Source: Ephemerocybe angulata
Lineage: Eukaryota; Basidiomycota; Agaricomycetes; Agaricales; Psathyrellaceae
DNA: 64,000 nucleotides
Assembly (NCBI GenBank): GCA_013368325.1
Contig: JAACJK010000109.1
Location: 248,001 to 312,000, forward strand
Direction of reading: 5' to 3'
The position numbers were made by a program, and so were the translations under genes. Shown piece by piece: positions 1 through 64,000 of the stretch; positions within the stretch are counted from its first letter, which is position 1, and every line of letters begins with the position of its first letter. The notes beneath the pieces are model-generated. The model was given only the letters and a program-made list of their open reading frames with translations, was not told the origin of the DNA and made no database searches.

Positions 1-1033
1 TGACTGAGCCCTGAACATTACATGTCGAATCTCCGCAGAGATCCAACCCTTCAAATACAGTGTTAATCAAGCACGTTAGAGAGTAACGATGAGAAACGGC
101 AGCTTGAAGACCCGCCTATCTGGATCGTAGAGATTCGGGGTCATCGGTATAGAGGCTGCGATCGCGTCAGAGACCGAAGAGATCTAGCGCCCTTTGATTG
201 AAAAACTAGCGCTATCTACCCGCACACCAAAATATCTCTTGGAGCCATTGGCATGAGCCCTAAGTCTATAGCGCACTTTACGGCACCAAGCAACCTCTGC
301 TTCTCGAGCAGCTCAAATATACGGAACCCTGACTTGCGGTAACGCTTGGTATCCACCGCTTGGATTTTGGCGTATACTTACCCTGTACTAGACAGAAAGT
401 GCGCGTCGAAGAGGGTACACTAGAAACCAGCCGTGCACCCGGGGTGGTGACGGTTTTGAGCGTTGACTCGAGTGCGCGCGGAGCCAACCGCACGACCGAC
501 GGTCAAGCGGCGCGCGCCTCATTGGATGCGCGTCCACGGTCACGTTGCCACACATTATCCCAGTCAATGCCAAGTTGTTAACAAAAGTCTCGAAAGGTTG
601 GTTACCGTCGAATCGAGTACACACACGAGTCAAATCGCGAGAAGGGAAGTTCATGCTCGTCGTAGCAGTTTTGCGCATCTGACTAGGTCCGACAACGCGA
701 CAAGAAGGTCCAGGGGATGCTCAAGCCATCCAAGTAATACAAGATACATAAAGTCCAATGCTGATATGCCTGGTTCCTCCAAGATGTTTCCGATATATAT
801 TACAACACACTCGACTGTCCAGAGCCCCATATGTAGTCCAGGCATCCAAAGCTTTCACGCAATTCATCAATGAAAAGACCCGTCAGTGGCGGCAGACTAT
901 AGTACGAGAATCAGCTCGGATGAGAGGCAAAGTAGGGGTCATCTCATCGACGTACCTCAGGCTCCTGCTGGCGAGAATCACGGGATTCGTAGTCTTGCAT
1001 GGTATCAATTTTGATTGAGAGATTGGTTGGACG
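1..1033. other. No gene assigned (left edge)
   Basis: I see no recognisable gene here. Short open stretches exist on both strands between about 280 and 870, with donor-like GTAAGT sequences, but I could not chain them into a recognisable protein. It lies downstream of the minus-strand membrane-protein gene that ends at 1034, so part of it is probably that gene's 3' UTR. Confidence 0.4.
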
Positions 1034-3022
1034 CTACTCAGCGTCAGAAATCGCCGGCAACAATCTTGGCGGAGGGGTGCGTACGCTGGATGTCATCGGC
1101 TTGGACCCGGATTTTGAGAAGGATTGGAGAGAGAATGAAAGCTCATCGGTGTCCTCTTCCCCTAGGCCGCGTATACTCTTACGAGCGTTGAGCGTTGCGA
1201 GGACCGAGTTGCTATATACTGCAAGATACGGGATAAGTTTACCGCAGAGAAACAATGCAGATTTAAACACGCACGGCGTCCGATTCCAAAGTAAAACGCG
1301 ACGTAAATGAGGGTATGACCCCACACAAGAATCTGTGCCGAGAGTTAGAGTCTAACATGGCTAGAGGGATGGCAAAGAACACTCACCGACACCAAAGACG
1401 CCACGGCGCAGATAGTCGTCAAAAATCCGGTGCTAACAGTGAAGAGGATCTGCGAGATGTTTAGATCTGCTAAGACGTAGGCCGAGAATCGTAGCTCACC
1501 AATCGACTGATCATCGTGTCTGACCTGTTTATGGAGTGTCAGAAGGATTGTCTGAAGAGGATGACGTTCTCAAATGCGCACTTCTTGAAACCTGTCCTAG
1601 AACGGTGCAGGAAGAAAAACAGTGCTCCGGCGATGAGGATGTCCGCAACCACTCCGACAATGTTGACCGTAATCGACAGGCCCTATGTAGATGTTAGCGA
1701 AAGTCTGAATAGAAAAACCACTGGCTGCACCTTCAGCTGTCCGAGCTCCCCCCATGTCTGCAGACGCATTCTATCAGGAAGTGATACATTAGCTATCTGC
1801 GGCGAGGGATAATGCCCGGAGCTTACGATTTGACGGTAAACGCTAAGAAAGGAATCAGGGAATACTTCATATAGCTGAACGGAGGATGACTGACCGACAG
1901 AAGATGCTACACCGACGGACAATCAATCAGCAAAGAAAGTAGCCGTGGCTGGAGCCCTACTCACCAAACTCTGCTAACACCAGGGCCACCTATCAAATAA
2001 TGAGATTCATTCCGACGGTAAACCAGACGAGACACTTACCACCGTTACTGTTAAAGGAATGTTCTCGTTGCTGACTATGGCGGGATTAGCGTGACGTCGT
2101 CTGCCGCCTCAATTGGTACCACTCACGACGCCATACTCGTAGGGCCAGGAACCTGGGGAGGAAGTTAGGAGAAGTCCATCATAGAAAGGAGATTGACTTA
2201 CCCTTGGACAAGTAAGCCAATGAAGCCCTGTTTAGTTCTTGCATCAGATAAATGCAAGGCTGACCGCAGGGCACAAACGCTTACATTGAATAAAACCTCG
2301 AGCTGCACCGCGGATAGTCAGAATCGTGGCAGTCGGAAGAAGACATAGCAGGAGTTGCGCACCAGGATACTCCTGTGGCTTCTCGTTAGATATTTTCATG
2401 ACTGCATGGTCGTCGGAGAGACCTACCAGACAAGATGGCCCAAAGAGTTGGGATTTCCGTAGTTGGTCACGATGTAGTAGTACACTGTAAAAGTACTCGT
2501 AAGATTTTGGTGTTGGTAGCAAGCTGAACTGCTGGCGGACCAGTGTGCGATATTAGGATTTGATGTGTTGTATCGAACAGCCAGACAGCGCCGACCTTCG
2601 GAGTACACGTTCGTAAAGGGCGTAAATATGGAGAATTACAGCGGGATAACTCACCAAACTCTTGATGTACCAGACATCCTTGAGACACAATCAGAAACAT
2701 ATAACAATGGAGGAAGACGAAGGGCCCACGTTTCGGTAGTGGTTGAAGTAGTACCACGTTTGAACGCACGACACTGAAGGAGAGGCCGTAAGCGTTGTGG
2801 CCCGTGGACGGCGCTGCTGAGACACTTACCTCCGTACAGCCTGATATTTCCTAGTTCTCAGTACTCAGGACGGAAGAGGTTAATATGCCGAGACTTACAC
2901 GGACGCGCAGATGACACCGATGAGTGATGCACCCATCCTGGTGACCGTTAGCACCGGTTCGATACGAAAGAATTACCAACATACGTGTTGTCGAGTGGGA
3001 TAGGGCTCTGGGACGCAGACAT
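1034..3022 (-). CDS. DUF6534-type multi-pass membrane protein, many exons with microexons
   Basis: This gene is invisible as a single open frame but splices cleanly. It starts at an ATG at 3022 (MSASQSPIPLDN). Exons then give LYGVSCVQTWYYFNHYRN, a WLFDTTHQILISHT segment, VTNYGNPNSLGHLVW, LEVLFNGF, LALRVWRL, IVGVVADILIAGALFFFL, HRSRTGFKKSDTMISRL, FLTTICAVASLVS and a C-terminal exon LYSNSVLATLNARKSIRG, ending at a TAG at 1034. The order of hydrophobic segments and the HRSRTG..SDTMI signature match the Agaricomycete membrane family I know as DUF6534 (about seven helices, function unknown). There are roughly 13-14 exons, some only 10-11 nt (2363-2372 and 2830-2840). Introns are about 45-80 nt with GTAAGT/GTGAGT-like donors. 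Family identity rests on remembered family features; splicing is inferred but frame-consistent at every junction I checked. Confidence 0.8.
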
Positions 3023-4619
3023 GTTGGGAACCAGCGGAGCAAGCTAAAAGAGCAGGGAGGGGAGGGGCGCCTTCATCGTCTGATTGCGAGCCCTTAAAGA
3101 GAGTACATGGATCGGAGAAGCCAGCGAATCTTCTTGGAGTGCGCTCACCTTGGACTGTTTGTGCAGACAACGCGGAGGCAAATATTACTTGCCATTATTC
3201 GATTCGAACGCTTCTTTGAGCGAGGCATGGCGGCAGGTATTGGTCAGCCAGCGAGAACCGGCGACCCGTTAGAGTTTTTTCGCAGAATGCGTGGCTCAGA
3301 GCGCTTTGATTGCGGCGTTCCCGCTGCTCTTCCCCGACTTAGTAATCCGTTGAGATTCGCTAGATGCAGGAGAATCGCTGCCTTAATACGTACCACTTCT
3401 CTGTTCTGCATCTCTTACTCGAAGGAAGCAGAACTAGGAGTCTCCAGCTGGAATTGCCGCCTATGGTCCCGGCAAACATTAGTGGGAGGCGACTTCTGGA
3501 ATACCACTTAGCTGGAACTAGAAATCTGGGTCGCAAGACGGAAGACTACACGGGAGCGGGAGCCCCGCCACGAAGATGCAGAGCGGGTAGCCAGGAGGCC
3601 GTATTCTTTGCTACCTCTCTGTGAATCTTCCTGTTACGTTCGACGAAACGTGCTTGTGGCTGGTTTGCAACGCCCTCAGCTTCGGAAGGCCAAACAATGA
3701 CATGCGGCAAATTGTTTTATTGGCAGAAGAGGACGCCAAACGCCTTTCTGAAGGAATGGAGGAGATTCGAGAAACCCACAACGAAAGCCGCCTCGAAGAG
3801 GAGGGGTGTAAGAGCACTTGCCACAACCAATTGCGTTGGCGATGGGAGTTTGCGTGAGAGATCAATATTCAATTGATGCAACCCCAGCCTCTTCGACAGT
3901 TTTGGAGGACGACGCGCGCCTCATATACTCAACCTCGCGCGCCAACGTCATGGAAGTACGCGACCTCAGGCTAGCATGCGCCGCATCCTGACCCCGGATG
4001 TACCACGTCGAGCTCATCCAGAAAATTTACAAGAAGTACTGGAAAGGCTCGAGGATCATATGTCGAATCGAACCAACGAACACTTTCTACGCTGTTGAAT
4101 CACAGAGCTGTCGATCTGCTTCTCCAAGGGCCACTCAGAAACGAAATACCAAATTTTGGATGACATATCGTTCTTCCTCAGCTCAGATACTATGCGTGTG
4201 TGACTGACGAAAACCCATCAATCTGTCTGCCGGCCTCACTTCTCTCTGGCAACCAATGGCAAGTACTTGATCATCATTCCCCGACGAGGAGGAAGACTGT
4301 ATGCATCTAATCTTTTCGTTGCTGGGCCCAAATTGCCGGAGGGTGCGACCCTGCCCCGCATGCCCGTTTGTAGGGGTGACCCACGGACCGGCGCCATATT
4401 ATCGATGCCTATCCAAGCTCGTGGGCGCATTCGCAACTTGCTCTCATCCACTACCGTCGCTTCGCTTTCTGTCGCTCTGGAGCGTACCTCTTTCGTTCTC
4501 CTGGCAGGTCAGGGGATTGGCATAGACCTAGCGTCTGCTGCCGCCTTCGTAGTCAAGTCACTACAGGGATTGACCAAGTGAGGCCTCACCGGCGCCAGTC
4601 CTAGCATTGCATCGTTCCA
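3023..4619. other. Unresolved stretch with protein-like open segments
   Basis: There is no confident gene. Several plus-strand segments read like protein but do not join into a model I trust. They are 3107-3240 spliced by a possible 55 nt intron into a stretch reading ECVAQSALIAAFPLLFPDL, 3621-3857 (LWLVCNALSFG, then an acidic helix), a frame around 4090-4310 broken by one TGA (CVTDENPSICLPASLLSG), and 4267-4581 with a hydrophobic end (VASLSVALERTSFVLLAGQG). This may be a poorly conserved many-exon gene or a decayed one. No family recognised. Confidence 0.3.
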
Positions 4620-6262
4620 ATGGCTGGTGCGTATACCTGTCTGTGCCTTTAATTGAGGTATATTTTCTGAAAGCGACATATTAGGATCGGGCGTGGCTAA
4701 AAGCCCACCGATGAAGATGAACATCGTCCGCGGGACGCCTTCACAATTGACCGCCTTCTTGGTTCTCAATATCTGGACCTCACATGCTGGTCTCCCTTTT
4801 CTGCTGGCAGTCGTATTGCTGGCTAAAGGGGTGAAACGGCATCCGACATTTGCCAATCTCTGCATCGCATTTATGATCATTGGGTTGTGAGTTTCAATCG
4901 GCGCCATTTAAATCACCGATGCTAAAGCCAAGGCTCTCTTCTAGTGCTTCTAGCTTGCTGTATGTTCAGACCAGTGTCCAGAGCGCTTTCCCGCTGACGC
5001 TCAGCTAGGGTATACGGTTCTGCGACCAGTGGTCCAGAGCCACCTCCAGTTTTGTGCTTATTACAAGCATCTTTATTATACGGGATGCCCACTTTGTGAG
5101 TGTATTGTCACTGGCTCGATAATTGACGCGAACGGTTCCTCATGCCTTCTGTTATCGCTTAGTACGTCAACGGCAGCTTTCATGCTCGTTTGGCAGGTTT
5201 GTTGAATGCATTCTCGTATTCTAGTTTCCTAATTAACTGGGCACATCGCAGATGTTTCTTAGGGTGCGGGTCGCCTATCACTGCAAGCCATACGACAACG
5301 AAAACCATGTTCTACGGCTGTGGACGGTAAATTCTCTCTCTCTACCTGGTGCCTTTGACGTTTTCTGACCAAAACAGATGCTAGCAGGACCCTACATAAT
5401 GTACTTCATCCCAGTACTCATTACCGCTGGGGTTCGTCTACCTCAAATATTTAAGCAATAGACGTGTTAACTCTCCTCCTTAGATTGGGGCTGGACGACC
5501 CGAACGCGTCTCACGAAATCGACGCTTCTTCTATTGCTCGGTGGAAAGTTTGCCACTGTAAGCCAATTTTCTTTATGTAATCTCGTTCGAGACTCAGCCC
5601 TACAGGACCAACGGAATTGCACTCTCGAGTGGAATTATACTGCTTGGGACCGTCTCATTGATAGGTCGGTCTCCCTCTCCAAACCGGGCTGCACGCTTTC
5701 TCAGCAGGATTGAAATAATAGCGTGGTCTATCTTCATACTTGTCCGACACCGGATTTTGGTAAAGCCCAAGGGAAATCAACCTCCAGTAAACCTCGACCT
5801 CTCCCTTCCGATACGTATAATGATTTTCGGGTTGTATCTCATTCTCGCTATGAGGTACGAAGGAGCTCCAGTACGCTAGACTTCCGCTGACTTTCCGCTC
5901 TAGTCTCAGCTTTCTCTCGGTCAGCTCTCCGTCCAGCCCTGTGCCCGACCTGGCTATTGCCACTGGTGCGTTTAATAGACTTGCCTGCCTACGGCGAATA
6001 ATTGTTAAAGGCTAATTGCCGTTCGCAACAGCGGGCTCCGTCGTCATTTTAATCTTTGGAACACAACGGGTAAGTGGAGTACTCTTACAATTATCCGACT
6101 ATCCGACATCTAGTCTGACTGGCATAACTACAGGACATACTTCGCGCGCTTTGCTTCTGGAAACGCAATCGCCGCCGCGTTATTCACATTGAACCAGACA
6201 TCGTAACCCCGGATTTGAGAACAGCGTTTGACGAAGTCAAGAAGCAAGCGGAGAGGAGATAA
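4620..6262 (+). CDS. Seven-transmembrane-like Agaricomycete membrane protein, multi-exon
   Basis: The likely start is the ATG at 4620, a 7-nt first exon (ATGGCTG) spliced to 4685, giving MAGSGVAKSPPMKMN. Downstream exons read IWTSHAGLPFLLAVVLLAKG, VKRHPTFANLCIAFMIIG, then FASSLLVYGSATSGPEPPP and LCLLQASLLYGMPT, MFLRVRVAYHC, GPYIMYFIPVLITAG, GRPERVSRNRRFFYCSVES and a basic C-terminal tail (FWKRNRRRVIHIEPDI) ending with TAA at 6260-6262. The pattern of hydrophobic exons and the GPEP..LCLLQAS..YG motif match a family I recall from mushroom genomes whose layout resembles GPCR-like 7-TM proteins. Function is unknown and receptor status is only an inference. Boundaries of the middle exons are approximate. 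Confidence 0.65.
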
Positions 6263-6504
6263 GGTCGCTTGTTGGTAGTTGGGGTGTTTTTAGCGCCAGA
6301 ATGAAGGACGCTTAGTGTACATGTAGTATGTTGCAAGAGTTTGCGTACTTGGATGAGATACGCGTTGAAAATGACATGGGGAACACAACGACAGGGGCTG
6401 CTCGCCAAATTGAGCGCCGGAGGTATCCCGCAAATAGGAGCAAATAACGCCTCAAATTTCCCAAATTCTGAATTCAGAGTTTGTCCGCGTGTCAAAGTAT
6501 AGTA

Positions 6505-7370
6505 ATGGCTGTAAGTGTTCGTCGTAGAGTTCAAGGTACTCCAAGGGCACTCAATATCCTTGTTTTCTCAAGAGTCGTTGTTCAGCAGCTCTCCGAGTCC
6601 TCTCGCGTCCCTCCCCCCTTGCCCGGTGCGTTGCTACTCCATGCCGCGCTTCCCCGCGACAGCACATAGCCGCAAACTCATACCACTACCCTCCGCTTCC
6701 CTAGGTGCTCGAGGACAACATTCGCCACTCGCCGATGGGCGTCGACCGAGGCTGCAGCTTCGACATCCAGCTCACCCGCCCTCCCCCCATCTTCCAACCC
6801 CACTATTAACCGAATCGTCGATGACATTTCCGGTCTTACTCTCCTCCAGGCGTCGGACTTGGTCGCGCAGTTGAAGGTCAGGCGCGCTGCTTTCGTGTCA
6901 CATACCGACGGAGCCTGACGTGGATTCTGCCTTCTAGTCGCGCCTCAACATCCAGGAGATTGCTATGCCAGCAGCGTCCGCGGCACCAGCTGCCGCCGCC
7001 CCGGCTTCCGACGAACCTGCAGCGGTGAGTCGCGCCTGCTCTCGTTCTTGTGACGGAACTCACCCGGTGTGCTTGGTATAGGAGAAGCCCAAGGAGAAGA
7101 CCGTGTTCAACGTTATGCTCGAGTCCTTCGACGCGACCGCCAAGCCCAAGGTCATCCGTGAAGTCAAGGCCCTCGTACCCAACCTCACCCTCATCGACGT
7201 AAGTCTTATACGTGGACCGTTTGTGAGCGGCGTCTTACATTTGAATTGTACAGGCCAAGAAGTTCGTCGAATCGTTACCCAAGGTTCTCAAGGAGAACCT
7301 CTCCAAGGAGGACGCCGAGAAGCTCAAGGCGACCTTCGAGGCTATTGGCGGTGTGGTCAAGCTCGACTAG
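6505..7370 (+). CDS. MRPL12: Mitochondrial large-subunit ribosomal protein bL12m (L7/L12)
   Basis: This is the stalk protein of the mitochondrial ribosome that recruits translation GTPases. I splice six exons: 6505-6510, 6573-6625, 6705-6876, 6938-7024, 7082-7198 and 7254-7370. The joined length of 552 nt is divisible by three (183 aa). The N-terminus MASRCSAALRVLSRPSPLAR is rich in Arg/Ser and looks like a matrix-targeting sequence. A dimerisation segment follows (IVDDISGLTLLQASDLVAQL), then an Ala/Pro hinge and the conserved C-terminal domain (TVFNVMLESF, KPKVIREVKA, AKKFVESLPKVLKENL, ending GGVVKLD). Start choice: the frame upstream of exon 2 has a stop, and a perfect GTAAGT donor after ATGGCT gives the only good in-frame start found. 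Yeast equivalent is MNP1. Confidence 0.93.
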
Positions 7371-7525
7371 ATTCTTTCCTCTTTCCTCTCTTACGCTTAG
7401 CTGCTCCATACTAATGATATAATAAAAACCAATACATTATTGGGCAGCGTGCATGGGAGGAAGAAAAGTACAATGGGGTAAAATGCTACAGAACAATGGT
7501 TGAACAAGAAAAGGTCCTCGATAAA

Positions 7526-10166
7526 CTAATCCTCCGACAGATAGCGATACTCGAAGCGGAAGTCGCCCTTCTTACGCTGACACCATGATCCTTCCCAGTC
7601 AAAGTACACGTACACACCCTGCTCGTAGTCCTCCGTGATTGCTTGAGGTTCCGAGTGTCGCTGGAACCAAGTCAAGTATTTGACATGGAAACGCCAAGAC
7701 TGTCTCTTCAGTTCTTTCGCGGCGAGATACTGCTGATAGGTCCCAGGGAGGTAGTAGAAGATGTAAAACAGCGTCTCCACGTCCAACTGGGAGAAGATTG
7801 CTGGTGCACCCAGTGTGGGGTGGGGTTGCTGAGGGTAGTACGCTGCGGTAGGATATGGATTCCTAGGAACATAGTATTTGGGTCTGTCGGAATGGGGTCA
7901 ATGAGGTCAGCACGACTGAAAGATATGTAGACGTACTTATCCGTATCTTGTGGCTGGGGAACGTTAATGTGACTGCCCTCGAGCATCTTATGGACTTGGT
8001 CTAGGCTGCTTGCGCGGAGTGCTGCATGTGTGTGAGTAGGAGCCTGAAGATACTAAGCGGAAAGCTCACCCTTCTGCTTGACGTTCTCAAATGAGACGAC
8101 AAGGTCTGACAGCGAACCTGGGAAGGCGGAAGAGGCGCTCGTTCGTGTCGGGGCCCCTTGCGGCTGTTGCGTTGCTGAAGTAGGGCGTTGACCACCAATG
8201 GGTTGGGAAGCTTGCCCAGTAGGTGCGCCGGCTGCTTCGCTCTGCAGCTTGACTCCAGGAGGGAAAGCAGGAGCCTGCGAGACCGCGGCTGCTACAGGCG
8301 ACTTCGGAGAGATATTCGGTGGTGGGAGTGCTTCCGTTGGAGATTGCTGGTGAACCGGAGAAGCCGCAGCATCCTGTTTAACCTGCTCTGGGACAGTTGG
8401 TTCGGTCGGTTGTGATGAGGCTGCTTGAGTCGATATAACGGGCGAAGCAGCAGCAACAGAGCCTTGATGTATGTTAGGACAAACCAGACGCCGGAATCAC
8501 CAACATTGACCACACCTTTCCGGCTTGCAACTGTAGCTTCGGGAAAACCTGGACTTGCTAGCGAAGCCTCAGCTAGGAAACCAGAGGTCAGTACTGGAAA
8601 GAACACACCTTCTGAGGGTTGAGAGACAGAAGGGGCAGAAGAAACCAGTGGGCTTGCAACCGATGCTTGTGTGGGGCTTGGTGAGGGAACAGATTGTGTT
8701 CCAAAGGAAGTAGCCGCCGTTTGAGAAGTAGGTTGGCTGGAAGAGATTGCAGGGGTCGTCGGGGTCGCCAAGGGGGGAGCAGATGCTGAGTGGGAGCTGC
8801 TTACCGCGGCGGCGGCGGCAGCAGCATATCGTATTGGCGGCAGCACAACCGGAGCGGCCGGGCGAGGAGTCGGGGTAGGCAGGCCAGCCTTCACCACACT
8901 TGACATAGGCTGTTGGGAAAAATTGAGGTTTGGGGGTGGTTTCGCTGATAATTCAAATTTGAGAAAGCGTGTCGACACGGAGAAAGGTACTGACCATCGA
9001 CCGATTGTTCTGCGGAGCGGGGGTAAACATAACATATAGGAAAAATAACCGGAAACGTACTCCTCATTCCCAACGATACACCTGCTTTCTTAAGTATTGG
9101 ACTGTCGAGGTCACGCTTGTGACTGGTGGTGGGGCTTTCCTCGTCGTGTTTCTTTGTCGGCAGTTTGGGCGGTGGAATGTCTGGTGCATGTTAATCAAGT
9201 CGAATGAATATAGTGATAAGCGAGAGCGCACCTTCACTAGCCTCGTCTGAAGAATCACTGTCTTCATCCTCCGCTGCGAAACCGAATTCCCCTTCAACTT
9301 CGTCGAGGTTAAGTTCTTCGTAGATTCCTTCGTCTTCGTCGAAATCATCCTCCTAATCCCCAATCAGTGCAAGTCGGGATTGTCAAGGGGAGGTACGCAC
9401 TGTATTACTTGAAACAAAGTATTGGACATCGTCCTTGAGCCCGTTAACCTTGTCTGCCGTCAGAGAGCCGTTGTTTGTGAGACGAAGGATCAATTCGAGT
9501 CGGTTGATGTGCCACTTTCTTCGATCGTTGAGATGCTCGAGTTCCTCCAACCTGGCAACAGCAGTGACCCCAGCCTTATTCTTCTTCTTGGACTGACTCT
9601 GTAATGATTCCACTTCCGCTTCCGTCGATTCCACCTGCATTTGTAGTTCTTCCACTTGCTGCTGAAGCCATTGCATGGCGTCCTCCTTCTCCTGTTCTTT
9701 GGGATCAAGCTTCGCGGCTTGAATGAGACCTTCCTTTGAAAACGCCTTGGTCTTCATCTCCTTCTCGCACGCTTTGAACTTTTCCATTTGCTATATAGTC
9801 GATCAGTAAGCAAGCAGCGCGTATAACGCGTATGCTGCGTTCCTGGGAGTGAGACTGACCGTTTCGATGAGTCTTCGGTTGTCCAGGAGCACCGACTTGT
9901 CCTTGATATCGTTACTCGCCACCCAGGTCTTGATTTGGTCTCGTAGGCGCTGGAGTTTCTTGATTTGTGTCTTCAGGTCAAGCTCCTGCTTCTCCTTCTG
10001 CGTCTGGTTTGTGGACGCCTGCATCTTTTCGTAGATGCCCTCGAAGAGCTCGACCCCCTCCGAAACCTTCTTCAAGGTCCGGTCGATTTCGGCTGGAAGA
10101 AGATGTGTAAGGCGGCGGAGAATAATATGCGGCACTGGGCGTACTTTGCAGTTTCCGTGCTGCCAT
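7526..10166 (-). CDS. NOT3: CCR4-NOT complex subunit NOT3/NOT5 (CNOT3)
   Basis: This is a subunit of the cytoplasmic mRNA deadenylation and transcription-regulating CCR4-NOT complex. It starts at an ATG at 10166 (MAARKLQ), splicing into [20 protein letters not shown], the hallmark N-terminal coiled-coil of NOT3/NOT5. The helical N-terminal region continues to about 9383 ([30 protein letters not shown]). An acidic stretch and a long Ser/Thr/Pro/Ala-rich linker follow, including a poly-Ala run coded by GCC/GCT repeats near 8800-8830. The C-terminal NOT2/3/5 box is at about 7526-7990 ([35 protein letters not shown], ending YRYLSED). Several short introns interrupt it. It shares a 431 bp divergent intergenic region with the Bem1-type gene. 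Confidence 0.93.
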
Positions 10167-10597
10167 GACGGGTGCACTGGGTATGTAGGAAGATGGAGGA
10201 AGGGTGAGTTATGGTTTGTGCAGAGCTCAACTGGCGGCTATGCTTTGGGTTTGTTTGAAGCCGATGCTGCTGACGTAAGAACTGCTTAAAGTTAGCGCAG
10301 GACATTGGGCTGACAGGGGCGATGCAGGCGATGGCAGCTCGACGAGGAAAGGGCTTTTCTTCCCATGGCCGCTGCAGATTTGTCGGCAGATGCTGGGCCT
10401 GTGGGACAGAGTCTCCATAGCTATGGCGAGGCTGGTATTCTGTAGCAACGCGGGACCTGTTTTGGCTAATTGTTTGATGAAAATGCACGTGGGAGATATC
10501 AGTTGGAGGACTGCTACATACACCGCTTGACTTGTTACTGCTCTCTTTCTCGTTTCTCATTTCTTACGACCCTCATTTACCTTACGACCCCTATAAA
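10167..10597. promoter_or_regulatory. Divergent intergenic region between NOT3 (-) and BEM1-like (+)
   Basis: This 431 bp gap separates two oppositely oriented start codons and must hold both promoters. A TATAAAA-like sequence lies just before the Bem1-type ATG (10592-10597). No other specific site could be assigned by eye. Confidence 0.5.
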
Positions 10598-12735
10598 ATG
10601 AAGTCCCTCAGAAAGTCGCTCAACGGAAACAAGGACTCCTCAAAGCTCCAGATCTCAACGCCCCTGCCTATCCCAACAACTCTCTCTAAACCATCATCTG
10701 CCATCCTCCCTCCTCAGAAGGTTATCCGCGCCCTCACAACCTACAAATCCCAGGCACCGCAGGAGCTCTCTTTCAACAAAGGCGACTTCTTCTATGTTCT
10801 CAAGGACGCTGAGGACTCGGCCTGGTATGAAGCCCATAATCCAGTGACCGGTTCACGAGGGATTGTCCCTCGAGCTATGTTCGAGGAATTCTCGAAGAAC
10901 GCAATGCCGTATGTGCCTCCTCATACCATGCAACCACAGCTCACACTTCATGTGTCTATGCCAGTAACCGCGCTTCACAATTTGGTGCTCAATCCGGGGC
11001 CCCCGTTCGATCTGCTTCATCTCCCGGTGCTCCTCGCGGATATGGGCACGCCCACGGCGGTCAATCTCCAGCAGTACCGAAGACTCAGGTCTACTACGCT
11101 ATCGTTATGCACGATTTCATTGCAGAACGCCCAGACGAATTAGATGCGAAGCGCGGGGATGCTATCACGGTCGTTGCCCAATCAAATCGCGAGTGGTTCG
11201 TCGCTAAACCGATAGGCAAGCTCGGCCGCCCTGGCCTAATTCCTGTGGCTTTCGTCGAAATACACGATCCAGCAACGGGTAAACCCCTCGCCGATGTCAA
11301 CACCCTCATAGATCGGGGCGATTTGCCCAAGGTGGAAGAGTGGAAGCGCGCCATGCTGAGCTACAAGCAAAACAGCATTTCGTTAGGAGTCATCGACCCA
11401 CCTTCTCGAGGCTCAGTAGTCAACAGTCCCTTCATGCCTCAAGAAGCCTTCCAGACTGAATCTGAAGCGGACCGTCGTCCCCCCACACCCGATTGCCTTC
11501 CGGAAGGCATCCTTCTCTCCGCGGATGTCGTCTCGTTCCACTATGAGATGGAGGAGTACTGGTTCCGAATAGACGCCATCTTCCAGCCCTATGGCCCTCC
11601 AGGACAGAATCGCCTTCCCAAGGCCAAGCAACTCATCCTCTTCCGCGTTTACAACGACTTCTACGACTTCCAAGTCTCCCTTCTGAACACTTTCCCCCGT
11701 GAAGCTGGTCGAGAACCTCCCCACCCTCGTACCCTGCCATTTATGCCTGGACCCGCCAAAGATGTCGACGATGCCCTGACGAAAACGCGGAAAGATGAAC
11801 TCAATGAATATGTCCATGCTTTATGCACTCTCAGCAGATCCGGCGCGCGCTACATTCTTGAACACACTGCTGTGCGCCAATTCCTTTCACTCAAACCCGG
11901 GGACATCGAGAACGAGGTTGAGCCCCGCGCTCGTGAAATCGACGCGCTGGTCGGTGGTGATGTCGGCGATGACCTCTACGCAGCGGAGGACTACGTGAAC
12001 GACATGAGCGACCAAATTGCTCGCATGGACGTGAAAGGTGGTCGTCACAGCGATGGTTCCGACTACGAGGACGAAGGCTACGCGCCTTCTCCACAGCAAC
12101 GCCCCTTCGACCATCATCCGTACGGCCAAAATCAACGCCACGATCGCTCGCTATCCAGAGAAGAGAACCTCCGCATGCACGCCCACTCTCCATCTCATCA
12201 TCATAGCCATTCCAGAACAGGCTCAACGAGCTCCTTCCACACACACCAACCCCAATCAGCTGCACCCTACGGAACACCTCGCACCCTCTCCTCTCACCAT
12301 GAACGGGGATCCCCTACGCCGCCTCGAAATGTTGAGGGTTCAAATGGTCAGTCTCGATGGACCGACAACACTGCCTATGGCGCTGGCCCTTCAACTGCAA
12401 ATTCTTATCAATCATCGAATTCTCCTCCTTCGAGAGCACGCTCTCATTCGAACGCCAATCTCACCAATCCTCCCATATCTGCTGCCAACCCCCAGACAGC
12501 TTTCGTCAAGATCAAGATCTTCGACCGTGTAGCAGATGATCTCATCGCAATCCGGGTACACCCAAAGGTGTCGCATTCTGAACTGATGGAGAAGGTTCAA
12601 TCACGGCTGGGATCTGAAGTTACCGTGCTGAAGTATAGGGACAGCTTGACCAACACATTCGTTGGTTTGGACTCCGATGCCGAGTTGCGGGCATGGATGG
12701 ATGGGACAGACAAGCATGTGCTATATGCAGACTGA
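10598..12735 (+). CDS. BEM1: Bem1/Scd2-type polarity scaffold (SH3-SH3-PX-PB1)
   Basis: This scaffold of the Cdc42 polarity machinery binds the Cdc42 GEF, PAK kinases and phosphoinositides at sites of polar growth. It has two exons, 10598-10908 and 10965-12735, joined length 2082 nt (693 aa). Domains: a first SH3 at about residues 40-100 (ALTTYKSQAPQELSFNKGDF, RGIVPRAMFEEF); a second SH3 at about 140-210 (AIVMHDFIAERPDELDAKRG, PGLIPVAFVEIHD); a PX domain at about 270-400 (VVSFHYEMEEYWFRIDAIF, LILFRVYNDFYDFQVSLL, PFMPGPAK); a His/Ser/Pro-rich linker; and a C-terminal PB1 domain (FVKIKIFDRVADDLIAIRVH, LKYRDSLTNTFVGLDSDAEL). Domain order and length are as expected for basidiomycete Bem1 orthologues. 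The linker contains a His-rich patch. Confidence 0.93.
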
Positions 12736-13250
12736 GTGCGGTGTGGACTTGTGTTCTGGCTGGGTATAATCTATCTTATTTCGCATGTCTTCTTTCGCTC
12801 TTCAATCTCAAGACTCTTTCATTTCATTCGATCTCTCTAGACATTTCATCCTGTACCACTCTTCCTTGTATTCTATGTATCTCGGTCGGCCCCTCCATTA
12901 CGTAGTAATTCGTAGCACGTATATTCTGCATGGTTTGTAGTTTTGTATCTTCCTCTCTACTGTTTGGTTGTGTCGGACGAAGAAGAATCCTTTTGTGCGA
13001 ATACTTAGTTTTGTATTCTTTGCTTCTCATCTTTACACAGTGTATCAGATATCTGCTGCATCGTTCTAATGTATACCATAGTAATGGATATGTTCGCCTT
13101 TCATCTGTATTGGTATTGGAGGAAGCGTTGACTCCAAGCCCCTGTTGGAAGGGCCTTAGGGAAAAACATCCACAAACAGCACGGTTAAACGAGGAATCTC
13201 ACTGGTCAGCGGAACACCACAACAATCACCTCAACGGCGAGCTTGTCACC
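12736..13250. other. Gap between BEM1-like and NDUFA12
   Basis: No gene seen. The first about 300 nt are T- and CT-rich and are probably the 3' UTR of the Bem1-type gene; the rest should carry the NDUFA12 promoter. Confidence 0.5.
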
Positions 13251-13895
13251 ATGGTGTCCCTCTTTCGAACGATACGCAGTATGCAGCGGGTTGGCTTGAG
13301 GGAATGGTGGAGGCAGATGCAGTATATCGGAGACGCGAAGTCAGGGGTTATGGTTGGGACGGACCAGTGCGTATATTCTTCTGCTTATGCCAGGTGCAGG
13401 CGGACTAAGTGCACTGCCATTACAGGTTCGGTAACCGGTACTTTGAGAATAGAAATGGAGAGGAGGAGATTCCTGGTGAGCCTATTCTAGTTGCCTTGGT
13501 TAATGTGAGGTCCTTGAACTGTAACAGGTCGTCACCGATGGGTGGACTTTTCCCAGGTGAGCCATGCTTTATCCTTCTATTTTCAGAGCCTTGTTTGAAT
13601 AACATCGAAATGAAGCACGAATTCAACGCGACACAAGTTCCACCGGAGTGGCATTCTTGGTTGCACCATATCCGCAAGGACGCACCCAACCAAGACCCAG
13701 TTATCCAGGCCTCCACTCCGCCCTGGCAGGCAGTGCGTATTCATCGGCCAGTGTTGCTACTGGGATATATACTAAGTGGTACTCTTCTAGCCATGGGTCG
13801 AGAACTTGACTGGTACACGAGCTGCTTACAAGCCCTACAACACTGTAAAGCCCAAGATCTTCGCTTGGGAGCCCAAGGTCGCACCCCGCGCGTAG
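13251..13895 (+). CDS. NDUFA12: NADH:ubiquinone oxidoreductase accessory subunit NDUFA12 (B17.2)
   Basis: This is an accessory subunit of the peripheral arm of mitochondrial complex I. The ATG at 13251 has a good context (CACCATGG). Exons read MVSLFRTIRSMQRVG, WRQMQYIGDAKSGVMVGTDQ, FGNRYFENRNGEEEIPG, RHRWVDFSQ, HEFNATQVPPEWHSWLHHIR, QASTPPWQA, and a last exon ENLTGTRAAYKPYNTVKPKI ending FAWEPKVAPRA and a TAG at 13893-13895. The motifs LVGTD..GN.YFEN, RWVDF..HEFN, P.EWH.WLHH and TPPW are diagnostic for this family. Five exons and four short introns; length (about 140 aa) is normal. Confidence 0.93.
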
Positions 13896-13946
13896 ACTGG
13901 TTTAGATTTCATGGCCTCCAATACAGTTCGACTTCCATCAAACATA

Positions 13947-15545
13947 CTATGCGCTACTTCGTGAAATGATCCTGTCAACCACCCATTCGGCAATCCCTAA
14001 ACTTGAAGTCAACCCCGGTGACTCAATCCCTAGCAGGCTGACCATCGGACTGAAGTCTTTGCCGATAATGCCGCCCTGGTTTGGATGGTCGACTCTGAAT
14101 ACAAAATCTTGAAACCCACCCGAAGGAGGGACGAGCTTTGGCCGCATTCCGCAATAGTCCGGCTGAAACCCCTCCAGAGACACCCCGGGCAAGTACGACG
14201 TGACAGCATTGTACATTTGTGGAAGCTGCGCCTCGTCGGGGACCAAATGCTTCGTCCAAAAATCTGCGTCCTCTTCTGGGTCCGACGAGAGCGTATCTGG
14301 GGCGGATATCCACTGAATGTCTGGTCCGAAGCGTATGCACCCGTTCAAGTCCAGTGTGAGATGGGTTCCCAGCGATTGGAATGCATGGGCGTTCGGACCA
14401 GTTTCTGGGCATGGGTATATGAGGTGCTTGACTTGCGAGACCCCAGGCCCTGAGTACTTGGCATATGACCCTTTGGCATAGTACATAGGGATCCTTTTTT
14501 CTTGTGGAAGGATTGAATTGAGAACCAGGGTGCTAGATAGGCCTGACGCGTTGACGACCGTTTTCGCAAGTATGGCATCGCTATCCTCAGCTTCTCCTGT
14601 CACCGTTTGAACCACCCAACCTGCTTCCAGCGGCTCGAAGTCGGGAACGTGGGCTGGGCGCTTCGTGCGTTGATATGGATCCAGTCGCACTACACGGGTG
14701 CGGTAACCGATCTGGCCGCCTTCGGCGTCGAGGATATCCTTCTCCAGGGATTCCATGAAGCTGTGGGAGTCGACAATGCCAGTTATGGGCACCCAAAGTG
14801 CGCCTTCGATGTCATTCGAGAGGTCGGGCTCCAGGTTTCGTGCTTCCTTCCCATTTAAGATGGAAGTCTCGAGAACAGGGTGCCCTTCGTCCTCCGATGA
14901 GTTAGGTTCGGATAGTCGGAGTTGTTGGGCCTTCTTGTGCAGTCCGTTGAGGTAGGGTAACTGGTCTTTTCGAGCAACGACAAGTTTCCCTGTCTGACGG
15001 TAGGGTATGTCATTGGATATGCAGTGTTGGTACATCAGGTCCCGACCCCGGAGGCAGAGACGCGTCTTCATCGACTCCAGAGGATAGTACAGCCCTGGAA
15101 TACAGTCAACGACATACACACGGAAAGTGTGGCCACCACCCACCTGAATGTATGACCTCCGAGTTCCGCGAGCTGTGTAAGGAGAGCGCGGTCCTATCAG
15201 TAAGGGTCAACTTCGCATAAGGAAGGCTAGTGTAACCTTATCTCCTCCCCACATCTCCGATGCCTTTCAACCAGGTACGTAGTTTTCGAAGGGAACTTCT
15301 TGCATAGACGCTGAGCAATTGCAAGTCCAACTATTCCTGTAGAATCCATGAGGTTGGTGCAAAGTAATCCAAGCTGGAGTTGCTCACCTCCTCCGATGAC
15401 GAGATGGTCGACAGCTATCTCGGGAGACTCAAGGTCAACAAGGTTAGTGTTAGAGATCAGCTTGGCGACAATTAGTAGCATGTACCTTATACCTGAACCT
15501 TCCGCTGTCGTTTAGGGCCCTCTTCAGACCTCTAATCCCTGACAT
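13947..15545 (-). CDS. L2HGDH: L-2-hydroxyglutarate dehydrogenase, mitochondrial FAD enzyme
   Basis: It oxidises L-2-hydroxyglutarate to 2-oxoglutarate (metabolite repair; DAO-type FAD oxidoreductase). I start it at the ATG at 15545: MSGIRGLKRALNDSGRF, spliced through a donor after AAG and an acceptor with a CTAAC branch site into the FAD fold SPEIAVDHLVIGGGIVGLAI (GxGxxG). Short exons then give LVERHRRCGEEI, SSRNSEVIHSG and LYYPLESMKTRLCLRGRDLM. A long terminal exon (13947 to about 15090) carries NDIPYRQTGKLVVA, NASGLSS, GPNAHAFQSLGTHLTLDL, FGPDIQW, YCGMRPKL and GIESPGLTSSLGIAEWV. All match L2HGDH. The upstream start is somewhat uncertain. Confidence 0.9.
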
Positions 15546-15726
15546 AACTCACGTCGAGTCGAAGTCGGGATGAGGGTAGATCTGCCTGAGGTGGCAGACG
15601 TCACCTCCGGACGGGCCGAATGATCCGACGCAATCTAATCGACAGACGCCGGTGGATGAGCTTTCTAAGTTTCAACTTCTTTCGGACTCCTCCACATACC
15701 ATCTCCCTTTTACCTCACAAACAACC

Positions 15727-16994
15727 ATGGAAAATGTCCCTGTTGGACCTCGTGAACTTACCAAGGAAGAGCTGGATGCGAAGCTCGCGAGCCTCGACAA
15801 CATCCCGCTCTTCATGAAATCGTTGCCTGAAGAAGAGTCTGAAAATCCTATGATTGCGGCTCTGCAGGACCTGGCCTACGAAGGGACACCGGATGGTGGG
15901 TAAGAGTCGCCTCTGATGTAATTTATAAAAGTGTTGAGTCTGTCACCAGAGGTCGCGACGAATTTCAAGGAGCAGGGCAACGAATACTTTAAGGGAAAGC
16001 GGTACCGAGAAGCTGCTGGTTTTTATAAGCAGGGTATTGATGTCAAGCCCACTGACGCTAAGATCCTCATCGCTCTCCTTAACAATATGGCGGCATGCAA
16101 TCTCGAGCTCCGTACGTCGTTGTCCTTGAGCTTCATTACGACATGCCGTTACTAATACTCTGAACAATGACCCCCCGAAGAAAATTACGGTTCCGTCTTG
16201 AAGGATTGCTCTGCCGTTCTCAAAATGGACGAGAAATCATCCAAGGCATACTATAGATCCGGTCAAGCACTTATGTCCCTGGACCGTGTCGACGAAGCTC
16301 TGGATTGCTGCGATCGGTGTCTAGCATTCGACCCAGAGAACCAAGGCATCAAGGCACTCAGAGATCGCGTTCTCAAAAGGAAGGAGGCGAAGGAGAAGAA
16401 AGAGCGAGAAACGCAGGAACGCCTACGGAAGGAGAAAGAGGCGAAAGCTGCCATGCAAGCCGCCTTCCGGGTAAGCGCCGCCCTCGGATCCAAGGGGCCA
16501 CCCTTGCATGCATAGCGCTTACCCTGCTTTATTAGGCACGCAATCTCATTGATATCCCGAAGCCAGATGGCTCATCGAATCCATATCAGCCCCGCTTTGA
16601 CTCGGAGGACCCATCGATGATGGTGCTGCCGGTATTCTTCTTGTATCCCCAATACGCGACCTCGGACGTGATTCCGGAATTCTATGAAGACACCACCTTC
16701 GAGGCCCATCTTGAACAAATATTCCCGCCGAAGGGATCTCCTTCTCCATGGGATTTAAATGGAGAATACACATACAAGAACCTCGTTATCTATGCGATGA
16801 CCCACCGAAAGCGACTTCTCAAAGTCGGGAAAAAGATGACACTTCAGGATATATTCAAGGCCGCGAAAGGAAAGCCGGGAGAGGCGAGGGACGGTCTGGA
16901 GGTGAAGGACGGCTGTATAACATTTGTTGTGCTGCCGAAAGGTGGTGAAGAGGCCAAATGGGTTGAGGAATTCAAGAAGACGCGAGAAGGCTAG
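15727..16994 (+). CDS. CNS1: TPR co-chaperone CNS1/TTC4
   Basis: This Hsp90/Hsp70-binding co-chaperone, essential in yeast, is linked to translation-factor folding. The start is the ATG at 15727 (MENVPVGPRELTKEELDAKL). The TPR region begins in exon 2 (ATNFKEQGNEYFKGKRYREA, FYKQGIDVKP, NNMAACNLEL) and continues in exon 3 (SVLKDCSAVLKMDEKSSKAY, YRSGQALMSLDRVDEALDCC). A charged coiled-coil follows (KRKEAKEKKERETQERLRKE), then the C-terminal wheel domain of CNS1/TTC4 (RFDSEDPSMMVLPVFFLYPQ, DVIPEFYEDTTFEAHLEQIF, ending EEFKKTREG). Four exons. It is divergent from L2HGDH across about 180 bp. Confidence 0.93.
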
Positions 16995-18050
16995 ATGTCG
17001 TCATCCCAAGATTCCCAGTGCCCAGGAGGCATTGAGGAGTTGGAGGAAAATGTGGTGAGTGCGATCTCGTGGTGATCAAGACACAGTCTAGAAATAGGGG
17101 CTTCGTCCGAAAAGCAGCGCGATATCGGAGCGACCGTGAGGAGACAAGAGAAGGTCGAAGGATGTTATTTCTGTACTATGCGAGCCTTTGGACTGGGGTA
17201 TTCCACGCTGTTAAGCTGAAGCCAAGACTCTCCCGAAATGAAAAAGATTCACCGCGCATTCTATCCAAAATAACACGAAGCGAAGAAGCAAAGAACTGTG
17301 GAATACGATGAAGTAAATCGCTACCGATTGTCAGGAGGTGTATTGAAGTGGGGCTCCGGCAGCCATGGAGGTGCCGTAGAGCGGCGCAGGGTAACAGTAC
17401 TTACATGGCGAAACCGGTCAAGAGAACGTCACGGAGTTCCAGGTCCGAGTCCCAGTATATACAGATGCATGTAAAATGACGGAGCTGAGCGGACAGCTTG
17501 GCACAGGGAATGTTTGGAAGCCAGTGCACTCTGCGGCAGATGATGCCCTCCGAATGTATCCATGAGGGCAGCTTGGACTTGCTACTTGGCTATACACCCA
17601 TTTCAGAGACGGGTTGTGTGTCGCTCTAGGCGCCCAGATAAGAATGTGATATGTAGATAAATCGATGGAGTTACTGCGCCTCTTCGGTTTAAATCACGAA
17701 AAGTTCACAAAGCGCCCGTCCTGAACTAGGGAAACCATTTGTGGCTGGGAGGTGATCCGGTATTCTGTCCCAATATGGGAGGGAGCCGAGCCGGTGGCCG
17801 GACCACTAGTTTGGCCTTGTTGTGTAACGATTTGAGCTAGAGACCGTTCAGTAAGTCGCTCAACGCCGTCGTCGCCATCGTCAAAAGGTCTGGTGAGTCC
17901 AAATCTCTGCTATTCTGCGTCAGGACGGGTGTTAGGGTGCTATGCTGTCGATTGGGAGAGAAAACGCGACTGCTGGAGCTGGAAATTGGATGGATGCCGA
18001 AATGGAAGATTGGATGTTGACCGACTGTTGCAGGGCCCCCCTTCGTCAAG
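16995..18050. other. Gap holding the eS7 promoter and a 5' UTR intron
   Basis: No coding gene recognised. Close to the eS7 start there is a likely non-coding first exon around 17820-17892 followed by an intron 17893-18033 (GTGAGT donor, TTGCAG acceptor) and a 17-nt leader before the ATG, an arrangement common in fungal ribosomal protein genes. The T-loop-like GGTCCGAGTCCC near 17440 has no tRNA fold around it. Confidence 0.5.
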
Positions 18051-18774
18051 ATGTCCGTCTCCACCAAGATCCTCCGCACCGCAAATGCACCCACGACCTC
18101 CCCCGACGAGATTGAGACCTCGGTCGCTCAAGCTTTGATCGACCTCGAAAACAACGTTCCTGAGCTCAAGTCTGAGCTCCGGGTTCTCCAGATCTCCGCT
18201 GCCCGTGAAGTCGACGTCCGTGGCGGCAAAAAGGCCATTGTCATCTTTGTGCCCGTTCCCCAGTTGAAGGCATTCCACAAGGTCCAGCAGAGGTACTGCA
18301 ATTACAGACGTCACTTGGCGAAACGCGACTAATTATGACCTGTGCAATCCCAGGCTGACCCGTGAACTCGAGAAGAAGTTCTCCGACCGCCATGTCGTCT
18401 TCATTGCCCAGCGCCGGATGCTGCGCAAGCCCACCCGTACCTCGCGCGTCCAGCAGAAGAGGCCCCGCAGCCGCACCCTCACCAGCGTCCACGAGAAGAT
18501 TTTGGAGGATCTTGTCTTCCCCACGGAGATCGTCGGCAAGAGGACTCGCGTTGCTGTTGACGGCTCGAAGCTCCTGAAAGTGTAAGCACCCCGCAGTACC
18601 GTTCGCGCCTGTTCAATGGACTAAGCGCATACATCTCATTGCAGCTTCCTCGACTCGAAAGACGCCACCTCCCTGGAGTACAAGCTCGACTCGTTCTCGT
18701 CAGTGTACCGCCGCCTGACTGGCAAGGATGTTGTGTTCGAGTTCCCCGTTGTCTCCCATGGCGAGAAGGCCTGA
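18051..18774 (+). CDS. RPS7: 40S ribosomal protein eS7
   Basis: This is a component of the small cytosolic ribosomal subunit. The start [20 protein letters not shown] at 18051 follows a probable 5' UTR intron. Exon 1 continues [54 protein letters not shown]; exon 2 gives [60 protein letters not shown]; exon 3 gives [42 protein letters not shown] and TGA at 18772-18774. Full length (about 200 aa), with two coding introns. Codon use is highly biased, as expected for a highly expressed gene. Confidence 0.96.
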
Positions 18775-19102
18775 AGGCTTTGAGCTGTGATTTATGGCCC
18801 TATGTATTCTACATGCAGTATGAGCATCCATGTCGAATAGTCGCATTGCTTGAGAGATCCGGGGCCCGATCCTCGCCCGATAAGGGCCAGCGTGGGAGTA
18901 AGCTCAGTTCACGTGCGGCACAAAGCGCCGCTGCGGGTCCGGATGGGGACCTTCCTAATCAGGACGGGCAAAGGCTCGCTTTCTCTGTTCTCCTCTCTGT
19001 TCCTCCTTTATAGCCATTCCCCACAGGGTGCGGGCAACCGCTGTCCTTCCCTCCCCCCACTCAGGAAGTCCGCCCGCCCCGGACGACGACGTCCACAGCC
19101 CC

Positions 19103-20503
19103 ATGGACGACGACCTCGACAACTACCGCGCCCTCGACCCCTACTCGCGCCGTCGATATGACCAGGGAATAGATAGCAAGATAGTCGTGATGGGCAACTC
19201 TGGTACGTTGACGCCATCCAACGAGCTCTTTGTGAAATTTACACCGTGCACCAGGCGTCGGAAAGACCAGTTTGCTCCAGCGCTACACACAAAACAAGTT
19301 CGACCCCAAGAACACGACGTCGACGAGCGGGGCATTCTTCGTAACGAAGAAAGTGCTCGTCAACAACGTCAAGGTCCGGCTCCAGCTGTGGGATACTGCA
19401 GGACAGGAGCGATTTAGGAGCATGGTGCGCACCTTTCCTTGTCAACTTGAACCACCGAACATAGCACCTGTCTGACTCTGTTGGCGTCGACAGGCACCGA
19501 TGTACTATAGAGGTCAGTTTCTTGTCTGCGTTACCGCTCTACAGTCACGCTGACCCTGTCTACAGGCGCTAACGCCGCACTCCTTCTCTACGACATTACC
19601 AACGCCTCATCTTTTGAAGACGTTCGAGGATGGCTAGAGGGTACGAGATCGTCATGATTTCACTCAGACGCGGTCGAGCTCTAACTTTATTCTTAGAGTT
19701 AAAGAAGAACTGCTCTCCTGACCTTCTAATATACATTGTTGGTTCTAAAGCGGACCTGACCCAGCATCGGCAAGTTACGTCCGATCTCGCAAGGTTGTCA
19801 TTGCACAACTGGTTCCCACCGCCGCGTCCTCCGACTCCCCCACCCCCACCAGCACCGTCATCATTATCCTACATTCGACCTCGCTTTACATCGTTCCCTG
19901 GCCTCAAGTCTCCTACACTCGCTTCTACTCCCTCGCCCTCCTCGTCCTCAGGCCCCACGTCTCCCGAAACCCCAGCTTACCTTGATCTTCCCAGCCGGTC
20001 TCCAGGCCTTCAGAGGAGCAAAACGAGTGCACAGAGCCGACCGAGAACCGCCAACTCGCTCACCCGGTCTAACACAAGCACTAGCTCTCGTACACCCCAA
20101 TCTTCTCGATTTGGCTTCGGCGGCTACGACAATCCTGATAACAGCAGCAATAGCATCGAAGAAGAAGACGAGTCAGCCGAAGACGAACGCGAGTGGGGCC
20201 TAAGCAAAGGCATGGAGCTGTATGAAGTTTCGGCAAAGGATGACCTCGGTATGCTTTTTCTTCGGATCTTCGCTCTAGCACTGTTTTTGATTTCTTGTGG
20301 CTCTAGGCATTCAACACCTCTTCGATCATCTGATATCAGCCATCATCGAACGGAAAGACATCATCGAGCGAGAGAATGAGCGGAAGAAACGCGATAGCGT
20401 TTTTCTAGATGCTGCTCGGCCTACGTGGGCAGCGCAAGCAGACGAAGAAGAAGCGCGCCAAAAGGCACTGCAGCAGCGTTCAGGCAGTTGGAGTTGCTGC
20501 TGA
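19103..20503 (+). CDS. Rab-family small GTPase with a long Ser/Pro-rich insertion
   Basis: This is a vesicle-traffic GTPase. I take the ATG at 19103 ([20 protein letters not shown]); no ATG lies upstream in this frame. G1 is GNSGVGKTS, split by an intron after GNSG. The switch I region is [10 protein letters not shown]3 is [12 protein letters not shown], then [21 protein letters not shown]4 is GSKADL (usual GNKxDL) and G5 is EVSAKD. Between G4 and G5 sits an insert of roughly 130 residues: Pro runs, then Ser/Thr/Pro-rich sequence and an acidic EEEDES patch. The C-terminus ends RSGSWSCC, a double-Cys geranylgeranylation signal, with TGA at 20501-20503. At least five introns. The closest subfamily is not certain; it reads like a basidiomycete Rab group that keeps SKAD at G4. 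Confidence 0.85.
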
Positions 20504-21227
20504 CACCACTCCTGTGGCGCCCCTAACCCACGGGTCCGAACTCATTATCCTCCTCCTCTTACCGGCCTCCCTTGCTTTCCTCCCGTGTGTGTACCTCTGC
20601 TCTCCTCTCCTGTGATACTATCTCCCACTGTATAGCTACCATTTATTTGCTACCTCTAGTTCATCATTATTTCCTATCCGTATTCACCACTGCTCTCCTC
20701 GTATACCTGACCTGACATTCATCTCTTTCTCCTTCATATCTACCACATCTTTTCCTTTCTGCAAGCTCCTTCGTCTTTACACCACCCTTCACTTTCATGA
20801 CCCTGATGTATGCAATGACCTCACTGTGCCTCTGCCGCCTACACCTCGACGGCTTACTGATCTTTAGGCCCTATTTATCTACTCTATACCTAGCTACCTC
20901 AGTGCCTATGATTATGTCCGTATGCCCATGGGCTTACCATAGGAACATCGCTACAGCCTTCCCCTCTTTCCTTGCTCTTTCCCCAAGACGATTCCTGAGG
21001 CAACGAAGCAGAATGCAGTCACAATGGTGATTTGATGGCATCATAATAGAGACACACTAGGCCCAGGTCAATGAAGGGTCATGGATGTGCCTGTTGTTTC
21101 TACCACCCGCACAGGTCTGCGGATCCGCTAGTCAGCCGCGCCTTTAAAGAGCGTCACTGTCGCCGTAGCTTCTTAACTGCCTTTCATATTGACACTGTTC
21201 TTCAAATCTTCGCTATCGCAACTCTGG
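20504..21227. other. Gap between the Rab gene and the AMMECR1 gene
   Basis: Pyrimidine-rich, TC-heavy sequence from about 20505 to 20800 fits the Rab 3' UTR. I see no gene in the remainder, which should hold the promoter for the AMMECR1-domain gene. Confidence 0.4.
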
Positions 21228-22124
21228 ATGTCGCTTATACCTCCAAACCCAACTGCTAATGAGCACCACGATGCGAAGGACGGGGACAATGATGTCTGCC
21301 GTCCAGAACACTGTTACTATGCTTTCGACACGCTTTACTGCGCCCTGACCTCGGCTAAAGCGATACCACCCACGTTTGCAGACGAGAAATAGTACGCCAT
21401 GCGGTTTCCAACTTTGCTTCCTTTGTGATTAGGATGTACTGACGATAAGGGCGATCAGCCCTCTCTTTGTTACATGGAATACCCGCTCTTCGCGCCCCGG
21501 AAGGGCTCCTCATCTCCGAGGATGCATTGGCAACTTTGAACCCATGCTGTTGCATGAAGGATTGGCAGAATACGCCCTCATCAGCGCCTTCAACGACTCT
21601 AGATTCAGGAAGATCGAGAAGAGCGAGTTAGAATCGCTTGAGTGCGGGTGCGTGCAACCGGTCGTCATGTATTCCAGTTCCGCAGATACTGATAAAAGAA
21701 TCCGACTCGCTGAACATTCGTCTGTCGCATTCTACTCTACAGCATATCGCTCCTGACCAACTTTGAAGATGCCGATTCCTATCTAGACTGGACCATTGGT
21801 GTCCATGGGATTTACATCAAATTTCCCCACCCATCTCTCCTCTCACCCTCCTCTGAGGCACCGACTCCTTCCTCAGGTGGTAGCGCCCCCTCCTTGGCAT
21901 CCAGGCACACCTTTACAGCGACCTATCTCCCAGACGTCATCCCAGACCAGGGCTGGGATAAGATCGAAGCCGTGGACAGCGCCATACACAAGGCAGGATG
22001 GAGGGGGCGCATCACGGAGGATCTGCGCAGGAGCGTCAAGCTGCGGCGATACCAGAGCAGGAAGTGCACCGTAGGATGGGACGAATATATCCAATGGAGG
22101 AAAGAGCACGAAGCCACATCTTGA
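21228..22124 (+). CDS. AMMECR1: AMMECR1-domain protein
   Basis: This conserved eukaryotic/archaeal protein (yeast YOR289W, human AMMECR1) has no proven biochemical function. The start ATG at 21228 reads MSLIPPNPTANEHHDAKDGD. Exon 1 contains EHCYYAFDTLYCALTSAK. Exon 2 joins after a TA/C split Tyr codon to give PLFVTWNTRSS then LRGCIGNFEPMLLHEGLAEY, ALISAFNDSRFRKIEKSELE. Exon 3 gives ISLLTNFEDADSYLDWTIGV, HGIYIKFPHPSLLS, a Ser/Pro insert, TATYLPDVIPDQGWDKIEAV, RITEDLRRSVKLRRYQS. LRGCIG, YLPDV..QGWD and the KLRRY motif are the domain's hallmarks. Three exons; both split codons close in frame. Confidence 0.92.
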
Positions 22125-22258
22125 AGATCGCGGCATACAGCGTTGTGGAAGTGAAGGCCGCACGATTGATGGCCATGTACAGTATTGCTTGCTGAAGTCG
22201 GTAGTAGATGCCTTCGTGAATACAGTCGATCAAATGGATAGTAAATGTCAAGTTTATT

Positions 22259-24163
22259 TCAACGGTGCTCGTCTCTATTTGCGAATAGGATATTTTTGAT
22301 ACGCTGCAACCGCCCTTGTTGGAATAGCCAAGGGGCCATGGGTTCGAAACGATTCTCCAACTCGAGCCAGATCGCTCGCAAACGGTCAACATCACGATCA
22401 CTGGCCTTGTCGAAGGCAACCATGATCCAGAAAATGGTAGACCGCGAGGGAACCACCCCATAAGGCATTGTCAAGAACGTTCGATACATCGCCTGTAGGC
22501 TCTCGAGGTCCCATTGCCTATGAGGGTGGTTCGGGTCGGCAGACACTTCCAAGCGACCGATTGCGTACTTGCTGAACCCCAGAAATACGGCGCGGAAAGC
22601 GGGAGCGGTCGACGGGCCAAGGCGCAATCGGGGAGCAGATGCTAGGAAGTCGGCGAAGATAGAGGTAGTCTCGGTGAATCTTCCGTGATAAGCCATAGTT
22701 TGTATGAGAGAGACATAGGTTGTCGAGTCGGGAGTCGCATCATTGGGGACGTGGATGTGTTCAAACGCTTCGAGGTCATTTCTAAGACGGTGAATGGCAT
22801 CCGGGTCGGGGTCTGCCTCAACGTTATTTCGAAGGATGCGGTAAATGTCGAGTGCCTTGGAATCTTGACCCGTATTCGTGAATGCCCAGATGCACGCATT
22901 GAGTCCATCAATTCCTAGGTCCATCCCATCCTCGCGCATAGTCCAGATGACGCGGCGAACGTCATCCATCTGCTTCTTCCTGGTGTAGAATTCTAAGCAG
23001 GATAGGCGGGTGATTCGGGTAGGGGGCAAGCCTGATTCCTCGAGAAGCCGATTTGCGTCTTCAAACAGCTCCGAGTCCATGGCGTTGGACGCTATGTGGA
23101 TGAGCGTTCCGAATGTGTATATGTCAGGCTGGTTCGGCGAGCTTGTGTCGAGGACGGCTGGTAAGGTAAGCTTGGAGGCGTTGGGAATTGTCGATCCTGG
23201 CCGGAGGTCGCAGATTAAGTCGTTCAGAGCGGCGAGTGATCTCTGGATGCCATCTTCTCCACCTCCCCTTCGGCCCTTGGCTGCAAAGTTGATGAGACTG
23301 TTCCACATTAACCGTGTAGGACGTCTGTCTTTCCTTCCTTTGTCCCACATATGCTGCATTACCATTAGCAACGAAGGATAGTGCGAATGGGTGAAAGGTC
23401 GAGAATGTATGATCAAATGGCATAGTCGCACCAGCAATACGCTAGGGACTCGGGATGGTGGGAATTGTTCTTGAACAACAGGGTATGTGCGTTGGATTTG
23501 GATGAGGTCCATATAGCTTTCCCAGACGTGTCGGAGCGCCTTTCCGCGAGCGATGCTTTCGAGGCTCCGATAGATAGCAAGTGAGGGGGAAGGTTCGGTT
23601 TGGCTCTCCCAGGCGTCGTCTATGGCCTTCATCCGGGGAGCCGTGACATGAGGGAGCCACCGAGCAGGGTCGACAGAGCGCCTTAGACTCTGTCCGCGGA
23701 ATGCGTGATTCGGAGGGATATGCCCTTGTTCGACGTTTCTTTTGGCCGGACGCGTGCGCTTGATCTTCTTGCCAGGCTTTTCTGGCCGTACGCGTACCAC
23801 GCGTGACAACTTGCTCCTCCCCCACCTCCGAATTTCCCTCGAACCAATTCCAGACGTAGTCGGCGTCGCATCCAAGGCCGGTGTCGCGGCTCCCTCCGAC
23901 GCGTTCTGCAGTACACCGCCGCGATCCTGACCAGAAGAGCCAGCCTCCGATGAGGGGATTTCCAGAAGGGGTCCACTGCTGGGCACCACGTCGTCTTTTG
24001 CGGTTTGGGTTCGTCTGGTCGCCAACAGTTGGCCGCCCCGGCCAACCCGGACAGCAGGTTGACTTCTGGAGTAATGGGCGACGTTCCATGGGTGAGTGGC
24101 ACGCGCACGAGTCACTGTCGGCAATGCAAAACTGAGGCCCTGCCAGGACGCTCTCAGCATCAA
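22259..24163 (-). CDS. Pentatricopeptide-repeat-like mitochondrial protein
   Basis: A single intronless frame of 634 aa, unusual for this window. The N-terminus MMLRASWQGLSFALPTVTRA is Arg/Ser/Thr-rich without acidic residues and looks like a mitochondrial presequence. After a basic, low-complexity region of about 150 residues, helical pairs spaced about 35 residues appear (YTFGTLIHIASNAMDSELFE, LNACIWAFTNTGQDSKALDI, TTYVSLIQTMAYHGRFTETT, RSTIFWIMVAFDKASDRDVD), typical of fungal PPR proteins in organellar RNA processing or translation. I cannot assign a specific orthologue. Confidence 0.8.
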   Translation of the reverse strand: MMLRASWQGLSFALPTVTRARATHPWNVAHYSRSQPAVRVGRGGQLLATRRTQTAKDDVVPSSGPLLEIPSSEAGSSGQDRGGVLQNASEGAATPALDATPTTSGIGSREIRRWGRSKLSRVVRVRPEKPGKKIKRTRPAKRNVEQGHIPPNHAFRGQSLRRSVDPARWLPHVTAPRMKAIDDAWESQTEPSPSLAIYRSLESIARGKALRHVWESYMDLIQIQRTYPVVQEQFPPSRVPSVLLVRLCHLIIHSRPFTHSHYPSLLMVMQHMWDKGRKDRRPTRLMWNSLINFAAKGRRGGGEDGIQRSLAALNDLICDLRPGSTIPNASKLTLPAVLDTSSPNQPDIYTFGTLIHIASNAMDSELFEDANRLLEESGLPPTRITRLSCLEFYTRKKQMDDVRRVIWTMREDGMDLGIDGLNACIWAFTNTGQDSKALDIYRILRNNVEADPDPDAIHRLRNDLEAFEHIHVPNDATPDSTTYVSLIQTMAYHGRFTETTSIFADFLASAPRLRLGPSTAPAFRAVFLGFSKYAIGRLEVSADPNHPHRQWDLESLQAMYRTFLTMPYGVVPSRSTIFWIMVAFDKASDRDVDRLRAIWLELENRFEPMAPWLFQQGRLQRIKNILFANRDEHR

Positions 24164-24620
24164 TAGAGCGAAGAGTCATCCTAGGTAGCACAGGAAGGAT
24201 GAGTCCAGAGTCGAGAAGCTTGGATGCTGGAAACGCACCGCTATACCGGACCCCAAATAGACGACCAGGAACGCCAGTAGCGACGTGTAGGGGAATTCCA
24301 GAGGCTCTGCGGGCAACACACCTGTTCGCTCGTCACCAACTTCCTTCCGCAAACTTTTGTCCAGCCAGCGTGGTAACAATTCCCGGCAGACACGTGATCT
24401 CGTATCAGTCCATCACACTGACAGGCCAATTAGCGCCCTTTCATTTTTTTTGCCTGCGTATAGTTCAGTTTCCAGGTATTCATCTTTCAACGGGCTCAGA
24501 AATCGTTATGGAATGTTTTTGGAATATCCTATATTTTCGTTGTGACTCGTAGTCACAGGTGGCATGCAAGGTAGGGAGTACAACATAATGTGCAGATGAG
24601 AGAGTAGAAAGCACGAAAGC
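24164..24620. other. Gap between the PPR-like gene and RPL3
   Basis: It should contain the promoter of the PPR-like gene (reading leftwards) and the 3' UTR of RPL3. No gene or clear motif seen. Confidence 0.4.
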
Positions 24621-26061
24621 TTAAGCCCGGGCCTTGAGAGTTCCCATGAACGCGGCCTTTTCTTCGAAAGTCTGGAAAGAACCGTGACCGAACTTGGAGG
24701 AGGTATCGATGAACTTGAGCTGGACCTTCTCCAAATCCCGGCGGGAGGTGTGGACCATGAGGGACTTGCGGATGGTGATGATACGCTTCTTGGTTCCGGG
24801 GATGGAGCCCTTGACGATGAGGAAATCGTTCTTGACGATACCGTAGTGGGGGAAGCCACCCATGGGGGTGATGGTCTTCTTGGTGATATCGGACTCGGTG
24901 GAAGCGTTGGCATCGTCGGTGGCAGAGCCGATCCTGTAGATCTTCTTGTTGAGCTCGGTACGGTGATGGTAACCGTCTAAGGACAACGATAAGCGCCAGG
25001 AAGGAGCGTAGAAAATAGATTTACGCACTTTGACCAGCACGGGCAACGGAGAACATGACCTTGGAAGGATGCCATGCTCCGATACAAGCGACCTTGCGGA
25101 GACCCTTGTGGGTCTTGCGAGGAAGCTTCTTGGTTCCCCAACGGTGAGTAACACCCTCGAATCCGTGACCCTTGGTCACAGCGATGATGTCGATGTTCTC
25201 ATCCTGCTCGAAGACGGAAGAGACCTCAACGGGCTTCTCGAAGAGCTTGTAGCCGAAGTCGACCTTGTCGGCGATGGAGCCACCGTTAAGCTGGATCTCC
25301 ATGAGATGGGCCTTCTTCTGGCTGAGGCCAGTCTTGCGGACCTGGGTGTGGGCGAGGACACGGACGACGGTGCAGTACTTGCGGATGCGCTCGAGCTCGC
25401 GAGCCTGGGACTTGCCACCGTCCTCAGCATTCTTCTTGGCGTAGCGGGTGAAGGCCTTCTTCTTGGAGCGGTACCAGTTCTTGTAGAAGCGACGCTTGAG
25501 TTCGTCTGAGAGATGGTTGGCCCAGACGGTGGTGAGGGTGCGGAGACCGCGGGGAGTCTCAACGTAGCCGACAAGACCAACAACGATGATGGGAGGGGTC
25601 TCGATAACGGTAACGGCCTCAACAACCTCGCGCTTGTGGAACTCTGAAAATGGAATATAAACGATGAATTGCTATAGAATAACGAAAATATACGCACTGG
25701 AGCCAGGGCGGTCAAGGTCGCGGACAACGTGGGTCATACCAGCCTTGTAACCCATGGTGGCCGTCAAGTGAACGGGCTTCTTGGGGTCATCCTACGCACC
25801 GACTATGAAATCCGTACCAACATCTTTTCAAGTCAGAATCTCGTACCTTGGGGAAGGACTTAACCTTTCCGCGGTGACGGGCAGCCCTCTTTCTGGGCAG
25901 GAAACCCAAAGATCCGTGACGGGGAGCTTCGTACTGTAAGACCAAAGGTTTGAGATAATATCCTCGCGCATCGGTTTTGGGGTCATACGAACCTTACGGT
26001 GACTGGAAAGAAAACGATAAGTACGTCGAAACCGACATTTCTAACGATGCACTCACCTCAT
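24621..26061 (-). CDS. RPL3: 60S ribosomal protein uL3
   Basis: This protein of the large cytosolic subunit lies near the peptidyl-transferase centre. Start ATG at 26061: a short first exon (ATGAG) then TCACCGTAAG, giving [20 protein letters not shown], the canonical uL3 N-terminus. Further exons give [80 protein letters not shown] and [16 protein letters not shown]; it ends [15 protein letters not shown] with the stop at 24621. About six short introns. The conserved W (HRWGTK) and the target-histidine region (GVTHRWG) are present. Strong codon bias. Full length. Confidence 0.96.
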
Positions 26062-26371
26062 CTTGCTGGATCTTGCGGTCGGCGGGGACTGTTGGTGACG
26101 GCCCAAAATCCAGTTAGTGGATGGCGCCGGAGCCGGAAGATCCCGAGGGTGGCTTCAAAACTATACAGTTAGTTAAACTTGCCATTTCGGGACACATGTT
26201 ACCCGAAAATGGCAATTTCATCCCTAACTTTTGCACTGTGCTGTTCCAAATGACGGAATCTCTATATTATTGAACGGTATACATGCACGGCTGAAGGCGT
26301 TAATGTTTGTGCTATAAAAGGGCCTATGGGTACTATTGTCTATGCCTGAGCAAACGGTAGGTCTCCGGAAA
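26062..26371. promoter_or_regulatory. RPL3 upstream region
   Basis: This 310 bp gap lies upstream of RPL3 and downstream of the FAD monooxygenase. It contains a strong imperfect inverted repeat (26179-26191 and 26202-26215) described separately and a TATAAAAG sequence near 26314 on the plus strand with no plus-strand gene to serve. Confidence 0.45.
26179..26215. repeat. Inverted repeat upstream of RPL3
   Basis: The left arm TTGCCATTTCGGG (26179-26191) and the right arm CCCGAAAATGGCAA (26202-26215) are reverse complements apart from one extra base, with a 10 nt spacer. It lies about 120-160 bp upstream of the RPL3 start codon and could be a dyad protein-binding site or a cruciform. No known factor recognised. 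Confidence 0.6.
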
Positions 26372-28076
26372 CTAAAGGTGAGCCATCTCTTGAGGAGCGT
26401 CCCTCGCCTTTCTGATCTTGGCGACCTCGGCCGCTACATGCTGGTGCATGTTGTACTCGTTCATTTCTCGCACTGCATAAAATTTCATTAGTTCCTGAAT
26501 TCAAGCCCATATCCTCGCACATACCCGTCAAGCTGCCCTCAGAAGGGCGAAGGGACTCATCTTCGACCTGAATGCTAGTGAAACCAATGCGCTCGCCTAC
26601 GTTCTCGGTTGCCCTGGCGCTGGCCTCTTGTACCCTAGTTGCTCGAGGCTTACGGATGGCTTGGTAGAGGCGTAGACCAGCTTCGACATCTCGAGTGAAC
26701 TCGGGGTACTTTGCAGAGAAGATGATTCCCAAAGCGCCGGCGTCTTCGATGGCCTGGACAGCTCCCTGGGACTGATGAGGCATCATAGGGTGGGCAGCGT
26801 CGCCGAGGAGGCAAGTACGCTTATTGATCCAGTGCTAAATCAAACGATTATTTGGTGAGGGCGCTCAACCATTACCTGTTGGAGACCACTCACTGTGTAG
26901 GCTTGGTGCACATAAAGTCTCCATGGCATCCGCTCCCGAGAATTCTTCAACAGCGCCAAGCACTCCGGATCGAGGTCGCTGTATCGACCCTGGAGGATAT
27001 CGGAAACCGGTGCCTCCTTAAATGTGAATCCCTCTTCGCGGTGGTTGGTCAATTCTGTGGGCATGAAGCCTGCACACAAAACTTGTAAGGGGTCATTCAG
27101 GGGCGAGTTGAATAAACTTACAATAGAAAGATACGACTTCACCATTGGAGCAAGGAGCCATAACAATTTTGTAGTACTTGGAACGGCCGTTCTTGCCTTC
27201 GGAGCCGCCCCAGAACTGGCTGTAAAGGGGTTATTACACCTCACATATTGTTTGGATTCGCCGACGTACATTGCAGGCTCGTATGAGTGCTTGACCAAGC
27301 CAAGGCGCTTGATATCCTCAGTAAGCACATTGCACCTGTAACACGTCTGGGGCGAAGTCTTGATATCTGGTTTAACCCCAATCTGCTCACGAACAACAGA
27401 CTAGAACGTTCGCGTGTCAGTGGGATATGGTTGAAACAGAGGGAAATGACGTACTCGAATACCATCGGCACCCACGATGAGGTCAGCTTGGATGGAAGTT
27501 CCGTTCAAGAATTTCACGGTATTGGTCTCGAGATCCACCGTATCACAACTATAAAGGGGGTCAGAGATTATCTGCTCGCCAATGTAACAGCAGACTGACG
27601 GCGAATTATTATGAACCTGACAAGGGATCCCAATTCCATCCTCGGCGGTTGCCGCATCGAGCAAGACCTTGTGCATGTCCTGACGATGGAGCATATAGTA
27701 AACCCTGCCCCACTCCCTCTCGTAGTCGCTGAGGTCGTAAACTCCTTGAATTTGGCCAGTCTCCCAGTCGCGCATTGTGAGTTTCATCTAGAATGTCGAT
27801 GGGGTGAATACATATAGTAGAAACGTCCGTGGCAACCCTTACCAGTGCAACAGGGCTCATAGACTTGACGTCGATACCCCAGTCCTCCAAGTGAACAGAG
27901 CCGTTGGCGGCACACGAGATGGAGGCTCCAACCTCTACATCGAATCCACGCCTCTCGAATATGTCGACCCGATGGCCAGCCCTTCGCATGGATAACGCAG
28001 CAGCTAAGCCTCCTATGCCCCCACCGATGACTGCAACGTGCAGCTGCTTAAATCCTGAAGCCTGTGACGTAGACAT
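26372..28076 (-). CDS. FAD-dependent aromatic-ring monooxygenase (salicylate hydroxylase-like)
   Basis: A class A flavoprotein monooxygenase. Start ATG at 28076 (MSTSQASGFKQLHVAVIGGG); the dinucleotide-binding GxGxxG is VIGGGIGGLAAALS followed by GHRVDIFERRG. Middle exons contain LTMRDWETGQIQGVYDL, YYMLHRQDMHKVLLDAA, a DLIVGADGIR segment (the DG motif), then a GDAAHPMMPHQSQGAVQAIE motif that binds FAD ribityl/pyrophosphate, split across 26786-26830. The last exon ends EVAKIRKARDAPQEMAHL with a stop at 26372. Several introns. Substrate is not determinable from sequence; similarity is to salicylate/6-hydroxynicotinate-type hydroxylases. It is divergent from a dienelactone-hydrolase fusion gene, which suggests shared control and a role in aromatic breakdown (inference). 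Confidence 0.85.
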
Positions 28077-28466
28077 CGTTTTAAATGCGTGTGTACAGAG
28101 CGATAAAGAGTGAGTGGGTATCGATGTCGTTGTCGGGAGCTAGGGGGGGCAGGGGGAGTGGTGGATCCTTCGAGCTTATGGCCCCTTATTATACGATTTC
28201 GAACGACAGCGCCACCGGGGACGTAACTTTTCTGCCAGCCGCCGGATGACTGACCATGTTAACCTATTTGGAACTCTCCCGGAGGAAGACAGGGTAACCA
28301 CACGTTCTATTCTAATAGCGACCAAGGTCACACCGCGGGCGCTTGGAGGCTTCACTGAGCGGCGCCAATCATGGCAAGAGTGTTTACATCCAGAAAAGGC
28401 AGACATGTTACCACGCGTGGAACATACAACTCATTACCCGCTTCCTGACACCGACCACCATTAGAA
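28077..28466. promoter_or_regulatory. Divergent intergenic region: FAD monooxygenase / DLH-SnoaL fusion
   Basis: This 390 bp region separates two start codons pointing outwards and probably carries both promoters. I could not identify a specific regulator site by eye. Confidence 0.5.
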
Positions 28467-30043
28467 ATGGCGCCTCCAGTGGCATATGACCCTAATTGCC
28501 CAGAGGAAATGCCCGTTCCACTTCCAAATGCTCCGATCAGGCGTGTAACAGACGTTCTTTCAGTCCAACCGCCCCTGTCACGACGAGGTCACGGTCCGGG
28601 GATTGTGATGTTTCTACCTGATGATGTACCGGCTGCTGGAGGCCAGAAGTTACTCGACCCTGGTCCCGTACAGAAATGGGCAGAGGAAGGCTTTGCGGTG
28701 GCCTTCGCCACTGCACGTCCTGACCTGGATGTGCCCCAGATCTTGGTCGATGCTCTGAACGCTCTCATCGATCTGGGTGATATCTTGGACATCAAAGCCA
28801 AGCTTGCAATTATCGGTACGCCAGTCGAATATCGTGCCCTCAGCCAGACTTGATGATGTTGAATCTTCTTCAATTGGGTAGTGTATGATGAACTAGCCAT
28901 CGACCAAGTCTATCGAGCATCTCTCGGCGACGAGCGCTTCGCCTGCATTATCGGATACGGTACTGCCCCTAGTGTCGGGATTGCATCGACGTTGCCTCTA
29001 CTGATGCACATCCTGCACTCATACTCCACACGAGCCCAGAGTAGCATAGAGGCGCACCTATATCCTGTATCCTCGGCATCATTCGTCCTCCCCGATTCAA
29101 GCGCCTACGACCCTGGGAGTGCGGCCCTTGCTCACAGCCGATCATTGGTGTTCTTGCGCAAACACCTCGGTGGTCCTCATTTCGACTTGGAGAAGATATG
29201 GGAGGAACACACTTACTTTGAGTTTGAAAGTCGGAGTGTTGCCAAGACTATGGGCACCATGGTTGTGAGTGACCCATTGGGTTTCGAAGCTGGGTCGATT
29301 TGACTTCATAACAATGTCAAGGCGGAGCCGTATGTGAACCACATTCCTACGGTATGTGTGCATTGTGATATCATAAATGTATCTAATGACGGAACGAAGA
29401 TGACTGGGGGGCTAGGACGCGAGAACTTGACAAGGTTCTACCGCGATCACTTTATCTTTTCGTGGGTGTTCAGCCCTCTCATTTCATGGTTTGCTGCCAG
29501 CGCTTACTTGTCAATTTCGAAGAAACCCGGCAGATGCCAGACTTGAGGTCGTTTCTCGCACAGTGGGGCCTGACCGCGTCGTCGGTATGCTCCCCTTTAA
29601 TATTCAAGTTTTGGCACTGACGGGCACACGCGTACGCAGACGAGTTTGTTTATCATATAACGCACGACAGGCAGGTCGACTGGCTTCTTCCCGGGGTACC
29701 TGAGACACACAAAAAGCTCGCAATCCCCATGCTCGCGGTGGTGAACATTCGAGGTGACCGGCTGTATAACGGTACGTGACAAAGACCCTTGTGTTTCAAA
29801 AAAAAAAAGGGGGGGGGGCTAACAATGGAAGCAGAGCACATATGGTGGGATCAGGCAACAGTCCTGAAGCAAGCCGGAATTCTCCCTACGTATGTCCCAT
29901 ACCCTACGCCTGAAGGAAATGTACACTCTCTCCGACTTCCCGTTGCCGGGGCAGAGTCGGCAGAAATGCTTGTAGATGAATCCAAGGGCAAAAGTAATGC
30001 GATGCTCGGGGAGGGGTGGGGTGTGGTGAGGAATGCGGCCTAA
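28467..30043 (+). CDS. Carboxymethylenebutenolidase-like domain fused to a SnoaL/NTF2-like domain
   Basis: Exon 1 (28467 to about 28815) reads MAPPVAYDPNCPEEMPVPLP then GIVMFLPDDVPAA and WAEEGFAVAFATARP, a dienelactone-hydrolase-type alpha/beta-hydrolase start. The next exon has VYDELAIDQVYR, FACIIGYGTAPSVG, an AYDPGSAALAHSRSLVFLRK segment and WEEHTYFEFESRSVAKTMGT. The C-terminal SnoaL-like part follows in short exons: AEPYVNHIPT, MTGGLGRENLTRFYRDHFIF, LEVVSRTVGPDRVV, DEFVYHITHDRQVDWLLPGV, NIRGDRLYN, EHIWWDQATVLKQAGILPTY. Stop TAA at 30041-30043. This fusion occurs in other Agaricomycetes. I see no GxCxGG nucleophile motif in the hydrolase half, so dienelactone hydrolase activity is doubtful. 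Confidence 0.82.
29798..29818 (+). repeat. A11-G10 homopolymer run inside an intron
   Basis: Eleven A (29798-29808) are followed directly by ten G (29809-29818), within the last intron of the DLH-SnoaL gene and just before a CTAAC branch-site-like sequence (29819-29823). Such runs are prone to slippage and to sequencing error. Confidence 0.9.
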
Positions 30044-30183
30044 GACCCAGCTGCGCGAAGGCTGTTCGGATCTGTGAAAATCTATATAGGTATAGCCAAA
30101 TGGGAAAAGATGAAAACAAAGTATCGCTGGGATGAAGAGGCACCTAGGCACGCCACACGGGAGAAAAGGGTAGGTCTTATACA

Positions 30184-31940
30184 TTAGGTCATGATAACGT
30201 CTTGGTCGGCGTCAGTGCGCGGTGCGCCCCGAGCAACAGAGCTGACCAACTCTCGCCTGATCTCCGTGCTAAGCTGGGGGTGGGGCGAAGCCCGAATTAC
30301 ATCGAGCAATGCGTCCTTTTGATCAGGGGTGAGATCAGAAGCGTATCTAGAAGAGTGGGTGAGAGGTGTCCACTTCGCGAAGAGTAAAGGGGGTTCACCT
30401 TTGGGTAAATACGAGCAAGCTCTGGTGCCATAAAACAGGTAGCTTATCTGCGTCACCCCGTGCCTTCGCTTTGTAGGTGTTTGATAAACGAATGAAGTGG
30501 AAAACGAGCGCGTCGACAACCTTGTACGGCAGGTCGAACTTCTTATCGACCAAAACCCGGATAAATAGCGAGTTGGGTCCTAATGCACAGTTTTAGGATG
30601 GCGATGAGAACATCAGAAGGGAGGAGGAGCTCACCAGAGTAGTCCATCTCTGCTATTCGCAACAACGCCGCCGATGCGTGAAGAACGGGAACCTTCACTC
30701 TGGCAAGAATCGAGGCAATGATGGCAGCTTCTTTTAGTGAACAGCCTTGCTACAATAGTATAGAATCGTCAATGTATAGGCCTCGAAGACAGATTGATGA
30801 CATACATCAAGTAAAGGAAAGATGATCCCTTTGAAAAACGCTGCTGGTTTGTACAGGGAACGCTTCAGAGCTTCGTAATAATGGACGTTCATCCTTTTGT
30901 TTTCTCTGATATCTTCTCGTACGGCATCGAGGAGAACAACGTGCAGGAACAGTTGGGCCTGAGCCGGCTTCATATTTGAGATGAAGATTTTTGTTGCCGC
31001 GCGACATGCATGGGGCGTCCATGTCTCAGGGCGGGTTAAAGCTAAGATTCGTGCCCATGCAGGTAGAGATGGAATGACTTTGAACAGCTTGGGGAGCTTT
31101 CCGGACTTGTATTTTGAGAGGAACATGCCGACCCTTTTAAAAAGAGGCGTAAGAAAAGTCGGGGACACTGGTCGAGTAGCTAACGTACTTCGTGTAAGCC
31201 TCTACAACGGCTGGGTTGAGCCCCAAAGCTGGGTCAGGCGCTTCACTATCTACTTGGAGTAAGTCAAAGGTATCGGAAGGAAGACGAGAGCAGGACTCGC
31301 ACCTTCTTGCTGTACCCTTTGGATCTGAGCAACCGACCCGCCAGACTGATCATCCAATTTCGCAAAAATAAGGTCTGCGAGCGTCTTGCGCTCCCCAGCA
31401 TTGTGTGGATGCAAGGCATCCAAAGTTTCCATGTCATCTGCATCAATTTCCTTGGGAAGGCGTTATGAGTTCGTATAGGCGCCCGCAGTTTGGATATCAC
31501 TCACAAATTCCTCTTCGTATTCAATATCGGCAACACCGGTGTAGTCAAGATCCTCGTCCTCGTCCTCATCTTCATCTGATTCCTGCGTTCTCCTAGGCCG
31601 GGAGAGGGTAGGCCGTGCAGCAGGTTCCTCGTCGAGATCATCGGGCATCGCCAGTTCATCCTGCTGCTCCTTGGCCAATTCGAACACACGTCGCGACGTC
31701 TTCGGATCTAAAGTGACCTAATGACAGGGATCTTAGCGTATTTTCGCGACTGGGCAGTGCAATGAAACCGAGAAACTGTCCACGCACCTCGCCGGCGTCC
31801 TCGTCGTCCGAAGCCCTCTTGGACTTTTTGCGCTTCCCTGGCTGGGAAATACGGCCATACCTTGCTTCTACCTCGTCGTCAGCAAGCTGGGCGTGTAGGG
31901 GGTCATGACGAGGCTTGGAGGGCTTTTGAACGCGGGGCAT
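30184..31940 (-). CDS. ENP1: Bystin / ENP1, 40S ribosome biogenesis factor
   Basis: This nucleolar and cytoplasmic 40S assembly factor is needed for 18S rRNA maturation and pre-40S export. Start ATG at 31940 ([20 protein letters not shown]), with a basic region ([14 protein letters not shown]), an acidic tract ([15 protein letters not shown]) and [16 protein letters not shown]. The conserved bystin core follows: [80 protein letters not shown], then short exons [20 protein letters not shown] and [11 protein letters not shown], a [10 protein letters not shown] segment and [20 protein letters not shown]. Ends DADQDVIMT, stop at 30184. Divergent from UXS1 with 158 bp between starts. Confidence 0.95.
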
Positions 31941-32098
31941 GGTGATGGGAAGAAGGGGAGAGTGAGGAGATTAGATTTGGGCAAATATTTTTTGATGTCG
32001 GCTTAGGCCGTTTATAGAAACGAAACACCTAGCAATCAGCCCGCCCTTGTTACTTAACCTCCATCTCCTTCTTGAGCCAGATCCCCCAAGCTGCCAAA

Positions 32099-33674
32099 AT
32101 GTCTGGCGCTACCACAGTATGTCCTCCTTCCCGCTCTTATTCTTCAGACTACACCAACGCCGGATGGGCCAACGCCCAGGGGGCTGCCTATTTTCCCGTA
32201 TCTTGTCCATCTGACGCGTATCTCGAGCGATCCTGATCTTTCCTTTCCACAGGCAAAGACCCTAGATAAGAATGGCCAGGAGATCAAAACCGTAGGCTTC
32301 AACCGCTTCGGCTTCGACAGCGAGGTCCCAATCGACGTCCTCCGCTCCCTTTACCTCCGCCCCCACTATGCTCCCCCTGCTACCGCGGAGTCAGCCAAGG
32401 CCAAGGTCAATGAAGAGGACGAGGACAAATTCTCTTTATACCAGTCCAAGTCGATCTACTACCCGGAGACAGACTCCATCTCGTATACCACTTTGTCCCG
32501 CTTCCCGCCCGTCAAGCTGCTTCCTCCCTCCCAGCGCAAGCGTATCTTGGTCACTGGTGGCGCTGGATTCGTCGGCTCCCATCTCGTCGACCGTCTCATG
32601 GTCCTGGGACATGAGGTGACTGTCATTGACAACTTCTTCACTGGTTCCAAAACTACGGTCAGTCACTGGATTGGCCACCCCAACTTCGAGATGGTGCGCC
32701 ATGATGTCGTGGAACCATTCATGATTGAATGCGACCGTGAGTGCAATGGCGTCTTCATTTATCCTGTGTCTTAAACAACCCTTGTTCCCAGAAATCTACC
32801 ATCTTGCCTGCCCGGCGTCTCCTCCGCACTACCAATTCAATGCCGTCAAGACTATCAAGACCTCGTTCATGGGTACTCTTAACATGCTTGGATTGGCCAA
32901 GCGCACCAAAGCTCGCTTCTTGATCACCTCCACTTCTGAGGTGTATGGAGACCCTGAAGTCCACCCCCAACACGAAGACTAGTGGGTCACTAGGTTCATC
33001 TGTCATGTCACCTTTCCTGATATTCATCACTCCAGTTGGGGACACGTCAACCCCATTGGCCCTCGTGCATGCTATGATGAGGGAAAGCGTGTTGCCGAAA
33101 CTCTGACATACGGTTTCCAGAGGCAGGATGGCGTCGATGTTCGTGTCGCTCGTATCTTCAATACCTATGGCCCCCGCAGTGCGTGCTCACCCTTTCCTGT
33201 GCCAAAGTTTCGATTTGGACTTACGTCACTTCAGTGAACCCTGCCGATGGCCGCGTCGTGTCCAACTTCATCGTCCAGGCCCTCAAGGGCGAGGATATGA
33301 CTGTCTTCGGTGATGGCACTCAAACCCGGTCGTTCCAGTATATCCATGATCTCATCGATGGTCTCATCGCCCTCATGAACTCCCCCGAGTCGCGCCCTGT
33401 CAATATTGGCAACAGCGACGAGTTCACCATTGGTGACTTCGCCGAGCTTGTGCGCGAGATTGTCGAGAAGGTCCAGGACGAGGACGGCGTCAAACGCTCC
33501 AGGAGGGTCAACATCATATACAAGGAGATCCCCACCGACGATCCCCAAAAGCGCAGGCCCGACACCACCCGTGCCAAGGAGACCCTCGACTGGCAGCCCA
33601 AGTGGACCACCCGCATGGGCCTTGAGGAAATGATCAGGTATTACAAGGCGAAGATGGAAGAAGGTAGCTTGTAG
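32099..33674 (+). CDS. UXS1: UDP-glucuronate decarboxylase (UDP-xylose synthase)
   Basis: It converts UDP-glucuronate to UDP-xylose with bound NAD+ (extended SDR family), a nucleotide-sugar step for glycans. The first exon is short (MSGATT) and the second begins [19 protein letters not shown]. The Rossmann motif is [19 protein letters not shown], then [12 protein letters not shown] and [10 protein letters not shown]. Exon 3 has [32 protein letters not shown] (catalytic Thr/Ser), then after an intron [20 protein letters not shown] (YxxxK) and RIFNTYGPR. The last exon has [18 protein letters not shown] and a C-terminus ending KAKMEEGSL, stop at 33674. No N-terminal membrane anchor, so probably cytosolic, as in other fungi. 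Confidence 0.95.
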
Positions 33675-34228
33675 ACGCTTCAAGAAACAGAATACCTTTG
33701 GAGGGCATGTTGATACTTGTCCCTTTCTAATTGTAATTGGACTGTAATATACGTATAGAGACAAGGATCGCTTACCAGGCTCGAGGATTCATGAGAAACG
33801 CAAATAGCAAAAAACGGGATCGTATTGGAGTTTCTGCCAGGCATGGCGATAACGAGAGATAGCGATAGATGTGCAGGGTGTGGGTATAGTGCATGCGTAG
33901 TGCAAGGTATATGGCTTTTGTAGTCAGGAACTGTGGGCCGTAAAGATCGGCGATGGGTGGAGGCATGGAAAGCAAGTCCGTGTATGTGGTACGACGCGCT
34001 ACGGAAGCGCCGCCAGAATAACTATGTCAACATGCGACCCATACCAGGGGGACCCAAGGACGGTTCACGGATGACTTTCGCCATAGGCCCCTTGATGATG
34101 TACTTCTCCATCGCAGCGGACGTCAGACTCGATGGTTTGATTAGTTGCTGGGGTGCATCTCCGGCGCGCGTAGTCTTTTCCAACTCCTTTTTTGTGTTGC
34201 TGCTTTCGTTGGGCAGGAACTTGGTGGC
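33675..34228. other. Gap between two converging genes
   Basis: This holds the 3' ends of UXS1 and of the alpha/beta-hydrolase-like gene. No gene seen. Confidence 0.5.
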
Positions 34229-36100
34229 TTAGTTGAACTTAGCAGGAGTCAGGCTACTAGTGACGGAAGGGAACGCACTATCGGCTACAGAAATTCCGCC
34301 TTTACTGATTTCGAACCAGTGGTCATCCCTGTTCAGGGACATTCTATTCGGGGGATGAGCTGCGACTATCATTCACTGAAACGTCCGCGGACTCACTTTC
34401 TTAGGGGTCTGCCGTCAGGACCCAGCGGGTTGAAGGCGTTTAGTCTATCTACGGTGTATTCTGCGATCATGTCCGACTGGGCGTCGGCTATTTGCTTGGA
34501 CACACACGAGAACGAGAGGGACGACAAAGGGTCGAGCGATGTAGAAGGGTTTTTCTTCCCGACAAGCTTGGCTTGTCGGTCTAGCGCCTGGGTCATGCGA
34601 TCTAAGATGGACGTTTCTGGTGGGACAATGTCCGATCTTGAGCGGGGTACTCGGGATAGGAATTTTGTGAGCGTTTGGTTCACGATCGACGCGCTTCCAG
34701 GGATAATTGAAAGGAACGCCCCAGCACCTGTTCACCAAGCCACACGAATCAGAGTCGGTTAATTTGATATTTCTCGTATCGAGGTGAGAGCACGCGTGCA
34801 GTAAATGACCTCACGCATGGGACTTACCCCTAACTGTATAAATTACCGCGCCATCTTTCGCGTTCGTCAACTGCGCAGCGAGTGTCTCTGAGTATTTCCT
34901 GGCACAAAGCTCGCTACGTTCACCCTACAACATAGACGCTCGGTTAGCATTACTGCGGGAGTCCGAGGGTGTGGAAGAGAATGAGAATGATGACCCACAT
35001 GGAGGATGAGGACGGGTTGCGTGATCTCAGCGTAAGCTTCAGCATCTAATGGGGTTCGCTGTGGGGAACAATTAGAACAGTAACACGGCGGCTTGGGGAC
35101 ACTCCAGGGACGTACGTTAACTAGGATGGAGATGGTTTCTGCCGTCCAGGGTCGTTTCACTGGGGGTCGTGTTTTTTGCAGGTGAGCAACGAGCTGGGAA
35201 TATGAGGCATAGTCTCAGCGGGCAGAGCTCGGCAGATTTACCAAGGAAAGTTCTCATCACCTCGTCTTTAAGATCCACGTCGAGATTCTATCAATAAGAA
35301 GGCGCGACGGAGGAGTAAGTCAGTGGAACTGCACGGATGTCTGTTTTGTGAGATCCGTTGGTGGGCTTACCGGTCCGAAGAAGAAACGGATTGATTCCGT
35401 CGCAGCGTGCTCGAGTCTCTCGAGATCCTCTGCGTAGCACCAAGCGTGCATGGACTCCGTGATGCTACTCCCCGTCCACTTGGGCCTGGAATACAAATCA
35501 GCAACAGATCTTACAACAAGTTGGAGCCTCGCCGCTCGGGGCGGACTTGACCTACTCTGTGGGAGCGGGAACGTTGCACAAAGCAAGGCTTAGACACATT
35601 TCTGGAAACCTACGGGTAACCATCTTAGCCTCATCATATCTGTGACGGATAGTGGCAGCTTGACACTTACAATAAAGCAAAGCGGAGGGCGCAGAACACA
35701 GCGAGGCCTTCTAGTGCAAAAACGTGGCATGGTGGCAGATGTAATTTCTAGGCGGACCCAAAAGTTGTCAGGGAGGTTTCAACTGGTGGGGAGCAAAGGG
35801 AAGACGCACTTGGTGGCAGAGAGCAATGTCGGCGGCGTCGACCCAGCTATCGTGTCTCCCACTTGGCCGACATGTTGACCCCCCAACGCTCCGCATATCG
35901 AATGCAATGAGGTTGTAATGCATGTACAGCCGTGGATCCCCGAATTGACAGTCCAGCCAGGCCGTGTCCAGAAACATAGGGTGCAAAATCAGGATGGTCG
36001 GTTTGTCTGCGTCGAACCCCGAAACGTTCCCGTATGGTGAGCTCGTCCTGTAGAATATGGAGGCATAGTCGTCCGAGCTGAAAAGGTCGACGAAGGGCAT
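34229..36100 (-). CDS. Alpha/beta-hydrolase-fold protein with non-canonical nucleophile elbow
   Basis: Start ATG at 36100: MPFVDLFSSDDYASIFYRTS, then TILILHPMFLDTAWLDCQFG, YNLIAFDMRSVGGSTCRPSG, HDSWVDAADIALCHQ, the elbow exon HVFALEGLAVFCALRFA, then MCLSLALCNVPAPTE, WCYAEDLERLEHAATESIRF, TPLDAEAYAEITQPVLILHG, YSETLAAQLTNAKDGAVIYT, SIIPGSASIVNQTLTKFLSR and DPLSSLSFSCVSKQIADAQS, FNPLGPDGRPLRK. A final short intron (acceptor CCGAATAG) joins to MSLNRDDHWFEISKGGISVA and TAA at 34229-34231. The fold order (HP oxyanion loop, DMRS, elbow, QPVLILHG) is that of an epoxide-hydrolase-like protein, but the residue at the nucleophile position is Glu (ALEGL). Substrate unknown. Confidence 0.78.
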
Positions 36101-36984
36101 AGTGCCAGCAGAACTTGGTGACGGTGGTTAAGGTTCAAAGCGAAGAACATAGCTCTGAATCAAAGGCTGGCGCCCGCTGTGGGACCGTTGTGCCTCTTCG
36201 TGCCGATTGCATTGAGAGGACCCTGAGGTCGGGTTTGATAGGCAGTGATAATTTTGATTGCGCCGCCGCGGAGCCTTTCTTTGACTTGTCGCTCGGTTTG
36301 GCCGGAATCCCGCATCTGCGCTGTCTCCTTTGTAAGCTACATCTAGAGCCAGAACGTGGATTGTTGTCTGAAGTTACTGCTGGACGCCATGTACAGTCAA
36401 AAGGTTTTTAGGGGATTATGTCTTCGTCGCCCCCGATTCGACAGGGATCTCCAAGGGGTTAATGGAGCGCTTCTGGGGAAGAAAGTATTTCACATGAAGA
36501 GTTTGAAGGTATGAAAGTTGGGACTAGGTAGTAAGGTATCAACGTATACAGTTGACTGGACTTCTGGAGAACAAGAATACAGTTTTTACGATATCCATTG
36601 GAACCCTGGCTTATCGGCCGGGTACCTGTGGTATTATGTATGTACACTACCGAAAGTGGCGGTTGGCCAGGCGAACCCGTTGGCCAATCGCATGCTAGGG
36701 TGCGGCCAATTTAAATGTTCCGAACCTCGGGTAAAGCGAACACCCAGGATGTTCACCTATGTTCACCTCGCCTCGCCTCGCCCACTTCGCGATCGCCAGA
36801 CAAAATGAGGCTTGATAGAGAGCGTCCATCGGGGTGTGGTCAACCTTGGATAGCCTTGGATGTTCTGCGCCACTGAGCACATAAGACCGTCATACGTTTC
36901 GCAACCGAAGAAGAACAAAAAGGCACCAGCACATCAAGCTATCCTCGCTTGTTCTTGACAAGTGCCTTTGCCTCGTTTCACGAA
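36101..36984. other. Gap of about 880 bp
   Basis: No gene recognised. Near 36750-36785 there are short repeated units (GTTCACCT twice, CGCCT three times). It should contain the promoter of the alpha/beta-hydrolase-like gene and the 3' end of the coiled-coil gene. Confidence 0.4.
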
Positions 36985-38132
36985 TCACGAATCATTTCCG
37001 ACGAGACCGACCAGGACCTGAATGATCTGCTTTTGGCGCTAGTGACCAGGGGCAGGGAAAAGTGCGTAAGTGAGTGCGTAAGTGAAACGGGCCCGTCAAG
37101 ACCAAGTGCCATCTACCCACCTCTTTGTCTTTTGGCTCCGAGGTCACAAACATATTTGGCACTCCGAGGGCCTCGAGTTGCGCTTGCTGCCGTGCAGCGA
37201 GGGCGTCCCAGGCCGAGAGCACACGCTCCTTGTCAAACTTACGGATTTCCCTTTGATACGCGTCCTGCAGCATCTGCGGAGCGCGACGGATGAGCTCGTG
37301 GTTGATGTATCCACTTAGACTGACATCCTCACCATTGCATCGTGCTTGGAGAGACCATCTGCGCCGATTATAGTAGCTCTGGAGATGTTTCATGATAATA
37401 GTCAGCAGCGGATGGGGAGAAACTCACTGTGTCTTGGCGACCTTAACCTTGTCCGCATACTTGCGTTGAATGGCTTCACGGTCGGTCCAGAGCTTGCGCT
37501 CAAGGCTATCTTGGTCTTGCCTCAACTGGGAAAGCACCGTTAATCACCGGGTTACAGATAAGGCATAGGAAAGGACCTACGCGGTTGATAGCAGCGACGA
37601 ATACAGAATCGGCCCCCAAACGGGACAACAGGGGCAAAGCTTCCTGAAAGGTGCACGACCTGGGGTTAAGCGGAGGAACAGAAGGGGCGGCGGGCCCCGG
37701 AGGGGGGAGGAAGAGGCCAATGGCAAGTCCGGGCTGGCATCTGATGCGTGATATGAAGACGAGTTTGGGAGTGATGATGATGGAGGGGGAGCAAATGGGT
37801 AGTTGTTGGTTGCCGGACGCGTCAAAGGCGCGTCCCATACACGCGGGGAGGCATTGCCTGGGGTTTTCAGCTGGGCAAGGAGCTCGGCAACAGACCGATG
37901 CGACGGTGCATCAGATACCTCCGAGTCGGCGGGTGCTGGCGCTGGCTCTGGCTCTGGAGCAGACACAGGGACTGCGGCCGACTGGGCCTGTTCGCTGACA
38001 ATCTGCTGCCAGACGTTGGATGCCTGGAGCTGCTCAAGCAAGGCAGCGACTGCGGCAGGATCCTGGCATTCCTGTCAGTGGCATGCAGGCAGACCGAGAT
38101 GGAAGACGGACATTGATGTTGGAAGAACTCAT
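36985..38132 (-). CDS. Conserved fungal coiled-coil protein, function unknown
   Basis: Start ATG at 38132: MSSSNIN spliced (GTCCGT donor, GCCAG acceptor) to DPAAVAALLEQLQASNVWQQ. A Pro/Ala-rich segment follows, then SHRSVAELLAQLKT, a further Pro/Ser-rich exon, EALPLLSRLGADSVFVAAIN, and a charged coiled-coil (LRQDQDSLERKLWTDREAIQ, then RKYADKVKVAKTQ). The next exons give RAPQMLQDAYQREIRKFDKE, RVLSAWDALAARQQAQLEAL, GVPNMFVTSEPKDKE and a last exon RQKQIIQVLVGLVGNDS with TGA at 36985-36987. I remember similar proteins in other Agaricomycetes but no assigned function; the helical character suggests a complex subunit. Divergent from the RGS gene (451 bp). Confidence 0.7.
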
Positions 38133-38583
38133 AGTTCAAGCGAGAACTGGGCCCAGCTTATGTAACGGGTCGATGAAAGATGTCCTGGCTGGGCGGGAGG
38201 GGAGCAGAATGCAGAAGAAGGGCTGGGGGCGTTGTAAAATCTTTCTGCGAGATCACTGTGGCTGATGGCTGTGGTCGGGCGGAAAATTGGGGGAGCAGGA
38301 CGAGGAAAAGGGCGTTGGTGGCACGGCTCAGACCCTGGGCAGTGTCGCGGTCGCGGGGTGCTCACAGGAGAGTTGCAGACATGTCGAATGGAGAAGCGCT
38401 CGTCGCCGGTGACTAACTGGACATGAGGCGGGCCCTGGTGGGAAATGTTGGGCAGGTCGTGATGGGCAACGGAACCCGAGATATTCCCACCCTCCTGTGT
38501 TCTTCTGTGTCTCCTCCACTCCCCCGCCTTTTCTCCATTTTTCTTTTTCTCTCTGTCCGACACCCTACCCAGCGCTTCCAACG
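38133..38583. promoter_or_regulatory. Divergent intergenic region: coiled-coil gene / RGS gene
   Basis: This 451 bp region lies between outward-facing start codons. A CT-rich tract (about 38495-38560) immediately precedes the RGS ATG, a common feature of fungal promoters. No specific sites identified. Confidence 0.45.
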
Positions 38584-41500
38584 ATGTCGTCGTCCGCAGA
38601 TGGCCCCTCCACATCGTCCCATATGATGAAGACGACAAAACGCGGGAGGCCTTTCCTCAAGGTCAGTCCAGCCAGCCAGCCTGCCCAAGAATGCCCAAGA
38701 CTGACCAACCCCCAGGATACTCTCGACCTTTTTGCCACCCTCATCGTATCCCTCCAGCTTGGTCCCCACAAGCAGTTCTTCAAGACGTTTCCCCACTCCT
38801 TCACGACGTATGTACTTTCATACCGCCCACCCGCCCTGCCTGACCCCTTTGCAGAGACGAAGCCGCTCAGAATCTCGCATCGTTAAAGTTCTCCCAGTCA
38901 AATCGTGGGCCGGACCCAAGAGAACCCTCGCGTGTAATTACGACCACCACCACGACCACCTTCTCAATGACCCGCGACATGGCAAAGGCCATGAGCCAAC
39001 ACTTTATGGACGCCCGCCTTATCGAAAACGCAACAGACCCTTCCTCCAATCTCTTCAAAGATCGCGGCGTCTTCCAGCTCACGCCAAAGGGTCTCCACGT
39101 TCTCGAGCGCTTCATTGCTAAGAACGGCATCAACTCCGACCACCTCCAGCCCGTCTTCCAATCTCAGCCTATCTGCATCAAACTCCTTCATCTCGAGCGA
39201 CGGTCGGCTGACGACGAAATCATCGTCACTCAATCTGTTATCACTGCTCTCTTCCGCCGTTTCGTTGGCCGCCAGGCGAACTACCCTCCTCCCGCCTCAG
39301 ATAAACCCCTCGACACATTCCAGAGATACAACGAGCGTGCAAAGGGCATTGCCCTGTGTGATGTGACTGAGCGTGCCCAGCCTCTCATAGGCAAAGCTGC
39401 TCAGCTGCACAAGTACTGTTTCGCCGCTGTCAGCGCCCTTGAATGGCTATGCGACTTTACATCTGTCGTTGGTCGCGAAGAGGCCGCCGAAATGGCTGCT
39501 CAGTTCGTTCGCTTTGGGCTGATCACCCTCGTCAGCGATAAGCGCAAGAACAACGACTCTGCGATCATCTTCACCGTTCGTGGCTCAGCACCAGGTGGAA
39601 ACTCACCCGTTAGCGTATGTGATTCGTCTCCTTGGAAGCTATCTTTTCTGACTTTGTTGACAACAGCAAATTGGAGAGTTCCGGTGCACAGCCAAGGCAG
39701 TCTACCGTATCACTGATGAGGGTCAGCGACTTGCCCACTGGAACTCGACCAATTCGCCTAGCTCCTCGACCGCCAACCTTCATGATGATCGCTCCTCCAT
39801 CCATGGCTCAGTCGACGGCACGTCTGAATCTGGTGCCGCAAAGAAAACCACCCCCGATGCAAAGATTCATCGCCGCATCTCCATGGCTGAGAAAATGAAC
39901 GTGTCTTACGAAAACGGCGAGAGGAAGACCGCCAAGGAGAGCAACACCGACCGGCTTCGCTACATTCTCGAAGAACCGGGCCTTCGCTCTCTGTTCCGCG
40001 AGTTCCTGCGTGGCAACTTCTGCGAGGAGAATCTGTCCTTCTGGGTGGACGTGCAAGACTTCAAGCGCAAGTTTAACATTACGTCGAGCGCAATGGCGGT
40101 GGGTCCCACGGCTGCGCGACCTGGCAGCAAAAACACCCCTGGCCAGGTTGCGATGGAGAGGCATCACGAAGGACTGATCAACACGGCCTTTGTCATCTAC
40201 AACACCTATCTTGCCCCGTCTAGTCAGTGCGAACTGAACATTGACCACGGTTTGAGGAACGAGCTTGCCAAGTACCTTGAAGAGGTCGTCACAAGCCTTA
40301 CTGGAAAGGCTTTCCAGGGCAGAGTTGAACCGGAGCAGGCGACGGTATTCAACGCGACGCAGCTACAGACTATGATTATGGAGCGAGCCACTTAGTCACC
40401 ACTAGTTTGGTACAGCTCTAACTGCTCACCGTATAGTATAGATATGGAGATTCTGTCTAACAGAACTGTAGAGGAGAGCAATATGAACAAAACTGTTAGA
40501 CCGTTTTTTGAACTTTGAAGTTTTCAGAAAAAGTTGGACCGCGATTTTGCCATCTTATCTAGGTATCTTATCTCCTGCCATATATAGTAACTACATATCT
40601 AATCTAATGTCGGGGCTCGACGATGGGATGCATACTTGACAGAACTGAACTGTTTAACCTCCAGTTGGGCTTCGTGTGCCCCAAGACCCTTCCTGTAAGC
40701 CTCCATCCACCTCTTGGTGCGATTTTCCCACTTCCTGATGAGTGTGACCGGGACTGAGGCGAGTGCGGGTTGCATATTTTCCTTGAGGCCGTCGAATGTG
40801 TAATCGCAGCGCTCGCGCAAATAGCGCTTGACTGCACCCCAGAAATATTCAATGAAGTTTAACTCACAATGAAATTTGGGGAGGAAAATGCAGATATGGC
40901 CAGCCCTTTCAATGATTTCCTGCACGAGAGGTTTCTGCGCCAGAAAGTCGGGTTGCCGATCGAGAATGCGTTTTGCGCAGCAGTTGGTTGCGTCGTGTGG
41001 GCATTTCTTCGCCGATCCATCGGGGTTCTTCGAATTCCTGCACTGCATAATAAGCCCAGACCGAAACAGGCCCCTTTCCACGAGGATCTGTTTCATTCCC
41101 TTTGGCTGCGCAGGGTGTGCCGGATGGTCTCCGGGGAACGACATCTCCTGTGATACACGCTCCCCGTCCTTCACATACCATCCAGCTCGCATGTGAGGCT
41201 GATTTCCACCGGGATTGAAGTTCATTCGGGCTGTGAGTAGTGCGTCCTTCGCATACGCCGAGTGTCCTTGGGAATTATCGATGAGAAAGGCTGCTTGGTA
41301 CTCGGGACCATGTGCGCGAACAAAAGCGGGTATAATCTTGGTTTCCAACTAAGGATTCAGTCAGCGGTTAGAATAGAGTAATATACGATGCAGGGGAAAC
41401 ATTACCTGGTCTGCAAACATCTCCCCAGTCCAATATCCATCGTAATTCTTCCCGTATTCCATCGTAACACTCGCCTCCCTTAACCATCCCACAGTCGAGC

Positions 41501-44051
41501 AAATAACATCGGATTGATGAAGCCCACGCCCTGGACCTTTCTTCCGCAATGGTTGCTCGCCTCGCCAGACCCAAGACATGGATTTTCCGTCGTGAGCCTG
41601 GGCAGTCATCTCGTCATGCGCAACAACGACGATTTTGCGTTGACCCGGATTAAGATGAAGCTCCACCTCCTTGGTAACGTCGTCGGGCTTATACTGCACG
41701 AGGCAGGGCTTTAATTCCTCCATTGCTGGAAGAAAACGTCCCTGCCGGTCGTCTACAACGTCCTCTCGCTCGTGCCCATCGTAGTACAGGGCCTTCTTGT
41801 GTGCCGTATAACGAAATCCTTCTTTGCGAAGCCACCGTTGCGCTGTGCGAAGCGAGATGCCCTTTGCAACCTTCATGTGTACTCGAGGGAATAGCTCGAC
41901 CTCCAGATATTTTTTCAACCCCCTCGGCATCTCCACAGACACAACCTGCTGCAGATACTTCTTCGCTTCACCAGGCAGCAACTTTCCCTTCGTAAATTCG
42001 GCAAGTTTCTTCGGATTCATGGACCATTTCTCGGATCGAAGGAACGAGCGCAGTTCTGTGCACACCTCTGGATCGTCGAGCAGGGAGTAGACTTTTCCAT
42101 GGCATCCACGACGCGATTTTGGCAGAGACCTCGTTGCTATCCATACCCCCACCCATTCCCGCACCTGGCGAGCCCCCCACACCTTACTAAACCCCGTAGA
42201 CTCTGCTGCCCGCTCCGAGGCGTCGATTAGACGCCGGTGATCCTTTACAACGAGCTTTAAACATATTTGGATGGCTCTGGCACGTTTCGCCTGAAGGCCG
42301 TTTCTCCCAGCGTCGAAATGGTCCTTCTTCGATGAGAGAAGCTTCTCTATCTCGATTAAAGCCTTAGCGCGGTCACGGCGTATTTTTTCGGACCTCTGGC
42401 GCTTCTCCTCTCGTGCAGGAATATCCAAACGACGACGCTTCGGTGGGGGAATTGGCCTGATACCATAATTCGCATCGGGTGCACGCCGGCGTGTCCTGGA
42501 TGTGCTTGCATGGCTCTCCTCTTCCTGACGTGGTTCGAGTACAACTGGGACCTCGTTTCCTTCCTTTTCCAACTCCCCTTCGCTGCCTTCGCCTTCCTCG
42601 TCCTCCCAATCCGATATTTCGATCGCACTCTCGTCTGAGAGGTATCCTGTGCACACATGGGCACCAACATCGTCTGGGAGGTTGTATTCGGCTTCGTTCT
42701 CCGTGTCCGAAGTTATTTCGATGACTGGGGGTTGAGGTAACGTGCCCTGCGCTGCAGTAACCGTACTAGACGATGCCCGAGGTTCGACAGTAAAGAATGA
42801 GCGAAAGTTTGCAGCTTGATCCCTAAATAATTGTATAGAACTTTTAGAGATAGCTTCGTCGAGCTTACTGGACCATACTCACGAGTTTCGAGTCACGACA
42901 TCTCGCTTCTCCTTGTCCCTCGCTTTTTTCGAGTGATCTCGCACTGTACGAGGCGCCCTGCCAGTATACCCAAAGCCCCGGTTTTGCTCTGCATTGGCCC
43001 AAGTCTTCTCTGGCTTTTTAGCCGTGATGTCCTCGTATGGAGTTGGCTTTAAGAGCTCCTCAACCTCGTTCTCCAATTCCAAAAGGCTGCATTGCTCCCT
43101 GAGGTTTTGAAGAATTTCGTCGGCATCCATTTCTTCGTCCACACCTTCATGCACCTGATCCAATCCCTCCCATTCCCTCTCCAGATCCGACTCGTCAGTA
43201 AAATCTGACCCCGATTCCCACCAGTCCTCATCCGACTCTGAATCACTTGCGATGTACTCGACAGTCCCATTCCACTTTCCACACAGACACTCATCGTCCT
43301 CAGCATCCACAACAATAACCACTGGATCCACAAATCCCTCACTAAGGCTCTCAGCAGCCCCTGGTGCTTCATCCTCCGAGTCTGTGCTGATTTCGACTGG
43401 TGGGTTTCGTTTTGCCGCCTTTCCAGCTCGGGCGCGCGCTGCCCTCTCGTAATTAGTCTTGCTTTTCTTCGTCTTGGGCATTCGGATGGATAAAAAAGCG
43501 AGTATATAGTTTGAGGACTACAGGAGGTACAGCTCTACCCGAAATACTCGAGTTTTATGCTGCGCAATGTGCCTCACACCCACCTCGCGCACTCCTGCAG
43601 GCGCGTGTAGGTCCCAAATAAATATAGATAAATAGTCCAAAATCCGATTTTCTTTCCTCAGCCGATTTTGCCGCTGTTCCAAATAGGTGGTGACTAAGCG
43701 GCCCGCTCCATAGGCTGTACGAGCGAATTCAGATGCATGTTTTCCGTCTTATGGCCACCGATTCCGTGCCCAAGGTTAGTTCATCTTTCCCCGCCCTTCC
43801 TTTTTCATGCCGCTGATATAGAATCATAGTTCATCAAAACCAACAAGTTCCTGGCGATGCGCGGTTGGGTTGAAGATTTTGACCCTACGGAGACCGACAT
43901 ACACATGCTCACGTCTGGCCCTGGCCCTTCCTCGCCACCTGGCTTGAACACCGTTGAAGAAGTTGGCGGTGCATACATCACGATCTCTCAGCATGCTAGC
44001 GAGCGGGAGCATCGGCAGCATATAGCAGCCAAAGAGGCTGAAGGTTCATAG
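38584..44051 (+). CDS. DEP-RGS regulator of G-protein signalling (FlbA/Sst2/Thn1 type), interrupted by a transposon
   Basis: A GTPase-activating protein for a heterotrimeric G-alpha. Exon 1 begins MSSSADGPSTSSHMMKTTKR at 38584; exon 2 DTLDLFATLIVSLQLGPHKQ; exon 3 carries the DEP domains (MAKAMSQHFMDARLIENATD, LHKYCFAAVSALEWLCDFTS, AAQFVRFGLITLVSDKRKNN); exon 4 holds the RGS domain (LRYILEEPGLRSLFREFLRG, NFCEENLSFWVDVQDFKRKF, STYL-like NTYLAPSSQCELNIDH, FNATQLQTMI). The reading frame then runs into a 3332 bp DDE transposon (40379-43710) and stops after five foreign residues. The rest of the RGS domain resumes at 43713 (LYERIQMHVFRLMATDSVPK) and, after one intron, ends KEAEGS with TAG at 44049-44051. 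As it stands the allele encodes a product of about 550 aa lacking the last RGS helices. Confidence 0.92.
40379..40416 (+). repeat. Left terminal inverted repeat of the transposon
   Basis: 38 bp beginning TGGAGCGAGCCACTTAGTCA. It pairs with the right end with 6 mismatches. In the RGS frame it supplies the premature TAG at 40393-40395. Confidence 0.9.
40599..43481 (-). CDS. DDE transposase of the inserted element, three exons, intact
   Basis: I splice 42883-43481, 41406-42822 and 40599-41348. The joined length of 2766 nt is divisible by three (921 aa). The N-terminus MPKTKKSKTNYERAARARAG is basic, followed by a long acidic region (EISTDSEDE, SDSESDEDWW) and NRGFGYTGRAPRTV, then DYNY-like RRRAPDANYGIRP and a basic KRRRLDIPAREEK stretch. 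The catalytic part includes [57 protein letters not shown] and [20 protein letters not shown], giving candidate D, D and E catalytic residues. Both introns have GT-AG ends (GTGAGT; GTAATG). No stop or frameshift, so it may be functional. Confidence 0.88.
43673..43710 (-). repeat. Right terminal inverted repeat of the transposon
   Basis: Read on the minus strand it begins TGGAGCGGGCCGCTTAGTCA, matching the left end at 32 of 38 positions, and is followed on the plus strand by the second TA copy at 43711-43712. Confidence 0.9.
43713..44051 (+). pseudogene. Severed 3' end of the RGS gene
   Basis: Downstream of the transposon the RGS frame continues directly: LYERIQMHVFRLMATDSVPK, a GTTAGT intron, then FIKTNKFLAMRGWVEDFDPT, TETDIHMLTS and KEAEGS. 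It cannot be translated as part of the RGS protein while the element is present. It shows no decay: frame and splice sites are intact, consistent with recent insertion. Confidence 0.88.
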
Positions 44052-44845
44052 AACCTTTCCCCACCAGCCCATGTTTTCCATGCCATCGCTATGTCCTATG
44101 CGTCTTTGCTGTCTGTCTCATGCACCACACACGTCGTCGTCCATCTCCATTATGCGCATTTTGTCTCTCTCCTACTGCATTCGCCGATCAGCATTCCATC
44201 CTCGTTCACTCATATGACGATCATCTTTGTGCTTGTTCTAGCGTTGACCCTGGCGGCCCAGTTTATCTCTTTCTTACGACTTTTCTTCCCCTTTGAATCT
44301 TCCCAACACGGCCTCCTACCCACTCATCGCTTTAATTTCTGTCTTCTATTTCGTTTCGCGCACAGACTGTTGATCGTCATCATTGTTGTCCGCTGTCTTT
44401 CACAATCCAGTGTCACCCTTTCTAGTACACATCCCTTCTTAACTTCCTACCTTACTTTTAATACTTCAATACCTTAGGCGCCATATACCTTGAGCCTTAT
44501 ATCCTGGTATCGGTCACTACCCCTCCTAATACTATCCTTGTTCCATCTAGCAATATGTTATGTCTGTATATGTATCCGAATGATCAGAAATTCCGATGTA
44601 AACTTCTGTTGTAACTGGGTGTCAGGCGAACGTTGTGGGTGCTGTAGTGGTATGCTTCCTGAATCAGAACCAGACCTGGGACAAGCAGGATGAGGAGGGA
44701 CTAGGGACACGTGTGATCAGCCCCAAAATAGACCGCGCCACGGCGCTCATCAAATCAGGACACGGAATCCGGGGAGGCGCTGCGGCTCTTTTGTCTCGAC
44801 ACATCTTCAACTTACTTACTGCAGTTCTGAATCTTGCCGCTAGAC
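44052..44845. other. Pyrimidine-rich gap, RGS 3' UTR and MAPR promoter
   Basis: A frame of 128 codons (44091-44477) exists but its composition is TC-biased and it lacks any recognisable domain; I treat it as RGS 3' flank. The remainder upstream of 44846 shows no gene. Confidence 0.4.
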
Positions 44846-46348
44846 ATGTCGTGGTTCAAGGAAGCTGCAGGGGGAGGACCTCCGCCTTCCTTCAAGGAGG
44901 AGCAGGACAAGCTCACGGAGGACGACCCCGCCATTCCTGGTCGTAAAGTCAGCAACAAGTCTGCGAACCGACCGTTCCTTGCGTGCGTCCACCTACCTCC
45001 TATCTATCATGAGAAGCTCCAGGCTTACGGTTGTCGCTCCTACTTCTCTACACAACGACTACGTGGTCTATCGGTGTTAAAATACAGCTACGCTGAGTAC
45101 CGACAGCGACAGGAAAAGCTGCACGAGGAATGGTTGGAGAAAAAGAAAGCGCGCGACGAGAAGATTGCACGAGGAGAGAAAGTTGGGCCCCTCGAGCGTG
45201 ACCCGACTGCCGTCGAAGAGGTTGGGGTGCTTGGGCTCCTGAAATTCCTTCTCGTGGTTGTGGTGGTTACAGCGTTGGCGGGCAAGTTCGTTACAAACAG
45301 CTATACTTGGGACTATGAGGCTAGGTGGATGCAGCTGAAGTCGTGGGTGCCGGTGCGTTGGACTTCATCCGTTCGGATAGTGAGGAATGCTGGTGGAATG
45401 GTGGCCACGTCGTGTGGACCGCGTACCGAGTCAGGAGGGTCAGGAGCCCTACCGGCAGCTGTGCTCTTTCCATCCAACCGTGTGGTACCATGCGCCGGCT
45501 ATGGCGAACCATGCTCCGTGCCTTGAGGAATGTGGGGCTATGCGCCTGGGGCACTACCGTCCACATGAGGACTCTGACTGGGTGCAGCTAGCCATCTTGT
45601 CTCCGACGCGTTGAACTCGCCTACTCGTCGCAGCATCCACAATCTCCTTCACACATAACTAACAATTAACCCTAGGAAGGAGGTCGATTGTTTTCACCCG
45701 AATTCCTGGCTACATACAATGGAGAGGATCCAGGCAAACCAATTTATATTGCCGTACGTTTTCACTGCCCTGCACCCGCAGCCGGCGTTTCTTAATTGTC
45801 ACGTCCGTCCGAAAGACTCATATTGAACTGACTATTGTCTCCTGCGTGTGTGTTAGATTGATGGTGATGTCTACGATGTTACAAAGGGTGCAGCATACCA
45901 GAAAGGTGGCTCATACCATATACTGTGCGTCAAAATCTTGGAGCTTCCTTTTGCCGGCCACTAACAATCTGCATTTGTATTCAAATCACAGAGCCGGGAA
46001 GGAAGGTGCAAGAGCGTTTGGCACTGGATGCTTCAAGGAGCATATGACGCACGATAAACGTGGGCTGAATAAAGAGGAACGCGATGTGAGCTTTCCAGCA
46101 ATCTCGGAGATAACTAGCACTCACCGTTCGGCGCCTCCGTATCACAGGGTATCGAGCACTGGAAGACATTCTACCGCGATCACAAGAACTATTGGAAGGT
46201 TGGAAAAGTCGCACTTCCCCCTATTGATCCCAAGAGCGACCCACCTTTGCACTGCGACCCTAAGAGGAAGGCTGAGGAGCTGGCAGCTCGCGAGAAGAAG
46301 GCTGCAGGTGCCCAGCGGCCAGTTGCTGCTCAACATGAAGAGCTATGA
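44846..46348 (+). CDS. Membrane-associated progesterone-receptor (MAPR) family, cytochrome b5-like heme-binding protein
   Basis: A DAP1/PGRMC-type protein that binds heme and in other fungi supports P450 and sterol metabolism at the ER. Start ATG at 44846: MSWFKEAAGGGPPPSFKEEQ, an intron, then YAEYRQRQEKLHEEWLEKKK, a membrane helix VLGLLKFLLVVVVVTALAGK and WDYEARWMQLKSWVP. After a 323 nt intron (45353-45675) the cytochrome-b5-like domain begins: EGGRLFSPEFLATYNGEDPG, KPIYIAIDGDVYDVTKG, GGSYHIL, AGKEGARAFGTGCFKEHMTH. The last exon reads EHWKTFYRDHKNYWKVGKVA and ends QRPVAAQHEEL with TGA at 46346-46348. The YDV..GG.Y..LAG.DA.RAF pattern is diagnostic; the luminal or cytosolic side is not decided. 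Confidence 0.88.
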
Positions 46349-46573
46349 TGAATATCATTGTTCATGTATCCAGGATCTCCAGTGTTGTAGTAGTAGGGTA
46401 TATATCTAACCAAATTCAACGATCTAGATAACACCTTTCCATAAATATGAGAATTACACGATGCAATTCCCTGGTGACCGAACTGGAAGAAATGACATAT
46501 GCTCGCGAGTCACACTCGCTTCTTCCGGAGGATTGGAATTTAAGTCTGTTGCATTTCGAAAGGGGGTAGTCAA

Positions 46574-47115
46574 TCAGCGATATCCCAGAAACGATGAATA
46601 CACGGTGCTTGCCTGGCGTGGGCATCCATGGGTCAGAAGGTAATTCTTGAGGATTGGAAAGTCAGCCATGGTGGCGTCAATCATAGAGGTGAATGGGTTA
46701 TCGCGGTACTTTGCGATGACCACATTCCCTCTCCAAGCTACGGCTTCCTTAAACGCCTTTCCTTGGATGTCCTTGACGCATTTGTTGACAGGAAATGGCA
46801 TCCCATCCCTCGATACCACCGGGTAGAAGATGATGTAAGGATTTGCAAATTTCTTGTTCATGCCGTCGAGAGCCTCCACGAGCTTTTTAGGTGGAGGAGC
46901 CAATCAGACAGATTGCTTATGGAAATAGCACGGCGATGTAAACGCACCTGGTACTTCCATGCTCTGGATCCAATCTCCGCAATCTTAAACAGCATGGTTA
47001 GACGAATGGAAATCTTTTGGGGAGAATCGTTACTCACATAATCCATGAATACCTCTGGGTGAGGCATGAAGGCAGGAGGGTCGGAGTACGAGGCTGGGTT
47101 CGACGGGTGTGCCAT
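46574..47115 (-). CDS. Small conserved Agaricomycete protein, function unknown
   Basis: Start ATG at 47115: MAHPSNPASYSDPPAFMPHP, EVFMDY, then IAEIGSRAWKYQ and, after an intron with acceptor CTAAAAAG, LVEALDGMNKKFANPYIIFY, PVVSRDGMPFPVNKCVKDIQ, AWRGNVVIAKYRDNPFTSMI, DATMADFPILKNYLLTHG and a short tail; stop at 46574. About 140 aa in three exons. Both splice junctions keep frame. I recall similar proteins in mushroom genomes but no function. No signal peptide or membrane segment. Confidence 0.7.
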
Positions 47116-49852
47116 AGGGCTGTATTTTATATTAGTAGGCTGCTCGGGCCCATGGTATGTGAGAGGCTGCAAACCTCAGCATCAACTCTACGATTGATGG
47201 TGGGCGCCCTGGAGGAAGGGAAACCTCAGGTTGTCGGTGCAAATTATATATAGTGCGGGCTTACCATCCGACGGCAACATGATCGCACTGAGGTAGATCA
47301 TTTGGTCCATATTGAATGCAGTTAAAGTATGCGGAAATATAGGGGGTAGAGGGTACTGCAGATGTGGGCGAGAGGAGTGGAAGGAAGTAGAGTCAGTGGG
47401 ATGTTGAGATGGGTGGTGGGATAACTGGTCCTTAGATTCATGGCATCTTTTATGCGCCTCCAGCAGGATTTACTGGAAAAACGAGGGTACTTCCTTCTAC
47501 GATCGATTCGTCTCCAAGAATTACAACACCTCGATATGTGCACACGAGGAGCGTTAATGAGATTAGGTCGCTTCGCCAGAACGATCGAGAAGACCGCCTA
47601 GCGCCGTTGACCCAAGGTTTGGGGTGACAAAGACAAGCATATATTGCTTGCACAGGCCATAAACATCACATTCTGATAATACAGGTTTCATCTGAGTTCA
47701 GAGTTTTACGATCTTTTTCAAGCTTAGAGTGCGTTAAAAATGATCTCTAGCTAGAAGAATGAGGCATTCACCTTGTTCTAGAGCACGTAGTCTGCTTGCA
47801 AGCCCTTATTTTACTTGAGTGTTCAGAACGTCTCATACGCATTAATCGAACAGAGAAAAGGACGTTGTTGGGTACCAGGTCCTCATGGTCACTTGAAAGA
47901 AGAGGCGGCCTTGATGGGCTCGCCACTGTCTTTTGATCGGACTTTGGCCACCACTGGCACTTCCGGCCGCGGCGCCAGTGGACCCCTCGCGCAGATCACA
48001 CATAGGGCTCCCATAGACTTGACCTCATACCACTATAGGTGACTGCGCACGGAAGTGCTGGGGGTAATCAATGAGCCCAGCGGCTATCTCATCATCTCTG
48101 ACATACACGGAGCTGCATTCAATCAACTTCCGAAGCCCAACTGTGCTTGGTTTGGGAGTTGTGCACGCTGCATCCCCCACTGCTCGGACCTCATTGGACA
48201 TGTGCGCCCTAGCATGTCGACGGAGTTTCTGCACTTCTACGACTGTAGTACTTATGGGGAGCTGTGGCAAAAAATAGGTCCCCTCGACGCATCGCGGCCC
48301 TTTTGCATCGTGTTTGATATTCACCTGTAATTCCTCGAGGTAGATGGGCACACGGAAATACGATGGACCACTCTGCTGGATAAAGATCTAGATGTCTGGG
48401 TTGAGAGCCCCGCTTCTCTTCCGCTTGGTGACTATTCAGGGTGAGCCTGCCATTTGGGCTATTGTTCTATCCTCACGTTGACTCTCCTTTGACGGGTCTG
48501 GCACTCCGAGTCGCCGCTCGGTACGGTGCCTCTTCTAGTGCGTACCTCGTGTATGGGGGCGTGGATCTCTCATACTCCGCGAATACAGGTATCTTCATCG
48601 GGGTAGAGACACTACCCTCAATCTTTTATCATGACCTGCACCCTAGAAGATCGAGGGTCTTTCGCTCATACCTTGAGAAGACCCTCTGTTTGGCAACTTT
48701 TGGGACGACTGCTCAACATAGTCACCACTTAATCACAGTGAAATCGCTCGGTGAAAGGTCGTTATCTTAAGATCTCAAGGGGTTTCCCGCTCGGCACTTA
48801 GGTATGACTTGTTCGCGTGTTGAAGAGTCAGCTTAAACAATAGCATGGGGCCTGTCCTTGACCCCCCCTGGTATAACTGCTGAGCTTAGTACAGACGATC
48901 GAGCCCCTAGCATGCAGGAACGGATAGAAGGAGTTTTATAGGCAAACCGGGGGCCATGATAACACAGTCGTTTTAATTTTAAGGCGACGGGCCTACTATG
49001 TGCACTGAAGAAGGCCCCAGCCAGAACTTCTGGGCCATGAGAGTGGGTTGGGTCCAAAGGCCGCCCCAGCTCTTCCAACAGACGGGGATCATTTTTTTGA
49101 GGTCTAGTCACGGTGGGTCTCAGTCTCCCCGTCCGCGGACGATAGCTTTCAGTTAGCACTAAACCTCAGACGTCTGCTAACATGTCGCTATTGGGATGAA
49201 CTAGGTTTAATAAAGTCCAAAACTGCACGGTCGAAGAGCTTCGTCTTCCCTAGTTTCGGGAGTCCCAGGCCATTCTAGGTAGATCCTTCAGTGCGGTCCT
49301 CGTTCCTTCAATTTTTAGAGTCACTCAAGCGATCGGGGAGAATAGGGTATTCTGGTTCTTAAATTACAAAATGCCGCAGGCCGCTACTCAAATTCTTCCC
49401 CGCCGTCTTCTGGGAGGCTTTTAAAGAGCAATGCGTTTCTCTGAATCATGCGGAGTAAATTACCTGTTCGAAGAGGGCACGGCGGCTGTTGCTGTTTGCA
49501 GCTCAGGGGCAATGAAAGGCGTCGATAGCAATGCGCGGCCAGGTTGAGTTTACGCAATTGCAATCTGTGACGACAAAGTTCATCCGTTTGGACTGGATTA
49601 GATACAACACAGATACATCCCTCTAATGTTCCCCAGGAAGACGGCTCATACATACGTGATCCCTAGAAGTACACTTACAATGAAAGATCGAGATGTGATT
49701 AATGAGCAAGGAGAACTTGAGGAGAGAAAATCCAGGGAGGCAGCGTATTGTTCCCATTGCGTCGATCACAGACAAAACCTTGGATATGTTTGGAGCCGAA
49801 CGCCGGGAATTGGGGTAGCAAAGGTTTGCGATTGGCGTGCTGCGTTGGTGCT
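47116..49852. other. 2.7 kb without a recognised gene
   Basis: The longest gene-poor stretch in the window. Open segments exist at 48055-48330 (+) and 48025-48351 (-), overlapping on opposite strands, and at 48441-48770 (+, VYGGVDLSYSANTG). None matches a family I know or joins to neighbours. It could hold a decayed gene or transposon remnants. Confidence 0.35.
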
Positions 49853-51431
49853 TTATGTCTTCGCATTCGCTGCCGCGACCATATCTCTCGCTTCCACCTC
49901 AAAGGCTCTGCAGTCCACGACTCTGCCTTCCTTTCGGCTGAGTTCCGCCGCGAAGACGATCAAATGATTTTGCATGACCTCCTCCACGTTGGTTCCAAGA
50001 ATCTGTTGTTTTCCGAATCTAACGGCCTCAACGAAAGAGCGAATGAGGCCGATATCTCCTCCACCGTGTCCTCCTAGATTGCTAGGCCGGAAAGTTTTGC
50101 TCGTTTTCTTCCGGAAGTCCGTTACTGTGAATTTGTGCATGTCTCCCACGATCTCGCCATGGGTAAAATGAAGGCGTGTCTGCCGCTCGCATATGGTGGA
50201 GCTGAAAGCTACCATGGTAAGGGATGCTGTCGATCCGTTGGAAAATTCTAGGTTGACGACCTGATTGTCACAGACATCATTCTCGCACTCATAAACACAG
50301 CGGCCATAGGGTCCAGTCTGGAGGGCCTCCATCACGTTCTCGATGTCTGGGACGCCATCCACTAAAGGTTTGATGGGCCAGCCAGTCTGACCATGAGCAA
50401 CTGGCTCCAGGTAAACTATTAAAAAGGAAAGACCAGGGCTCGTCATTAAAATGCATGATGGTATAATGAGCGACGTACTCTTCTTCGCACTGTATTCACA
50501 TTTTTTCTCCATGGGACAATCTAAGCATCGAGTAGCTCCCCTGGCCTCCATGGGCTTCGATGCTTTGTTAAAGTGTTTCAGAGAACCGAAGGAAGACACC
50601 CGGGTAGGCTTTGCTGGACCAAACCAGTGACACAGAAGGTCAATATCGCTAAATCCAAAGTTAAGTGATGCCAGGCCGATGAAGCTGGTGTGGATGCACA
50701 TACTGGCAGCATTTGGTCATCAAGGAAAAGGAACTGTCCCGCTCTTTCCCCCAGCTCCCTCTCACGTAAGAGTGAGCGAAGTGATAGTATCCTACTGGCT
50801 CAACATGTACAGCGTTGACCAGCTCCCCCAAAGACCCAGACCTAATGACTTCTGTTATCTCTTGGCTGTAAGGCGAGTACCGCATTACTAGATTGGATTT
50901 ATGTCAGTGTCTATTACGATGTTTGGAAGTTGGGCAGCTTTACCGTGTCCCATTCCAAAGATTATGTTGGCCTTTCTGACAACCTCTTCCATCTCAATAC
51001 ATCCCTCTACGGACGTGGACATCGGCTTCTCGCAAAGGATATGATAACCTTGCTTAGCAAACGCCGTAGTCACTTCCAGATGCATATGATCCTGTACAGT
51101 CACCAGTACTGCGTCCGCCAAGCGCTTGCCGATGGCTTTGACAGTGTCCTCTGAGGCAGCCAAGAGTTCCTCCCAAGTTCTAAAGACAAGGGTCTGATCG
51201 ATCTGGTGCTCTTGGGCGAACTGCTTACGCGTCGCTGGTCGCGGCTCAGCAATAGCAACGACTTTGCACTGCTCTGGAAAGTCTAGAGAATACTGAGAGT
51301 AATTCTATGGGATTGTCAGTATCCTGGATAGTCCTTGAGAGCTCTCACATCATCACCTTGCCTCGCTGCCCACAGCCAATTACCGCCAAGGTTACAACCG
51401 ATTGAACCCCCGTCGAGGTGGGTAGCGCCAT
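49853..51431 (-). CDS. Gfo/Idh/MocA-family NAD(P)-dependent oxidoreductase
   Basis: This dehydrogenase family acts on sugars, inositol and related alcohols. Start ATG at 51431: MALPTSTGVQSVVTLAVIGC, with GCGQRGK as the Rossmann glycine loop. Then after an intron QYSLDFPEQCKVVAIAEPRP, WEELLAASEDTVKAIGKRLA, DAVLVTVQDHMHLEVTTAFA and the hallmark GYHILCEKPMSTS (EKP motif). Later exons: VMRYSPYSQEITEVIRSGSL, VEPVGYYHFAHSYVRGSWG, HDIDLLCHWFG-type segment (DIDLLCHWFGPAKP), VNLEFSNGSTASLTMVAFSS, GGDIGLIRSFVEAVR and a C-terminal helix ending AANAKT. Substrate unknown. A cysteine-bearing insertion (CLDCPMEKKCEYSAKK) is notable. Its start codon overlaps that of the divergent gene. Confidence 0.87.
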
Positions 51432-53119
51432 GGGTTCGTCCTTTGTCTTGGATCCCTTACGAAAGAAGCTTTTCGAGAGCCTGGACGACATGCTGGATGA
51501 GATACCTCGACTTTACACCTTTCGCAGCCATGGTAAGGATCTGAAAGCAGTGCTGATAGGGGTCACGGCCGGCTGTGGCCGGTTTGGTAGCTTCGGACCC
51601 TTTAGGCAATTGCCGGCGCGAAGTGACGCGCCGACTTTCAAGTTTGCGCGCCTAACCCACGACCTCTACCACATGCCTCGTCTTGCCGCTCGTCTCGTGA
51701 AAGCGGTACAGGACAGCAAGGGCAAAGGACCATTTCTTTCTTTCCCAAAACACAAACCTAGAAAATCGCTTCACGACCCATTTCAGCCCCTCGAGTCACC
51801 TTCATTCAACTTCAGGAACCATGAGCGCTCTATCTTACTTCATGACCCAGAATGCAACCCCATCACACATTCCAGGGCTTACGAGTACCACAAGTCTCTT
51901 CCACCCATTGTAAACCTTCCTAAAGGAGCGAAGGCAATACAAGAGGAGAAAGACAAACCTCGGGAGATGTCCAAAAATGAGCGACAGTGGTGGTCTAGCC
52001 CATACCGTGCGTCTCCTGTGTGCCATTCATTACTCGATGGCTAAAGCAGCTCGCAGTCCGCATGCTTTCATCGCCTCTTCGTAGATGCTCTATAACTGAT
52101 CAATACCTCCCCTCAGGTATAGAGAATATAGCTGCCTTGCGCCCTGTATCTAGCGTTGACCTTTATCAACAGATTTCCTGGTCCGATTTTCATACCTACG
52201 CCTGCCGCCATCGGTCGGTTCGGGACAATCGTTGGCTATAGTACCGGATGGCATCCAGCACTCAAAGTATACAAGTCGGAAGGGCGGGCATAGCGTTTAT
52301 ACCCAGTGCCTTCGTGAAGCTGTGGATCAGCTATATCGCAAAGCACCATTCAAACGCGCGACGAAAGATTCCACGGTCGTTGCCAACGCAAAATTGGGGG
52401 ACCAGGTTCTGCACCTCTTACGACTGCGCGTCCTTCAGGAACTCGAAAGACTGGCAGTGCACATGCAATACACGATAATTCGAGACGATGTCGAAGACTC
52501 CGGTCCAATTATTCGCCGACTTACTGCGGACGAGTTTTCTGCAATCGAGAACTCAGGAACAATTCCCTATCAAAACGCTTTGGCTATTGTGGTAGTCCCA
52601 CCTCTTGAAAAGGACCCAGTCACTGGCGAATTCCCTCGTGCATCCATGTCCCCAATGCCTTTCTCGGAAGGTACCGATAGCTCACCGCCCTTGGGAATCA
52701 CCCTCCCACCATTGTCAGTGCTCTTACCTGCGTCGGCGGATGCTAGATCGTGCTCGGAGGGACCACATGTTCGGGGGCTTCTTCCCAAACTGGCGGTTCC
52801 TCTTTATAACGCGTTGCCTGCCTTCCCATTTGCCCCTCAGCGTGCGGCGCTCCAGGATCTCCTTGCTCGCGCCACTGTCGTGGAGCAAAAGCGCGACCGC
52901 AGGCAGCAAAATCCTAAGCCGAATGGTGTTATTTCTACAGAGTCAAACCTCAGCCACGCCTATCTTCTATCCTCACACCAAGGCACTGTGAAGAGTGGGG
53001 ATGCAGCTGCGGTTGCCATTGCTCTCTGGAGATTGCGAATGTTTGAAGGGGGCACGGTGCCGGATGGGTCACTGACCTGGTCCGCAGGGACAGATCAAGA
53101 CACTGAGAAGCTTTTGTAG
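51430..53119 (+). CDS. Conserved Agaricomycete protein, function unknown
   Basis: The first ATG in frame is at 51430 (MGSSFVLDPLRKKLFESLDD). The first exon contains YTFRSHGKDLKAVLIGVTAG, FARLTHDLYHMPRLAARLVK and REMSKNERQWWSSPY. Exon 2 gives RMLSSPLRRCSITDQYLPS, exon 3 begins DFLVRFSYLRLPPSVGSGQS and continues LAIVPDGIQHSKYTSRKGGH, LGDQVLHLLRLRVLQELERL, IPYQNALAIVVVPPLEKDPV, PPLSVLLPA, PLYNALPAFPFAPQRAALQD and AVAIALWRLRMFEGG; stop TAG at 53117-53119. I remember proteins with the ERQWWSSPYLRML and PLRRC signature from related fungi, without function. The basic, membrane-free composition would fit a mitochondrial protein, but that is a guess. Confidence 0.72.
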
Positions 53120-53237
53120 CTGCTGCACGTCAATATGTGACTATACACTGCGTTGGAACAGATATGAAAAGATTTTGTCGAAATGAATTTAGCATGGAGA
53201 AGGATACAATACAGGGTAATTATACAGTTGATCATGC

Positions 53238-54215
53238 TCACGCCTCCACTGCCATTGCTTCAGGCTCGGTGTACACCTTCTTGCTCGCAGCACCCAGGAC
53301 TTCCTTACCCTCCCAAAATTTGGGCAGCTGGTCCCCCGGTACAAAGAGCCGCTCTACTTTATCCTCTGTGATTACACACATTCGGATAACACCTCCAGAG
53401 GAACCATCTCTCGACATAGCAAGGGCAAGAGCTACAAAAGCTTTAACACGACGCCATGAGTTATGTTAGAAAGTGACGTACTGTTCTTCACAAACTCGAC
53501 TGTCTCGTCGCGCCCCCACCCTTCCTTATAGGTAGCGTCGCAGTAGCCATAAACATATGTTGAGCCAGAACCTGCGGATTACTGAGTAATGGATAACGCT
53601 GCAATTCAAACCTACGCACCGCCAATGGCCCATGGCTGCCTGAAAAGACCGCCGCCCAGAGGGATGTTGTAGACGCTAGCTCCAGTGTCCTTATCCCAGC
53701 CCGCAACAATGATACCCGCACTCAGCCCATCTTTGTTTTCATAACACATCCGTTGGAAAAGGGAAGCTGCAACATGAACTGTCGGTGCCTCGCCGGAGGT
53801 CTGACTGGAAGAAAGGTTTGGATATGCTTCGTTTCGGGAAGGTTACTCGTAGACGTACGCGTGCATTTGGAGATAATAGTGAACGATATCAGCGACGGCC
53901 TGGGTGTCCGCTGCAGATCCTGACCGACAGCAATAGATTCGATCGTGCACATGGGTGAGCTTGTCGGTGACACGGTTCGCCTACATCACGCAGGAATTCA
54001 GCAACGTGTGAGTGGTTGAATACGTGTAATCTCGCACAATATAGCTTCCAGTAGTTGTTCGACTGTCCGCGCCAATGACGACTCCGCCATCGAACTGGAC
54101 GGCCATGATTGAGGTCTAAAACGGCGTAAGGTCGTGCATCTGCCTCAAGGATACGAGTACACACTCCAAGGTTGACCTCGCCTGTCTTGAGGCGGTCCAT
54201 ATCAATGCGATCCAT
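53238..54215 (-). CDS. PRE3: 20S proteasome subunit beta1 (caspase-like active site)
   Basis: A catalytic subunit of the 20S core. Start ATG at 54215: [17 protein letters not shown] as propeptide end, then after an intron [20 protein letters not shown]; Thr directly after Gly is the autocatalytically exposed nucleophile. Further exons: [132 protein letters not shown] and a C-terminus ending [10 protein letters not shown], stop at 53238. Catalytic Asp (GADSR) and the expected Lys region are present. Divergent from RPN12; only 122 bp separate the two starts. Confidence 0.94.
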
Positions 54216-54337
54216 GGCGAATGTAGTGGGGGAGAAAGAGATGTAATGAGTGACCGGGAAAGGAAGTGATCAGAGCTTACGCGTCTCAAATCAGCTTCAA
54301 CACGCGTCGCACTCAATTCAGTACTCCTTCCCCCACC
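54216..54337. promoter_or_regulatory. Divergent proteasome promoter with two ACGCGT boxes
   Basis: This 122 bp region separates PRE3 (-) from RPN12 (+). It contains two palindromic ACGCGT hexamers at 54279-54284 and 54302-54307, 23 bp apart start to start. ACGCGT is the core of the MCB-type element bound by MBF in yeasts. I see no PACE-like GGTGGCAAA (Rpn4 site). Confidence 0.6.
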
Positions 54338-55382
54338 ATGTCCGACCTCAAATCTCTCTATCTCGCCCTCCAACGCGCCTTCTATGCCCAGCCTTCAGAC
54401 CTCAAGACGGCCACTGAACTTCTTCCCCAACTCAAGGTACGTGTGTGCCCTTTGTTTCGTTAGAAGGGCGCTCAAGCCCCCTAGATTGGCCTCATTCAAG
54501 CTGGGTTGCTGCTCCCACAAGGCGATGTAAACTTTCAGGATCTCGTTGTCGCTCGTACGTCTCATGGCTACTGTGCGCCACTGAAATTAAGTGTGTTTGA
54601 CCCAAAGGCGACATTCTCGAGATCGGAGCCCTTACGAGCATCCGCTCGCGCGATATCCCTTCCTTCGACCGCTACTTCTCTCAACTCCAGACCTTCTATA
54701 CGGACTACGCGTATGGGGTTTCAATCTTAGAAAGGAACTCGATACTGAACCTTGCCTATTAGCTCAAACCTGCCGCCGTCCAAGCGAGAATACCCTATCC
54801 GAGGCCTGAACCTCATTCGACTGCTCACCCAGAACCGGATAGCAGACTTCCATACCACTCTCGAAAGCCTACCAGCCGATGTCATCTCTGACAACACGTT
54901 CATCCGACACCCTGTAAACCTGGAGCGATGGCTGATGGAGGGAAGCTATAGCAAGGTGTGGAATGCGAGAGAAGAGGCACCTGCAGAGGAGTACAAGTTC
55001 TTCATCGACAGCCTAATGGGAACCATTCGGTGAGTGATGCAAAAGGATATCTGGCGTGTCCTTCTTATATTGACTCTGCGCTTAGAAATGAAATTGCGAG
55101 TTGCGAGGAAACGGCTTATGAAAGTCTGCCTTTGAAAGACGCTGTCAACCTGCTCTTCTTCACCAACCAGTCGGATTTGGTTACATTCGCTCAACAGGTT
55201 GGCCTCCCCTTTTACTTGTCCCCCAATGAAGTTAACACCTGTTGTAGAGAGGATGGGAAATTGATATCACCGGCGGTGTTGTGAGGTTTGCGCAGAAGGG
55301 GGAGGAAAAAATGGAAATCCCGAAGCAGAAGCTCATCGCAGCTTCATTATTGTATGCGCGAGAGTTGGAGCAAATTGTATAG
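54338..55382 (+). CDS. RPN12: 26S proteasome lid subunit RPN12 (PSMD8)
   Basis: A PCI-domain subunit of the 19S lid. Start ATG at 54338: [33 protein letters not shown], then [54 protein letters not shown], a linker [20 protein letters not shown] and [20 protein letters not shown]. The PCI-type region is [70 protein letters not shown], and the last exon gives [20 protein letters not shown] then [11 protein letters not shown] with TAG at 55380-55382. Several short introns. Complete. Confidence 0.93.
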
Positions 55383-55538
55383 TCTCTTGGAACATTATAT
55401 CACGATTTCCCTTTTTTAAAGCCTCATGCAACGTGCCTGCTTGATTTCAGTACCTGGGAATACAAGGATCGCGGAGGAAGAATTGGAAAGGAAGGGAATA
55501 TGTTACACAAGTATTCAGCGACACGCCATGCCTACTAC

Positions 55539-56581
55539 CTACTCGAACGTTTCCAAAGCCGCCTTGGCTTTGGCCTCGGCATCCTTGAACAAGTCTTCGG
55601 GCACATGGACGTGGAGGTTATTGCTCTCGGTTCCAATCCAGGACATCTCGAGTTCAAATTCTTTCTCTTTCGCATCGTCGTGTACGAGATAGATGCTGGG
55701 AGTGGTCAATCATTGCTGTTGGCTGAAACTCATGATGGTACTTACATTCGTGCCGCCTCATATACTGCTTCTCTCGTCGTGAGCTCCGAAAGTTTCAGCT
55801 TCTCCAATTCAGTCTTCGCCAGCTGCCGCCCCTTTCCAACCGCAGCACCGTTGTAGCCCTATTAACGAGTGGGTTCAAGATCACAGATGTTCAGGTAAGT
55901 TGCGACACGCACAAAGAAGACGCCGCTTGGCTCGATAACATAGAGTGCAGGGCCAGTGTTATCTACTGCGCCCAAGATAGTGCTAATGCCAAAGGGCCTC
56001 ACTGAAGAGTAGAGGGTGTATGCCTGGACGTAGAGACCGAGGCGATCTGCGACAGCCTAACAGAGGGAATAAGACAAGGTTGCAGGGCGGGTGGAAGAAG
56101 ACTCGCCTTGAGAGGTGGAGGGGAGTTGTATGTTTCACGATAGTTGGAGGCTTCATCTCGTGCACGATTGCTGATATGCCTTCCATCCGCCAAAAGACCA
56201 GACGTAGTCTTGCCGATCGTGAGCTAATATCGCTCCGACGACGAGAGACAACGCACCAGGCCAATATGCCGATCAATCGTCTGGATCCTTCGATTGGCGT
56301 GTGGTACGAGGAGTTTAGAGTGTACGAGTTTCTCAACAGCGAAAACGATGCCATCTTTGACTTTCAAGCCGATAGCAGTCCTGTCGCGACCTGTTAATCC
56401 TTGAGATCAATGAGAGATTCATTGGCCGCACCCTGAGTTCTCCACGGCTTTGCCTGCATATTCTACCTGGAATAGATTAGACCATGTAACAATGGAAAGC
56501 TCTGGAGCATACCTGAAAGATGCGGCCATCTGGGGAGTATGTGCTCGCGGAGAGATCGTATCCAGTGCCTATTGAAGTCAT
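55539..56581 (-). CDS. PRE10: 20S proteasome subunit alpha7 (PRE10/PSMA3 type)
   Basis: An outer-ring alpha subunit of the 20S core. Start ATG at 56581: [23 protein letters not shown], the alpha-subunit signature with the YDLSAS...SPDGR motif. Short exons give [17 protein letters not shown] sequence, [101 protein letters not shown] and [20 protein letters not shown]. The last exon encodes [20 protein letters not shown] and ends AKAALETFE with TAG at 55539-55541. Closest to PSMA3 by the IYLVHD and ELEMSWIG motifs. It converges on RPN12 (156 bp between stops) and diverges from NUP82 (132 bp). Confidence 0.9.
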
Positions 56582-56713
56582 GGTGTGAGGAACAGTAATT
56601 GCAGACGCGCAAACTCAGGACGCGTCAGTCTGTCGTGGGAACACATCAGGCGCGTCACACCGAAATTGTTTCCGCCGTCGGCCCAAGCGAGCTCGACAAA
56701 GACCATCACCATC

Positions 56714-59700
56714 ATGGACGCCGACGACGATTGGAACAGGCTGCTCAAGGACCACCCCATATTCTCCTTCAAGAACAAGTATCCTGACCTCTCCAACGAC
56801 TCGTTTAAGAATGAGCTTGAGCTCTCGACCAACACCCTGCCCAAATTCCTACGCGCTGATCCCAAGCACGATGACCCCACGCCGTCTGGTCGCCGCCAGA
56901 CAATGGTTTTGAAGGATGCAGACCTTGTTGTAGCAGTCGGAAAGGAACTAAGGATAACGTCTCTTGGAGACATCAAGCTTGGGCGGAGCACGCGGAAGTC
57001 GTACAAGGTGCCGACGCAATTAGCTCTTCCACGTCCCCGCCAAATTGACCAGAAGAACAGGTTCTCCATACGCCGAACTTGGACTTTGAGATACACCAAA
57101 TTGCTCTGAACTCCAATGGAAAGCTGCTTGCAGTTGCAGGAGCCTTTCAAGTTGCAGTCGTGATCATGCCGAGGGCGGGTTACAGTCGCCTGGTTCCAGA
57201 CTCGATAGAGTGCAAGTATGCCTCCCAACACGTCCTTTGAAAGCTGCCTTGGAGACTGACAAATCTATGTTGTATAGAGCTGTTCACATTGGCCAATTCT
57301 ATCACGGAGCAGAAGATGCAGCGCCAATAGCCAAGGTCGATTGGCATCCCTGGGGCGAGGCAGGGTCTACCCTCCTTGTGATGACAACAGATGGAAAGTT
57401 CAGGTCAGTTTACGCGCCTCATTTTGGTTCAACGTGCGCCTCATTCTGGTATCTAGGGAGTACGATATATCTGTCGACACTGAAGAACCACAACAAGTGT
57501 TATCGTTTGTCCCTCCAAGGAAGTCGGGGTCGTTCGCGGCTGAAGACGAGTCTGAACGAGAAGTCACATCCTTCACCTTGGGCAAGGGAAGAGCAGATTG
57601 GGGTCCTTTAACGGTCTATGCTCTCATGAAGTCAGGCGACATATATGCTCTGAGCCCCTACCTTCCACAAAATGCGTAAGTCCTACTGTGACCTGGTTGG
57701 TGTCGCCTGACAATTTCCTGCAGTTCAGTCCCAACATCTTACGTCCATTCGCTTGAATGCTTTATTTCTGCGAAACAAGACCAGCTACACAATGGAACGG
57801 CACCAGCCAGCAATCAACTATCGACGTGGTATGACTACCAGAGCAAATACGTGAACTCCTTGATTAAACAGCTCCCGCCCGGCACTGGCTTCCCTGCTAA
57901 CACCCGCGCTGTGTCGCTTCATCCTCCAAAGACTATCGCGAATCCTCTTTTCCGACAAGGTCCTTTCCTTCTTCAACCCGTCCCCAGGATTCTGGACGGG
58001 AGCGAGGGAGGTGATGCTACTGACATTACATACCTGTCGTTCACAACCGACGAAGACGAGGCTGATAGTGAGGGTGACACAGACCATCTCGGCGTCATTG
58101 TGGTTGCCTATCAAGATGGCAAAGTGGACGTTTTCCTGGATGTGGAGAAAGTGGAGGCGAAATGGGAAACAAAATATGTATGTCTCACTCTACCTGGTGG
58201 CACCAGGACCTGCCGCTGACGTGCAGTAGACTCGCAAGAGCGATTTACCCATGCTTGCGGTCTACGAATCTATCGACCTTGGGCTGATTACGACTCTCAC
58301 ACAATCGGGATCCACAGCCAGAGATACTTCGTCACTTGCATTACTTCAAGGAAATCATCCAGTCTTCCTACCCGATCCCATTCATGATGACATCGTCTAT
58401 GTGTATCATGCATTTGGTGTGCATGCTTTGGATGTCTCTCCAGTCCTGGAGAGTTTGTCCCGAGCCCTTCGGGTCGATGACGCTGATGCCGAAGCAACCC
58501 TACGTTCGACCCTTGAGCAATGCGCTCAGACAACGGTGCGGCCAATCCTCACCACGTTCTCGGTAGAGCGAAAGTACGTCTAGGCCCTTGATCCATCTGG
58601 CTTGGCAATTGCTTATCGAGTCTCTAAAGAGGATCCAATCCAATAACCGGCCTCGCCGTTCCAAACGATGTTTATCTGACATACAGCATCTTCATGCTGA
58701 CGTCTACCCTTCGTATCACTGTCTTCCCATTGAACCTCCAGGTGGAGCCAGCGAAGCAGGAGCCAAAGAAAATCGCAGGGCTTCAAGACTCCGTTCTCAA
58801 TGCCTCGGTCGCAAAGGACAAGTCTGCTTGGCTAGAACCAGCCGAAGGACCTGCTCCTTATGTATCTCTTCTTGGGGACCCTTACACACCCCACCCACTG
58901 CTGCGCTCATCAGGCCTTCCTCCTCTTGCAAAACTATCGCTTCCATCAAGTGCTTCCTCTAAAGAATTCATGCTCACTCCTGATACGCTTCGGTACATTG
59001 GGAAGATCGTAGAGCAGATCACTGGGCAAATTCATGAGTTGCATGTTGCACAGCGGGCGGCAGAAGCTCGTGTCAATCTACAGCAAGAGGAGCTGAATCG
59101 CCAAGTCGCCAAGTGCCGGGAGATGGAGCAGACAGTTGGAAGGCTGAAGGCGACTGCCTCTTCGGCGACCGGATCGCGATTGCAGATGGTGGAGGAGACC
59201 CAGAAAGGGTTGATGAAGCGCCTCGATAAGCTACTTCAGAGTCTGATGGCGAAGGCGTCTCCGGAACTCAGCGAACAAGAATCCAAGTGGTTCGAGGAGC
59301 TCAAACGCATGAAGGAGGAGATCTTAGGGCGAGGAAGGTATGATGAGGGAGCTCTCATTTCGCGAGTAAAATTGGTATGTCGATCATTGCGACCTCCCTT
59401 CAGATATCTGATTATCTCCCTCACAGCTCGAACGTGAATATGCGAGAATACTGCCATCCCTCAAGTCCCTTGTTGAGAGGGAAAAGGCGAAGAACGAGAG
59501 GAACTCTGAGACAAATCGTAATCTCGGTTTCTCTCAAGCATTTGAATACGGCAAGCGGTCTAATGAAGAGTATGTTTACAATTTTGTGGCCTCATGGAAA
59601 TTATCACTGACGAACGACGCTTCATAGTGCGAAGCGGATATCAAAGATCGAGAACGAACTTGTGAGGCTAGCGGCCAAACTTGATCTTAATCTCCCTAGA

Positions 59701-59718
59701 CCACCGCAGAGTCAGTAG
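56714..59718 (+). CDS. NUP82: Nucleoporin NUP82/NUP88
   Basis: A cytoplasmic-face nuclear pore component involved in mRNA export. Start ATG at 56714: MDADDDWNRLLKDHPIFSFK. The N-terminal beta-propeller segments include DLVVAVGKELRITSLGDIK, LDFEIHQIALNSNGKLLAVA, GAFQVAVVIMPRAG, AKVDWHPWGEAGSTLLVMTT, LREYDISVDTEEPQQVLSFV, PLTVYALMKSGDIYALSPYL and LGVIVVAYQDGKVDVFLDVE. A coiled-coil C-terminus follows (LRYIGKIVEQITGQIHELHV, EARVNLQQEELNRQVAKCRE, ISKIENELVRLAAKLDLNLP), ending RPPQSQ with TAG at 59716-59718. Propeller plus coiled coil and the WHPWG motif fit Nup82/Nup88. About eight introns; length about 850 aa is usual. Confidence 0.9.
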
Positions 59719-59848
59719 TAATGCACGTCGGTATTGGTGTCGGGTCCCCAATAGGGTTGTATTGATAGGGTATATTGACGTGCTTTCTGTTCCAAAATCC
59801 CAAGAGGTTGGTAAAGAGGGGACGAGCTTTGGACGTCCATCCCTTTAA

Positions 59849-61746
59849 TCAACTTGACTGAGTTACCTGGATGTGGAGATTCTTTCCAGTGTGAATGGGT
59901 ATGAAGTAGTCGTGGAAATCAGCATAATCATCTGGGCTATAATTTATCATAGCGCGAAAGTTAGCGCGGGCGTCTGCTAAGGACCGGATATGAAGGACGA
60001 ACCTTGCGTCTACTAGAACCATGTCCAGTTTGAGGAACATGGTGCCAAAGAAAGCGTAAAGCTCTGCCCAGGCCATGCTACGATTCCTGTAAGTATAGGT
60101 ACTAGAAATAGACAGTATGCTAACGCACTTGAGACCGAGGCACATGCGGGGACCTTTGGAAAAGGCGACAAGGTGTTGACTCAGGTCCTTCGATTCAAGC
60201 CACCGCTCAGGACGGAAACGATGTGGCTCAGGAAAGAGATCCCGGTGGTTGTGAACTGAGACCGCACTAATACTAACGATAGTCTGTAGTGATAAATTTT
60301 GTCAACCTTAGCGTGGGAGAAGAGAAGGAGAGGATCGCACTTTGGGGGGTATTTGGTGCCCAGCAAGCTCAGCGCCCAATGGACCGACGACTCGGGGTAA
60401 AGGAGAAACAAACCCATGAGACATTCGAAGAGATTCTTTCAATATCGCAGTCTGGAAGTCCTCGTTTTCAAACAGCAGGTCGTATGATAGATGGATGGAA
60501 GTTACTCACGAGGTATGGAATACGCTCTAGCTCTGTCCAACCAGGTTTTGCGTTGGGCCCTGGAAATGCGGCTTGTAACTCTTTCTTAAGCCTGGAATGT
60601 ATGGAAGGGTTCCTGAGCACATGAAAAAAACCAACAATGCAAGTGTTGGCGACTGGATCGCTTCCGGCTTGGATTAAAGACAGGCCCTCGTGGAATAAGC
60701 GCGCGGCGCCTAAAGAGGGAAACCGCTCCAAAAGGCAGTCGAAGACGCCTGCAATTCCCTGGAGAACTTTTCTTGTGTCCTGGAGTGCGGCATTTTGCTG
60801 GACGACACTGATGGCGGTGTTTACGAAGGACTGGACGTTGAGGAACGCTTGGCACTGCTCTTGCAACCTCCCACCAAGATAGGTGGGGAGAAATGGAATA
60901 ACGGGGATTATCCAAGGGAAGGACTTCATCGTCCACAGCAAGGAGACTGCAGTCTGTATATCCGTCAGAAGGGGGGCCTTGAAGTTATCTGAGTCAAGAC
61001 AGCCTAACGGGGACTGGAAGCAGTAGGTGGTAATGATGTCCATGGTCGCACATCGGAACGCGTAGAACATATCGGAAGGATTCTCTCGCGAAGAAAGAAG
61101 CTGGATCAGTTTGTCAACCTGATAATGTTGACGTCAGAGGGAATGGGATTAGTGTGACTCGTGTAGGCGGACCTTGGACTGTATGACACTCTCGAGTTGA
61201 AGGACCGCCCTTCGACTGAAGTAGGTCGACATTAGCTCGCGGGAAAGTCGAGCTTGCTCGGGGTCCATTAGGCCAAAAGTTGACATGCCCACGCCAAAGC
61301 AGGAGTAGAAGGATGGGTCCTTCGTGAACTGCCCACTGATTGAGAAGATCTTGTGGTATACTCGATAATCGTTGAAGTGCAGCTAAAGTGCCAGTTGTAG
61401 TTAACTCTCATGCATTTGGAACACAAGTAAAGTTGTGAAGACGCACTTCGTTCGGCCCAACTCTGACCACATCGCCTAATTACATAGGGAATAAGTAAGC
61501 GCAATCCGAATGGTAAAGATGAGGCGCACCATAGGCTTCGTGGAGTTTATCGACATGGTGGACCCATTGCCCCCCTTTGATTGCTTCGTAGTAGGCCTTG
61601 TATAACGGCGTCCAGGCAGCAAGCCGAGGTCCTGGGAAGCAGGACAGGGGATGGAGGTATGCACGGCGAATGAAGACAAGGACCAGCCACAATGAGAGGA
61701 ATGCGAGCGAATAAGCGCATATCGACCAAGTAGCTCCGAGCGTCAT
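59849..61746 (-). CDS. Cytochrome P450 monooxygenase
   Basis: A membrane-anchored heme-thiolate monooxygenase. Start ATG at 61746: MTLGATWSICAYSLAFLSLW then LVLVFIRRAYLHPLSCFPGP, an N-terminal anchor followed by the Pro-rich hinge. I-helix: QAGSDPVANTCIVGFFHVLR. ExxR: KESLRMSHGF. PERF region: HRFRPERWLESKDL. Heme loop: FSKGPRMCLGLK with Cys as axial ligand. Ends GKNLHIQVTQSS, stop TGA at 59849. All four P450 motifs are present and in frame across several introns, so the enzyme is probably functional. Family assignment (CYP number) is not possible by eye; its N-terminal part resembles trichodiene-oxygenase/benzoate-hydroxylase-like fungal P450s. Substrate unknown; no biosynthetic cluster partners nearby. 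Confidence 0.9.
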
Positions 61747-63079
61747 CCTGGGGTGGGGACAATCGAAGGCAAGCATCAGTATAAGGTAAAAAGACGCGGG
61801 GCTTAAGAACGTTTAGCCTACATGGCCCCATCTCAAAGGGGTTCGTAGAACTGACGACTACTGACAGTTCCGGTTGAATCTTTTAGGTGTTCCGCTAGCG
61901 TCCTTGGAATTTTTCTGCATTAAATATCAGTCGAAAGTACAGAAATGCTCCGATAATTGAGGTACAGAAGAACTGGGCACGCAGGTTCTTTTCCTTTGGG
62001 CGCCCTGATGCTCTTCTCGAATCGTTTGTTCGGGTTAATGCCAACCACGACCTTCCAGGAAGGCGGGTTAAGCGGCGGCGGCTGAATAGAAAGGGGGGTG
62101 CAAATAAGCAGTTGCCTAGAGGGGACCAGCCGCGGATATTCCAGGTCACCAGGACATTGCCGCACCCAGATAAATCGAGTTCTCGGGCTAGAGCTTTACC
62201 TACGGCGGGGGACTTCAGAGACAGACATTGTAGGCGTACGTGACAATGATCCCCAAGACGACGGAGAAAGGGGAATCACGAAGTAGTTCCAAGGAGCTGG
62301 TACTTACCTGAACGCAACAATACACGCATCTCGATGATAGTAGATCTTACCTGGTGTGTATCGGCCTGAGCTAGGAATGAGCCATGCCAGCCCAGCCAGG
62401 GGGTCTGTCGGCTCCACGGTCAGAGTAGAGAAGGGTGCGCCATGGAAAGCTGGAATATCCGGACAGCTTCTCGGCGTAGAGGCGTAGAATTAGGCAGGCA
62501 TCACGCCCAAAATTAATCGCTAAAGAAGACCTCCGGGAAGATCAGGTACCATGAACATGGGGAAGTCATCCAGGCCGCGGAGGGCTCACGGCACGAAAGG
62601 CACTCGAGGTTACGAGCCTATTCAACCACATTGGACCATCTGGCTGTTCTCAACTTTGATAGAAAGTCATCTAAAGGCAAACAACGCTTCTGAATTAACC
62701 GTCCTGCAAGGAGGTCGTATCGCACCTTGGGGGGAAGGGGATTGAGAACGAGTGCTTTTGACGTGAGCAAAGAAGACCGAAAAACTGGTCGGCTTCCGGA
62801 AGCCCGATATCTCTAGACGTCGAAGACTGTCAGTTGATAATTTCAAGTGATGCATTCTTTCGAGATGGCCGACGTTTCTTGGGCTGATTTGTTGGTTACC
62901 GCATGACTCTGTTTGGATAACCGATTCTGGGGACCAGGACCAGCGCCGTATACTGGAATCAATTCAAACCGGACCAGCAATGTAGGAAGGAGAATTGTTT
63001 TGAGGTAACGCAGATCGTTTGTCCGTATATCAGCAAATCCAGGAGTAGAGTACACCAAAGACAGGGGAACACCTCGGTG
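61747..63079. other. 1.3 kb gap before the NIPA-like gene
   Basis: Contains the P450 promoter (reading leftwards from 61746) and presumably the 3' UTR of the NIPA-like gene. I found no recognisable gene; open frames at 61895-62165 and 62843-63058 have no domain signal. Confidence 0.4.
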
Positions 63080-64000
63080 TCATCTGTTTGAAGAGTGGTG
63101 GGTCTCCAGGCTGCCCACTCGCCCGTATCTATTCTGCTGCTGCCGCCGCCCAGCCAAGCTGCTGTCTCGGGTTCTTGAGCTAGCCCCTGCCTCGTTCCCA
63201 TACCAACTCATTGCACGCCGTCTTCGGTAGGAGTCTGGAGATGGAATGCCAAGCTCAGTGTCCGTATCACCCAGATCTTCGTCGCCAGATAACAACAGGG
63301 GTCCGTCGGCGCTCACTGGGGGCGTGTGCACCAGCAGCAGGTGCTAAAGGCCGTGGATTAACATTGACTCGAACTCGGACAGATCAAGGTCGAAAATGCA
63401 TACCTGGGCTGGAGATAATCCCATACTAATTGCACTGTGTTTACGACGCATACTTGGTGAATCGCGGACACCGTTAACGCCACTAGGGAGGACTAAAGTA
63501 GCGCGTCTTCGACGGCCAATTGTCCCGGGGCCGAGCCTTGTTTGCTCAGGACTTCCTGGTAGCGATGTTGGGTCCTCTCCTGCCTCTGATTCCACTATCC
63601 CATGGTCTGTATGATTCGGTGCCCATGCAATGACGAAAACGCCAGCGAACGTGGCTGCGCAGCCGTACAAGAAGGTGACTATCTGGTGGAACCGGGCTTT
63701 CTTGAAGTCTCCATACAGGATGGCGGAACCGATGATTGCGGAGAGGGTGAATAGGACGAATTGAATGGGTATAACCATCTAACGAAGAGCTTTAGTCTCA
63801 TCAAGCCCTGCGGACACGGAGAGCATACCTTGCTATCGAACCGCATTAGAGCGCGGTTAAGATATCGTATCTGACCAACACCCGTAGATGCGAGAACCTT
63901 CCTTACAATCAGTATCACACCGGGCATGACGTGGGCTTCAACGCACTAGAAGAAGAGGATACGTTATCCATTTTGCGAACATTTCCAACCAATGGATGGT
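63080..64000 (-). CDS. NIPA-like magnesium transporter (DUF803), 5' part outside window
   Basis: The C-terminal portion of a multi-pass NIPA/DUF803 protein. Exons read CVEAHVMPGVILIVRKVLAS then IRYLNRALMRFDSK, then VVIPIQFVLFTLSAIIGSAI, LYGDFKKARFHQIVTFLYGC, AATFAGVFVIAWAPNH (two membrane helices), a hydrophilic tail with EQTRLGPGTIGRRRRATLVL and a last exon HLLLVHTPPVSADGPLLLSG ending LETHHSSNR with the stop at 63080. RYLNRALMRFDSKVVIPIQF is a strong family signature. The gene starts beyond the right edge of the window; the exon 5' of about 63951 is not resolved. Confidence 0.86.

Follow-up and report, generated by a model that had tools for sequence, protein, structure and literature searches.

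The window analyzed here, a stretch of 64,000 nucleotides comprising positions 248001–312000 of contig C146 (1,881,189 bp), derives from Ephemerocybe angulata, which shares one taxid with Coprinellus angulatus in the NCBI taxonomy. The assembly that we searched consists of 232 contigs and 58.7 Mb; an excerpt of PMC10182949 gives 59.3 Mb, slightly more, for the NCBI genome of C. angulatus. The sequenced strain is probably CBS 175.51, which Table 1 of PMC9469724 flags as a strain with a published genome. The window has ordinary Pfam neighbors (an SH3+PX protein, an FAD-dependent oxidoreductase and an epimerase) as well as weaker ones below Pfam's cut-off (a PPR protein, a GFO/IDH/MocA oxidoreductase and Nup54), the six together occupying 10840–12732, 13950–15206, 22262–24175, 32076–32771, 49856–50716 and 58628–59434. 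A 48-nt direct repeat (29420–29467 and 46153–46200, 71% identity), in both copies of which a FYRDH-type motif is readable, possibly represents paralogous exons, and a scan of the 64 kb at bacterial settings found no tRNA.

The gene of interest (38584–44051, plus strand) was modeled as five coding exons: exon 1 (38584–38661), running from the start codon to its donor in agreement with the public protein P0001; exon 2 (38716–38807); exon 3 (38855–39614), which matches the DEP domain PF00610; exon 4, present as two separate pieces (39667–40376 and 43713–43774); and a last exon (43830–44051) with the native stop at 44051. All were assigned by reading frame and splice model. The 5′ piece of exon 4 carries most of the RGS domain PF00615 (positions 2–83 in one Pfam search and 2–90 in another, of 117), while the remainder (LYERIQMHVFRLMATDSVPK), assigned by frame and by the structure alignment of the relative P0002, lies in the 3′ piece, the donor of which (GTTAGT) is intact.

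A TA-duplicating insertion in a DEP-RGS gene

Between the two pieces of exon 4 lies a complete, Tc1/mariner-like element of 3,332 bp (40379–43710), delimited by its ends, its copies elsewhere in the genome and its gene model, with the transposase encoded on the minus strand. It is bounded by terminal inverted repeats of 38 bp (40379–40416, plus strand, and 43673–43710, minus strand) and flanked by two copies of a TA target-site duplication (40377–40378 and 43711–43712); including the TA copies, the arms (40377–40416 and 43673–43712) are 40 nt long and 85% complementary. A 22-nt end pattern, with up to three mismatches allowed, was found in the window only at the two element ends (mean of 0 in 100 shuffles). 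The original prediction of a complete TA-flanked element at 40377–43712 within an RGS gene matches the sequence base for base, and the placement of its ends is borne out by a related empty site on C214 and, for another insertion, an empty allele on C88, each of which has a single TA.

Up to the left TA, the RGS frame reads ...FNATQLQTMI, and it stops five residues past the junction at a premature TAG (40393–40395) within the left inverted repeat, giving a protein that ends in ...QTMIMERAT. The public E. angulata model D9611_002296 (552 aa), 100% identical to the window's RGS query, has the same end; its last five residues, MERAT, are translated from sequence that starts at the second base of the left TA and continues into the inverted repeat, and are an annotation effect of the insertion. 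Once the element and one TA are removed, the R codon AGG after the junction is finished by the GG at 43713–43714, and the protein reads QTMI-R-LYERIQMHVFRLMATDSVPK. The frame is therefore exactly restored (QTMI-R-LYER), as had been claimed, but the L of LYER starts at 43715 and not, as had also been claimed, at 43713. Similarly, the statement that a catalytic domain is split was right in that the RGS (GAP) domain is cut, although this is strictly no enzyme domain. The flanking exon halves and the downstream splice site are undecayed, as predicted: all four introns (47–55 nt) have kept their GT..AG ends, and the 3′ frame reaches the stop at 44051.

An alignment to homologues across the junction, which had been proposed as a check, was carried out with the best 120 of 2,080 proteins found, among them the window's own (P0001). 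Of these 120, 119 are continuous across the junction (118 by pattern and P0080 by eye), including proteins of related species that lack the element at this position; the sole break is P0001. The residues MIRLYE are present in 71 of the 120 listed homologues, and those of Candolleomyces eurysporus P0002, the closest other relative among them, are exactly as predicted at the junction. The DEP domain precedes the RGS domain (PF00610 and PF00615 in the window exons), the same precomputed domain set being found in the 120 listed homologues, which also include Coprinopsis cinerea Crg1 (87% identity) and a Schizophyllum amplum protein (76%). By sequence, the window gene appears to be of the same type as Schizophyllum thn1 (the FlbA/Thn1/crg1 type).

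The transposase and its relatives

According to gene model, alignment and Pfam, the transposase is a protein of 921 aa encoded by three minus-strand exons: exon 1 (42883–43481), which contains the start codon and is rich in acidic residues; exon 2 (41406–42822), which contains the first D (D603) together with the stretch preceding it; and exon 3 (40599–41348), which contains the second D (D696), the E (E839) and a weak DDE_3 match. The second D and the E are separated by 142 residues in the window transposase and by 104–152 among 31 aligned proteins, and the spacer carries conserved Cys residues. In the available part of PMC7325037, D-to-E spacings of 34–41 are given for those families that have a number, IS630 is without a number, and pogo is DDxD; the third catalytic residue is E in all 31 aligned transposases, which sets them apart from pogo.

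The predicted fold of a transposase relative was nearest to the catalytic domains of Mos1, SETMAR and Sleeping Beauty; that other transposase folds are absent from this comparison does not count against them. Across the five families listed for 39 relatives, HTH_17 was found in two proteins, HTH_Tnp_Tc3_2 in one and a CENP-B-type domain in none, and a profile search of solved structures with the transposase alignment returned only two weak matches (E 0.35 and 0.36), to an NF-kappa-B-binding-protein-related factor. Those relatives that bear names are from Agaricomycetes and Glomeromycota, with one labeled Salix. The RNase H-like DDE/D domain, related to that of Mos1/Tc1, places the element in the Tc1/mariner superfamily. 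With Tc1/mariner elements (Mos1, Sleeping Beauty, pogo/Fot) it shares the TA duplication, terminal inverted repeats, a DDE_3-type transposase and the predicted fold of the relative; it differs from them in the 142-residue spacing (34–41 in most named families), the Cys residues of the spacer and the modeled 921-aa protein. A family with this spacing range and these Cys residues may deserve a name of its own.

Genomic copies, empty sites and probable movement in culture

Five complete copies of the element (C146, C125, C22, C15 and C18) and two pieces at contig ends (C20 and C21) were found in the genome, besides short or diverged matches; since the search scores only the best candidates, these counts are lower bounds. 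Aligning all seven copies leaves 18 variable columns, every one of them a single-base gap; substitutions are absent. Gaps are more frequent in the copies at contig ends, whereas the complete copies have only two: one A is missing from an A run near 43638 in the window copy, outside the coding exons, and one base is deleted from a C run of transposase exon 2 in the C18 copy. We read such one-base gaps as long-read errors, and the argument from copy identity depends on this reading; the 95% upper bound on substitutions per site is 1.8e-4 (star tree, five copies, 16,680 bases). The C15 and C20 copies were rejected as two separate insertions (the contig ends overlap and share a flank, and 5.2 kb align with 0 mismatches and 10 gaps), and C20 being the overlapping end of C15, six insertion sites result.

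The genome also contains miniature relatives, seven identical copies of 440 bp plus a 384-bp copy that lacks 56 bases but has no substitutions, located at C146:1408941–1409380 and C146:1735240–1735679 and on C133, C94, C68, C60, C11 and C209. Their ends (49–50 bp) are 86% identical to those of the element, which suggests that they are mobilized by its transposase. TA is found at both ends of all five complete and all eight miniature copies. When the 1-kb flanks of 13 insertions were joined, and the empty C88 site was added, the longest open frames across these points measured 42–626 aa (RGS 273, miniature C146:1408941 626, miniature C68 243, C88 363 and the remaining ten 42–190); these open frames, taken without a shuffled control, are not necessarily genes, so that the element or its miniatures may have hit further genes but need not have done so.

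Two sites were informative as to the state without the element. The C18 copy lies within a dispersed repeat, and its joined flank aligns with C214 at 85% identity over 500 columns, with a single TA at the junction; C68, C54 and C117 also span the joined junction at 78–79%, as judged by match rather than by inspected alignment. C21 (1–964) starts inside the element and enters a flank that C88 (14815–14823) has without the element and with one TA. Over 2.8 kb, C21 and C88 differ by one mismatch beside a gap and by 25 gaps, 23 of which are bases missing from C21; over 5 kb the identity of C88 to C21 is 99%, and the same sequence stands at the start of the large contig C22. Of the filled allele, one junction is assembled, so the flank is joined on one side only. 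Most simply, C21 represents a minority version assembled at low coverage; an assembly chimera was considered unlikely, since the breakpoint coincides exactly with the element end plus TA and the flank equals that of C88.

The absence of substitutions among the five full copies, together with a filled and an empty version in one assembly, argues that the insertion is recent, as had been predicted. With C21 as a minority version beside the empty C88, we infer that the element is probably moving within the sequenced culture, although excision instead of new insertion would account for the pair too. As the element was probably still mobile in culture, the RGS gene may have been hit while the strain was kept in the collection; it may equally have been hit in the wild parent, since nothing dates this insertion to one rather than the other.

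The culture might, however, be a heterozygous dikaryon, the other nucleus of which keeps an intact RGS allele that was collapsed or lost in the assembly, so that the insertion would have little functional consequence. Dikaryons are common among mushroom cultures, and C21 and C88 are two versions of one locus in the same assembly; these nonetheless differ almost only by single-base gaps, unlike outcrossed haplotypes. Moreover, no second copy of either RGS flank was found in the assembly, and all 19 STE3 matches lie on C117 alone, where two divergent mating-type clusters would normally be expected. We therefore consider a heterozygous dikaryon unlikely. Four Homeobox_KN matches lie on C20, C223 and C77, and mating-type genes may be among them. 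Given the single RGS flanks and the STE3 matches on one contig, the assembly data fit a single nuclear type without proving it; a minority of nuclei may have an intact RGS allele, as the assembly is a consensus that carries no read support.

Consequences for the RGS protein

A recently active Tc1/mariner-like transposon has inserted at a TA within exon 4 of the DEP-RGS gene, probably by cut-and-paste through its own transposase, as its family would suggest. Since the frame stops inside the inverted repeat, the encoded protein keeps the complete DEP part but lacks about the final quarter of the RGS (GAP) domain, and with it the conserved LMxxDSxPxF segment. The piece of P0002 that matches the lost end aligns with the solved RGS17 (YEDAQLQIYTLMHRDSFPRF) and RGS10 as a weak second stretch; this segment contacts G-alpha. 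A protein without LMxxDSxPxF would not be expected to promote GTP hydrolysis by its G-alpha subunits, and G-alpha signaling should then stay on too long; by analogy with thn, flat growth, few aerial hyphae and impaired fruiting would be expected unless another nucleus provides an intact allele.

Two other outcomes have to be weighed. The truncated protein, comprising the DEP domain and most of the RGS box, might be stable and dominant or altered in function rather than null, in keeping with its complete DEP part and with its annotation as a 552-aa protein; but in solved relatives the RGS domain includes the part that is missing here, and truncation would be expected to destabilize the helical bundle, which leaves such a product improbable in our view. 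Alternatively, the insertion might be old, fixed and tolerated, for example if the element were spliced out as a long intron and the RGS protein still made. The coding halves are undecayed, the ATAG at the right junction could act as an acceptor, and the first GT of the element (40395–40396) overlaps the last base of the stop, so that a donor there would remove part of it. Joining this GT to ATAG, however, puts a G after the TA and creates TAG again, a donor farther upstream would drop coding sequence, and the introns of the gene are only 47–55 nt long. As 119 of the 120 listed homologues are continuous and the copies elsewhere are near-identical, an old fixed insertion was rejected, and we regard it as very improbable.

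Only one DEP-RGS gene was found in the assembly. A profile search of the genome, in which three candidates were scored exon by exon, found two RGS-domain loci, a lower bound, so that a further RGS gene, if divergent or split by introns, may have escaped it and could make up for the loss. The second locus, on C223, has PXA, RGS and PX matches in adjacent frames, presumably the domain set of a sorting nexin, and no DEP match at that locus; compensation by it was accordingly judged unlikely. The insertion is most likely a recent, possibly culture-borne allele with a probable loss of function, and we are confident, if short of certain, of the explanation as a whole: a recent Tc1/mariner-like hit in the sole DEP-RGS gene found, truncation, a lost brake on G-alpha and a thn-like culture, with an element that is probably mobile.

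Transposons and RGS genes in cultured mushrooms

Fowler and Mitton are said to have traced Schizophyllum commune thn1 alleles to transposition of scooter in 2000. Scooter is a hAT-type element with an 8-bp duplication. The parallel with thn1 drawn in the original prediction is supported by PMC7810277, in the available text of which three S. commune thn strains (4-39, H4-8 and W22) are attributed to transposition into thn1, an RGS gene. PMC5428507, in excerpt, describes thn as an RGS regulator, calls it a homologue of flbA and reports no fruiting bodies upon its inactivation, and flat growth with reduced aerial mycelium is mentioned as known from RGS mutants in part of PMC8161036. A transposon-broken RGS gene as such was thus already known from thn1; the new points are the host species, the transposon involved and the indication that it moved in culture. 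Among open-licence PMC papers, we found no earlier report of the E. angulata insertion and nothing relevant on the loss of RGS in cultures that degenerate.

Should the loss of function hold, published growth and foraging traits of the E. angulata strain may partly be RGS-mutant traits. A soil-chip study, seen in excerpt, describes C. angulatus as growing fast and branching little, which, without a comparison strain with intact RGS, is not evidence on RGS. The public RGS protein model of the species is a transposon-truncated product, and E. angulata would provide a second species for the thn1 story; an empty and a filled RGS allele would be a natural pair with which to study the role of RGS in coprinoid mushrooms. 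With its nearly identical full-length and miniature copies and its filled/empty pair, the element is a candidate for an active Tc1/mariner-like transposon whose transposase is unusual, and it could become a tagging tool for mushrooms. More tentatively, and with doubts of our own, we suggest that DEP-RGS genes (thn1/flbA/crg1) are hit repeatedly by active DNA transposons in mushroom cultures maintained over long periods, loss of the brake being favored or tolerated there, with unrelated elements in unrelated species, and that the E. angulata strain used in studies of litter decay and hyphal growth is such a mutant.

Movement of transposons in culture has a parallel in Marasmius oreades: according to the available part of PMC9674265, transposons moved in cultured monokaryons, while the natural dikaryon stayed intact. 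Considered together with thn1 transposition and the growth of RGS mutants, this makes a culture-borne RGS loss in E. angulata plausible by analogy. As in E. angulata, the M. oreades case (MarorTcMar-18/-21 and MarorhAT-10) involves an autonomous element and short relatives that have matching ends, and new and mosaic insertions are reported from cultured mycelium; there, however, movement was demonstrated by setting derived lines against their source, whereas in E. angulata it is inferred from one assembly. The likeness to S. commune thn1 is that of an RGS regulator of the same type, hit by a transposon in a cultured mushroom, in another species and, in place of scooter, by a TA-duplicating element.
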